NCBI GenBank assembly: GCA_013416795.1
Contig: RQSC01000005.1
Coordinates: 290,636 to 343,368 of the forward strand
DNA length: 52,733 nucleotides
Direction: 5' to 3'
Origin: Prasinococcaceae sp. CCMP 1430
Lineage: Eukaryota > Prasinodermophyta > Palmophyllophyceae > Prasinococcales > Prasinococcaceae
Below, one piece after another: positions 1-52,733 of this stretch. Every line of letters starts with the position of its first letter. Position 1 is the first letter of the stretch. Made by a program: the position numbers and the translations under genes. The notes below the pieces were generated by a model. That model searched no databases. It saw only the letters and a program-made list of their open reading frames with translations, and was not told where the DNA came from.

Positions 1-5
1 CGGGT

Positions 6-917
6 GTGCCGCAGCGGCGCGCTCGCCGCGCCCGGTGCGCGGCGGTGCAGGCGTCGCCGAGTGGGCAGCAAAACAGGGCGCCCGAGGGCGTGCCCGCGTC
101 GGGCAGGGCGCGCGGAGAGGAGCGCGCGGTCGTCGCGCGCGCCGTCGCGGGCATCGATGCCCCCGAGGTGGCGCAGTCGGCCGCGGAGACGATGGCGGCC
201 GAGGAGCAGAAGGCGGCGCTCCGCGCGAAGCGCGCGGAGCGCGCCGCGCGTCGCAAGACGCAGCAGAACGCCTACCTGGGCGTGGCCGTCGCGTCCACCG
301 CCGCGATGACGCTGGCAGTGGCCGGGGTGATCTGGTGGCGGTACACGCGTGAGGGACTCCACGGCGAGAGCGGCGTTGAGCAGTGGGTGGAAATGTTCGG
401 CATATTCGGCCTTACGTGCGGCGCGGCGTTCGGCATGGAGCTGTGGGCGCAGTGGGCGCACGACAAACTGTGGCACAATTCGCTGTGGTCGTACCACGAG
501 AGCCACCACAAGCCGCGCGAGGGCATGTTCGAGAAGAACGACGTCTTCGCGCTGGTGAACGCCCCGATTGCGATCGCGCTCGCGGCCTACGGCTTCCTCA
601 ACGACGGCTTGGGGCCGGCCATGTGCTTCGGAGCGGGTATGGGCATCTCGCTCTTCGGCATGAGCTACATGTTCGTGCACGATGGCCTCGTGCACAGGCG
701 CTTCCCCGTCGGCCCGCTTGGCGACGTCCCATACCTGCGCAGAGTGGCGCTCGCGCACAAGATGCACCACTCGGAGAAGTACGGCGGCGTGCCGTGGGGC
801 CTGTTCCTCGGCCCGCTCGAGCTCGAGGCGGTGGGCGCCAAGGAGGACCTCGACCGCATGATGGCTGCGCAGACGCGAGGGGACAGCAAGGAGGTCGACC
901 GCATCGCGGGGCTTTGA
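6..917 (+). CDS. BCH: Beta-carotene 3-hydroxylase, non-heme di-iron type (5' end at or beyond the window edge)
   Basis: Hydroxylates the beta-rings of carotenes to make zeaxanthin in plastid membranes. The open frame reads from the left edge to a TGA at 915-917. The four histidine clusters of the fatty-acid-hydroxylase-like di-iron fold are intact: HDKLWH (residues 152-157 of the visible frame), HESHH (164-168), HDGLVH (225-230) and HKMHH (251-255). Hydrophobic segments lie near residues 91-110, 130-148 and 183-222. The first visible codon is GTG and the N-terminal 85 residues are Arg/Ala-rich, like a plastid transit peptide, so the true ATG is probably upstream of the window. In-frame ATG 192 is internal. 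The gene converges on the Lhcb4 gene across a 222-base spacer. Family assignment is very secure; only the start is open. Confidence 0.95.
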   Translation: MPQRRARRARCAAVQASPSGQQNRAPEGVPASGRARGEERAVVARAVAGIDAPEVAQSAAETMAAEEQKAALRAKRAERAARRKTQQNAYLGVAVASTAAMTLAVAGVIWWRYTREGLHGESGVEQWVEMFGIFGLTCGAAFGMELWAQWAHDKLWHNSLWSYHESHHKPREGMFEKNDVFALVNAPIAIALAAYGFLNDGLGPAMCFGAGMGISLFGMSYMFVHDGLVHRRFPVGPLGDVPYLRRVALAHKMHHSEKYGGVPWGLFLGPLELEAVGAKEDLDRMMAAQTRGDSKEVDRIAGL

Positions 918-1139
918 TGCGACGAGGCGCGTGGGCGGGTGTGGGGTGTGCGATGGGGTGCAAGGTATTCATAATGAACGTTCGTGCGTTTGTCCGACCC
1001 GCCCGCCCATCGGCGGCTGCTGCACCGCCATGCGCCACCCGCGAGCCGGCGCGCCACACCTCGCGCAAGCAGAGCGCGCACTCACGTCGCCCGGATAGGA
1101 TGGTAGCGCCTCCTTTTATACACAAGCTGCCGGCGACGC

Positions 1140-1449
1140 TTACTGGCCGATCGAGAAGAGCGCCTCCACCGCGCCCTTGCCGTTCTTCAGGCCCTGGATG
1201 CTGATGCCCAGGAACGAGATCATTGCGAGGCGGGAGTGCTTGATCTCCGCGGTCTTGAGCGAGAACGCCTTCTCGGGGTCCGCAGCGAGGTTCAGCGGGT
1301 CGAAGGTGCCGCCCGGGTAGCAGCGCTGTGTGGAGTTGAGATTTCGAGCGCGCGGGGTCGCAACGGTACAGGCGCTCGAGGGTCAGCGCAGGCGTCGAGG
1401 GGGGGGGGCCTTCCCTAATTACCGGGCGGCGGGGATGTCGGCGCTGGCT

Positions 1450-1500
<51 letters not shown>

Positions 1501-2535
1501 CGATCGGCTCGCGCGCTCTCGGCGCCGGATCGACAGGGCGCACGCGCGTCGGGCACGCGACCCTTCTCGCTTTCTTTTCCCCTGGGAGGGGAAACTCTGT
1601 CGTGCGCACGCGCGCGCGCGCGCGGGCGGAGACGCGCAAAGCACGACCGCGCACGCCCCGGAGCAAAGCGTGTGGTGGTTGGGCATTGGCACCCCACCGC
1701 GCGCGAAGGCAGCAGCGCTACGCACCAGCTCGGGGTCGGTCTGCGTGTTGCGCGCGACCTCGATGTAGCCCATGAGGAGGACCTCGATGATGCTGAGCTG
1801 CTTGATGGTGAAGGGGAGCTCAAGGCCGGCGTAGTTGACGTTGTCGATCTCCCTCGCGCCGATCTCGAGCCACGTCTGGCCGGTGGTGTTCTCGGCCGTG
1901 ACCACGCCGAGCACGGCGAGCATCGCCCAGCGGCCGTGGATCACCTCGCACTCGCGGAAGCGCTCGATGCCGAAAACCTCATCGTACGGCTGGAACTGGC
2001 TGTCGGCGTCGACCTGCACCTTCTTGTTCTGCTTGATGAAGCCGATCGGCTCGCCGGTCTTGTTCACCGCCTTGTTCTGGTCGAGCTGGTCGACGGAGAA
2101 CTGCAGGTACTCAACGGGCTTGGCAAGGCCGAAGGGGTCGCAGCCGACGTCGCCCGGGAGCGAGCCTGTCCAATGGCCGGGCAGCAGAGCCAAAGGGGAC
2201 GGGCACCGACAGAGCGCATGGGGCGACGCGAGACCACGCACGATCGAGGCAATCGCGGCGGGCGTGGCGCGGGCGGCGCAAGGCAATCGCACAGGCAGAG
2301 ATGTCGGCGGCGCAAAGAGCACAGAGCGACGTGGGTGCGCGTTCGCGGTCAGCATCGCGCAGCTGTCGCACTCGACCGCAGGCACTCACACAAACGGCTG
2401 CGCGTCGCGGTCGCGCCCGCTGTGGCTGGCGCTGGTGCGATTCCGGCGCGGGAGAAATCCGGCCAGGCAGGTTGGCGCGCGGCGGGCACGTAGGCGAGGG
2501 GGAGGAGAGCGGGGAACCCCCCCCCCCCCCCCCCC

Positions 2536-2570
<35 letters not shown>

Positions 2571-2926
2571 AGGCTTGGCAACACCGTAGGCATCCAGCCG
2601 CGCCCCCGCCGCGTGCGCCCCTGGCGGCGCGCACCGCTTGGGTGCGCATCGTGGCGGCGGCGGCTATCGCTCCACGCCCTCCCCCCCCCCCCTTTTCTCC
2701 CACCCACACCCACCCCATCGCCACGCACAAAGGCCCGACGCAGCTCTGCGCGCGCACACGCACCGTCGAGCCACGGCGGCGGCACGGCGCCCGGGAACCA
2801 CACGGGGCGGTCGGCCGACGCGGTCTTCTTCGGCGCCACCTTCTTGGTGCCGAAGCGGCCGCCCTTCTTCGCGCCGACCTTCTTGGTGGCCGCGACGGTC
2901 GCGGCGCGCTTGGTGGCGAACGCCAT
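1140..2926 (-). CDS. LHCB4: Chlorophyll a/b-binding protein CP29 (Lhcb4), three exons
   Basis: Minor photosystem II antenna protein that links LHCII trimers to the core in the thylakoid membrane. Exons on the minus strand are 2926-2764, 2165-1726 and 1325-1140; introns are 2763-2166 (598 nt) and 1725-1326 (400 nt), with GT-AG borders and compatible phases, giving 262 residues. Diagnostic features are the N-terminal RPVWFPGAVPPPWLDG-SLPGD segment spanning the first junction, the CP29-type insertion before helix B, helix B with ECEVIHGRWAM, and helix A with EIKHSRLAM. The basic Ala/Lys-rich first 40 residues look like a short transit peptide. A TATA-like box lies about 230 bases upstream of the ATG. 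Both introns carry very long homopolymers, described separately. Family known; exon limits are inferred from the reading frame and consensus sites. Confidence 0.93.
1450..1500 (+). repeat. Uninterrupted G51 homopolymer inside Lhcb4 intron 2
   Basis: Fifty-one consecutive G on the plus strand, so C51 in the transcript of the minus-strand Lhcb4 gene. It lies in the second intron, about 225 bases from the donor and 125 from the acceptor. The plus strand could form quadruplexes. The exact length may be unreliable in an assembly. Confidence 0.95.
2517..2569 (+). repeat. C21-G32 back-to-back homopolymer in Lhcb4 intron 1
   Basis: Twenty-one C are followed directly by thirty-two G, giving a self-complementary poly(C)-poly(G) block inside the first Lhcb4 intron. 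The C and G arms could pair as a perfect 21-bp GC hairpin in DNA or pre-mRNA. Such a block is hard to sequence, so a collapse or a join artefact is possible. Confidence 0.9.
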
Positions 2927-3145
2927 CTTGTCTGGTCTGGGGATGCGGCAACTGCGCAGTGTGGCACGCGCGGCGCCCGGCCGCCGTCCCACCCCACCTC
3001 CTCCACTCCCCCCCCCTCTCCGCAACGCCCCCTCCCCCTCTCCCCCCGCTGGCGCTGGCGCGAGCGGCGAGCGCAGCCGCCACGGCCGCCGCCGCCGCGG
3101 CGGCGGCCGTCACAAACCGCAACCCTCACATTATGGTTATTTGTA

Positions 3146-3160
3146 TAGGGTTTATTTATA
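3146..3160 (-). promoter_or_regulatory. Candidate Lhcb4 core promoter: TATA box plus telobox-like motif
   Basis: On the minus strand TATAAATA occupies 3160-3153 and is followed at once by AAACCCTA (3153-3146), which matches the plant telobox. It lies about 230 bases upstream of the Lhcb4 ATG inside a rare AT-rich patch. Position and strand fit a promoter for this highly expressed gene; the transcription start is not known. Confidence 0.45.
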
Positions 3161-4208
3161 CATTTTACAAACCCTGATGATCTCATCATACAGAAACTCC
3201 AGTGATGTGTCCGATTCGAACGTTTCGTTCGCGCAGCCCCGCAGCGAGGTTGAGCCACGCCTCACGACGTGCATCACCGCGCACCTCATCACGGAATGTG
3301 CACGCATCCGCGATGTGCGCATCGAACTTTAAAAAAGTCGGGAGCATCGCGCAGGAACCGTGGATCAAACCCGGAAAACGACCGCAGCGCCTGATGTGTG
3401 AGATGACTGAACCAAAAAGGCATTTGGTTGACAGCTACGGTCGGCCAAAAGGAAAAAGCACGTGTGCTCGGGCTGTCGGGGCGAGAACACGGAATGCGGC
3501 AGCTTCCCGCTTCGGTCGGTCGGCTGTCCGCAGCGCAGCTGCGGCGGGGCTCGGATGTTTTCGTGGGTTCGGCCTGCGCGTGGGCCCGGGGCGGTTGTGG
3601 GGCCTGGTGGCTTTCTTCTGGCGCCTGGCTGGCGCGAGCGCGCAATGAGAGGGGCGCGGCGCGGCGCGTGCGCGCCACAGCGCCTCGGCGCGGCGCGGCG
3701 GGCTGAAGGACGGGGGGTGTTCGCGCGCGCGCCCGAGCGCGCGGCTCGGCCGGCCGGATCAAAACCCCCCTGCGGCCCGGCGCGCTCCCTCCGCCTCTCC
3801 CACGCGCCCGGCCTGGATCCACGATGCACCCCTCCCAGCATATGATCTGATGGTACCATTTGTGCGCGCTCGGGTTGTTGCGTCCGTTTCTTCTCTCGCC
3901 TCGACGGTTTTCGCGCCCGTTTTTGGCGTTAGATCGCGCCAGGCTCGTGCCCTCGAATTTCGCATCCCGCATTTTCTCGGTCCGCTCCCCTTCCGCGTGC
4001 GCTCCGAGCAGCGGGCGCGCGCGCGGCCGCGCGGAGGATTCGGATTTCGCGCGGCGAACCCGCGCTTTCGTCCGCGCGCGCGGGCGGGCGCCCGGCGCGC
4101 GCGCAGATATTTCCATATTTGTCGCGAGCGCGCCGCGCTCCGCATTCGTTTTGACCTGACTCGCGGTGCAATCTCATGCTTCGGTCGGGGCAGTCGTCCA
4201 CGCACGCC

Positions 4209-4261
4209 TGCACTTTGATGAACTTTTTTTTTCATATGAAAAAAGGTATGATCAAAGTGCA
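4209..4261. repeat. 53-bp imperfect inverted repeat with AT-rich loop
   Basis: Arms TGCACTTTGAT (4209-4219) and ATCAAAGTGCA (4251-4261) are exact reverse complements. They continue inward as T-rich and A-rich strands around a central CATATG, so nearly the whole element can fold. It is AT-rich within GC-rich surroundings and lies just upstream of the phosphatase frame. A small palindromic mobile-element remnant or a regulatory hairpin are both possible. Confidence 0.8.
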
Positions 4262-4346
4262 TGTTCGACGGGCGCGCGAAGTGCTCCCCCCAACCGGTTG
4301 CGCGCGCCGCTTTTGACGCGCGCGAGGAGTAACCAGCCGCCGTGGT

Positions 4347-5384
4347 GTGCTGCCTGCGAGGCGCGCGGCGCGGGGCGGCAGGGCAGGCGACGCACGCGCG
4401 GCGTCGGCCGCGCTGCCGCGCGCCGCCGCGTGCGCGCCGGCCAACAGCAGGCAGAACCGCTACTGCGACGTGCTGCCGTTCGACGCGAACCGCGTCGTGC
4501 TGCGCACGGACGACGAGAGCAGCGTGGGGCGCGGCGGCGACGCGAGCAGCTCGGGAGACTACGTGAACGCCTCGTGGATCCGCCCGCGCCGCGCCGCGGC
4601 GGCCGGGGTGCCGCAGGCCGCGGTCGACGCGCTGCCGGACGCGACGACCAGGGCGGCGCTCCAGGCGGCACTGCCTTCGGAGTACATCGCCTGCCAGGGC
4701 CCGCTGCCGCACACCACGAGCGCGTTCTGGCGCATGGTGTACCAGACGCGCTCGAGCGCCATCGTGATGGTCACGGGGTACGTGGAGGGTGTCACGGACA
4801 AGTGCGCCGTGTACCTGCCGCTCGAAGTTGGCGCGACCGAGGTGCACGGCAACCTGGCCGTGCGGTGCGTGGGAGTGCACGAGATGGCGCTGCAGGGCGA
4901 GGGGGGTAATAGCGGCGGTGGCAGCGTCGAGGAGGTCATCGCGACGGAAGTCCAGCTCGAGGTGGCGCCGGCGCAGCAGGGGGCGCATGGCCAGGGCAAA
5001 GCGCTGCGCGTGTCGCAGTTCCACTTCCGCGTGTGGCGCGACCACGACGTGCCCGACGAGCGCTACCTGCCCGCGCTCGCGCGCTTCTCGCGCCGCGTGC
5101 GCTCGCACGCGGTCGCAGCCGGCGGCCCCGTCGTCGTGCACTGCTCTGCGGGCATCGGCCGCACGGGCACGTACATTGCCATGGACGCCATCATCGGCGA
5201 GGCCATCGCGACCGGCAGGCTCTTCGAGCTGTCCGGGCTGGTGGGCTGGATGAGGACGCAGCGCGTGGGCATGGTGAAGAACGCGCAGCAGTACAGGCTC
5301 GTGGCCAAACTGCTCCAATCGGAGCTGCAGCACCTCGAGGCACACCGGAGAGTCTTGCTCAAGGGGCGCGCGGGGGCGAGATAG
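4347..5384 (+). CDS. Protein tyrosine phosphatase, classical PTP domain (5' exon unresolved)
   Basis: Removes phosphate from phosphotyrosine. Motifs appear in classical PTP order: NRYCDVLPFD, DYVNASWI, YIACQGPLP followed by FWRMV, the WPD-loop region FRVWRDHDVPD, the P-loop HCSAGIGRTGT (Cys codon at 5142, Arg codon at 5160) and the Q-loop QRVGMVKNAQQYR. The WPD loop reads W-R-D: the general-acid Asp is kept but Pro is replaced by Arg. The frame opens after a TGA at 4314-4316 and has no ATG before residue 128, so the N-terminus must come from an upstream exon; 4347 (GTG) is only the edge of the visible frame. There is no membrane segment in the visible part. It converges on the nucleotidase-like gene. 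Confidence 0.85.
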   Translation: MLPARRAARGGRAGDARAASAALPRAAACAPANSRQNRYCDVLPFDANRVVLRTDDESSVGRGGDASSSGDYVNASWIRPRRAAAAGVPQAAVDALPDATTRAALQAALPSEYIACQGPLPHTTSAFWRMVYQTRSSAIVMVTGYVEGVTDKCAVYLPLEVGATEVHGNLAVRCVGVHEMALQGEGGNSGGGSVEEVIATEVQLEVAPAQQGAHGQGKALRVSQFHFRVWRDHDVPDERYLPALARFSRRVRSHAVAAGGPVVVHCSAGIGRTGTYIAMDAIIGEAIATGRLFELSGLVGWMRTQRVGMVKNAQQYRLVAKLLQSELQHLEAHRRVLLKGRAGAR

Positions 5385-5431
5385 CAGCGCCGGTGCGCGC
5401 CCCATGTTGTGAACACGCCGAAGCAGCAGTT

Positions 5432-5436
5432 TTACA
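5432..5436 (-). terminator. UGUAA poly(A) signal candidate for the nucleotidase-like gene
   Basis: TGTAA on the minus strand, about 170 bases downstream of the nucleotidase-like stop codon. This matches the chlorophyte polyadenylation signal and lies in the convergent spacer. Confidence 0.35.
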
Positions 5437-5539
5437 CGTTGATTGAACCAATCGACGCTGCCACGAGGATAATGGTACAGATGGGCCCAGGGCGAGCGGG
5501 GCGCCGGCACGGCTGCCCTCAGCCCGCATGCCTCTGGGA

Positions 5540-5542
<3 letters not shown>

Positions 5543-5580
<38 letters not shown>
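5543..5580 (+). repeat. (TG)19 microsatellite
   Basis: Nineteen perfect TG dinucleotides in the 218-base spacer between the convergent phosphatase and nucleotidase-like genes, followed by CATGCATGCGCGCGC. Alternating purine-pyrimidine runs of this kind can adopt Z-DNA. Confidence 0.95.
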
Positions 5581-5581
<1 letters not shown>

Positions 5582-5602
5582 ATGCATGCGCGCGCAACAA
5601 TC

Positions 5603-6361
5603 CTATGGCTCGCCGGCCGCAGCAGCCTTCTCGATGGACAGCTTGTTGAGGACCATCTCGACCTCCTGCCAGCTGTGCACCACGGTGACGTTTTCGTGCA
5701 ATGGAGTCGCTGGCTTGCTCCACGGGTAGCTTCCCTCGAAGTCGAACAGCAGCACCCGCATCCCGGCCTGGGCACAGTCCATCGCGTAGCCGACGTTGTC
5801 GTCGATGAGCACCTCGGCGCCGATGTCCTCGCATATCTCGCTCTTCTTGCGGCTCGGCCCGGACATGGCCCAGTGGTTGCCGAAGTGCACCGCCTCGAAT
5901 ATGCCGTCGAAGTGCATGTCGATCCACTCGCGCGTGTCGTCCTCGATGACGTGCTGCCTGCTCGTCACGATCTCGAGCTCGATGCGTCCGCTGGCCTTCA
6001 TGCGGGTCAGCGTGTGGAGCGCACCAGCCACCGCGGGGATCTTGACGAAGTGGTGCGACTCGAAGAAACTGTGCACGCGCGCGTTCGACTCGTCCTGGTC
6101 GCACCCCCACACAGTCTTGAAGTCGTACTGAAGGTAGTGCTCCACACCATAGCTCTCGCCGTACTCGTCGTGCACGTACTTGTTGAGCTGCGGGACAAAG
6201 TGCCCGAGCACCTCGTCGATGTCCACCGCGACCTTGAGGTTCGCGCTGCCATCGCCGGGCTGTGAGGCCGAGTGCAGGGGCGGCGTGAAGGTCGCGCCAT
6301 CGGTCGTGGCGGCCTCCGTCGCCCGCACCTTGCGGCCGCGCGCGGCGCCGGACGGGCGCGC
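5603..6361 (-). CDS. HAD-superfamily 5'-nucleotidase-like protein (last exon; 5' exon unresolved)
   Basis: Resembles the NT5C-type 5'(3')-deoxyribonucleotidase-like branch of the HAD phosphohydrolases. The exon encodes 252 residues and a TAG. HAD motif I is VAVDIDEVLGHF, with nucleophile and acid/base Asp in D-x-D spacing. Motif II is IVTSRQH, a Lys follows in GPSRKKSE, and the motif III-like segment is VLIDDNVGYAMD. The first in-frame codon upstream is GTG and no ATG is available. A pyrimidine-rich tract ending in CCCCCCAG at 6368-6362 fits a 3' splice site, so the exon is taken to begin at 6361 in phase 0. The Arg/Ala-rich start could be the end of a targeting peptide. Substrate is not predictable. 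Confidence 0.75.
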   Translation of the reverse strand, partial: ARPSGAARGRKVRATEAATTDGATFTPPLHSASQPGDGSANLKVAVDIDEVLGHFVPQLNKYVHDEYGESYGVEHYLQYDFKTVWGCDQDESNARVHSFFESHHFVKIPAVAGALHTLTRMKASGRIELEIVTSRQHVIEDDTREWIDMHFDGIFEAVHFGNHWAMSGPSRKKSEICEDIGAEVLIDDNVGYAMDCAQAGMRVLLFDFEGSYPWSKPATPLHENVTVVHSWQEVEMVLNKLSIEKAAAAGEP

Positions 6362-7686
6362 CTGGGGGGCATGAGAAGAAGAGCGTAGAGGTGTGCCCCG
6401 GGGGGGGGGGAACACACCGCGAGACGCATGTGCGTGCGTGTGCGCCGCGAGGGGGGAGGGGTGGGCAGGAGCGGGGGTGGCGAATGGGGGGGAGGCGTGC
6501 GGAGGGGGTCACAGGGATATGACCCTCGTCGTCAGCTCGCGACGCCGCCGCACACCGCGGCGGCGCGATGCGCGCCGCTGCGCGCGGGTAGGGGCGGCGG
6601 TTGACGCGCGCGCATTTTCGAATTCAGCGATCCCCGCCAATTTCGCGCACACGCACGCACGCGTGGCGTGCCACGCACGCGTGGCGTGCGACGCGCGCCG
6701 AGGCGTGGCGCGCGTGGCGGTGGCGCCTCCCGCAGAGAGGGCGGAGAGCGGACGCTGGAAGGCCGCGGGCGCGCGCCCCGAGGCCAAATACCTCAGTAGG
6801 GACACGGCGCAGCGCGGTGGCACGCGCGCCGCGGCCGCCTGCGGGCGCGCAGCCGTTGTGCGCAACCGCAGCAATGGCTGTTCGGCTGCCAGCGCGAGGG
6901 ATCCGAACGATAGGTGGTGGGTGGGGTGGGGTGGGGTGGGGTGGGGTGTGCTCGCTCGCGCTGTGTGGCGCGCACGGCCGCGGCACGAGCAAGCTGCCGC
7001 GGGCGCCACGCGCGCGCGCCGCCAACCCCAACCTCTCCCCAGAACTCCACATCAAAATACACTCGAACCCATCCCAAATTGTGAACCCTACCTTAAATCC
7101 CAATCACTCATTGGCAGGCGATTCGCCACTCATTCGCGGCCGCGCTCGCGCGCGCGCAGACGCGCGCGCGCTCAAAAAAAAAAAAACGCTCGCGGACGCG
7201 CGAAACTCCGGCGGATCAAACGCGCGCAGTGCGCGCGCGCGTGCGCGCGGTCGCAGTCACACACGCGCGCGCGCGAAAACGCGGCCACACACAGACCAAA
7301 AAACAAATCCAAAAAAACGCGCGCGAAACTCGGCGCGGCGAGCGCGTACGCGCGCGATCTTTTTTTTTGGTTTTGCCGTTTGTGTTCGGCGCGCGGGCGC
7401 GATCGGCGCGCGCGCGTTCGCGGTCGGTGTGTGGCTTTGCTATGCGCCCGCGTTCGGCAAGCGCGCGCAGAAAGCGCGGAAACGGTTTCGAAGCGTGCCT
7501 CATCCGGGAAACGGACCCCCCTTCGCCCCGCTCCCCCGTGCCCGTTCCGGTTGGGGAACGGGGAGAGCGGATGGATGGGGGGGGGGTAGAGGGGGGGGAG
7601 GGGTGGAGCGAGCGAGCGCCGCGCCGCGCCGCGCCGCGCCGTGCCCAGCGGTGCGATGCGCCGCCCGCGGACGCCTATTAACTACG
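6362..7686. other. Spacer between the nucleotidase-like gene and the antiporter; 5' exon and promoter region
   Basis: About 1.3 kb. It must contain the first exon(s) of the nucleotidase-like gene, which I could not fix. It also holds a (GGGGT)n run at 6922-6949, an AT-richer patch at 7040-7120 with an AACCCTA telobox-like motif, A12 and T9 runs near 7171 and 7361, and many GC/CG dinucleotide stretches. No conserved protein is visible on either strand. Confidence 0.55.
6913..6950 (+). repeat. (GGGGT)n G-quadruplex-type run
   Basis: Repeated GGGGT units, preceded by GGTGGTGGGTG. Four or more G-tracts in register can form an intramolecular quadruplex on the plus strand. Confidence 0.85.
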
Positions 7687-10685
7687 CTAGGGCGCCTCGT
7701 GCGCGCGCCTCGGCGGCGTCGCGCGGCCTTGGCCGTCGTCGCCGCTCTCGTCTTCGTCCAGCGCCGGCAGGTCGGCCGGATGGAAGTGGCGCGACTTCAT
7801 CAGGTGCTGCATGAGCTCGCCCGCGAGCGCCTTGCCGCCGGCGCCCGTGAGCGTGAGACTGCTGGTGTCGCTCGAGCGAGGCGACGGGCCGTCGTCAGCT
7901 GCGCTGTCGTCGTCGGTGCCGATGGCCTCGCTGGCGGTCACCTCTTGCGGGCGCCTCGGCGGCGTCGCATTGCCCTTCCCCTTTGGATCCTCGCCGTCGT
8001 CGCCGCTCTCGTGTTCATCGAGCGCCGGCAGGTTGGTCGGATGGAAGTGGCGCGACTTCATCAGGTGCTGCATGAGCTCGCCCGCGAGCGCCTTGCCGCC
8101 GGCGCCCGTGAGCGTGAGACTGCTGGTGTCGCTCGAGCGAGGCGATGTGGGACTCTGAAGGCCATCGCCGGCTGCGCCTTCGCCATCGGAGCCGACGGCC
8201 TCGCGAGCGGCCACCGCGAACCTCGTCCGCCCGGTCAAGCTGCTGTGCTCGCTTTGGGTGTGTTTGAGGGGCCGCCGCCTCCGCCGGCCCACGCCCGCCC
8301 CCGGCGGCACCAGCGCCGTGCCGAAAATCCTCATCTCCATCGCACGGCGCGCGGCCGCGCTGCCACTGAAGAGGGAATCGGTAGTCTGCTCGGCGTCGCG
8401 CCGACGCTTGGCACGCTGCTCGTCTCTGGCCTGCGTGAGCGCTTCGAAGAGCCGCTCGTCTCTGCTCGATGTCAGGTTGCCCTCGAGGTTCAACATCGAG
8501 TCCGTGCGTCTGAAGCGCGAGCGCATGCTCCTGCTCGAGGACGATATGCGCCTCACTGAGGCGGATCCGCGCGGAGACGCCAGAGGAGAGTCGTTCGACC
8601 AGTGCTTCCCCTCGTCTTCGCTCGAATGGTGCGCGGCCACTGCAGCGGCTGTGGCGGCCGCCGCTGCAACCGCGCGCTTGGCGCTCTCAGGCAGGTCGCG
8701 CTGGTTGGGAAACGCCTCTGCGAAGAGCTCCTCCGCCTGGCGATACGCCTCGTCGTCGTCGTGCGTGCAGTCGTCCTCATCCAGGGCAGGCCGCCAGCGC
8801 GTGACGCGGACCTCGCCGCGGTCTTGGTCAATGCCGACCGCTTCGGCCTCGCCAGCCTCAGCACCCGCGGCGGGGTTGGGCTTGCCCTCGCCAGGCGCGG
8901 CCACTCCACAGATCTCGCGGAGCATGGCGTCCAGCCGCGCAACCCTGTCCTCGATGGCGGTCACATACGACGCGCCAGGCTCGTCCTCTCCAAGGGGCGC
9001 CATCAGCGAACGGTCCCGCAGCGCGAGCTCCACGAGGCTGGTGTTGCCCGAGCGGTGAATGCGGAAGTCCAACAGGTCCACGCCCGAGTCCTCCTTGTGC
9101 AGGCCGGACGTGATGTTGTCGGTGAGCCCCCACGAGCCGCGGCACTGCACCGAGCAGCTGTAGTACACGCGATGCAGCGTGCGGCCGTTGAGGGTTCCCT
9201 CAATGCCAGCGCCGCCACCTTCGATGACCGGCCCGCAGCACAGGTACTTCCGGCGCGCACCTCCCGGCTCCGAGTCGCACGCTGCCTTGGTCAGGAAGGG
9301 CGAGTAGATGGCCGACAGCAACACTGCAAGCACCACCGCACCGTAAGTGTCCGAGTCAAGCGTGCCCGCCTCCCGCGAGGCCGTCGCCACGATGAAGGCG
9401 AATTCACCCCACGCGCTCATGGCGAAACCAATGATCTTCGCCGCGCGCAGCTCGAAGGGCTGAGCAAAGGCACCGGTGGCGACCTTGCCGAACGCCACCA
9501 GCAAAAACACTGCGGTGCGCCCCAGCACGCGCCCGTTCCACAGGTCACGGATGGGGACCTCGAAGCCGATGGTGCACGCAAAGAAGATCCTCACGAGCCA
9601 CCCGAGAATGTGCTGCACCCGACTCTTCCAGACGTGCTCCACACTGGCCAGCGTGCAAAAGCATAGTCCGCCGAGGAATGCGCCCAGCAGGTGGCTGCTG
9701 CGGCCGTAGTAGCACGCCGCCATGATGCCATACCCTGCGGCCAACACCATCAGGAGCAGGGACCCCTCCACAGCAGTGGCAGGGATGCGCGGGACGACCA
9801 CGTTCGCTAGGAAACCCGGCACTATCCTGATCGCGGCGAAGCCAACGCCGAGAATGAAGGCTGCAGAGGCGACCACCGGCACGATGAAGTTGATGGCGGT
9901 GGGCTCCTCGAGCGCCTCCAGCTCCGACAGCAGGACCAGCGCGATGACATCGTCAATCACCGCTGCGGCGATGATCAGCTGGCCCGTAGGAGTAGACAAC
10001 ACCTGCGCGTCCTGCAGTACCTTGAGTGATATTCCCATCGACGTGGGCGCCAGGCTCGCACCCACCGCCAGCGCTGTCTTTGTGGCCATGCCAAAGAAAA
10101 TTTTGGACAGGCCGAAGCCCAGCACAAGAGGCCCTGCGGCACGCGCGCCGTGCGGTTGCATCCGGTGCCCGAGCGCGCACGCGCGCGCGGGCGGTGGCAC
10201 GTGCGATGGTGTCAGCCGCGTGGCGGACGTGGAATTCGTGGCATTCGGCCGCGTTTTCTTTGGGGGGTTCGTACGAGCGCGCCCTCGCGCGCGCTCGGGC
10301 ACGGCGGCGCTCACGCACCTAGCGAGCCTGCTACCGCGACCATTACCCCTCGCTTCCCCACCAGCGCGAGCTGGGCGAGGTCCACCTCAAGCCCCGCCTC
10401 GAGCACCATCAATATGAGGCCCAGCTCACCGATGAGCATGAGCGCGACAGGCTGCGGCGCGAGCTCAAGGCCGTGCGGCCCTACGAGGATGCCCGCAAGA
10501 ATCTCACCCACGAGCGCGGGCAGGCCTACGCGCGCGGCCATCATCCCACAGAGCACCACGGCAAAGACTGTCGCGCCGAGCGCGAGCACGTCCTCAAACG
10601 TGAAGCCGTGGCCGCCGGAGTGGCCGTCCCCGTGGTCTGCGGCATCAGCAGCAGCCGCGAGCAGCCCCCGCGCGAGCGACGCCAT
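7687..10685 (-). CDS. NapA-like cation/proton antiporter (CPA2) with long cytosolic tail, two exons
   Basis: Exchanges monovalent cations for protons across a membrane. Exons are 10685-10319 and 10133-7687, joined across a 185-nt GT-AG intron (SLG-PLVLGFG at the junction), giving 937 residues. The N-terminal 500 residues are a multi-helix transporter domain with GLPALVGEILAGILVGPHGL, the unwound-helix region SLAPTSMGISL, and an AAVIDDVIAL segment. Its Asp pair resembles that of electrogenic Na+/H+ exchangers of the NapA type. The last 400 or more residues are acidic, Ser-rich and probably cytosolic and regulatory; they contain a near-perfect tandem duplication (separate entry). The frame is open upstream to further ATGs at 10868 and 10817, which would add a basic leader. 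I prefer 10685 because it gives the usual short N-terminus. Ion specificity and target membrane are not shown. Confidence 0.85.
7741..8145 (-). repeat. 261-bp tandem duplication in the antiporter tail
   Basis: The stretch 7781-7884 recurs at 8042-8145 with an offset of 261 bases (87 codons) and essentially no substitutions. The flanks (7741-7780 and 8002-8041) are similar but diverged. It encodes two copies of a segment containing GAGGKALAGELMQHLMKSR followed by HFHP and an acidic tract. Near-identity at synonymous sites indicates a recent, in-frame duplication. Confidence 0.9.
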
Positions 10686-11403
10686 TGCCGCAGGAAGGAC
10701 AGCTCGCGGGTCAGCGCGCGCGACGCGCGCGCGCGCGCCCCTCGCGTGCGCCCTCGCAGTGGCGCCGCACGCGCTGACACGACGGTGTGCAGCGCGCTCC
10801 TCACTCCCTCTGGGCATGAGCTCGTGCTGGCCGCGCTGCCGCGCTCGCCTCGCCGTGAAGGCCCGCATTTTCGCGGATTACAATTTTTCCGTGATATTCT
10901 CAAAGCACATCAACTATTGCAGTTCGGTCTACAAAATTAGAGCGGTACCGTTCGCCGTTCCCCCCGCGCGCCGGCCCAGCCGCCGCGGGTGCACGCGGGG
11001 CTCGGCCGCGGCGCGGCCAGCCGGCGCGCACTTTTCATTCGGGGCTGCCAGCCAGTAGTCTACCGACGCCACACACCCCACGGCAACGCCACCCTACGCG
11101 TCTCCCAGCGTACCAGGGACAGTCTCACGCCCGAGGCGCCCCCCCCACTTTGGCGCCTTCGTCCCCGTCCCCGTGCGAGCGCTCCGTCGCACGTCCCCCT
11201 GGCTGCGCGAGCTGCGCCAGGAAGAAGCCCCGCCGCGTGCTATCGAGGGTTGGCGAACGGGCGCGCTGCGAACGGTTGCCGGGGCGCACGCACGCGCCGG
11301 CACCCGCTCCCCCGCGCCGCGCCGAGCGCATGCCAGTTCGCGCGCCGCTGCCGCTTGCCACTTGCCGCTGCCGCGGCCGCCGCCGCGGCCGCGGCCGCGC
11401 GCG
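10686..11403. other. Divergent promoter region of the antiporter and the oxygenase
   Basis: About 720 bases between two divergent starts. It includes the possible N-terminal extension of the antiporter (10686-10868), an AT-richer patch at 10870-10945, and GC-rich sequence leading to the oxygenase ATG. No independent gene is visible. Confidence 0.6.
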
Positions 11404-12715
11404 ATGCTCGCGCTCGACGACATCAATGCTGACAGCGGCGGCGAGAGCGATGAGATCACGGGGGAAAGGTCGGTTGTGAAGCCGGCGGAGGAGGCGCCGC
11501 TCGGGGAGCTCTCGGACGAGCACGAGCGAGCGCAGCTGTGCGCGCGCTTGCGTGCCGGCGGGTACGCAGTGCTGCGCCGACCTGCTGCTGCAGGTGAGGA
11601 GCGTGCGCGCGCATGCGCTCGCGCGGGCCGTCGCCCGTTCACTGACAGCCGAGGGCATTCGCCGACCTGAGCGGGCGCACACACTCGTGCACACGCCCGC
11701 AGCGTCTGCAGTGCGCGCGCGCGAGAGAGTGGGGAAAATGTTGCAGGCGGCGCCACGCGAGTTGCTGGCACGCTTTCACGGAGCAGGCCCAGGGCCCGGG
11801 CAAAAACACGGCTACATGGATTTCTCCGAGGAGGGCTTCGAGGTCTTCGAGGGTGCGTGGACGTGCGCGCACCCGCGCGCCTCCGCCACGCCTGCCGAAT
11901 ACAGATTGTCTGAACGCCCGTCGCTATCACTGACGCGCCTGCTCGAATCCGCGCATTGAGCCCTCTCTCGCGCACATTTCCTGCCGCGCGCTCCCGTACG
12001 TTCAGTGCGCGACCACTTTGATGGCCGTTTCCAGTGGCCAAACGTTCCCGGTCTGCGCGACGCGGTCGAGGGCGCGCGCGCGGCGCTGCGTGCCGTCGCT
12101 CTCGAGACGCTCGTGGCGGTGCTTGTGAACGAGCGCGTCGACCCGTCAGACGCGGTGCTCGCGCGGCTGCTCGACAGGCCAGTCCCGCCCACATCGACAG
12201 GGAAGGCGACTCCGAGTGAGCTGGCTGAATGCAGCTCGTCAGGAATGCGCATGCTGCGCTACGACGGCAACAGTGGTGCCGGTCCCCGCAATGGCTCACC
12301 ACACACCGACAACACGTTGATCACAGCCGCGCCGCGCGCGGACGTGCCCGCACTGCAGCTCGCCAAGAGGGCTGAGGGGGGTCGCGAGAGCGTGTGGGAA
12401 GCTGTAGAAGCGCAGATGGGTCCCGACGATGTGCTGGTGTTCGCAGGTGACGCGCTCTGCGCGCTTACGCGCGGACGCTACGCCGCTGGCCTGCACCGTG
12501 TGCCGCCCGGCGAATACGCCGGCAAGTGGCGAATGTCGACGCCGTACTTTTTGAGGGCGCGGCCAGGGGCCGAGCTGGGCATGCTCACGCAGGACGAATT
12601 GGAACGAAACGTGCGCAATTGCCGGCGCTCACGGCCATGGATGCGCAGCCGCGCGGACGCGGAGTGGTACGCGCAAAGGATCGAACTCCTGCGAAGCACC
12701 GAGTCCCAGCACTGA
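11404..12715 (+). CDS. 2-oxoglutarate/Fe(II)-dependent oxygenase, IPNS-like, three exons
   Basis: Exons 11404-11593, 11703-11852 and 12006-12715 join in compatible phases through GT-AG introns of 109 and 153 nt, giving 349 residues. The double-stranded beta-helix signature is complete: iron ligands H-x-D in SPHTDNTLIT, the distal His in GLHRVPPG, and the 2-oxoglutarate-binding R-x-S in KWRMSTPYF. The N-terminal half is typical of the DIOX_N/IPNS-like family of soluble dioxygenases (flavonoid, gibberellin and alkaloid oxidases among others). The substrate cannot be told from sequence. The ATG at 11404 is the first one before the conserved part, although the frame is open further upstream. It converges on RCC1 across about 115 bases. 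Confidence 0.83.
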
Positions 12716-12830
12716 CCCACACAAACACACACCGAGCAAGGCCATCAGGAGTAATAGGCAGTCGACGGGTAGGACAGGTTGTCGTATCTGCGTCGTGTGC
12801 GCTTACGTGTGCCCACGCGCCGCGGCTGCA

Positions 12831-14429
12831 TCAAGCGCGCGCGCGCTTTCGCGCGGCGCCGTCAGCGGCAGCGGCGCCGTCGACAGCAACGAGCGCAGAG
12901 TGCTGCCCGCCGAAGCTCACGCAGGTGACGCGCTTGCCCGCCATCCGCTTGCCACCCTTGACTTGGTACGGCGTGATCTCGTCATCATCGGCGTTAGGCG
13001 CGCTCTTCGGCTTGCCAAGCTGCATGCTCGTGTTTGAGCCCCAGGTCCAGCAGCGACCGTCCCTCGAGATCGCGGCACTCGTGGACAGGCCGCACGCGAC
13101 AGCCACGACCCCGTCGATACCCGGCACCACGCCAGGCGCCCACACGGGGTCGTCCGACTCGGGGTCCACGTCAGTGCGCCCCAGCCTGCCGTACGTCGGC
13201 CTGCCCATGGCGAGCACCTGGCCCTGGCTTGTAACCGCCAGCGTGTGGTGCTCGCCACCGTGCAGCGTGCACACCCCTTTGCCGCTCAGCGCGTCCACCC
13301 GCACGGGCTCGTACTTCTCGCGCCCCTCTTGCTGCACGCCCTTGCCGTCTCCGAGCTCGATCCCCAGCTGCGAGTAGTTGTTCAGCCCGAAAGCAAGCAC
13401 GTCCTCGCCACACACGACGAAAGAGCAGAACGCGCCTGCAGCGATCGCCGTCGGCCTCCTGCCACCGAGAGGCACCACCGTAGGGGTCAGCGTGACCGGG
13501 AGCAGGCCCTTCACTTGGTCCTTGTCCTGCGTGTCCGAGTCCGCCTGGCTCACGCGGCCGAGGCGGCCTTTCTCCGGGCAGCCCCACGACAGCACCTCGC
13601 CGCCCGCGGTCAATGCGAGCACGTGATCGGCGCCGCTGGCGACGTCGACCACCCGGTCCGTGGCGGGGCTGGCCTTAGGGCCCGCAGTCACGATGGGGGC
13701 CTTCGCCACCTTGGTACCTGGAACGAAGCCCATCGGCCCGGACGAGTTGCGATACGTGCCCCAGCCATACACGCAGCCGTCGGCGCAAAGCGCGATCGAG
13801 TGAGAGTCGCCCGCAGTGACCTTGAGCACAGTGCTGCCGGAGGCGATCGGCACCTCCCCCGGGGTCTCCTCCGAGCCCTCGACGTCCTTGTTGGCCACGC
13901 GGCCCAGCGCGCCCTCATCGTTGATGCCCCAAGAGTACACCACACCAGCAGAGGTTAGCGCCAGCGTGTGCATGCCACCGCACACCATCTGCGTGACACC
14001 GACCTCGGCGAGGGCGCCGACAGTGCGCGGCAGGTACGACTCATCGACGTCATCACCAAGGCCAAGGATGCCAAAATCACCGGTGCCGAAGGTCATCGCC
14101 TGACCCTCCGCGCCGATCTTTGCTCCCGCGCCCTCGTCCGCAGCACCTGCTACGCCGTCCACCGGCGCCTTCGCCTCGAGGGCGACGTCGGCGTACTCGG
14201 CACGCAGCTCGCGCATGTAGCGCATGTAGTCGCGGCATCCCGCCTCCCACGAATCGTGCGCTGTGTCGGCCCCACGCTGCTGCGCGCTCACCCATGCGAA
14301 GAATTGCGCATTGAGCGATCCCACCGCGCGCTTGAGCGCCGCTGCGCGCCGCGCTTCCCTGTCATCGCCGGCGGCCGCGCCGGCCGCCGCCGCCGCCGCC
14401 TTGCGTTTCGCGCCGCGAGTGCCAAACAT
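12831..14429 (-). CDS. RCC1: RCC1, guanine nucleotide exchange factor for Ran
   Basis: Chromatin-bound exchange factor that generates Ran-GTP in the nucleus and so gives direction to nuclear transport. Single exon of 532 residues from ATG 14429. Seven-bladed RCC1 repeats run through residues 110-515, with typical blade motifs such as GGMHTLALTSAGVVYSWG, AGDSHSIALCADGCVYGWG and GADHVLALTAGGEVLSWG. The GDSHSIAL blade followed by TYRNSSGPMGF matches the catalytic face of genuine RCC1 rather than the many RCC1-like proteins. The N-terminus has a basic nuclear-localisation-like cluster (RGAKRKA) and the C-terminus ends in ARKRARA. The gene is divergent from Nup188, with 635 bases between the two ATGs. 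Confidence 0.9.
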   Translation of the reverse strand: MFGTRGAKRKAAAAAAGAAAGDDREARRAAALKRAVGSLNAQFFAWVSAQQRGADTAHDSWEAGCRDYMRYMRELRAEYADVALEAKAPVDGVAGAADEGAGAKIGAEGQAMTFGTGDFGILGLGDDVDESYLPRTVGALAEVGVTQMVCGGMHTLALTSAGVVYSWGINDEGALGRVANKDVEGSEETPGEVPIASGSTVLKVTAGDSHSIALCADGCVYGWGTYRNSSGPMGFVPGTKVAKAPIVTAGPKASPATDRVVDVASGADHVLALTAGGEVLSWGCPEKGRLGRVSQADSDTQDKDQVKGLLPVTLTPTVVPLGGRRPTAIAAGAFCSFVVCGEDVLAFGLNNYSQLGIELGDGKGVQQEGREKYEPVRVDALSGKGVCTLHGGEHHTLAVTSQGQVLAMGRPTYGRLGRTDVDPESDDPVWAPGVVPGIDGVVAVACGLSTSAAISRDGRCWTWGSNTSMQLGKPKSAPNADDDEITPYQVKGGKRMAGKRVTCVSFGGQHSALVAVDGAAAADGAARKRARA

Positions 14430-15064
14430 CGCGGCGCCCGCCCGCCCTCGTGCGCGCGCGCGCGCGCGCACACCCTCGCCCGGGGAGGACGCCTGGGGGA
14501 GGAGCGATAGAAGGCGCGGGGGGACGATCGCACGGCCGAACAATCCGCCGCGCGTCGGGCGCCAGCGGGCGCTCCCGGCCCCTGGCCTGCCCGGCGGCCG
14601 CCGCGGGCTCGCCCAGGCACGCGCGCGCGCGCGGCGAGGGAGATTTCGGACTCTTTTTCCCCTCCTTTTTTTTTTGTGTCCCAACCGCAGCGCAACGTCT
14701 CTTGATGATGGCATCCACCGGGACCGGGGCGAAAACAAAATCAAATCAAAATCAAAATCTGTACGCACAATACCATCATGATGGTAATTAACCCTAATCC
14801 TAGTACCTAACCCCAACCCTGATATGGACCCTATCGCTTTCAAACGCATGGGATTCCGGGGGCAATTTTTGGCGGGCGCGCGGGCGGCCGCCGCGCCACA
14901 CCGCGGGCCGCGGGGGGGCGTGCGCGCTCGCGCGCGCGCAAGCGCAGCGCGCCTCGCGAGCCGCCGCGCGGGGCACCGGCGCGAGGCCTTGGTCCCTCCC
15001 CCATCCTCCTCCCTCGCTCGCTCTCTCGTGCTTGTGCCCGCGCGTGCGCGCGTGAGGGTAGGCC
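14430..15064. promoter_or_regulatory. Bidirectional spacer between RCC1 and Nup188
   Basis: 635 bases between divergent ATGs. An AT-rich island at 14700-14830 contains the perfect 16-bp palindrome TACCATCATGATGGTA (14771-14786), followed directly by TTAACCCTAA (telobox-like) and further CCTAACCCC and AACCCTG copies. The rest is GC-rich leader. Position and palindromy suggest shared control; this is inference. Confidence 0.5.
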
Positions 15065-18000
15065 ATGGCGGGCGTTTTCGGCTTCGGCGCCACACCGACG
15101 GGAAAGGAGACGCCGGCGCCGCTGTTTGGCGGAGCGGCGACACCGCCTGCTGGAGGTGCAGGCGCAGCACCGCTGTTCGGTGCGGCAACGGCAACCCCTG
15201 CAGCGGCGACGACGACGACGCCCAGCGGCGCTGGCGGGGCAGGCGCAGCGCCGCTGTTCGGTGCGGCTTCGGCGGCCCAAGCTGGTCCTGCGGCTGCGCA
15301 AGCTTCAAAGGCTCCTGCCACTGTGCAAGCTGCGTCGATCAGCTTTGGTGGTGCTCAGGCAACAGGCACTGGCCCTAGCAAAGAGCCGGCCGCCGCTACC
15401 CCCGCTGCGGCTGCTGCGGCCAACAACACCGCCGCTTCCACCCAGCCGCTGGCCGCGGCCGCTGCAAACACTGCCGCCGCGGCGCCCGCGGCTGGGACAA
15501 ACGCACTCGCCGTTCCTGCTGGGTCTGTGGGGCAGTCGGGCGCGCTGTATGATGCAACTAGTCTCTGGTGGGATCCGTTCCACCGGCTCGCAGTTGCGCT
15601 CGAGGAGGCCGTGCGGGGGCTTCGCGATGAGGTGTCTCTGCGCGCTGAGCTCGATCGCTTCGCTCGATTCCTCGCCGATCCGGCCTCTGCGTTCAAGCCG
15701 CCCTCCTCGGAGGCGCGCGCTGCGATCGCAACGACGGGCAAGTTTGGCATCAACGGCAAGGCGAAGGCGGTGGCACCAGGGCTCCGCGACGCAGCGCTGG
15801 CTGTTTCGGAGCATCTCGAGCTCAATGAGGTGCAGGCGTACGTACTGGTCGTGAGATGCTACCGCAATGGGGCCGATGGCCTCCCGAAGAGCGATCCAAG
15901 CATGCCAGAGGAATGCGCTCGTGTACCAACCCGTTGCGAGAGTTACTACTACACCGAGCGCAGGGATCTGCTCTTCGCGATATTCAACGTGTTGCAGCTG
16001 GCAAAGATGCGGACTGACATGACTGAGGCTGCGGCTGACGTTGCGGAGGACGAGGGGCGTGACGGTGACGCCCACCACAGCGCCGCGGCTGAAAATCTGG
16101 CGGCCTGCGAGGCATGCGCAGACGCCGTCGCGAAGGCGCGCTCTGCGGGCCTCGAGGCGAACTTGGCGTCCGCGCTGAAGGCGGCGCTGGGCGGACCCCC
16201 GGCGGCGCGCGCAATGGCGGCCATGGCGGGGAGTCTCCTCTCGCGTGGTGTTACGGCTGGCGTGAACGCAGCTGCTGACTGGGCTCGTGCTGCACTGCGC
16301 GAGCAGTGCCAGTTGCTTGAGATTGTGTATGCCGTTGGGCTCACGGGCCAGGACAATCTGCAGGAGATGCTCGACACGCTCGGCGCCCACGTTTTTGGAG
16401 TAGATACAAACATCGAGAGCCGTACGAGCCAAACTGCCGCTGCGGCCGCGCTCGCAGCCGCTGAAGGCGAGGCGCGCGCGTACACCGAACGCCGTGAAGC
16501 GCTGGCTGCGTGCCTGTCGTTGCAGCTTATGGGCTTTGACTCTCTCATATCTCGCATCGGCGACGAGCAGACGGGGACCTGGGAGCGAAATGTGCTTGCA
16601 GGCGCTGGTGCTGCCAACACCTGCCGTGCTGTCACCGAGGTTGTAGACATGATCGCCGAGGCAGTCTGCGACGCGGCCGTCCGCACTGGGGCGCACGCCC
16701 CCCCCCAAGCACGCGCAGTGGTCTGTTTGGGATGGGCGTGTGTGCTGCACCTGATCGAGCAGCTACCGGAGCCATTGGCGGGCCCGTTGCCAAGTCTTGA
16801 GAAGTGCGTAGAGGCTGCAACACGAGGCAGAGCGCTCGAGTGGGTGACGTCGGCATTCTCGGCTGGTGGCGCCCTGAGCACCGGCGCTGCTGGTGTTGGG
16901 GCGGGAGCGCACGAGCATTGCATGTCCGAGGATGCCCGCTGGATGATGCGCAGCGTGCTGTCGGCACACTTGGCGTCGTTTGTGATTCCAGCACCGATCG
17001 GCGCGTTGCTCCAGCCTTGGTCTGAAATCTCGCGGACTACTGCTGCGCTGGCTGCTGTGTTGGACGGCGCTGTCGAGATTTCAGAGGACATCATGGTGGA
17101 CAATAACTCTGCACCCATCAATCAACCCATCAACGCCCTGCTGCAGCAAGCACTCCGACCCTTCCCAGAAGACCCGCGGCCGATCTGCACCCTCCTTCGC
17201 TCGATGTGTGCTTCGGAGCGCTGTGCGATGGACGTCGTCTTGTATCTCGATCGCGCGCCGACACTGGCTTTGCGACATCATGTGTCCGACGGCACCATCA
17301 CCGTATCGGCCGCAGGCGGAACCGCCACTTTACTTGAGACGGTTGATGCACAGCTGGCGCCGGGAATGGTCATGCGCTTGGAGGCTCAATCGCAAGGTAC
17401 CCTTCTGGGCGTCCCAGACTCAAACTCAGGTGGCAGCGCGATCGTCGCATGGAACTACCCCCAGCGGGGCATTGCTGTGCTTCTTGCCCGCCTGGCTGGT
17501 GTGATCGCTGCCATCGTCGAGGCCCGCCGAGGTGGGCATACACCGGCGGGGGAGACCGTGGAAAGTGCCTTGGTGATGGTGGACCTGCTCGAGCGCGCCG
17601 CGGGCCACAATATGGTGGTTGCTGGCCAGCTTGTGGACTGTGCGAACGCTTGCAACGTGCCTTTCGCGGCCATGATTGCATCGCTGGTGGCAACAACTTG
17701 CGAAAGCCTGTCGACTCCCTTCCCGGGCTGCCTCGAGCTGCTCAGCGCAGCTCTCCGGCTAGCGAGTGCGCTGTCCGAGGTCGGCCCATCGAACGCGTTC
17801 GCTGCACTGACGGCCATGCCCGGCCTGATGACTCAGCAGACCGGGACGGCGCCCACCCCTCCGGTGGTGCTCATGTCCCTTGCTGCACTCGAGAGATCCA
17901 TGGGTGGGAAGTACCTCGGCACAATCGCATTTCTTGATGCCAGTACCAATGCTATGCTTAATGGTCACCGCGTCGCAACGGATGGGAGCGCGCATGGGGA

Positions 18001-21000
18001 TGCGTACGCCCCTGCCATGGGCTGGGCTGCATTTGCAAACCACGTATTGAGTGCATACGCGCGCTGGCCGCACGGGCGCCGCGCGACTCGCTGGAAGGTG
18101 GCCGCCGCAGCCGTGAGATGCCTGCGCGTGGCCCTGCAAGTCGCGCCCGGTAGGGGCGACGAACTTTCGTCAGCGGCGCAGCAAATGCTGCATCCAGATG
18201 GTGCTGCAGGGGCCGCACTGGCGGAGCTGCTCTCCGCCAAGGGAGTCGAGACCGCCGCTGAGCACGCGCTCGGCGATGGCGCTGGAGTCGCGTTCGAGGC
18301 GACCATTTGTGAGGCCCTCAAGCTGTGGACTGCACTTGCGAATGCCGCTCCTGAGGGGGCAGTCGTCGCCCCTGCCGGCCATGCTTCTGAGCGCGCTTTC
18401 GCTGCGTGCGTTGAGCATATCGCCGGGCGTTCATACGAACTCAAGGCCGCGGCGGCAAGTGCCCTCGTGAGGCTCGCGGAGCGCGCGCCTCAACGCGCAG
18501 CGCTGGCGTGCGACGCCACCAAACTCGCCGGGGAGCTGAGCGAAGCAGTCAAGGGGGGTCGCTCAACGCCACGCGCGCGGCTGTCGGCCTTTGTGCTCGA
18601 AGGGCTCCTGGACGCACGCTCCCCGCTCGCCTACAAACTTCTCTCCCCGCCTGCTGGGCCGCGCACGGCGCTGGATGCAACGGAGAGCGATGTCAAGGCT
18701 GCCAATGCTGACGCAGCTGAGGCTGCCACCTTGGCGAGGGCCGCGAGGCGAAGCGAAGCAGAGGCGCACGTGCTTCCGGCCGTGTGGGACGTTGCGCGAG
18801 GCGCTAGCGATGGTCGCGATCGCAATCTGCAGGCACGGATGCTGAGGATAGCCCTTCTATTGTGGCTCCAGGGTGACAGCAGCACTGGGGCCGCTCTGTG
18901 GATATCAAAGCAGGAGGGTGCGTGGGACAAGCTGATCGAGGCCGTCGGCCTCTCCGCGGCTTCTGCGGGCTCTCAAAACGATGTTGACAGCATTGACGGG
19001 CGGCTGGCCGTAATGGAGGCTGCCGCTCTGCGCATTCTTGGCGCTGAGGCGGCACAGCGCCCCCTCGGTGCCAGGAATCCGACCGGGGTCCTTTCACGCA
19101 CGCTGGGCGCCTGGGGCGAAACAGGCGTCGGAAAGCTGCTCACTAGGTACCAGAGCCAGCAGCCCATTCTGGATGCCTGCGAGGCGCTGGCAACAGCTCG
19201 AAGCTGTGCGCGTTGCGTCGCGCACATGCTCGTTCCCAATGCCTTCGCCGCACGTGATGCTGGGTCGACAGGCGCGGGTCCCTCTATCCGCCCAGACGTC
19301 GCCAAGGACCTGGTCGAGGCTGCTGAAGCGGCGTGCAAAGATGCCGGCGTCGCGCCAGGTCGCACTCGGGATTTGGCGTGCGCAGCGACTCGAGCAGCCC
19401 ACGAGGGCGCTATTTTCATGGCGCAGTCGGACGTCGCCGCACGCTGGGGGTCTGAGGTTGCGGGCTACCTGAATGCGGCCAAGAGCGCGTCGCTCGAGCA
19501 TGTCTTGTTGCGACCGCCGCGACGCAACGCACGTATCAGCCTCACGCCCGAAATGTACGTGTACGACATCGGGTGGCTTGAGGATGCTCTGAGGGCATGT
19601 CACGTCTATTCTGCCGGAGCTGCGCTGGCGGAAGCTGCTAGCCTCGAGCCCGCAGAGGCGGACCGCGAGCTTGCCACGGCCGCCACCAAGGCAATCGAGG
19701 CCGCCGAAGCCGCAGGTCATGCGGCGTCGCTGGCGGACGCTCGCACGGACGCGCTCGGCGCAATGCGTCTGCTGGTGGCAGCCGCCTTGCCCATGACTCG
19801 CTCCGGCATCGAGCCCTCCGTCGCGGACGCTGCGAACGCCTGGACGTGGGAAAAAGACGAAGCTCTTGCGCCGCTCGTGTTGCGGCAGGTGGCTGCTGCC
19901 AGCGAGGCCTGCGCCGCCGCCGCCAAGGACCCTGGGCCAATGCGGGACGCCCAGGCCATCGAGAACTCACACCTCGCCTCGCTCTTCGTGCGTGCACTCA
20001 ACAAGGAGCTGCTGTCGTCGAAGGTGTCTGCAGCGTGTGTGGGGGCGTTTGCGACAGCACTTGGCCCGCCCGAGGCGCCTGCACGTGCGCTCGATGCCCT
20101 CGCTGCCGCCACATCATCGGCTCTTGGCGTCTCACCTGCTCCGTCGCTGGAAGCTTCTGTGCTCGCGGAGTCGCTGCGCCAGCGCAGCGTCGCCAAGAGC
20201 GCAACGGACGGGGCTGGCGGCACTGGTCGCACGTTGAGCCCCGCGCTAGCTTCGTGCGTGAGCGCCATGCTTGGCGGCGGCGGTGGCGGCTCCTTGCTCG
20301 CCCTGGGGCTCGAACAGCGAAGGGGCGAGATGGGTGCTGCTCTGTCGCCGGCCCAGCGCATGCTGCGCATCAGCCGTGCGGTCGCCGTCGCGGCGTCGCG
20401 CACGATTGAAGCGGGTGACCCCTCCGCGACGGCAGCCTGGTTCATGTCCCCTGCGTGGAGCGAAGCGCTCTCGGCGGCCGCCGCGCTCGTCGTTGAGCAC
20501 GCTGCTGTGGACGACGCACTCCTGGAGGAGGCCACAAGCTTCGCCGCCGCCGTTGCTGGTGGTGTAGCGTCGAGCCTGCGCATATCAGGGTGGCTCCAAC
20601 GCCAGCACTACCAGGACAGTGCGTCTGCGCAGGAGTCGAAGGCAGCACACGAGGCGACGTGCAGGGCGTGCAGGCTCCTCGCAGCGATGGCGCCGTTCGC
20701 CGGACGCTGGGCGCTCCGCGCCCCAGAGGCGCTCAAGCTGGTGTCGACCGAGGCGGTTGCGCTTGTGGCTGACGCCGGCGCGGCGCCAATGCCAGCCCAA
20801 TTCGAGGTGGGCACCACGGTGTGGGCGGCGCGAAAGGACGGGTGGATTGAGGCATCGGTCGTGCAGGTGGGGTCGGACAATCGCCCCCCGACCTACACGA
20901 TGCGTGCCACTGGTGCGGCGGGCGACGAGTTCGAAGTTGTGGCGTGTGAGGCGCGCGCGCGCGTGTACGGCCCCAACGGTGCCGTGGTGACCCCACAGGT

Positions 21001-21451
21001 GGCCAGCGCGGCCAGTGCGACCGCGCTGGCTGAGCATTGGCGTAGGGCGGCGGCCGCTGCCGATTCTGCCGTGGGCGCTGCGTGCGTGTTCCTGGCGCGG
21101 CTAGCCGCGCGTAGTGCCAAGCACAGGGCCTTCAGCGATGTGCTTGGCGCTGCACCCAAACCCGACGCACTCGAGCGGGTCGCGCGCGCTCTGAGTGCGC
21201 GCGTTGTGCTGCTGGCAGGAGGGGGCGGAACGCAAGGGGCAGCGCTCATGCCCAGCGCAACCGCAGTCGCTCGCTCGCTCGAGGCCGCCGTGGCTCTCGT
21301 GATTCCACACTCGCGGGAGGGCACTGTCGGAAGGAGTCGTTCGAGCACGATTCGCGACGCCGTCGAGGCAGCCGCCAAGGCACTGGAGGGTGCCGGTGGA
21401 GAGGGGGGACAGCTCCCCGCGCAGCTGCGAGCGACGGTAGATGCGCTCTGA
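15065..21451 (+). CDS. NUP188: Nucleoporin Nup188, intronless, with FG-repeat N-terminal leader
   Basis: Large alpha-solenoid scaffold of the inner ring of the nuclear pore. The frame is uninterrupted for 2128 residues. From about residue 166 it follows the plant-type Nup188 pattern: SLWWDPF, FKPPSSEAR, a segment rich in L-x-L-x-E ending LELNEVQAYVLV, then YTERRDLLF and CQLLEIVYAVGL, followed by about 1900 residues of Ala/Leu-rich helical repeats. Before this, residues 1-96 carry six FG dipeptides (VFGFG, then PLFG three times, then SFGG) in an Ala/Thr/Pro-rich low-complexity leader, which is unusual for this scaffold protein. Near residues 1910-1970 an SH3/Tudor-like stretch (VGTTVWAARKDGWIEASVV) interrupts the solenoid. 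Nup205 is the closest alternative, but the SLWWD and FKPP motifs favour Nup188. Confidence 0.8.
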   Translation: MAGVFGFGATPTGKETPAPLFGGAATPPAGGAGAAPLFGAATATPAAATTTTPSGAGGAGAAPLFGAASAAQAGPAAAQASKAPATVQAASISFGGAQATGTGPSKEPAAATPAAAAAANNTAASTQPLAAAAANTAAAAPAAGTNALAVPAGSVGQSGALYDATSLWWDPFHRLAVALEEAVRGLRDEVSLRAELDRFARFLADPASAFKPPSSEARAAIATTGKFGINGKAKAVAPGLRDAALAVSEHLELNEVQAYVLVVRCYRNGADGLPKSDPSMPEECARVPTRCESYYYTERRDLLFAIFNVLQLAKMRTDMTEAAADVAEDEGRDGDAHHSAAAENLAACEACADAVAKARSAGLEANLASALKAALGGPPAARAMAAMAGSLLSRGVTAGVNAAADWARAALREQCQLLEIVYAVGLTGQDNLQEMLDTLGAHVFGVDTNIESRTSQTAAAAALAAAEGEARAYTERREALAACLSLQLMGFDSLISRIGDEQTGTWERNVLAGAGAANTCRAVTEVVDMIAEAVCDAAVRTGAHAPPQARAVVCLGWACVLHLIEQLPEPLAGPLPSLEKCVEAATRGRALEWVTSAFSAGGALSTGAAGVGAGAHEHCMSEDARWMMRSVLSAHLASFVIPAPIGALLQPWSEISRTTAALAAVLDGAVEISEDIMVDNNSAPINQPINALLQQALRPFPEDPRPICTLLRSMCASERCAMDVVLYLDRAPTLALRHHVSDGTITVSAAGGTATLLETVDAQLAPGMVMRLEAQSQGTLLGVPDSNSGGSAIVAWNYPQRGIAVLLARLAGVIAAIVEARRGGHTPAGETVESALVMVDLLERAAGHNMVVAGQLVDCANACNVPFAAMIASLVATTCESLSTPFPGCLELLSAALRLASALSEVGPSNAFAALTAMPGLMTQQTGTAPTPPVVLMSLAALERSMGGKYLGTIAFLDASTNAMLNGHRVATDGSAHGDAYAPAMGWAAFANHVLSAYARWPHGRRATRWKVAAAAVRCLRVALQVAPGRGDELSSAAQQMLHPDGAAGAALAELLSAKGVETAAEHALGDGAGVAFEATICEALKLWTALANAAPEGAVVAPAGHASERAFAACVEHIAGRSYELKAAAASALVRLAERAPQRAALACDATKLAGELSEAVKGGRSTPRARLSAFVLEGLLDARSPLAYKLLSPPAGPRTALDATESDVKAANADAAEAATLARAARRSEAEAHVLPAVWDVARGASDGRDRNLQARMLRIALLLWLQGDSSTGAALWISKQEGAWDKLIEAVGLSAASAGSQNDVDSIDGRLAVMEAAALRILGAEAAQRPLGARNPTGVLSRTLGAWGETGVGKLLTRYQSQQPILDACEALATARSCARCVAHMLVPNAFAARDAGSTGAGPSIRPDVAKDLVEAAEAACKDAGVAPGRTRDLACAATRAAHEGAIFMAQSDVAARWGSEVAGYLNAAKSASLEHVLLRPPRRNARISLTPEMYVYDIGWLEDALRACHVYSAGAALAEAASLEPAEADRELATAATKAIEAAEAAGHAASLADARTDALGAMRLLVAAALPMTRSGIEPSVADAANAWTWEKDEALAPLVLRQVAAASEACAAAAKDPGPMRDAQAIENSHLASLFVRALNKELLSSKVSAACVGAFATALGPPEAPARALDALAAATSSALGVSPAPSLEASVLAESLRQRSVAKSATDGAGGTGRTLSPALASCVSAMLGGGGGGSLLALGLEQRRGEMGAALSPAQRMLRISRAVAVAASRTIEAGDPSATAAWFMSPAWSEALSAAAALVVEHAAVDDALLEEATSFAAAVAGGVASSLRISGWLQRQHYQDSASAQESKAAHEATCRACRLLAAMAPFAGRWALRAPEALKLVSTEAVALVADAGAAPMPAQFEVGTTVWAARKDGWIEASVVQVGSDNRPPTYTMRATGAAGDEFEVVACEARARVYGPNGAVVTPQVASAASATALAEHWRRAAAAADSAVGAACVFLARLAARSAKHRAFSDVLGAAPKPDALERVARALSARVVLLAGGGGTQGAALMPSATAVARSLEAAVALVIPHSREGTVGRSRSSTIRDAVEAAAKALEGAGGEGGQLPAQLRATVDAL

Positions 21452-21555
21452 GCTCCAGCTGGAGCCGCATGCGTAATTCCAGCTCTCGTCCTGATGGTAC
21501 TCGTACATTTATGGTCTTGTTTATGCGATTCTGCGTGCGCGGCGCCAGCGGCGCC

Positions 21556-22788
21556 CTACGCCTCAGCTGGCGGGGCCATCGCGGCCGGTGAAGCCACCTT
21601 CGGCGGGGTGCCGGCGGTGCCGAAAGCGTTGGTCTGTGCGAGCTTTGAGGTCACCTTGGAGAACTTGGTCATCTTGAAAGGCGCGGTCTTGTTCGCGCTC
21701 GCAGCCTTGGCCTTGGCGCCGCTGACCGCGTGCCCCTGCGTGGCCCGCGTGCTGCGCGGCTCGATTTTGGCGCTCGCCCTGTTGAACGCCTCCTTGCGCT
21801 GCTCATTAACGTTCACCCAATCGTGCATGAACTCGCCTTGCACGATGTGCTTGATGTTGGGCGAGTCGCCGAACATGCGCTCCTCCTCAATTGTGCGTTT
21901 GGCGCTTGGGCGGCCGAATGTGTGCTCTGGGTTGTCGTCCGAGGGCAGGGGCACGCGGGTCTTGTCCATGGCCTGCGACGCCGGGTCGATCTTCTTCAGG
22001 CGAATGTCGTTGGTTTCGCGGAACTTGCGCACCTCGCTCGGACTCTTGCACGCTGCCGCGAGCTTGTTCATCGCCAAAAAGTCCGGCCCGGTTTTGTCGT
22101 CTTGCTTGCTTTTGTGCGCCACCCACGTCATGGTCACCTCGCGCGCACCCTCCGGGTCCTTTGGCTTAACGAGGCCATACGCAAAATCCTTGTCGGGCAG
22201 CTTGTGCGTCACCTTCTTCACCTGTAGAGAGGAAGCGCCAGCGACGAAGATGAGAGCGCAGACATCGGCGCTGAGGTGTTAGGTACTGCCAGCTCACGGG
22301 TAGCAAAGTTCGGCAGCGGCGCGCTGGACTCCATCTCTTCTCTTCCCCCTCCGCCTTTTCTGAGCCAGTGTGCGTAGGCGCACGCGAGGCGCTGGGCGCG
22401 CGCGCGGGTGGAGAAGGGAAGCGCCTCCGCGCGCACGGCGGGGCACCCCCTTGCGCGTGGCGCCCGGGACGACTCCTCACATGTCTTGTCGCAGCCAACG
22501 CCGCACCGCCCGCGCCGCTCGCGGCGAGCGAGGCGCTGGTGCGCTGGGGGAACGCCCCTCTCCCCCGCGCGCGCGCATCCGCGGGACCAAAAAAAAAAAC
22601 ATTGGGAGGACCAGCACGAGCGACGCCCGGGGGCGGAGCGCCCCGCCCGCGCGTCACTTAGCGGCGCCCGCCTCTCCCTCCTCCCCCTACAGCGCGCGCG
22701 CTCTCACCTTGCCGATCTCGGCACGGATAATTAGATCGTTCTTCTCGAACGTCTTGCGCACCACGCCCATGCGCTCGTCGGTCGCCAT
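21556..22788 (-). CDS. CFAP77: Cilia- and flagella-associated protein 77 (CFAP77), two exons
   Basis: Axonemal microtubule-associated protein. Exons 22788-22708 (27 codons, ending EIGK) and 22221-21556 are joined over a 486-nt GT-AG intron in phase 0, giving 248 residues. The first exon encodes ERMGVVRKTFEKNDLIIRAE and the second opens with VKKVTHKLPDKDFAYGLVKP, the conserved order of the DUF4483/CFAP77 family. Later come basic segments and FGRPSAKRTIEEERMFG. The Ala/Lys-rich tail is disordered. In ciliated cells this family is a microtubule inner or seam protein. The gene is divergent from EFTUD2 and convergent with Nup188 over about 100 bases. Family recognition is from memory of the motifs, hence moderate confidence. 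Confidence 0.72.
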
Positions 22789-23322
22789 GGCCGCCGCCGG
22801 CCGGGGCGCGGGCGCGCGCGCTGTGGCGCTGCTGCGCGCGGCGGAGGCAAAGTCGCGCGCTCGGGGAACGGAACCCGCGATGATGGAACCTCAACTCGAT
22901 TTCAGGAGTCCACTGTTTTAAATGCTCATTCTCAGGCGGTCGGATATGTGAATATTGATATGATATTACGGATATATCAAAATATTAACATTTCACCGTC
23001 GAAATTTGAACCGCGCAGCGCCCCTTCGGCCAAAAAACGCAACGACCGGCAGAGGCAACAACCAAAAAAAAAAAAAAGGGGGGGCGCGCTCGGTGCACGC
23101 TTTGGGATATATGGACCCTAGATAGTAAACCCAAATAGTGCCGTTAACGGCGCTGAACCTTAACCCCTTGGCGCCAGGTCCGCACGAAAGCGGGGAAATT
23201 TCGCGGGCGACGCGCTCGGGACGCTCTTCAACAAAGAGGCACTGCTGGGTGCGCTCGTGGTCCGGCGGGCGGCGCGGACGGGCTCGGCGGGCGGCGCGGG
23301 GCGGCGCGGGACGGAGGCGGCC
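22789..23322. promoter_or_regulatory. Divergent spacer between CFAP77 and EFTUD2
   Basis: 534 bases between two ATGs. The centre (22918-23000) is an AT-rich island with repeated ATATT/AATAT words, and 23100-23165 contains GACCCTAG, AAACCC and GTTAACGGC motifs. An A13-G7 run lies near 23066. No protein is visible; this is probably a two-way promoter region. Confidence 0.5.
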
Positions 23323-26300
23323 ATGGATGACCAGTACGACGAGTTCGGCAACTTCCTGGGCGAGCTCAGCGACGGCGAGGGGGGGCTTGATGATGGATTC
23401 GACGACGATGGCGGCCTCGCCGACGAGGAGCTCGACGAGATGGAGCGGCGCGCCGCAGAGCGCGACGCTGGCGGCGACCTAAACGCGGGCGACGAGGGCG
23501 CCATGGAGGTTGATGCCGTGGCGAGCACGGCAGTGGTGCTGCACGAAGACAAACAGTACTACCCTACAGCCGAAGAGGTCTATGGCCAGGGTGCGTTGCG
23601 CGCGCGCCAGCGCGCCAGCGCTGCGATGCGCCTCGCAGCGCCTCGCAGCGCGGCGCTCGGGCGGGGCCGGCGTGCTCTGGGCATGTGCACTGTGGTGCGA
23701 CACTGCCGCCATGATCGCGTGCACGAATGCTCTGCGCTGCACTCGCTCGCCAGCGGGGCCGAGCAAACGCCCAGCTTTGGCTCCCTCGCGGTCGGCGTTT
23801 TGCGATCTGGTGCTAACGCCGCCCACTCGCCCATCCTCACCTCACGGCTTGCGGCCTTGCGCGCCCTTCGTGCGCAGGCACGGAGGCGGTGTACCACGAC
23901 GAGGATGCGCAGGACCTCAATGTGCCTCTGCTCGCGCCGAAGAAGGAAGCCGCGACCACCAAGATTGCCGCGGCCGCGAAGGAGACCGCCGCTGAGGACG
24001 ACGGGGCCGCCGAGGATGAAGAGGACTTTCCGATGGTGTGCAACGCCAGCTTTCTGCGCGGGCTGAGCTCCACACCGGCGGTGTGCCGCAACGTGGCCTT
24101 CGTGGGGCACCTGCACCACGGCAAGACTGCGGTGCTTGACATGCTGGTCCGCGAATCGCACCGAGCCGATGCACTGCCGCCGGGCGGCACAGGTGCGGAT
24201 CCGCTGCCAATGCGCTACACCGACGCGCGCGAGGACGAGCGCGCGAGGCGGATGAGTGTGAAGCTCACGCCCATCACGTGTGTGGCTGAGGGCGGCAGGG
24301 GAAAGAGCTACGCGCTTACGGTGCTCGACTGCCCCGGCCACGCCGATTTCTCGGACGAGCTGGCGGCGGCGGGCAGGATCGCGGACGGCGCGGTGGTGGT
24401 GGTCGACGCCGCGGAGGGCGTGATGCTCAGCACAGAGCGCGCGCTGAAGGCGGCAGTGCGCGAGGGGCTCAAGGTGTGTCTCGTGATCAACAAGCTCGAC
24501 CGCCTGGTGACCGAGCTCAAGCTGCCTCCAAACGATACTTACTTCAAGATTAAGCACACCATCGAGGAGGTCAACGCCATCCTGGCGGGATGCACGAGCG
24601 GTGTGTCGGGGGACGGGGTGACACAGCGCGTCGACCCTGTTGTCGGCAACGTGTGCTTCTCGAGCGCGTCGTACGGCTTTTGCTTCTCGTTGCTGTCGTT
24701 CGCGCGTTTGTACGCCGACGTGCACGGCATGCCCGTTGACGCTAGGGCTTTCTCCGCACGACTTTGGGGGGACATGTACTACAATCCGGCCACGCGCGGC
24801 TTTCGGAAAAAGCCCCCTGCCGAGTCCATGGAGCCCAAGCGGTCGTTCGTCGAGTTCGTCCTCGAGCCCATGTACAAGATCTTCTCGCTCTGCGTTGGTG
24901 AGCACCCCAAGTCAGTCGCGCGCGCGCTCGAGACGCTTGGTGTGAACCTCCCCCCAGCCGCTTACAAGCAGGACGTGCGGCCACTCCTGCGCGACGCCTG
25001 CGTGGCCGTCTTCGGTGACATGTCGAGCCTTGTCGACATGATGGTGGAGCACGTGCCTGCGATTGACGAGGGCGTCGCTGCCAAGGTGGACCTGCAGTAC
25101 ACTGGACCCTCCGAGGGGGTTCTCGCCACGGCAATGCGCAAGTGCGACCCGGCGGGCCCGCTAGTAGTGCACGTGACGAAGCTCTATCAGCGCGGCGACG
25201 GCTCGTGCTTCGATGCGTACGGCAGGGTCATGAGCGGCACGCTGCGTACCGGCGCGGGCGTGCGCGTACTGGGCGAGGCGTACTCACCCGAGGACGAGGA
25301 GGACATGGCGGTCAAAACGGTGGAGGCTCTGTGGCTCTATCAGGCACGGTACCGAGTGCCTGTGAGCGAGGCACGTGCGGGGCAGCTGGTGCTCATCGGT
25401 GGCGTGGATGCCACCATCTCGAAGACCGCGACAATCATCGCAGAGGAGAGCGAGTTCGATGAGGAACCATACATCTTCCGGCCGCTGCAATTCGACGCGC
25501 GCTCGGTGGTCAAGGTGGCCGTGGAGCCGCTCAATCCGTCGGAGCTGCCCAAGGTGGTGGAAGGCCTACGCTCTGTGAACAAGAGCTACCCGCTGGCTGT
25601 GACCAAGGTGGAGGAGAGCGGGGAGCACACCATTCTGGGCACCGGCGAGGTCTTCCTGGACTCGGTGATGCGAGATCTGCGCGAGATGTATTCCAACGTC
25701 GAGGTCAAAGTCAGCGACCCCGTCACGTGCTTTCGCGAGTCGGTCGCGGAGACGAGCTCGCTCAAGTGCTACGCCGAGACGCCCAACGGAAAGAACAAGC
25801 TCACCATGGTGGCGGAGCCGCTCGACCGCGGACTGGCGGAGGACATCGAGGGGGGCGCAGTGAGCCTCGACTGGCCGAGGCGCCGCCAGGCGTCTTTCTT
25901 CACCGAGAAGTACGAGTGGGACGCCCTTGCAGCGCGCTCGGTTTGGGCGTTCGGCCCCGAGCCCGCCAACGGCCCCAATGCCTTCCTTGACGACACGCTA
26001 CCGTCCGAGGTCGACAAATCGATGCTCAACGCCATCAAGGACAGCGTGGCGCAGGGCTTTCGCTGGGGTTCGCGCGAGGGCCCGCTGTGCGACGAGCCTG
26101 TGCGCGGCGTCAAGTGGCGGCTGCTTGACGCGGTGGTGGCGGATGAGCCCATGCACCGCGGCGGCGGCCAGGTGATCCCCACGGCGCGTCGCGCGATCTA
26201 CTCGTCGTTCTTGACTGCCGCCCCTAGGCTGATGGAGCCCGTGTACCACGTGGAAGTGCAGACGCCCGCGGATTGCCTGAGCGCCATCTACACCGTGCTC

Positions 26301-26669
26301 TCCAAGCGGCGCGGCCACGTGCTGGCGGACACGCCCAAGCCAGGCACGCCCGTGTTCTCGGTGAAAGCTTACCTACCGGCAATTGAGAGCTTTGGCTTCG
26401 AGACGGACCTGCGGGTCCACACGCAGGGGCAGGCCTTCTCGCAGATGGTGTTTGACCACTGGGCGCTGGTCCCGGGAGATCCGCTCGACAGGGGCGTCGT
26501 GCTGCGGCCGCTCGAACCCCAGCCCACACAGCATCTCGCGCGCGAATTCACCGTCAAGACGAGGCGGCGCAAGGGCATGGCCGAGGAAGTCAGCGTGTCC
26601 CGTTTCCTCGACGACCCAGCTCTGCTCGAGCTCGCGCGCGCCGACGAGACGCTCGCGAGCATCTTGTGA
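23323..26669 (+). CDS. EFTUD2: EFTUD2/Snu114, U5 snRNP GTPase, two exons
   Basis: EF-2-like GTPase of the U5 snRNP that controls spliceosome activation and disassembly in the nucleus. Exons 23323-23590 and 23878-26669 join in phase 1 across a 287-nt GT-AG intron (YGQG-TEAVYHDED), giving 1019 residues. The acidic N-terminus (MDDQYDEFGNFLGE, then YYPTAEEVYG) is diagnostic for Snu114 against EF-2. GTPase motifs follow: GHLHHGKT (about residue 165), DCPGHADF and NKLDRL. EF-2-like domains II-V follow, ending in the conserved TRRRKGMAEEVSVSRFLDD region. The stop lies 91 bases from the stop of the convergent lytic transglycosylase gene. Confidence 0.95.
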
Positions 26670-26760
26670 CGCTTCGCGGTAATTTCAAAAGTATACATTT
26701 ATGAACATGCTCACCCCTCGGTGGCAGCGCGGGTGCGCACCCGAGCTGACCCGGATGGTC

Positions 26761-27993
26761 TCACAGCGGCACGTGCTGGAGCACGTCCGAGCTCTCGATT
26801 CCGTCGGCGAGCTCGCCGACGGAGATGGCGTAGAGCGTCGAGTTGTTGTATCGGCGGATGACGTCGAAGTTGGCGCAGCCGAGGTAGCCCTCCTCCGATC
26901 CCGGCCCGTCGGGCACGACGAGCTTGCACGCCGCCTCGGCGGGCAGCGCGAGCGGGGCGTCGTCCGCGGCGCCGGCTGCTCCCTGGGCGGCGAGCGGCCG
27001 CACGCCTGCGGCGTACCACTCGGCGGCCGTCCTGCGCTCGGCGGGGGCGGCAGTCCCGCGCATCGACTCGGGCACGCGCACGCGCGTGCCTACGCACTCG
27101 CCCGCCCGCCAGCCGTTCGCCTCCAGGTAGTTGGCGATTGAGGCGAGCGCGTCGGCGCGGCTGCGCCAGATGTCCTTGCGCCCGTCGCCGTCATGGTCCA
27201 CCGCGTACGCCTCGAACGAGCTCGGCATGAACTGGCACTGCCCCATCGCGCCCGCCCAGCTCCCGAGGAAGCCGCGCAGGGGCGCGTGACCCGCATCGAT
27301 GATGCTCAGCGCGCGCACGAGCTCCCTCCGAAAGTACGCCGCGCGCACCTCGGACGTGCTGTCGTACGCGAGCGTCACCAGCGCGGGCACCACCGCGTGC
27401 GACCCCTGGATGCGCCCGTATGCGCTCTCCACCCCCCAGATCGCCGCGATCACGCCGCGCGCCACGCCGTACTTGTCCTCCAGCTCCTGCAGAAGCGGGC
27501 GCACCTCGGCGCCCGCGGCTAGGCCGTTGCGCAGGCGAAGCGTGTAAATCGCCTGGCGGTCGAGGTACTCACGGGTGGTGAGCGTATACTCCGGCTGCGA
27601 TTTGTCGAGCTCTTTCACCGCCGGCAGCGGCTTGAGGCCCTTGAGCGCCGCATCGACCGTGCGCGCCGACACGCCCGCATCACGCGCCTCGCGCGAGACG
27701 CCGTCAAGCCAGCGCTCGAACTTGCGGCGCTCGCGCCGGTCGAGCTCGGGCGGCTCGCCGCCCGGGTAGGCGTACGTCGAGCCGCGCGCGTCGGGGACGA
27801 GGTCCTCGCCGCGCGGGCCCACGCTCGCACGTGCGTACCCGCAGGCCACCGCAACACCGGCAACACCCGCGGCGGCCGCGGCCGCGTCCGCGGGGCAGCA
27901 GGAGCAGGGAGGAGGCGAGCAGCACCACCGCCACACCCACCACCGCCCCCGCCCGCAGCGCACACACGCGCGCGCATTCGCGCGAGCGCGCAC
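26761..27993 (-). CDS. MltB-type lytic murein transglycosylase (GH103), start unresolved
   Basis: Bacterial MltB enzymes cleave peptidoglycan glycan strands and leave 1,6-anhydro ends. The frame encodes about 410 residues with the family signature: KFERWLDGV, SQPEYTLTTREYLDR, the catalytic Glu in AIWGVESAYGRIQG (Glu189 of the open frame), the SWAGAMGQCQFMPSSFEAYA core, VDHDGDGRKDIW, and a C-terminal NFDVIRRYNNSTLYA motif of the peptidoglycan-binding fold. It lies between clear eukaryotic genes and shares their GC content, so it is chromosomal. The frame begins with GTG after a stop at 27994-27996. A hydrophobic signal-like segment (VVGVAVVLLASSLLLLP) lies in another frame at about 27895-27960, suggesting an unseen splice or a frameshift near the start. 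Plastid peptidoglycan turnover is a reasonable guess for the role. Confidence 0.82.
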   Translation of the reverse strand: MRARANARACVRCGRGRWWVWRWCCSPPPCSCCPADAAAAAAGVAGVAVACGYARASVGPRGEDLVPDARGSTYAYPGGEPPELDRRERRKFERWLDGVSREARDAGVSARTVDAALKGLKPLPAVKELDKSQPEYTLTTREYLDRQAIYTLRLRNGLAAGAEVRPLLQELEDKYGVARGVIAAIWGVESAYGRIQGSHAVVPALVTLAYDSTSEVRAAYFRRELVRALSIIDAGHAPLRGFLGSWAGAMGQCQFMPSSFEAYAVDHDGDGRKDIWRSRADALASIANYLEANGWRAGECVGTRVRVPESMRGTAAPAERRTAAEWYAAGVRPLAAQGAAGAADDAPLALPAEAACKLVVPDGPGSEEGYLGCANFDVIRRYNNSTLYAISVGELADGIESSDVLQHVPL

Positions 27994-28596
27994 TTATTCA
28001 TTTCGAATTCCCTCTCGCCGCCGACGCGCATTCCGGGCGACTCGAATCCGAATCCGAATCCGCGCGCGCGCGGCGTAGACCCGGTCTCCGGGCGCTGCGT
28101 ACCCCGTCTACGCCAACGAAGGAACCGTCTGCGCGCCGGATTACACCCGGTCAAACGAAATCGGACCGGGGTCGACTGAGGCCATCCCATCGAGAGTGTG
28201 TACGTACTGTAGTACTACACGCGTCCATAGCTTGCATGTGTGACGGGCCGCGGGGGGGAACAAGCACAACTTGGGCAGCCCCGGCCGTTCCCCGAACACC
28301 GCCTTTTGAACGCGCGGGTGCACGCGCGGGTGCGGGCGAGAGGCGAGCGGGCCGGGGAAGGGGAGGAGGGGAGGGGAGGGGAGGGGAGGGGAGGGGAACG
28401 AGCGAGCGAGCGCCGGTCGGGGGGATGTGTACGTGCGGTGTTGCCGTGCCGTGCCACTCTGCGGCGCTCAGCGCGAACCACCACCTCGGCCGCGCGTCCG
28501 GGCAATTCTGCGGCGCGCGGGCGGCGGCGCATCTCCCGGCGCGCAGGGGCGCGTTCTCGGCGACGCGGCGGGCAGCGCGGAGGGCGCCGCGATTCG
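27994..28596. promoter_or_regulatory. Divergent spacer between the transglycosylase and NEK-like kinase genes
   Basis: About 600 bases. It probably holds the true 5' end of the transglycosylase gene. It also contains a (GGGGA)n run at 28359-28399 with quadruplex potential. Nothing else is recognisable. Confidence 0.5.
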
Positions 28597-30802
28597 ATGG
28601 TCGCCGCCGGCTGGGCGCGCGTGCCGCCGCGCGGCGCGGCCGCGGCTGTGGACGCTGGACAGGTGCGCGCGCGGATGGGGCTGGCGGACACCGCGCGCGC
28701 CAGAGCTCGTACTTCGCGCGCGATCTGTGCACTAACACAGCTGTGCTCACACCCCGGCCTCCTCGCGTGCGCGCTCTTCCAAACGCGTTTTCTCTCTCTC
28801 TCTCGTTCGCTCGCGCGCGCGCGTGCAGTCTGGCGAGGTCACTCTCGCCGCGCTGGGCCTCGAGGCCTTCTGTGACGGCGGCGGTGCCTCCGCGTATGAA
28901 GTAGGCCCGGCACTCACCAAAGGGGCGTATGGCAGCGTGCACCGCGCCGTGCGCGTGAGCGATGGCGAAAAGCTGTGCGTCAAGAGGGTGGACATGGCTA
29001 AGGCGACCTCAGCCGAGCGCACGGAGGCAGCCAACGAGGTGCGCCTGCTGGCGGCGATGCGTGGCTGTCGGTACGTGGTGCGCTTCGTTGACTGCTACTG
29101 CGAGCGCACGTCTCTGTGCATCGTGATGGAGTACGCGGGCGGTGGCAACCTCAGCGACTACCTCGCATCGCGCGGCGGGCGCCCGCTGCCAGAAGCGCGC
29201 GTGTGGCGTATCTTCGCGCAATGCCTGGTCGCGCTCGCGCACTGCCACGCCCGACGCGTGTGCCATCGGGACGTGAAGTCGATGAACGTCTTCCTCGCGC
29301 TGCCCTCGGCATCGGGGGACGACCAGGCCGAGGTGCGCCTGGGCGACCTGGGCGTCGGCAAGCGCCTCAAGGCGCGCACCGCGATGGCGTCTACCTTCGT
29401 GGGCACGCCATACTATTTCGCGCCGGAGATGATCAAGCGACAGGCGTACGGCTACAAGGCCGACGTGTGGAGCCTGGGCGTGCTGCTGTACGAGATTGGC
29501 GCACTGGCGCATCCCTTCGATGCGGCATCGCAGGACGCCCTCTTCCGGCGCATCACCACGCAGCCACCCAGCTGGTCGAGGCTCGAACAACGCTACTCGC
29601 GCGAGCTCTGCGAGGTGTGCAAGGCGTGCCTGCAGAAGGATCCCACCTGCCGTCCAGACGCCTTTGCGCTGCTCGAGAGCCCACTGCTGCGCCGTAAGTG
29701 CGACGAGCTCGGCGTGGTCGTGCCGGCAGTGGAGGCGCTTCAGACGATGTCCATGACGCTCTCCAGGCCCCCTCTGGAGGCCGCGCAGGCGGGCGCTGCC
29801 GTGGCGGCCGCAGGTGGCGTGGGCGACGACGATGCCAACGAGTTGGACGTGGATACGGCGGAGGCAAAGGCGGCAGAGGCGGAGGCAGCAGCGCTGCGCG
29901 CGGAGGCCGAGGCGGCTCGGCTCGAAGCCGAGGCCTCGAGGCTGGAGAGCCTGGCACTCACGCGCAGAGCGAACTCATTGCGCGACGCACGCGATGCGCG
30001 GGCGCGGGCGGGCGCAGGGAACAAAGCGCACACCAGCGGCGCCAGAAAGGTGCTGGAGGAGAGCAACCGTGTGGCCCCTTCAGACAGCTTAGCTTCCGCA
30101 TGCGACACGCGCGAGCCCGCGCTGGAGGCCGCGTGGAAGCACGAGTGGGAGGGCGGGGCGGCCGATGACGACGCCAGCCTGCGCTCAATGTCGGATCACG
30201 AGGAGGACAGCGACGCGGGCGCGCACATGGGCGAAACCGAGCGTCGTGCGCTCGCGGGAGGCGCACGCGTTGAGGTGTACAAGCGTACATCCGCGCCTGC
30301 CCAGGCGAGCTCGCGCGGAATGGTGGGGGCCATGGGCGGCGATAGCTATGCGGGCGACACCCACCTTGGCGATGGCGCGCGAGGCAGCAAGAAGCTGTCA
30401 GTTGCGGAAGAGGCCGCGCGCACGCTGGCTGGCAAGACCGCTGGCGGTGACAGGGTACCTGTGGGCTCGGCGTACCGTACGAGTTCGCAGATAGTGGGCT
30501 CATTCGTGGGGAAGGAGATCGGGAGCCTGTACGGTAGCGGCGCATCGTTTGGTCGCAAGCGCTCCGACCTGATATTCGTTCCCGACATCCGCAGCGCCTC
30601 GCGGCCATCGAGCGCCGCACAGGGCGGTCGCGCGGCGGCGGGCGTGCGCTTTGCACCTGGGGCGCCTGGAGGCGGCAACCCTCTAGCGCCACGTGGCGCC
30701 GCGCGGCCGAGCAGCGCACGGCCAGCGATGGGCGGCGGCAGCTCGGCGATGAGCTCCTCGCGCATGAGCTCACAGATGTACTCCGGTTCGAGGCCCTTCT
30801 GA
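28597..30802 (+). CDS. NIMA-related (NEK-like) serine/threonine kinase, two exons
   Basis: Exon 1 is 28597-28662 (22 codons, ending VDAGQ at a CAG-GTGCGC donor). Exon 2 is 28829-30802 after a CT-rich tract and a CAG acceptor, both in phase 0, for 679 residues. The kinase domain spans about residues 45-310: Gly loop GAYGSVHR, Lys in LCVKRVDM, catalytic loop HRDVKSMNVFL, a DLG in place of DFG (LGDLGVGK), and the activation segment STFVGTPYYFAPEM, typical of NEKs. A short Ala/Glu/Arg coiled coil follows (about 366-413), then a Ser/Gly/Arg-rich tail. NEKs of this type act at basal bodies, cilia and mitosis. Exon 1 is inferred from splice consensus only; the kinase call is firm. Confidence 0.82.
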
Positions 30803-31263
30803 GCGAGCCCTTTCTCGCTCGGGGGGGATTCGGGGACAGGGCGTGATGGTGGTGCGGCGCGCACGTGTGGTTGGTGATGTGTGGGTGGGCTTGGGTGGGT
30901 GGGTGGGGGGTGGGGGGGAGGAAGCGGTCCATTGCCGCTGCTGTAAGAACCCACAGAAGACTTGGCGAACGTGTCACCCAAGTTTGGGGCAGGCTGAGGC
31001 GGGTAAATGCCACGCATGCGCTCCGGGCGCGTTGAAAGAAGATAGTTGTTACAAAAATGTTAGGTGCACACCGGGTGGGGGGCGGCGGGGGAGGGAGAGA
31101 GAACACATGTACCAGCACGCGCGGCACGATCTTGTGCCGCGCGGCACGCTCAAGAGACACACCCGCGCCTCGCGCTCGGCTGAGTGCGCGCACCCGTTCC
31201 GCCCGGCAGCTGCGGCCGCTTGCCCAGCACAGCCTGGCCCTTCGCGTGCCCCGCGCGCCGCGC
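30803..31263. other. Convergent 3' spacer between the kinase and NDUFV1 genes
   Basis: 461 bases holding both 3' untranslated regions. A G/T-rich run at 30865-30919 (repeated GGGTG units) is the only notable feature. No protein or RNA gene is seen. Confidence 0.55.
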
Positions 31264-32700
31264 CTAAGCGTACGTGGAGCGCGGGGTGGAGCCCTTGATT
31301 CGCGCCTCGAGCTCGGGTCGGAAGTGGCGGATAAGGCCCTGCACGGGCCAAGCCGCGGCGTCACCAAGCGCGCAGATGGTGTGGCCCTCGATCTGCTTGG
31401 TGAGCTCCTGCAGCATGTCGATCTCCTCGAGGCGCGCGTCGCCGGTCTTCATGCGCTCCACCATGTTCCACAGCCAGGTCGAGCCCTCCCGACACGGCGT
31501 GCACTGGCCGCACGACTCGTGTTTGTAGAAGTAGCTCAATCGAGCGATGGCGTCGACGATGTCTGTCGACTTGTCCATCACGATCACCGCGGCGGTACCC
31601 AGGCCCGACTGCGCCGCCTTGAGACTGTCGAAGTCCATGAGCACCTCCTCGCAGACGTCCTTGGGGATGCACGGCACCGACGAACCGCCCGGAATGATGG
31701 CGAGCAGGTTGTCCCAGCCGCCCTTGACGCCGCCGCAGTGGCGCTCAATCAGCTCCTGCAGCGGGATGGACATCTCCTCCTCCACGGTGCACGGCTTGTT
31801 GACGTGGCCGCTAATGCAGAAGAGCTTGGTGCCCGCGTTGTTCTTGCGGCCGAACGACGAGAACCACTCTGGCCCGCGGCGCAGGATGGTGGGCACCACA
31901 GCCACGGTTTCCACGTTCGTCACGGTCGAGGGGCAGCCATACAGGCCCACATTGGCCGGAAAGGGAGGCTTGAGGCGCGGCTTGCCCTGCTTGCCCTCCA
32001 GGGACTCGATGAGCGCGGTCTCCTCTCCGCAGATGTACGCGCCCGCGCCGTGGTGCACCACTATGTCGTACGAGTAGCCGGAGCCGCATGCGTCCTTGCC
32101 GAGCAATCCCGCCTTGTACGCCTCTGCAACCGCCTTTTCCAGGCTCTTGCGCTCGTTGACGTACTCGCCGCGGATGTAGATGTAGCAGTACCTCGCGCCC
32201 ATGCCGACGCCCACCAGCAAGCAGCCCTCGACGAGCTTGTGCGGGTCGTGGCGCATGATCTCGCGGTCCTTGCACGTGCCTGGCTCGGACTCGTCCGCGT
32301 TGATTACGAGGATGTTGGGCCGCCCGTCCGCGGCGTCCTTGGGCATGAAGGAGTACTTGAGCCCCGACGGGAAGCCCGCACCGCCGCGCCCGCGCAGGCC
32401 GCTCGCCTTGATCTCGCTGATGATCCAGTCGCGCCCCTTCTGCACGAGCTCCTTGGTCATGTACCAGTCGCCGCGCTTGAGCGCGCCCTTGAGGAAAGGA
32501 TCGCGCGTGCCATACAGGTTGGTGAAGATGCGGTCCTGGTCGGACAGCCCGCCGTGGTGCCGCTCGATGGGCGCCGCCTCGGCCGCGTACGCCGCCGCGG
32601 GCGCACGCGCCGCCACGTACACGTAGTCGTCCTCCATGACGGAGCGGTGTGTGGCGCGGCCACGAGGCGCTGCCCCCCCCCCCCTCTTCCCGGACTCCAT
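31264..32700 (-). CDS. NDUFV1: NADH dehydrogenase (ubiquinone) flavoprotein 1, complex I 51 kDa subunit
   Basis: Carries the NADH site, FMN and one 4Fe-4S cluster of mitochondrial complex I. The frame encodes 478 residues from ATG 32700. Conserved stretches are [17 protein letters not shown], the NADH-binding [18 protein letters not shown], the FMN-binding [19 protein letters not shown], and the cluster ligands in [12 protein letters not shown] plus the Cys of [10 protein letters not shown]. About 45 residues precede the conserved domain, enough for a mitochondrial presequence, but a C13 run at 32672-32684 and a second ATG (about 32637) leave the exact start or an extra 5' intron uncertain. 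It is divergent from MCTS1 with 230 bases between ATGs. Confidence 0.93.
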
Positions 32701-32930
32701 CACTCGCCCCCTCGCTCGCCCTGCCCCCAACGCGCCTCGTTGGCACCGGCGAGCTGCTGCTGCGTGACGCGTTTTTTTCTCCCCAAAAAATATGCCAAAA
32801 TGGGCCAACAAAAAAATGCCGGGCGTGCGGCGGCCGCGTGCGGCCGCCCGGGGGGCGCGTGCCAGAGCGCGCGCAGCGCCGCTGCCCAGCCCAACGCCCA
32901 CCCGCCCCGCCGAGCGCCGGCGGCGGCGCC

Positions 32931-33750
32931 ATGTTCAAGCGTTTCACGTATGACGACGTCTCATCGGTGTCGCAGGTCAAGTCGTCGGTCGCGCGCGGCA
33001 TCCGCGCGAAGATCGCCGCGCAGTTCCCGAACCTCGAGCCGGCGCTCGACGATGTGCTGCCCAAGGTGCGTCTGGGGTGGGGCGGGGGCGAGCGCGCGCT
33101 CCGCGCACCTCGCTCGTTCCCTCCTGCGCGCGCGCGCGCGCGCACGCTCGTGCCCGAGTCGCGCGCGTATGCGGACGCATGCACGCAGGCATGGGCGAAC
33201 GCCGGCGAGCGCACGGCACGCACGAGGAGGCAGCCGCCGCCCCTCCCCAGAGCGCCGGTGGCGCTGACACGCGGTCGGACCCTCCATCCTGCGCTCCGCG
33301 CCCACCGCCTCGATTGATCCTTCGCGCATGTTCTAGGGAAAGGACACGCCTATGATGATCGGCAAGTGCACAGACCGCATAAGCCTCGTGGTGGTGCGCG
33401 ACGAGCCGCTCTTCTTCCAGTTCCGCGACGGGCCGTACTACCCGACGCTGCGATTGCTGCACCGCTACCCGAGCATGATGCCCGTGCTGCGCGTTGACAA
33501 GGGCGCCATCAAGTTCGTCTTCAACGGCGCGGACATCATGTGCCCGGGGCTCACGTCGCCCGGGGCATCGATGGACGACGTGCCCACTGACACCGTGGTG
33601 GCCATCTACGCAGAGGGCAAGGAGCACGCGCTCGCGGTGGGGCTCACCACCATGTCGAGCGCTGACATCCGCTCTGTGAACAAGGGCACCGGCGTTCAGA
33701 ACGTGCACGTGCTGAACGACGGTTTGTGGAAAATGGAAAAGGTGGACTGA
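32931..33750 (+). CDS. MCTS1: MCTS1/Tma20, PUA-domain translation re-initiation factor, two exons
   Basis: Partner of DENR in recycling 40S subunits and re-initiation. Exons 32931-33065 and 33337-33750 are joined in phase 0 over a 271-nt GT-AG intron (LPK-GKDTPMM), giving 182 residues, the normal family length. The start MFKRFTYDD, the middle [17 protein letters not shown], the PUA core [20 protein letters not shown] and the end [13 protein letters not shown] all match the family. It shares a spacer with NDUFV1 upstream and converges on eIF3k downstream. Confidence 0.95.
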
Positions 33751-34017
33751 GGCGCGCCGGTCAGGAGAGAAGGGCGTGCGCGCGCGCGCGGCAGGTGGGA
33801 GGCGGAGGCGTAAAGATCACGGGTAATGACTTGCAGGCCGGCGGCTGGGCGCCGCGGACGCTGCTGGCCTGATGGATGGGGCACGCAGCGCAGACGCGCG
33901 CATCGTTCGCGCGCATCCCGCGCATCGACCGTGTGCGCGAGCGAGCTGTGTTACGAATGGCGGCGCCCGCGGAAGAGCGCGCGCTCAGCCCACTGTGCGC
34001 CACACCCCGCCGGCACC

Positions 34018-34927
34018 CTACTGCGTGGAGATGAGCCTCGCGATGGTCTCGGAGGGGAGCGTGACGCGCACGCTGTCACCGGCAGCCGGGGCTGCGTTGG
34101 ACTGCGACGCCGGCACCTTGATAGTGCCATCAGCGGCCACCTCCCAGCCAGGGAAGCTGGCCGACAGGAAGCCCTTCACCTCGCCCTCCGTGAGGTTGAG
34201 CACGGCGGCGACAGCCGCCGTGTCAGTGTCACGGAACGTCGCGCCGATGCAATGCGCGCCGTAGCGCCGCACGGCGTCCTCGAAGCCGGTGACGCCCGAA
34301 GTCAGCTCGGCCACGCCGCCCGCCTTCGCCCAGAAGCCGGCAAAGTCGGCCGTCTCTGTTGTGGGTGCGCGCGGTCAATGCAGGAGCGCGCGTCAGAGAT
34401 GCGTGCATCGGCGCACGTGTGCCTGCACCATCGGCGCGCCCGCGCTACGCACCGAGGCACCCGCTGAGCTGCGCGAGCGTCGCGAACGGCTCCTGCCGCA
34501 TGACGCGCGCAGGCAGCATCCCCTGGCACAGCTTGAAGTCTGGGCCGGGGAGCGCCATGAGCGCCTTCACCAGGACGTTTGCAGCCACGGGAATCTGCGT
34601 GGGCAAACGCGTGCGTGGGCGTACGGTCGCAGGCGAGCGCGGGCCATGTGCATGCACGCGCGTCAGCGCAAGCGGAGGGCGCGCACGCGCGCTCGGGCCG
34701 TCCGGTACCCCTGCGCCCCCTCGGCACGCGCGCTCGCGTGCGCGCGCTCTTGCCGCGCGGCGTACGTTGAGCTTGTCCGGGTACATCGCGTACAGCCTGA
34801 GCAGCGCGAGGTTGGAGTCGAGGTCGTACGCGTCGACGCCTCCCACCGCCGAGGCGTTCGCCGCCGCCTCCATCTGCGGGATCGACGCCGGGTCGAACGC
34901 CGCCGCGGCGCCGCCCATCGCCGCCAT
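34018..34927 (-). CDS. EIF3K: Eukaryotic initiation factor 3 subunit K, three exons
   Basis: Non-core subunit of the eIF3 complex, with a HAM/winged-helix fold. Exons 34927-34766, 34594-34453 and 34355-34018 fit together in phase (KLN-IPVAANVLVKALMALPGPDF and SGCL-ETADFAGFW at the joins) to give 213 residues. Motifs of the family are AYDLDSNLALLRLYAMYPDKLN, ALMALPGPDFKLCQGMLP, and VTGFEDAVRRYGAHCIGATF. Introns of 171 and 97 nt have GT-AG borders. It converges on MCTS1 (267-base spacer) and is divergent from the Pat1 gene. Confidence 0.9.
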
Positions 34928-35387
34928 GGCGCCTGGCGCGCGGCAGCACGCCAGGCGCGCGGGTTATGGCATGCCCTCAGGGGCCCGCCACTCCTGTCAG
35001 CTTCGAGACCAACCGCCGCCGGCGCCCCCCTCCCCTCCCCTCCCCCTCCCCCCCCTGTGCGCGCGCGCGCACCCTAGCCCCCGATCACCAGCCGCCGCGT
35101 GCGCCCCCGTGCCGCGCACGCGCGAATTCATATCCGTCTTTCCCATACCTCGCATATCTCATTAATATGACATATATTTTTACCCACGGGCGACTTCATT
35201 CACGGATGTGGGCAGGCCCGCGCCCACACGCGGTTCCGACGATGGCCGGCGGCAAAAAAAAAAAAAATAGGTACGAAAGCTCGAACGCCACACTGCCAGC
35301 GGAAAAGGAGGAGACGCGAAAGGAAAAAAAAAGGGGGCCTCGAGCCATCACAATCGATGCGGGGGGGGCGGGCTCCGCGGCGGCAGC
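34928..35387. promoter_or_regulatory. Divergent spacer between eIF3k and Pat1
   Basis: 460 bases. It includes an AT-rich patch at 35120-35185 (TTAATATGACATATATTTTTAC), an A14 run at 35254-35267 and an A9-G5 run near 35327. A short plus-strand frame from 35242 (MAGGKKKKNRYESS) has no homology that I can see. The space is too small to encode the usual long Pat1 N-terminus. Confidence 0.5.
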
Positions 35388-36524
35388 ATGATGGCCGCGC
35401 ATGAGGTCGAACAGATCGCGCGCATCCAGTACGCGGCCACGCACCAGCGCGGCGCGTATCACGAGGACTACTACGCGCTCGCGCTGGCGTCCAAGAGCGG
35501 CGGCCAGCGGCCGGGGCTGTTCGCGCCGGCGGTGCTGCGCGACACGCAGGCGGAGGGCGCCAACGGCGCGGCCGAGAGCGGCCTGAGCCAGCGCGGCGCG
35601 GCCGTGTCCTACGTGGCGCTGGACGGCCTCGGCAAGATCGCGTACTCGTCGATCACCAAGCCGAAACCCATGCTGGAGATCCCGCCGCGCGAGGGTGAGG
35701 GCATCAGCGTGGACGCCGAGGATGTGGGCGGCGATGAGGACGAGGTGCGCCCGCTTGAGCAGGAGCCGATGCTCGCGGCGAGGCAGCTCATCGAGGACGG
35801 GCACAATCTGCTGCTCGACATCGACGACATCACCCGCATCCTCGAGACCCCGCCGGCGCCAGCGGACGGCGGCGCAATGCTGCGCGGGCGCCGCGACAAG
35901 ATGCTGGACATGCTCATCGCGAGTATGCGGCTGCCGCCCCCGGGCGCGTCGCTCGCCGAGCATCTGCCCCCCGCGTCGACGCCCGCCGACCGCGTGCTGG
36001 CGCGTGTGGGCGCGGTGCACAAGGGCCGCTCGCTGCTGGTGGGTGCGCTCAAGCGCTTCCCACCCACCGCCACCGCCGCCTGCTCGCTCACCGTGGCCGC
36101 CTGCCGCAACCTCGGCCCGCTGCTGGGCTCGCGCCGTGGCAAGTGCCCGGCTGCCACGCAGCTGGCCCTGGCGTGCGCGTCGTGCGTGACATCCATGGGC
36201 GTGTCGGACAGGCCCATGCTGGTGGCGTGCCTCGCGGCCATGAATCCGCGTGGGCTGTGGGCCAAGGAGAGCGCGGGAGGCGACAGTGCCCCCCCTCCAC
36301 CCGGCGAGGTGCTCATGCTGGCGCTGCTGGCGTGCGGCACCAACGTCACGGGCGACGCCGCGAGCGCGCCTGCGTGGTTGGGCGCCATGGAGAGATTCGT
36401 GGCGGCGCTCGCGCAGCTGCCGGCGCCGGGCGCCCCGAAGCGCGTGTTCGAGGCAGCGCTTATCTCGGCGGAGGGCACCGCGGCAGAGGCCCTCAAGGCG
36501 CTCGCCGCGCGCGCCACATGGTGA
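35388..36524 (+). CDS. PAT1: Pat1 C-terminal domain protein (mRNA decay scaffold), short form
   Basis: Pat1 bridges deadenylated mRNA, the LSM1-7 ring and decapping factors in P-bodies. The frame encodes 378 residues from ATG-ATG at 35388. It starts at the region that in plant Pat1 follows the long disordered N-terminus (AHEVEQIARIQYAATH, then YHEDYYALAL). It continues with VSYVALDGLGKIAYSSITKPKPMLEIP and an alpha-helical C-terminal repeat domain with GAVHKGRSLLVGALKRFP. The DDX6-binding N-terminus and Pro-rich segment are not encoded nearby. A CAG at 35384-35386 just before the first ATG could be a splice acceptor, so an unseen upstream exon remains possible. A TGTAA lies 62 bases after the stop. 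Confidence 0.78.
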   Translation: MMAAHEVEQIARIQYAATHQRGAYHEDYYALALASKSGGQRPGLFAPAVLRDTQAEGANGAAESGLSQRGAAVSYVALDGLGKIAYSSITKPKPMLEIPPREGEGISVDAEDVGGDEDEVRPLEQEPMLAARQLIEDGHNLLLDIDDITRILETPPAPADGGAMLRGRRDKMLDMLIASMRLPPPGASLAEHLPPASTPADRVLARVGAVHKGRSLLVGALKRFPPTATAACSLTVAACRNLGPLLGSRRGKCPAATQLALACASCVTSMGVSDRPMLVACLAAMNPRGLWAKESAGGDSAPPPPGEVLMLALLACGTNVTGDAASAPAWLGAMERFVAALAQLPAPGAPKRVFEAALISAEGTAAEALKALAARATW

Positions 36525-36585
36525 AGAGGCCAGCGGAGGCGAGCGTGGCCGAGGAGCCACCGCAGCGTTCGGTTTCGTAACACCT

Positions 36586-36590
36586 TGTAA
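36586..36590 (+). terminator. UGUAA poly(A) signal candidate of Pat1
   Basis: TGTAA 62 bases after the Pat1 stop codon, in the 130-base convergent spacer before the transaldolase-like gene. It matches the green-algal polyadenylation signal. Confidence 0.5.
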
Positions 36591-36654
36591 CAAGACGCAA
36601 AACGTCACACCATTCTCACAACGCGAGTAGTCGAATGCGCGCGCGAATTTACTC

Positions 36655-38013
36655 CTACCCCTCATCGCTGTCGGTGGGCGTCTCGACCATGATCTCCGCG
36701 ACGAGCTCCTCCAGGTGGCGTTCCTCGACGGCGAATCCGTGCACACTCTTCTCGAGGAGTTCCACGGCGCACGCGTCGGCGTCGTGCAGCCGGACGAAGC
36801 GGCCGAAAGACAGCGGGCGGGCGGCCACCTCCTCGCGTGGCCACAGCGTGCGCGCGTAGTTGTCTGAGAGCTTGAGCATGAGCGGGTCCGAGCAGGCGCG
36901 CAGCTCCTCCATGATCAGCGGCGGAATTATGAGGCTGTCGCAGCCCGCCAGTTCGCGCACCTCGTGGATGTTGCGAAAAGACGTCGGCGTCACCATGGAG
37001 GGGACGCCCTCCTGGTGGTAGAGCGTGTAGAGGCGCTTGGTCCTGAGCACACCTGGGTCCTCGTGTGCGGGGTAGTGATCGCGAGCGTGCTCGGCCCTGT
37101 GCCAGTCGAGCGTGCGTCCGACGAATGGCGTCACGCGGCTCGCGCCTGCGTCGGCGCATGCGATGCCCTGCGCGAGAGAGCACACGAGCGTCATGTTGCA
37201 CTGAACACCCTCCTTCTCGAGCGCCTCGCACGCCTGGATACCCTCCCAGGTCGCGGGCATCCGCACGCACAGCTTGGACGCGGCGTCCACGCCACGGCGT
37301 TCAAGAGCGTCCGCGAGCCCCATCGCCGCGTTGATTAACTCGTGCGTATCGAAGCTCAGCATCGGGTCCAGCGGCACAAGTACGCGGCCGTCGGCGGGCA
37401 GCACCGCCGCGAGGTCCTCTGCGAGGTCGAGCGTGAGCGCAGCAGCGATGGCCGCAGGCGACGCGCCAGCCTTGGAGGCGGAGCGCACCGCCTGGACCAG
37501 GCGCGTACGCAGCTCGCCCTCGTCATCGCCCTCAAGCACGTCCTTGAGGTGCAAGGCGCCCTCACCGAGCTGGTGAGCGATGTCGTTGTGCTTGAGGCGC
37601 AGCTCGGGCATGGCCGCGGCGCAAAACTCCGCCAGTACGAGCGCGGGGTGTGCGCACGCGTCGCGCACCAGCCGTCCGCCATCTGGCGCTGCGAGTTCCT
37701 TCACGAGCGCCACATCGGCGGTGTTCGCGACGAGGCGCGAAGTGGTCGCCAGCGCCTGCAGCTGGTTGCTCGCGCCCGGGAGCGCCACACACGGCGGAGA
37801 CGGCTCGAACGGATCGCACGCGTCCACGCGAGACGTTGCGGGCTCGGACGGCAGCGCCGGCTCAGAGCCCGCCGCGGCTGCGATGTGGCCGCGCGCACGC
37901 GGGCGGCGCCCCCCCGGCGGATCGCCACGCGGGTGGTGCTTCCTCGGAGCTGGCACCGCCGTCGCTGCCGCCGCCGCCCGCGAATGAGTTAGGAGGAACG
38001 CCGCGTGCGCCAT
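36655..38013 (-). CDS. Transaldolase-fold protein lacking the catalytic residues (probable pseudoenzyme)
   Basis: Single exon of 452 residues from ATG 38013 with a plastid-transit-like start (MAHAAFLLTHSRAAAAAT, then Arg/Pro-rich). The rest follows transaldolase closely: MPATWEGIQACEALEKEGVQ, CNMTLVCSLAQGIACADAG, TPFVGRTLDWH, PTSFRNIHEVRELAGCD. Compared with E. coli TalB, the Schiff-base Lys132 is Arg251 (VRMPATWEG), acid/base Asp17 is Asn97 (VANTAD), Glu96 is Pro214 (LVPLDPMLSFDT), and Asn35 is His122 (DACAHPALVL). The phosphate-binding Ser/Arg of SFRN and the Arg of FVGR are kept. This pattern means the usual dihydroxyacetone transfer is very unlikely; a sugar-phosphate-binding or scaffold role is inference. 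The alignment is from memory of TalB. The gene is divergent from the GT14 gene. Confidence 0.85.
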   Translation of the reverse strand: MAHAAFLLTHSRAAAAATAVPAPRKHHPRGDPPGGRRPRARGHIAAAAGSEPALPSEPATSRVDACDPFEPSPPCVALPGASNQLQALATTSRLVANTADVALVKELAAPDGGRLVRDACAHPALVLAEFCAAAMPELRLKHNDIAHQLGEGALHLKDVLEGDDEGELRTRLVQAVRSASKAGASPAAIAAALTLDLAEDLAAVLPADGRVLVPLDPMLSFDTHELINAAMGLADALERRGVDAASKLCVRMPATWEGIQACEALEKEGVQCNMTLVCSLAQGIACADAGASRVTPFVGRTLDWHRAEHARDHYPAHEDPGVLRTKRLYTLYHQEGVPSMVTPTSFRNIHEVRELAGCDSLIIPPLIMEELRACSDPLMLKLSDNYARTLWPREEVAARPLSFGRFVRLHDADACAVELLEKSVHGFAVEERHLEELVAEIMVETPTDSDEG

Positions 38014-38459
38014 TCCCGGCTGCGCAGCAATGTCGCGCGCACGAATATAATCTCCAACAAGCGGCGCCCCCGCGCGTCCCGCCGATAGCGGCTGCGGCAC
38101 CGCTTTGCCTGCGCCCCGCCCCCCCTCCCCTCCTCGCCGGCGCGCGCCCTTAGAAAGCAGGGAGTTGCCGAACGCGTGCCGCGTGCGCCGCGCCTCGTTG
38201 CGCGCCCGCCGCCGCACAGCGCGCGCGCGGTGCGGCCGGCGGCGGCGGCAGTGGTGGCCTCTGGGCGCGGGGCGCCTCGCCCTCGGCGGCGAGCCGGCGT
38301 GCGCTCTTACTGCCGTCGCAACAGCAGCAGCCGCAGCCACAGCTACCGCTGCAGCAGCGGCAGCGGCAAGAACGAGAGGAATCTATTTCCGATCGACACC
38401 GCCAGCTTGGGCAACGACGGGATGAGCGGGATGAAGGCCGAGGGCAGCAACAGCCGGCG
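38014..38459. promoter_or_regulatory. Divergent spacer between the transaldolase-like and GT14 genes
   Basis: 446 bases, GC-rich, with (GCAGCC/CAG)n-like sequence at 38320-38370. The GT14 frame is open upstream of its ATG and reads as Gln/Arg-rich sequence here, and an Ala-rich hydrophobic stretch occurs in another frame, so part of the GT14 N-terminus may lie here. Confidence 0.45.
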
Positions 38460-39800
38460 ATGCGACTGGCCTTTCTGGTGCAGGTCGCGCGGCTACCCGA
38501 CGCCGCGCGCGCCGCGCAGCTACGGCGGCTGCTCGCCCTTGTCTCTGACGGCGGCGCCAACGCGGTCGCTCTTCACCTCGACGCGAAGGCTCCCGAGGAA
38601 GACGTGCGCCGACTGCGCGAGGTGCTGCGCTCGCCCTCCACAGCAGCCTTGTCGATATCGTCGGCGTCGTCGCCGCCGCCGCCAGGACCAGGGCGCGGTC
38701 GCGCGGTTACCACGCGCGGTTTCAACTCCACAAAAGCGGCGCGGCGGGGTCTTCGCCAGGTTGATTCCTCGCGGGAGCGCGCGCTCGGCGAGGTCATACT
38801 GCTGAGGCGCTCTAGGGTGACGTACATGGGCATATCGATGGTTGACGTGACGCTTCGCGGCATCTCCGCGTTGCTCGCCTCCGGTGGCGATTGGCGCCAC
38901 TTCATCAATCTCTCACTCGAAGACTACCCAACCATGCCCATGGACAACGTGCGGAGGCTACTCGCGGGCTTCTCGCCCCTCGCCAACTTCATGGAGCTCT
39001 CCCTCGGTCGCTTCGGCTTTACTAATGTCGTCATCGACCCTGGACTCTACATCGCTGACAGCGGGGAGCTCGAAGAGCACGGCTGGCGTGGGAGGCCGAC
39101 CCAATTCTCGGTGTGCAAGGGATCCGCGTGGATGATCCTCAGCCGCGACTTCGCGCGCTACGCTGCCGGCGGCGGCGCCCTCGACATGGCGCCCGTCAAC
39201 AAGCACAGCACCGCAACCATAGTCGTCAACGGCGAAGAGTACGACGGCTTTCCGCGCTCGCTGCTCCTCTATTTTGCGAACTATCCGAGGCCGGCCGAGT
39301 CGTACTTCCAAACACTCATCGCGCACTCGCGCTACGCGCGCACGCTCGTGCCTTTCCCGATGCGCTACGACTACTGGCCGCAGTGCGGCAGCGGCGGCTG
39401 CCAGCACCCGGCGGACCTGGGCATGAAGCATTTGGCAGGAATGCTCGAGGCAGCGCCGCTGTTCGCGCGGAAGTTCAAAGCGGACCCGAGCGCCTTCGCC
39501 AGCAGCGGCGATGAGCGATCGGAGCTCACGCGCTGGGTGGACGCACGCCTGCACCGCGGCGGCCAGGGCAACGCAACTTACCTCGTGGCCGCCCTCGCCG
39601 CGGCGGACACGTGGGTGTTCGACCCCGCGCGCGACACGGAGATTGCGTCGCCCGTGGTGCCGACGTCGTGCCACTCCAGCCTGGCCATCGTGCGCGACGT
39701 GGAGCGCGCCTCGTACGCTGACGGGCGCTCCAGGGGCGCCAAGGTGGTCGCGCGTGACAGGAACGCGCTTGTGGTGCCCCTGGCCGGCCAGCGGGTGTAG
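38460..39800 (+). CDS. GT14 glycosyltransferase (core-2/I-branching, xylosyltransferase-like)
   Basis: Member of the family that adds GlcNAc, xylose or glucuronic acid to glycans in the Golgi. The frame encodes 446 residues. Family landmarks are the opening MRLAFLVQVARLPDA, VALHLDAKAPEEDVRRL, VTYMGISMVDVTLRGISALL, WRHFINLSLEDYPTMPMDNV, and later GRPTQFSVCKGSAWMILSRDFARY. GT14 enzymes are normally type II membrane proteins. No membrane segment precedes the catalytic domain with this ATG, so the real start may be upstream or in another exon. Donor and acceptor are not predictable. It converges on the DoxX-like gene across 125 bases. Confidence 0.8.
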   Translation: MRLAFLVQVARLPDAARAAQLRRLLALVSDGGANAVALHLDAKAPEEDVRRLREVLRSPSTAALSISSASSPPPPGPGRGRAVTTRGFNSTKAARRGLRQVDSSRERALGEVILLRRSRVTYMGISMVDVTLRGISALLASGGDWRHFINLSLEDYPTMPMDNVRRLLAGFSPLANFMELSLGRFGFTNVVIDPGLYIADSGELEEHGWRGRPTQFSVCKGSAWMILSRDFARYAAGGGALDMAPVNKHSTATIVVNGEEYDGFPRSLLLYFANYPRPAESYFQTLIAHSRYARTLVPFPMRYDYWPQCGSGGCQHPADLGMKHLAGMLEAAPLFARKFKADPSAFASSGDERSELTRWVDARLHRGGQGNATYLVAALAAADTWVFDPARDTEIASPVVPTSCHSSLAIVRDVERASYADGRSRGAKVVARDRNALVVPLAGQRV

Positions 39801-39925
39801 TGGTACTGTGCGCAGCTCATCAACGCGACTGGTAAATAACTTAACTTGGCTCTGCGCGCGCCACATGGCTGCTCGCGTCGCCCGTGTCGCCGCCGCCTCG
39901 CGCGCGCGCGCGAAGGAGAGAGAGC

Positions 39926-40493
39926 TCACTTGCCGCCGCTGATGGAGAATCGCCCCGGGCCAGCGCAGACAAAGTACAAGAATGCGAGGGCGTAGAGGCC
40001 CGCGGTCTCGAAGCCGTACTGGTGCGCCTCCACCACCGCCAGCGGGAAGCCCTCCAGGCCAGTGTCATGGATGTGGAAGGCCACGGCCAGGCCCATCGTG
40101 CTGAAGAGCGCGAACGCCGCAGGCCTCGCGAACACCCCCAGCGCGAGCGCGACTGCGGGCGAAGCATCGACAGGGGCGGGCGACCAGAGCGCTGTCAGCG
40201 TGGGCGAGCGCGCAACACGTGGCGCCCATCAGTCGAGGCCGAATCGCGCCTCGAAAGCGCGCTCGCGCTAACGCGCGCGCGCGCGCGCGCACCCGGGCAT
40301 ACGAGCTCGGCCGCAGCTGCCGCGTATGTCCACAGCAGCGGCTCGGGCAGGAAGGACAGGTGCTCGGCGACCACGAACTTGGCGAAGCCCTCAGGGTCCT
40401 GCAGCTTGTCGAGGCCGTTGTGGAACATGAACACGGAGACACCCACCCGCAGGAGGAGCACGCCCAGCTCGGCCGGCACGTCGAGCGGCGTCG
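39926..40493 (-). CDS. DoxX-like integral membrane protein (last two exons; 5' exon unresolved)
   Basis: Exons 40493-40293 and 40152-39926 are joined in phase 1 over a 140-nt GT-AG intron (ELVCP-VALALGVFARPAAF). The product has four hydrophobic helices: LGVLLLRVGVSVFMFHNGLD, LLWTYAAAAAELV, VALALGVF...FALFSTMGLAVAF, and ETAGLYALAFLYFVCAGPG ending GRFSISGG. HNGLDKL, the small-residue packing and the final GPGRFS are typical of the DoxX/SURF4-like family. The acceptor at 40494 (CTGGGCAG) is preceded by an in-frame stop, so at least one more exon with the ATG lies upstream, within roughly 40530-40750. Function is unknown; in bacteria DoxX proteins are tied to redox stress. Confidence 0.7.
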
Positions 40494-41076
40494 CTGCCCA
40501 GGACGTGGCGCAAAAAGCACTTGATGGCTAACCCGTGGGTGCGTGCGCGAGCTCTTCCGCGAGGCCGCCGCCATCGCCACCCTCGCCGCCATCGCCGCCG
40601 CCACGCGCACCACAACCCCCCGCTCGACGCTCGACCCGCCCAACCGCGCGCGCGTCCGCCTGGGACCGCCCTCCCCCCGGCCCGGCCCAGCGCGCGTGTC
40701 TGGCATGCGCGCCTTATCCTCGACGACGACGACGACGCGCACCCGAGTGGTTGGAGGAGATACGGCCCGTCGGTTGAGGTTTTGTTTTCGAGTACATTAG
40801 TGTCTAAAATGTAGGGTTCACCACCCATGTCAAATTACATGCACACGAGCACGTCCGCACGCGCCGGACCTCGCAGGACCAAACACAAGGGCGACAACAG
40901 TGCATACATTTGCATGTGTCTGGGTAGAGTTTCCCGTGGTTACATATGATGTCATGAAGAATGCATTGAGCACGCGGAGAATCCGATCGGGTGTGATGCG
41001 CGCGTGATGAGGTGCGGCAGATTTGGCGCGCAATCGGCGCTGACGTGGCGCCGGCGGCCAGCGCGGCGCGCGCGCG
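40494..41076. other. Spacer between the DoxX-like gene and the SMC4 fragment
   Basis: 583 bases. The left 250 bases should hold the DoxX 5' exon and leader. From 40780 to 41000 the sequence is clearly AT-richer, with a TAGGGTT telobox-like motif at 40812-40818 and CATATGATGTCATGAAG, which looks like a promoter for the SMC4 fragment. No upstream SMC4 coding sequence is visible on the plus strand. Confidence 0.5.
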
Positions 41077-41967
41077 ATGGCCGAGGAGGCGAATGAGGCG
41101 TACGCGGGGGCGGTGGCGAAGCAGAAGCACTGGTCGAAGGAGCTGCAGACGGCGCGCTGGCAGCGCGCGGCGTCGGCGATGGGGGCGGAGAGCGGCGAGA
41201 AGCCGGATATGGGCGCGGAGCTAGAGCTGCCAGCGCTGCTCACAGAGGAGGAGCTTGCTGAGGTTGACGAGAACAAGGCCCAAAATCAGATCTCTGTGCT
41301 CGAGGCCGAGCTCGCAGAGAAGGACTACGACATCAAGGCCGTGCGCGAGTACCGCGAGAAGGAGGCCGAATACAACCAGCGCGTGGCCGCCCTTGAGAGC
41401 GCCACCACGCAGCGCGACGCTCTGCGCAAGGATCACGACGGGCTGCGCAAGCAGCGTCTGGACGAGTTCATGGCGGGCTTCCACACCATCTCGCTGAAGC
41501 TCAAGGAGATGTATCAGATGATCACCCTCGGTGGCGATGCAGAGCTCGAGCTTGTGGACAGCCTTGACCCCTTCTCCGAGGGCATAGTCTTCAGCGTGCG
41601 CCCGCCCAAGAAGTCGTGGAAGAACATCGCGAATCTCTCCGGTGGCGAGAAGACGCTGTCCTCGTTGGCGCTCATCTTTGCGCTCCACCACTACCGCCCC
41701 ACGCCGCTGTACGTCATGGACGAGATTGACGCCGCGCTGGACTTCAAGAACGTGTCGATCGTGGCGCACTACCTGAAGGAGCGCACCAAGGGTGCGCAGT
41801 TCGTGGTCATCTCGCTGCGCAACAACATGTTCGAGCTCGCGGACCGACTGGTGGGCATTTACAAGACACACAACGCTACGAAGAGCGTCACCGTCAACCC
41901 GCATGCATTCGCTCTCAAGGACAGCAACGGGCAGCGGATGCCCACGCAAGGGGCCGTGGCGGTGTAA
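41077..41967 (+). CDS. SMC4: SMC4 C-terminal half (distal coiled coil plus ATPase lobe), stand-alone
   Basis: SMC4 is the condensin ATPase that compacts chromosomes. This ORF encodes only 296 residues but has its own ATG (41077) and an intact reading frame. Residues 60-135 are heptad-like (ISVLEAELAEKDYD; YREKEAEYNQRV). Then come DEFMAGFHTISLKLKEMYQ, GDAELELVDSLDPFSEG, the ABC signature NLSGGEKTLSSLALIFALHH (about 187), Walker B PLYVMDEIDAALD (about 212) and the switch segment VVISLRNNMFELADRLVGIYKT. All are near-canonical for SMC4, not SMC2. The N-terminal Walker A lobe and hinge (about 900 residues) are absent; the gene upstream is on the other strand. It is either a split or duplicated SMC4 piece or part of a misjoined locus. 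Confidence 0.85.
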   Translation: MAEEANEAYAGAVAKQKHWSKELQTARWQRAASAMGAESGEKPDMGAELELPALLTEEELAEVDENKAQNQISVLEAELAEKDYDIKAVREYREKEAEYNQRVAALESATTQRDALRKDHDGLRKQRLDEFMAGFHTISLKLKEMYQMITLGGDAELELVDSLDPFSEGIVFSVRPPKKSWKNIANLSGGEKTLSSLALIFALHHYRPTPLYVMDEIDAALDFKNVSIVAHYLKERTKGAQFVVISLRNNMFELADRLVGIYKTHNATKSVTVNPHAFALKDSNGQRMPTQGAVAV

Positions 41968-42270
41968 TGGGCCGCATGCACCACGAGGCGTCCGTGCAAA
42001 TCGCGCATGGGATTGTCCATGCCCCGCGAGCGCGCACACGTCCCGTCGCGTGGGGAGAGCAGGATGCGAGCACGCAGCGCCGAGACGAGCGCGCGCGCCG
42101 CCCTTAGAACAGGTACCATAATGTTTAAGGCGACTCGAGCACCAAAATACAGAAAAGAATGCGCGCGGCGGCGGCGCCCGTCGCTAGGGCGCGGGGTGCG
42201 CCGCGCCATGTCCTAGCGGCGCGTCCCTCCGCTGGGAGGCGGCGCTCGAGAAGCCTGCCGTTCCATTGCC
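41968..42270. other. Spacer between the SMC4 fragment and the Q/M-rich gene fragment
   Basis: 303 bases, convergent on both sides, with a GGTACCATAATG motif at 42112-42123. The TGTAA that overlaps the SMC4 stop codon (41963-41967) could act as its poly(A) signal. No gene is seen. Confidence 0.5.
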
Positions 42271-42462
42271 TCACCAGCCCAGGCCGGAGAAAGCATCAGT
42301 CTTCTTTGGCGACGGCTTGCTCATCGGCGCGGGGCGCTGGCTGCTGCCGTTGCCCACGGCCTGCTGGGCGCGCTGCTGCTGTTGCCCCTGGGCGTACTGC
42401 ATGTGCGGCACGTGGGCGTACTGCTGCTGCATCTGCGGCATCTGCTGGTACTGCATCTGCGG
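42271..42462 (-). CDS. C-terminal fragment of a Gln/Met-rich protein, cut at the ambiguous base
   Basis: The minus-strand frame ends in TGA at 42273-42271. The visible 63 residues are Gln/Met-rich (QMQYQQMPQMQQQYAHV) and end in a Ser/Lys tail, KPSPKKTDAFSGLGW. Such tails occur on endocytic adaptors and Arf-GAPs, but I cannot name the family. Upstream it stops at the n at 42464; a GCCGCAG just inside could be a splice acceptor. Partial. Confidence 0.45.
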   Translation of the reverse strand, partial: PQMQYQQMPQMQQQYAHVPHMQYAQGQQQQRAQQAVGNGSSQRPAPMSKPSPKKTDAFSGLGW

Positions 42463-42463
42463 C

Positions 42464-42464
42464 N
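42464..42464. other. Ambiguous base (n), possible assembly join
   Basis: This is the only undetermined base in the window. It lies where a minus-strand coding tail and an unrelated plus-strand frame meet. It may mark a gap placed as a single n or a low-quality call in GC-rich sequence. Confidence 0.9.
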
Positions 42465-42465
42465 G

Positions 42466-42783
42466 CGCGGCGCGGCGGCGTCGGCGACGCACCACGCGCG
42501 GGGGATGGGCCACGACGCCGGGGGGTGCAGCCGAGCGCCCGAGGAGTGGCTGCACCCGCACCTGGCGCGCCCGCACGGGCCGCTCACGTCGCTCCACGCC
42601 GCGCAGAGGGAGCGCGAGCACGCGCAGGAGCTCATCAGGCGCGAGCTCGAGAGCCACGCGAGGCCGTCGCCCTCGCTGGAGCCGCACGTGCCCAGGGGCC
42701 TCAGGGCGAGGCACCTCAGAGAACACGAGCGGATCAAGGAGGCCTGCGACGAGCCGCACATGCGCGGCCTCGGCCTCTTCTAG
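42466..42783 (+). CDS. Hypothetical protein, C-terminal part (plus strand, right of the n)
   Basis: Frame open from the n to TAG 42781-42783. An ATG at 42505 would give a 92-residue protein. It is rich in His, Arg and Glu (EEWLHPHLARPHGP; AQREREHAQELIRRELE; RARHLREHERIKEACDEP) and looks helical and soluble. I do not recognise the family. It could be a complete small gene or the end of a larger one whose start is lost at the ambiguous base. Confidence 0.35.
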   Translation, partial: RGAAASATHHARGMGHDAGGCSRAPEEWLHPHLARPHGPLTSLHAAQREREHAQELIRRELESHARPSPSLEPHVPRGLRARHLREHERIKEACDEPHMRGLGLF

Positions 42784-43810
42784 AGGGGAACGATCGAAGG
42801 AAGGATAGAAGGAAGGAGGCACCGGAGGAAGCACCGAAGGAAGCGACTTCGTCCCGTACGCGGCTGGGCAAGCAAGACGCACCCAGCGAAAGGCCGAGCG
42901 GGCGCCGGAAGCTCGGCAGGAACAAGGCACGCGCACGCACACGTGACGACAAGCAGCAGCGACAATTACAAAATTGCACGGCACCAAGCCGACGGCAAAG
43001 CGAAAAACGAGCGACCTCACTGCGAGTGACGCCGTGCACCGACCGTCTAAGCACACGAGCATGGCGTCGCGAGTGCACGGCACAGCTGTGAAATGTGCAC
43101 GCAAGGAGCAGACGCCGCGGCCCGAGAGGAGGAGCGAGAGCGCGTTTGCCCCGAGGGCTGACGCCGGGCTCGACTCGTGGCGGCGAGACCACTCAGCGCT
43201 CGCGACAACAGTTCGACAAGCAGAACATGCAGCCGCGTCAAGAAGCGGCCGCGACCGTAGCAGCAGCACCATCATCAGCAGCAGCAGCAGCAGGCGCAGC
43301 GGCCGCATCCGCGGCCGGTGCGCCCGAGAGCGCGGGACGCAAAGCGCGCCCCAGCTCGTGTCAGGACCCAAGCCGACGTCACCGATACACGCAACGAGCG
43401 CGGAGAGCACTGCAACGAGCACGGCCTCTCTAGCGAGGAGCCACGAAACGCCACACACCGATCGACCTCGCCAAAACCATCGGAGCACCGATCCATTCCA
43501 TTTGAGAGCGCGCGCGCCGGCGGCGGCCAGCTGGCGGCCTCGACGCGCGTGCTCGCCACCGCAAACCCCACCCCTACAGGAACCACCCCCGCACCCGACC
43601 AAGAAGAGCGAGGCAAGCCCCCCAAAGCCAGCCTTTTGTTCCATATTGTTTTTGTACCTCCAGCTTGCGATGCCCATAGCGAGACGGCTAAGACGGCATC
43701 TCCAAGCGGCGACGGCTGGAGCTGAACTTTGTGTATACTTACGTTGTACGTACAGTAACTTGTGAAATATTACACTTTGACGGGCAGCGAAGAGCGCGGC
43801 GCGAGCGCGC
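42784..43810. other. Spacer of about 1 kb with no supported gene
   Basis: It begins with a (GAAGG)n-like stretch (42792-42845). It is less GC-rich and less CpG-periodic than the genes, and contains a CAG/GCA repeat at 43260-43305. Long open frames exist on both strands but start at TTG or GTG and show no conserved motif. The right end holds the TSEN54 3' region. Confidence 0.5.
43770..43774 (-). terminator. UGUAA poly(A) signal candidate of TSEN54
   Basis: TGTAA on the minus strand, 37 bases past the TSEN54 stop codon and inside an AT-rich patch. It fits the green-algal signal. Confidence 0.5.
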
Positions 43811-46630
43811 TCATGGTGCGCCTCCGCTTTCGAACGAGGCCACGACCGTGGTGTCGGTGCCAGGGTCGCCTGCCCGTGCGTCGACCTCCATCACCGCCTC
43901 GCCCCCATCCTCAAGCGCGCCATCGAGCATGGGCTCCACCTCGGCAGCCTCCTCATGCAGCTGGTCGACCAGATGCTCGTGTGTCGCAGCAACCTCAGCG
44001 TACTCCGGCCGGGCGAGCGCCACCTGTTCCGACGTGCCCGCTTCCGCATTTCGCTGCCGAGCCGAGCCTGGCGAACAGCCACCCCCCTCGACGTCGGCCG
44101 AACCCTCTTTCATCGGCACCGCCGCGGCCTCGCCGACCGCCTCGTTGCAGGCCGGACTTCCACTTCCCCCCGAGCCGCCGGCGGCGACGGGGTCACCCTC
44201 TACGAAGAAGCCGTCCACCAGCGCAGCATCTCCTAGCGGCGCGGCCTCCTCCCCGCTGACGGAAGGCCCCTCGCGTGCGGGGCGCTCCGCCTTTTGCTGC
44301 CCATGACCCTGGCACGGCCGCTCCCGCGGCTGCGCCGGCTCTTTGTCCTGCTGGCGCCCCTGGCGGGCCTCGGGCTGCGCGCCGGCAACCGCTTTCGCAG
44401 CCTCAGTGCCCCCAGTATCATCGGCGCGCGTTTGGGCGCACGCGTCAGCGCCACCAGCTGCAACGCGCGTGGCCTCCAAGCCCGCGCAATCCCCACCCGC
44501 CGCGGTCTTTGCGATCTCCGCCCCGGCGGCCTTCGCCTCGGCAGCCTCCTTCTTGGCGGCTTTCTTCGCCTCTCGCTGCGCCCTGCGCTCCTCCTTCCGC
44601 GCCTTCTGGCGCGCCTCGTGCTCCTTGCGCCTTTTCTTCTCCTCCTCTTCGGGATCATCCAGGGGAGGCATCGTGGGTGCCAGCAATTGAGTGGGCCAGG
44701 CGTCGAATATCATCACGGCGTCGGCGTTCACGAAGCACACCTTCACGTCAGCGTCGAAGCCGCGCGGGCAGCGCGCGCGCCAAGCGCGCAGTGCCGCGGG
44801 GCACGGCGCACACCCGCCGATGATTGCGAGCCGGAAAGCGGGCGCGGGCGAGTTGCGCTTGGAAAATTGCGCGTTCGGAAGATGCACGTCGAACAGGATG
44901 GGGAAGCGCGCCAGCGCTTCCGACTCAGACTCGGTGAACCCGGAGTCGCGGTACGTTGCAGCGATCGTGGGAACAGCGCCAACCGGCTTGAGATGGTCGG
45001 AGGATGCAGAGGGAGCGCCCACAGCCTGGACGCCCCCGTGCAGCTCCCGCTCAAGCACACCGCGCTGCCCGGCCCACGATCGAGGCCAACGCAGCGACCT
45101 CGCCCCGTCGCCGGGCGACGCGCGCGCGCCAGCGACTGCCTTCACGCCCGCGGCCGTATCGGCATCCGCGTGCGCGCACGTGACCCACGGGTGATACTCC
45201 ACTCGTGCACCTCCACGTCCGAGCACGCGCGGCCACCAGGTGCGGTCAGCAGGTCGCCTGCCGCATGCGGGTGGCGCGGGCACCTCGAGCGCGTGCATCC
45301 AGTCCTCGGGCGGCAGCGCAGGTGGCACCGCCAGAGGCGCGCCGCTCGCGTCCTGCCGGGCCGGAGGCGGCATCTGCCGGCGCGCCTGCGCGTCGTCCGT
45401 TTCCGTCGTGGCGTTGTCCGCTTCGCAGCCCATGCCTGCGGCTGGTCTAGCGTCCGCACGCGGGACCTCAGACGGCGGCCCCTCGAGCGCATCGGCGATC
45501 TGCGCACGCCGCACGATGTAGCCGTGCTTTATGAGATGTGCGAACGCATGGTACCACCTCAGCTTGAATCCGAGTCCGATCATGAGAGCGTAGACATCTT
45601 GCACGGACATGAGCCAATCGCCCACAAACATGACCGCCACGGCGTTCTCCACCAAGAAGAGCGCTTCCTCGATGCGCAGCCAAGTGCGCCCGCCGGCCGA
45701 GTAGCCCATCGAGGTGAGCCACTTGCCCTTTGAGCTCGTGGCCTCGGCGCGGCAGCGGGAGGCGTCCCACACGAGCGTGATGAGCTTGCTTCTTGCGCAG
45801 CGCCGTGGCTCGCTGATGATGTCGTACATGCCCTTTGTGCGCGCGCGGATCTCCTTGAGGTCCGCAGCGAAGTCCTTTGGCCCGTCATGGTCGCCTCGTT
45901 TCTCGCCGCGCTTGAAGACCGACATGACATCCTTGGTAGTTTCGGGGTCCTTGCCCTCACGCAGCGCGCGCTTGGCGGCAGCACGGTCCTTTTGCGCGAT
46001 GGCGTTCTTTTTGGCGGTCTTCGCGGCCTCCAGGCGCATGTACTTTTGCAGCTGTGCCTGTGCGACGCGGACGTTGTGCTCGGCGATGCGCTGCGCCTTG
46101 GAGCTCGCGGCGGCCGTCGCCGCGAGCACTGGGTCGGAGGGCGCAGCCTTGGCGGCAGCCTCGTCGCGCTCAGCGTCGCGGGCCGCATCGCGCGCAATGC
46201 GCTCGGCGTCGCTCAGGCCGGCGTGCCAGCGCGAGAGTGGCTCGGCTCCGTTGGTGCCAGCGCTGGCGCCGCGATCCGCCGCATCGCCGCCAGCGCCACC
46301 GTTTGTGCCGGCCTGCTCATTGTCGGTGCCGGCCGCCCCGGCCGCGCGGGCGCCCCCCCCTACCAAGAGCGCGTACAGACCGACTGCCGCCGCTCTGGCC
46401 GCGCCAAGCGCGCTCATCGCGGCCGCCGCGACGGGCGCAAGCGCGCCGCCCGCCGTGAACGCCCCGCTCTCGTCGATGCGCCGCCGCTTAGCTGCGCGCC
46501 TCCTTCCGATTTCCCCGCCGGAGCCCGCGTGCACGGCGCCATCCTCGTCGTACAGGAGCGCGCCCGGCGCCGCCTCGGCCGCCTCCTCCTCCCCCGATCC
46601 TGAGCCCGCGCCCGCCGCCGCGGCTGCCAT
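43811..46630 (-). CDS. TSEN54: tRNA-splicing endonuclease subunit Sen54 with long extensions
   Basis: Structural subunit of the endonuclease that excises introns from pre-tRNAs. Single exon of 939 residues from ATG 46630. The family N-terminal block starts near residue 303: GKWLTSMGYSAGGRTWLRIE, EALFLVENAVAVMFVGDWLM, SVQDVYALMIG, then WYHAFAHLIKHGYIVRR. The C-terminal Sen54 fold is ILFDVHLPNAQFSKR, FRLAIIGG, and VKVCFVNADAVMIFDAW near residue 640. Two parts are unusual: an Ala-rich low-complexity N-terminus with a basic cluster (RRRAAKRRR) and a 295-residue tail of charged Lys/Glu/Ala coil followed by acidic low complexity. Human TSEN54 is about 526 residues. Alternative upstream starts exist; this ATG is the first that keeps the leader short. 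Confidence 0.85.
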   Translation of the reverse strand: MAAAAAGAGSGSGEEEAAEAAPGALLYDEDGAVHAGSGGEIGRRRAAKRRRIDESGAFTAGGALAPVAAAAMSALGAARAAAVGLYALLVGGGARAAGAAGTDNEQAGTNGGAGGDAADRGASAGTNGAEPLSRWHAGLSDAERIARDAARDAERDEAAAKAAPSDPVLAATAAASSKAQRIAEHNVRVAQAQLQKYMRLEAAKTAKKNAIAQKDRAAAKRALREGKDPETTKDVMSVFKRGEKRGDHDGPKDFAADLKEIRARTKGMYDIISEPRRCARSKLITLVWDASRCRAEATSSKGKWLTSMGYSAGGRTWLRIEEALFLVENAVAVMFVGDWLMSVQDVYALMIGLGFKLRWYHAFAHLIKHGYIVRRAQIADALEGPPSEVPRADARPAAGMGCEADNATTETDDAQARRQMPPPARQDASGAPLAVPPALPPEDWMHALEVPAPPACGRRPADRTWWPRVLGRGGARVEYHPWVTCAHADADTAAGVKAVAGARASPGDGARSLRWPRSWAGQRGVLERELHGGVQAVGAPSASSDHLKPVGAVPTIAATYRDSGFTESESEALARFPILFDVHLPNAQFSKRNSPAPAFRLAIIGGCAPCPAALRAWRARCPRGFDADVKVCFVNADAVMIFDAWPTQLLAPTMPPLDDPEEEEKKRRKEHEARQKARKEERRAQREAKKAAKKEAAEAKAAGAEIAKTAAGGDCAGLEATRVAAGGADACAQTRADDTGGTEAAKAVAGAQPEARQGRQQDKEPAQPRERPCQGHGQQKAERPAREGPSVSGEEAAPLGDAALVDGFFVEGDPVAAGGSGGSGSPACNEAVGEAAAVPMKEGSADVEGGGCSPGSARQRNAEAGTSEQVALARPEYAEVAATHEHLVDQLHEEAAEVEPMLDGALEDGGEAVMEVDARAGDPGTDTTVVASFESGGAP

Positions 46631-48333
46631 CGCGTCCGCCCGCACACGCGGCCCCTGCCAACGCCTGGCCCTGTGGCGCACCCCGGCGCGCCCGCACAGC
46701 GGACACAATGACTGGATAAGACGCTTTTTGTGCGTGCGTATTTTGTGTGCATTTTCAGAGTCGAAATTCCGTCGGAAAGTTTTTTTGCGGCGGCGGCTGC
46801 CGGCGGCGGCTGAGGGGGGGTACGCCGGCCGCGCGGCCGGCCGCGGCGGCGCGCGGCGGCGCAGCTGTGGCCCCGATGGAAGGGAGGGATGATCCCCCCC
46901 GCACACCCCTCCCCCTCCTCTCCCCGCCGCCCTCTCCCCGCCCCTTCGCCCACACGCCCGTGCGGCCGCTGCTCTGCCCCTGTCGTGCGAGCGGCGCGGC
47001 GGCGGCGCCTCAACCAGACCCTAAACACACGCGCAAAAATACCCCAACCCAACCCCGAAAGCCTCCACGCTTTCAAATTCATTACCAACCCAAACCCCCC
47101 TTGCCCCTCCGTGCAAACCCATATCAAAATCCGTCTGGGTTGTCCCACGCGCTGGCGCGCGCGTCGCGCCCTGCGGTGCCCAGCGCACGACTTTTTTTTT
47201 TTGAATTCGAGCGCGCGCGCGTGCGTCACCAATCAAATGAAATGACATTAATTTTAACCACGGGAGAGTACGCATGCATCTTAAGTGGGCAACGAGAGGT
47301 TGTGTTGTGATGTTTTTTTTTTTTTAGTGATGTGCGTTTTTGGTTGTGCTTTTTGACTGCATGCGGCGCCGGGCGGGGGCGTCCTCGCGCGTTGCTGACA
47401 CCCATGCGCCTTGAATGTGCACCCCTGAAGAGCACTACGGTGGTCGGCTGTTAGCCGTCTCGCCGCCGACGGATCAGATCGCGCGGCCGCAGCGCGGGCG
47501 CGCGCGCCGCGGAGCGCGGCGCGTTTCGCGCAATTTGCCGGCGTTTCCTCTTTTCCCGACAAGCGCGCCGCCGCCCACCGCGAGACTTTCGCGCGCCCCG
47601 AAAGCGGAAATCCGCTTCGCTGCCGGGGCCTTCCTCCGCCTCCGTCTCGACGAGACGGCATTTTTGCGCCTGCAATTAATTGAATGCATCGCTTCCGCAG
47701 CCCCGCCTGGGAGAGCGCGCGAGGCGCCGCGTGATGTGGGCGTGGCATCGATCGACGCCCCGATGAGGATGGCGGCGCGGCGCGGGCCGCGGTGTGCGTC
47801 TGTCGCTCTCGGCGCGGGGTGTCGAGCGAGGGACCTGCGGGGGTCATTCGTTTGTTCGCCGCCATGAATTCATTTGCGCCGCGGATCTGCGTGCGCTTCG
47901 GAGGCCCGCGCATGCCGAAGTGCTCGTGGGCCTGCGCGGCTGGAGGTAATTACTGCCGGAGGCCACAGAGCGGCCGAACGGACGGCGGCATCGCAATCGC
48001 TCGTGGCAGGTGAGTCTGAGGCGGAGATATTTTGTTTTTTCGCAGGCTGCGCAATCATTGTTGTCGTTTGTGATTGTTGATGTGCCAGATGTGACGGCGA
48101 TGTTTCGCCGGACTCCTGTCACATCGGCGGTCGGTGCGTGCGCCGCCCGCCGCGCCGCCGCCGCGCATGCGCGCTCGGCTCACAAGGGCCATCGGCGGCA
48201 CCAGGGCGGCGCTCGCGCACACGGGCGCGCGCCACACCGCACCTGGGCGCGCTGGGCGTCGCGCGCTCGCCCTCGCGCGTGCGTGCGCACATCACCAGGG
48301 TGCGCACGCGCCACCGCGCCGCTCCAGAGAGCC

Positions 48334-48388
<55 letters not shown>

Positions 48389-48425
48389 GAGAGCGTGCGT
48401 TTGGGGACGAGCGTGGCGCGACGCC
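46631..48425. other. Spacer of 1.8 kb between TSEN54 and BBS8, divergent promoters
   Basis: It holds the promoters of both divergent genes. Features: a pyrimidine-rich block at 46900-46960; an AT-richer patch at 47015-47130 with GACCCTAAA and AACCCAACCCC telobox-like motifs; T9-T12 runs near 47192 and 47314; an ORF of about 50 codons from ATG 47864 that reaches a strong donor-like CAG-GTGAGT at 48010; and a (GACA)n repeat directly before BBS8. I could not support a protein or RNA gene. Confidence 0.55.
48336..48390 (+). repeat. (GA)n-(GACA)n microsatellite in the BBS8 leader
   Basis: A run of GA followed by about ten perfect GACA (CAGA) units, ending about 40 bases before the BBS8 ATG. It probably lies in the 5' untranslated region and is a likely length polymorphism. 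Confidence 0.9.
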
Positions 48426-50102
48426 ATGCCGCCGAACGCGGCAGCACGCGCGCAGCTGGACCCCGCGTGGCACGCGGCGTGCCACGTGCGCCAGCGGCGG
48501 TACGAAGCGGCGGTGGACGCCGCCACCGCGCTGCTTGAGCGCAATCCCTACGATCAGCAGGTGTGGTGGCTCAAGGCGCGCGCTCTCACGCTGCGCGACT
48601 GGATAGACGACACCGAGGTGGAGGAGGAGGGTGCCGCCGAGGTCCTGCTCGACGAGAACGCCGTCGCGCAAGCGCCGCGCCCTGGCACCTCGTTGGCACG
48701 CCCTGGCACAACGACGCGGATGGGCGCTGGATCGTCGGGGCCTAACCAGTCGGTGCGGCCGCTCTCGTCCGCGGGCCGCCCGCTGACGGGCTTCGCCCGC
48801 CCGGGCACACAGTCGGGCAGCGGCTCACGGCGCGACGTGGGCTCGGCGCTTGGTGGTGGGCGGCCGGGCACGTCGCGGCCGGTCACGCAGTCGGGGAGGT
48901 TCGTCAGGCTGGGCACGGCGTCGATGAAGAGCCAACCCGGCGGCGCGTTCATCAACGTGGAGCGCCTCGACCTACGCAAGTACGCGAGCCGCGCGCCGCT
49001 CGCCAAGGTGCTGTGTGACTACCTGCTCTACCACGAGCACAACCCAAAGAAGGCGCTCGAGCTGGCCGCACATGCCACCGCCATGTCGGACTTCAAGGAC
49101 TGGTGGTGGAAGGCCCGATTAGGGAAGGCGTACTACCAGCTCGGCCTGCTGCGCGACGCCGAGAAACAGTTCCGCTCGGCGCAGCGCGAACAGCCGATGG
49201 TGAGCGTGGCGCTTGAGCTCTCGAAGGTCTCGGTGCGCCTCGACCAGCCCCTGGCGGCAGTGGAGACGCTCGAGGCGGCACAGAAGGCGCACCCTACCGA
49301 CCCTGGAGCGCTGCTGGCACATGCACGCGTCATGGACGCGATGGGACAGGGCGAAGAGGCGGTCAAGCTGTATCGCCGTGTGCTCGAGAAGGACAGCTCA
49401 AGTGTCGAGGCCCTCGCGTGCCTCGCTAACCACGCATTCTACACCGACCAGCCAGAGACGTCCCTCAGGCACTACCGACGGCTGCTTCAAATGGGCGTGG
49501 TCAGCACCGAGCTGTGGAACAACCTCGGTGTGTGTTGCTTCCACGCAGGGCAGTACGACATGACGCTGTCGTGCTTCGAGCGCGCGCTCGCGCTTGCTGA
49601 GAACGAGGAAGCGGCGGACGTATGGTACAACATTTCGAACGTGGCAGTGGGCATTGGCGACCTCGGTCTTGCTTACCAGGCGTGCAAGGTGGCGGTGAGT
49701 GTTGACGGGACGCATGCGGAGAGCTTCAACAATCTGGGCGTGCTCGAGCTGCGCAAGAGGAACATAGACCAGGTGAGAAAGGCGCGCACGAGCGACATAG
49801 GTACCCTTTGCCATGCGCGCACGTGCGCTCCGGCTGACGGTCGGGCGCCTCGGCGCACTGGACGCCCCACCCCCCCCTCCACTGGCACGCGTTGCCCGCA
49901 GGCGCGTTCCAACTTCCAGACTGCGGCACAGATGGCGCCCCACCTCTACGAGCCAACCTACAACGGCGCATTGCTCGCGTACAAGCTCGGCGACCTGCAA
50001 GAGAGTTTTGCGCTCGCCAACAAGAGCAAGGAGGCCTTTGACAGCCACACCGACACGCACGAGCTACTCAAGCAGCTGCAAAATCACTTCACAATGATGT
50101 GA
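48426..50102 (+). CDS. TTC8: BBS8/TTC8, BBSome TPR subunit, two exons
   Basis: Component of the BBSome, the coat that moves membrane proteins in and out of cilia. Exons 48426-49772 and 49902-50102 join in phase 0 across a 129-nt GT-AG intron (RNIDQ-ARSNFQTAAQMAP), giving 515 residues. The N-terminal block is family-specific: LLERNPYDQQVWWLKARALT, a DEx-rich link, DENAVAQAPRPGTSLARPGT, SGRFVRLGTASM, FINVERLDLRKYA. TPR repeats follow (KDWWWKARLGKAYYQLG, LWNNLGVCCFHAGQYDMTL, AADVWYNISNVAVGIGD), and the protein ends HELLKQLQNHFTM. The intron length is a multiple of three without an in-frame stop, so the frame reads through. A TGTAA lies six bases after the stop codon. Confidence 0.95.
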   Translation: MPPNAAARAQLDPAWHAACHVRQRRYEAAVDAATALLERNPYDQQVWWLKARALTLRDWIDDTEVEEEGAAEVLLDENAVAQAPRPGTSLARPGTTTRMGAGSSGPNQSVRPLSSAGRPLTGFARPGTQSGSGSRRDVGSALGGGRPGTSRPVTQSGRFVRLGTASMKSQPGGAFINVERLDLRKYASRAPLAKVLCDYLLYHEHNPKKALELAAHATAMSDFKDWWWKARLGKAYYQLGLLRDAEKQFRSAQREQPMVSVALELSKVSVRLDQPLAAVETLEAAQKAHPTDPGALLAHARVMDAMGQGEEAVKLYRRVLEKDSSSVEALACLANHAFYTDQPETSLRHYRRLLQMGVVSTELWNNLGVCCFHAGQYDMTLSCFERALALAENEEAADVWYNISNVAVGIGDLGLAYQACKVAVSVDGTHAESFNNLGVLELRKRNIDQVRKARTSDIGTLCHARTCAPADGRAPRRTGRPTPPSTGTRCPQARSNFQTAAQMAPHLYEPTYNGALLAYKLGDLQESFALANKSKEAFDSHTDTHELLKQLQNHFTMM

Positions 50103-50107
50103 ACATC

Positions 50108-50112
50108 TGTAA
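50108..50112 (+). terminator. UGUAA poly(A) signal candidate of BBS8
   Basis: TGTAA immediately after the BBS8 stop codon, at the start of an AT-richer 30-base patch. It matches the green-algal polyadenylation signal. Confidence 0.45.
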
Positions 50113-50240
50113 TTCGGTATTGATATCGGTGGGGGGATTGCTACGCGCGCACATGCACATGCGCGTGCGCATGCGATGCGGCGCGCGTGCCGCTTGCAAA
50201 TCTAGTCACCCTCCTCACACGCGGGAGACGGCCAGAGCAC

Positions 50241-52733
50241 TCACGAACTGGCCTCTTCATCCCCGCTAGCCATCATCGCGGATAGCGCAGCGTCCTCGCT
50301 CTCCGCGGCGATGTCAGGGTTAAGCTGCAGAATCTTGTCGAAATCGTACTCCTCCACGGCGGTCACCTCGGGTTGCGGCAGCGAGCTCCCGCTGCTACCG
50401 GCGCCGCCCGGCGAGAGGTCGTGGTCCAGCCGGTCGGCGGCGTCTTGAAACGCCTCGCTGTAATCGCCCACCCAACCAGGCGCGCCGGGCACCGGAGCGG
50501 CGACGGAGGCGTACGCAGCCGCGCCTTGCGCCTGCGCATCCACCGTGTCGGGGGAGTCGTCCTGCGGCGGCGACGGCGCCGGCGATGGCGACAGCACGTC
50601 CACCGGCGGCTCGCCACCCGCGCCAGCGTCATCGCCACCACTCGCGCCGTCAGCTTGCGCGCCACCGCCCGCGCTGCCAACCAGCGAGTCGACGCCAAGG
50701 ATGTCCGCGCCCACCTGCGGCTCTTGCGCGGGCTGCGGTTCCGCACCCTGCGTTGGCGTCGGCGCTACCTCTGCGGCGATATTGTATCTCTTGAGGAGCG
50801 TGTTGATGTCTGTCGAGCCTGGAGGGGAGTCGCTGCTGCCACCAGCCTGTGAGGGGGACGGCGTACTGCCTTCGTCTATGGCGATGCCGTAGCGCGAGAG
50901 CAGGCCGCGAAGGTCGCGTTCGAGGGCAGCGTCGCGATCCGAGCCGCCCAGCGAGCTGCCCTCGCCGGCAGCCCCGCCACCCTGCGCGTCACCAGCGCCG
51001 GGCGGCGTTCCCTCCTCCGAGTCGCCGCCATCAAACTCAGGCGGCATCACGCCCGCCATGAGGAGACGCTGCGCGCGCTCAGCCTCGTGTTTGGCGTAGA
51101 GTTCTGCGGCAATCTCAGGGATGGGCTCAGACTTGGCACCGATCTCGAAAGCCTCACCGCCACGGCGCAGCTCGGGGTTCCAAGGACCGTGTTCGGGCAC
51201 CTCGCCATCGGTGGCGCGCTTCAAGCTGGCGCGCGCCTTGTACTCGGCCGCAGCCTGGCGCGCGCGCTCAGCGGCGCGCGCCTCGTGGCGCTCTTCGCGC
51301 GCGCGGCGAGCCGCACGAAGCTCCTCGCGTGCCTCCGCGCGCCGCGCCGCAGCAACGGGTCTGGCGCGCTCGAGTTTCGTCGGCTTGCGCGAGGTGCCGA
51401 CGCGGCGTGCGACCGCCAGCGAGCTGCTGGGCATGACCCTGCAGTCGGCGCCCACGCCGCCGCGGACTGCTGCCGCCTTGGCCGCCACGCCAGCGCTCAC
51501 TGTTCGCGGGCGGAAGCTGTGCGGGTCCTCCTCGAGGGGGATGGACGGCCGCGGCACGGCGCCCACGGCACTCTGGACTGGCGCCTTCGAGCCGTAGCCG
51601 CTCGACGGCACGGTCATGTAACGCGCGGTGACCAGGTCGTCTACCGTCACGTCAGCCGCCTTCACGGCGGCGTCCTGTGGCTGCGCGGGCACGGAGTAGG
51701 CCAGTCGCGGCTCGGGGCGGGTCTGATGGTTGCTGCTGCTGGCCGTCGACGCCCGCCCTAGCACCTGTGTCCGACCACCATTTCGGGTATACGAGCCTGT
51801 CCTCGCGCTCGGCGGGGAAGAGGTAGTCCGGGTCGCCGCGATGCGCGACCTCCGGGTCGTCGCCCTCGTCGGGGTCCAGCTGCATTTCGGGATCGCCATC
51901 GCGCCACGCGCTTCTCGGGCGCGGGTGGCGCCCCGCGCGCCCCGCGCGCGCCGCGCGCGCCGCCCACTTCCCGGATGGCCCGCGGCGGGCGGAGGCTGCG
52001 CGCCCGTGGCCGACCTTAGGCGTCGGGGCGAGCGCCGCAGGCGGTGAGAATCCGCCCGTCGCGAAGGGCGCCTTCGCGGCAACGCCCTTCTCGGCGGCCT
52101 TGCGCGCGACGGTCGCGGGCGACGGCGCAAAGGCCGCCGCCGGTACAGACGCGGTCGTCGTGCTGGGCGTGTAAATAGTCGAAGGTGCGCGGGGGGGCGG
52201 GGATGTCGTCACGAAAGGAGACGCGGCAGGCCCGGCGGGAGGGACAGCGGGTGCCGCCGGTGCCAGCGCCTCCCCGGGCGCTTGGGGCGGCGCGTCCGTG
52301 CCATCATCCTCGTGGCTGAGCTCGGGCGTGGCCGGGGTGCTCCTGCGCGCCTGCGCTGCCTTTTTCACCGCCGGGGAGTCCGCAGCGCAGCTGCCGAGCG
52401 GCACGGGCGCGTCGACGTTCACGTCCGCGCGGATCTCCGCGAGCGTGCCTCGCAGGTTTTCGATCTGCTGTTCGATGACGGGCACCTTCTCCTCCACCGC
52501 CACCGCCGCGTGCGACGCCGCCACCACGTCGTGCAGCTCCTGCACGCTCAGCGGACGCCCGCCGAACTCGGCCTGCAGGCTCGCGATGCCGCGCAGCACG
52601 AGCAGCTTGGCGACGTACGGCTGCACGCTCGCCGTGTACTGCCCCATGAACGAGCGCACGGCGCGGTTCTTGTACAGGCCCTCCAGCGTGGTGCCCGCCC
52701 GCGCCGCGCCCCCGCCGCCGCCGCGGCGCGCGC
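50241..52733 (-). CDS. Unrecognised coiled-coil / low-complexity protein (5' end beyond the right edge)
   Basis: Two exons are supported: 52733-51765 (open to the window edge) and 51640-50241, joined in phase 1 over a 124-nt intron with donor CAG-GTGCTA and acceptor GGTAG, preceded by a CTGAC branch-like motif. The visible product is about 788 residues. Order of parts: a helical N-terminal block (EGLYKNRAVRSFMGQYTASV, then ELHDVVAASHAAVAVEEKVP and an EIRADV coil); a Pro/Ala/Thr-rich linker; a basic, probably coiled-coil region (ARRAEAREELRAARRAREER); and an acidic Ser/Gly/Pro tail with two LLxRYxIA repeats. I cannot assign a family. The intron is inferred because the N- and C-terminal halves lie in different frames. 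Confidence 0.55.

Follow-up and report, generated by a model that had tools for sequence, protein, structure and literature searches.

What does a gene encode when it preserves the frame and the fold of a transaldolase and none of the four catalytic residues of that family? The locus that raises this question lies in a stretch of 52,733 nucleotides (hereafter the window) from the green alga Prasinococcaceae sp. CCMP 1430. Kinases and some metabolic families are well known to include pseudoenzymes; a literature search for an inactive transaldolase or a transaldolase pseudoenzyme found nothing relevant.

Gene Structure and Subfamily

The gene is an intact nuclear paralogue of the TalAB type of transaldolase (Table 1). 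Its reading frame runs from ATG to TAG through 452 codons with no internal stop (452 amino acids plus TAG), in agreement with the earlier note, which had called the frame intact. Of 5000 shuffles that preserved the composition of the stretch, not one was free of stops, and GC content at the three codon positions (0.75/0.50/0.85) is coding-like and resembles that of the neighbouring frames, so a chance frame is unlikely. The TAL_FSA family (PF00923) matches residues 172-435 (E 2.8e-47, 161.9 bits against a cut-off of 27), and among proteins of solved structure the sequence is closest to Escherichia coli transaldolase B (TalB; E 3e-47).

The composition and charge of the N-terminal extension suggest organelle targeting by a putative transit peptide. 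The insert that follows strand 2 was considered as an unspliced intron; its codon-position GC (0.83/0.29/0.88), which looks strongly coding, speaks against this. Confidence in the structural model is low there.

The best-scoring profile is TalAB (TIGR00874) at 207.5 bits, which does not reach the equivalog cut-off of 396 bits. With 304 bits the alga's canonical transaldolase misses it too, so this cut-off is not decisive for a eukaryote. A plastid transaldolase would be expected to score higher with the TAL-type profile than with TalAB. The order here is the reverse (29 bits with the mycobacterial-type TAL model, TIGR00876, vs 207 with TIGR00874), and the label "plastid-type", given to the protein previously, is not supported. 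The TAL subfamily is found in land plants and bacteria (PMC4407918); its plant members (cd00955; PMC4407918), among them Arabidopsis GSM2, share a superfamily with the algal protein, as judged by comparison through profiles.

Table 1. Location of features of the transaldolase-like gene (window positions) and of related genes (contig positions)
Feature	Location	Strand	Evidence or remarks
CDS, transaldolase-like (putative pseudoenzyme), single open frame	36655..38013	-	Translation, PF00923, codon-position GC
N-terminal extension, residues 1-62	37828..38013	-	Ala/Pro/Arg-rich, net charge +6, predicted disordered
Insert of ~30 residues (about 139-169) after strand 2	37507..37599	-	Absent from aligned bacterial transaldolases
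Asn97 (AAC) at TalB Asp17, end of strand 1	37723..37725	-	Alignment, codon, model
His122 (CAC) at TalB Asn35, just past strand 2	37648..37650	-	Alignment, codon, model
Pro214 (CCG) at TalB Glu96, end of strand 3	37372..37374	-	Alignment, codon, model
Arg251 (CGG) at Schiff-base Lys132, strand 4	37261..37263	-	Alignment, codon, model
Arg300 at TalB Arg181 (phosphate contact), kept	37114..37116	-	Alignment
Ser345-Phe-Arg347 at TalB Ser226-Phe-Arg228 (phosphate contacts), kept	36973..36981	-	Alignment
Canonical transaldolase (L001)	G000:C101:179857-180807		D, N, E, K and the 9 further pocket residues examined all present
Copy of the gene (L003, L056, L057)	G000:C101:267435-270305		2871 bases, 100% identical to window 35360-38230
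Divergent Lys-to-Arg homologue (L004, 1444-2877)	G000:C72:764976-765611	-	PF00923 only 48 bits

Active-Site Residues

The protein was aligned with TalB and 15 bacterial TalB-like proteins (MAFFT L-INS-i). The four equivalences that had been proposed in the earlier note proved exact: where TalAB-type enzymes have the Schiff-base lysine on strand 4 (Lys132), the algal protein has Arg251, and where they have Asp17, Asn35 and Glu96 it has Asn97, His122 and Pro214. All 16 bacterial sequences, TalB included, and the canonical transaldolase of the alga carry D, N, E and K at these sites. It would take two or more base changes to turn the Arg251 codon into one for Lys, or the Pro214 codon into one for Glu, so a sequencing error at these two sites is unlikely. 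Nor does another lysine occupy the Schiff-base position: the protein has ten lysines, and the alignment puts all of them outside the barrel pocket. That the protein is still active as a transaldolase, through some other lysine or with its site arranged differently, is extremely improbable; overall similarity to the family (PF00923) is good, but by alignment no lysine falls in the pocket and the equivalents of Asp17 and Glu96 are gone as well.

The rest of the pocket is partly retained. Asn154, Thr156, Phe178, Arg181, Ser226 and Arg228 (TalB numbering) are all present, and the earlier claim that the phosphate-contacting Arg and Ser positions remain stands for Arg181, Ser226 and Arg228 and fails for Ser176, which is Thr295 here. 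Further changes are Thr33 to Cys120 and Ser94 to Leu212, the latter within a segment (TalB residues 94-97) that reads LVPL in place of STEV. With the pocket remodelled beyond the four catalytic sites (T33C, S94L, S176T), it is not certain that the usual sugars still bind.

Some of the new side chains could be read as the makings of a different active site. His122 and Cys120 on strand 2, together with Cys249, which lies on strand 4 two residues ahead of Arg251, are new at pocket-side positions, and the protein might be a repurposed enzyme with a new, non-Schiff-base chemistry that works through Arg251, His122 and Cys120. We regard this as quite unlikely: Pro214 and Leu212 remove polar groups from the pocket, and to our knowledge no enzyme of the transaldolase family works without the lysine.

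Selectivity of the Loss

How far the catalytic residues were singled out was assessed over the 111 positions that are invariant in 16 bacterial transaldolases. The algal protein keeps none of the four catalytic positions, six of the nine other pocket positions and 60 of the remaining 98, whereas the canonical copy keeps 4/4, 9/9 and 72/98. Retention at catalytic positions (0/4) is lower than at other invariant positions (66/107; one-sided p about 0.025); when the comparison used a broader set of 13 active-site residues and an invariant set that differed slightly, the excess loss was not significant (p 0.16). The excess is modest, and the "coordinated loss" proposed in the earlier note is weakly supported. 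The protein is therefore generally divergent, with its catalytic positions hardest hit.

Divergence of this kind, with 45 of the 111 bacterial-invariant positions lost, is also what a young relic might display, a gene that recently lost its function and has yet to accumulate stops; that no orthologues were seen in the prokaryotic, viral, phage, plasmid and E. coli collections searched fits such a history too. The end branches of the protein and of the canonical copy, however, are similar in length (2.9 vs 3.0; 3.2 vs 3.6 without the trait columns), which speaks against recent or simple decay and gives no sign of faster decay. The 452 codons without disablement, the lack of any stop-free shuffle and the coding-like codon composition likewise count against a relic, and the two-base changes at Arg251 and Pro214, together with the remodelled third strand, suggest that the replacements are old. 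We consider a relic decidedly improbable.

Predicted Fold

An AlphaFold2 model was built from an 11-row alignment. Its mean pLDDT is 78, with most of the core above 90; residues 1-68 fall under 50 and are predicted to be disordered. The model is a TIM barrel that superposes on human transaldolase (1f05) with a Z score of 42.8 and an rmsd of 1.9 Å over 317 residues, and on the E. coli TalB structure with a Z of about 41.5, so that the transaldolase fold, which had been proposed from motifs, does appear to be retained. Strand 1 ends at residue 96, strand 2 at 120, strand 3 at 214 and strand 4 at 253, which places the four replaced residues at the catalytic end of the predicted barrel.

Overall, the protein resembles E. 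coli TalB and human TALDO1 (TalAB; cd00957, TIGR00874) in its barrel, in about 33% sequence identity and in the equivalents of the six retained pocket residues listed above. It differs from them in lacking the Schiff-base Lys, Asp17, Glu96 and Asn35, in its N-terminal extension and the insert after strand 2, and in scoring below the TIGR00874 cut-off.

Transaldolases and Other Genes of the Genome

PF00923 has matches at four places in the genome (24.5 Mb in 145 contigs, GC near 70%): the gene described here, a copy of it, a canonical transaldolase and a divergent homologue. The canonical enzyme, encoded on contig C101, is like our protein in being TalAB-like, in belonging to the same barrel family and in falling below the TIGR00874 equivalog cut-off; the two are about 33% identical, and the catalytic D, N, E and K are present in the one and replaced in the other. 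Transaldolase activity is thus covered elsewhere in the genome.

The presence of a canonical partner also bears on the possibility that the protein is a structural or hetero-oligomer partner of the canonical transaldolase, or of some other enzyme, with no need to bind a ligand. The fold is kept across the whole catalytic domain of the model, and the insert could be a docking surface. Set against this are the low identity between the two proteins and the replacement of TalB Arg300 by His425 and of Gly298 by Ser423, although position 300 varies in bacteria too. A purely structural partner seems to us unlikely.

The second copy of the gene, also on C101, adjoins a run of 8935 N. Given this run and the 100% identity over 2871 bases, it was discounted as independent support for the gene; it is likely best read as an assembly duplicate, or else as a very recent duplication.

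The divergent homologue on C72 also has Arg at the Schiff-base position (FRMPATY, with RMPAT replacing IK[LI]AST) and no equivalent of Glu96. It is only about 24% identical to our protein and, unlike it, has lost the equivalents of Arg181, Phe178 and Trp185. The two may or may not go back to a single loss event: they group together with support of 91/93, which drops to 63/87 without the trait columns, the branches are long, and the alternatives to this grouping are not rejected (p-AU 0.32 and 0.15).

Light-harvesting genes were noted in passing. The chlorophyll a/b-binding proteins of the genome are of the green type. One such gene lies at 598-2385 of the window (minus strand); Pfam matches it in two pieces apart from each other (C89:292370-292816 and 291829-291972), and an intron probably splits the gene. 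Another protein (L007, G000:C68:264357-264869) finds its closest counterpart among solved structures in the LHCI set of 9vfj, at 315 bits, well above the other green LHC proteins, which reach at most 188 bits. A fusion of phytochrome and cryptochrome, known as the Pycnococcus type, was not seen in the genome, the matches to the two photoreceptors being on different contigs.

Searches for Relatives

No closer relative was found in those of the prokaryotic, viral, phage, plasmid and E. coli collections that were searched. A scan of genome contigs for the residue pattern yielded only one ordinary transaldolase from the Myxococcales; among 140 genomes of the same phylum the pattern was absent, and there were 16 clear TalB-like matches, of which the aligned ones keep the lysine. 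It was absent from viral contigs as well, where only ordinary transaldolases were found. These last (L041-L055, from IMG/VR) are TalB-type proteins, and every one that was read has the catalytic lysine; most lie close to a contig end or at it, and they are possibly host flanks of prophages. One bacterial TalB-like protein on a long branch (L026, G121:C8:32930-33553) keeps the Lys and Glu96 but has a partly altered active site, with Glu for Asp17, Ser for Asn35, His for Asn154 and Ser for Phe178.

Function

A pseudoenzyme may be recognized by an intact gene whose product keeps the fold and has lost the catalytic residues, and this is the combination found here. With the lysine, the two acids and the key asparagine all gone, transaldolase activity is very unlikely, and we conclude from the sequence that the protein is, with high probability, a catalytically inactive transaldolase pseudoenzyme. 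The earlier reading of it as a transaldolase homologue that does not form a Schiff base is upheld by the retained fold, frame and phosphate-end residues and by the separate canonical copy.

Whether such a protein could still hold a sugar phosphate is a separate matter. Entry 3te9 describes a K135M mutant of Francisella transaldolase crystallised in complex, so loss of the lysine need not abolish binding. Taken with the retained phosphate-end residues, this mutant makes non-covalent binding of a sugar phosphate by the algal protein plausible. The ligand in the mutant complex is presumably fructose 6-phosphate. A role in binding sugar phosphates or in regulating a partner is what we tentatively favour, at slightly short of an even chance.

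The explanation that best accounts for the whole, to which we would give even chances, is as follows. By its sequence the protein has lost Schiff-base catalysis, with Arg for Lys, Asn for Asp, Pro for Glu and His for Asn; with its predicted TIM barrel and phosphate-end residues retained, it would most likely bind a sugar phosphate non-covalently. Its part in the pentose-phosphate or Calvin network would be that of a sensor, a sequestering protein or a regulatory partner, and the transaldolase chemistry would fall to the canonical copy encoded on C101. A broader proposal, speculative and unlikely as it stands, is that the transaldolase pseudoenzymes of early-branching green algae form a small family, of which one genome has at least two members with Arg in place of the Lys, and that this family senses sugar phosphates through the retained phosphate site and tunes the pentose-phosphate or Calvin network.

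A natural transaldolase without the lysine, both acids and the key asparagine, in a species that also has an apparently working copy, would provide a natural test of whether a sugar-phosphate barrel can serve as a sensor.
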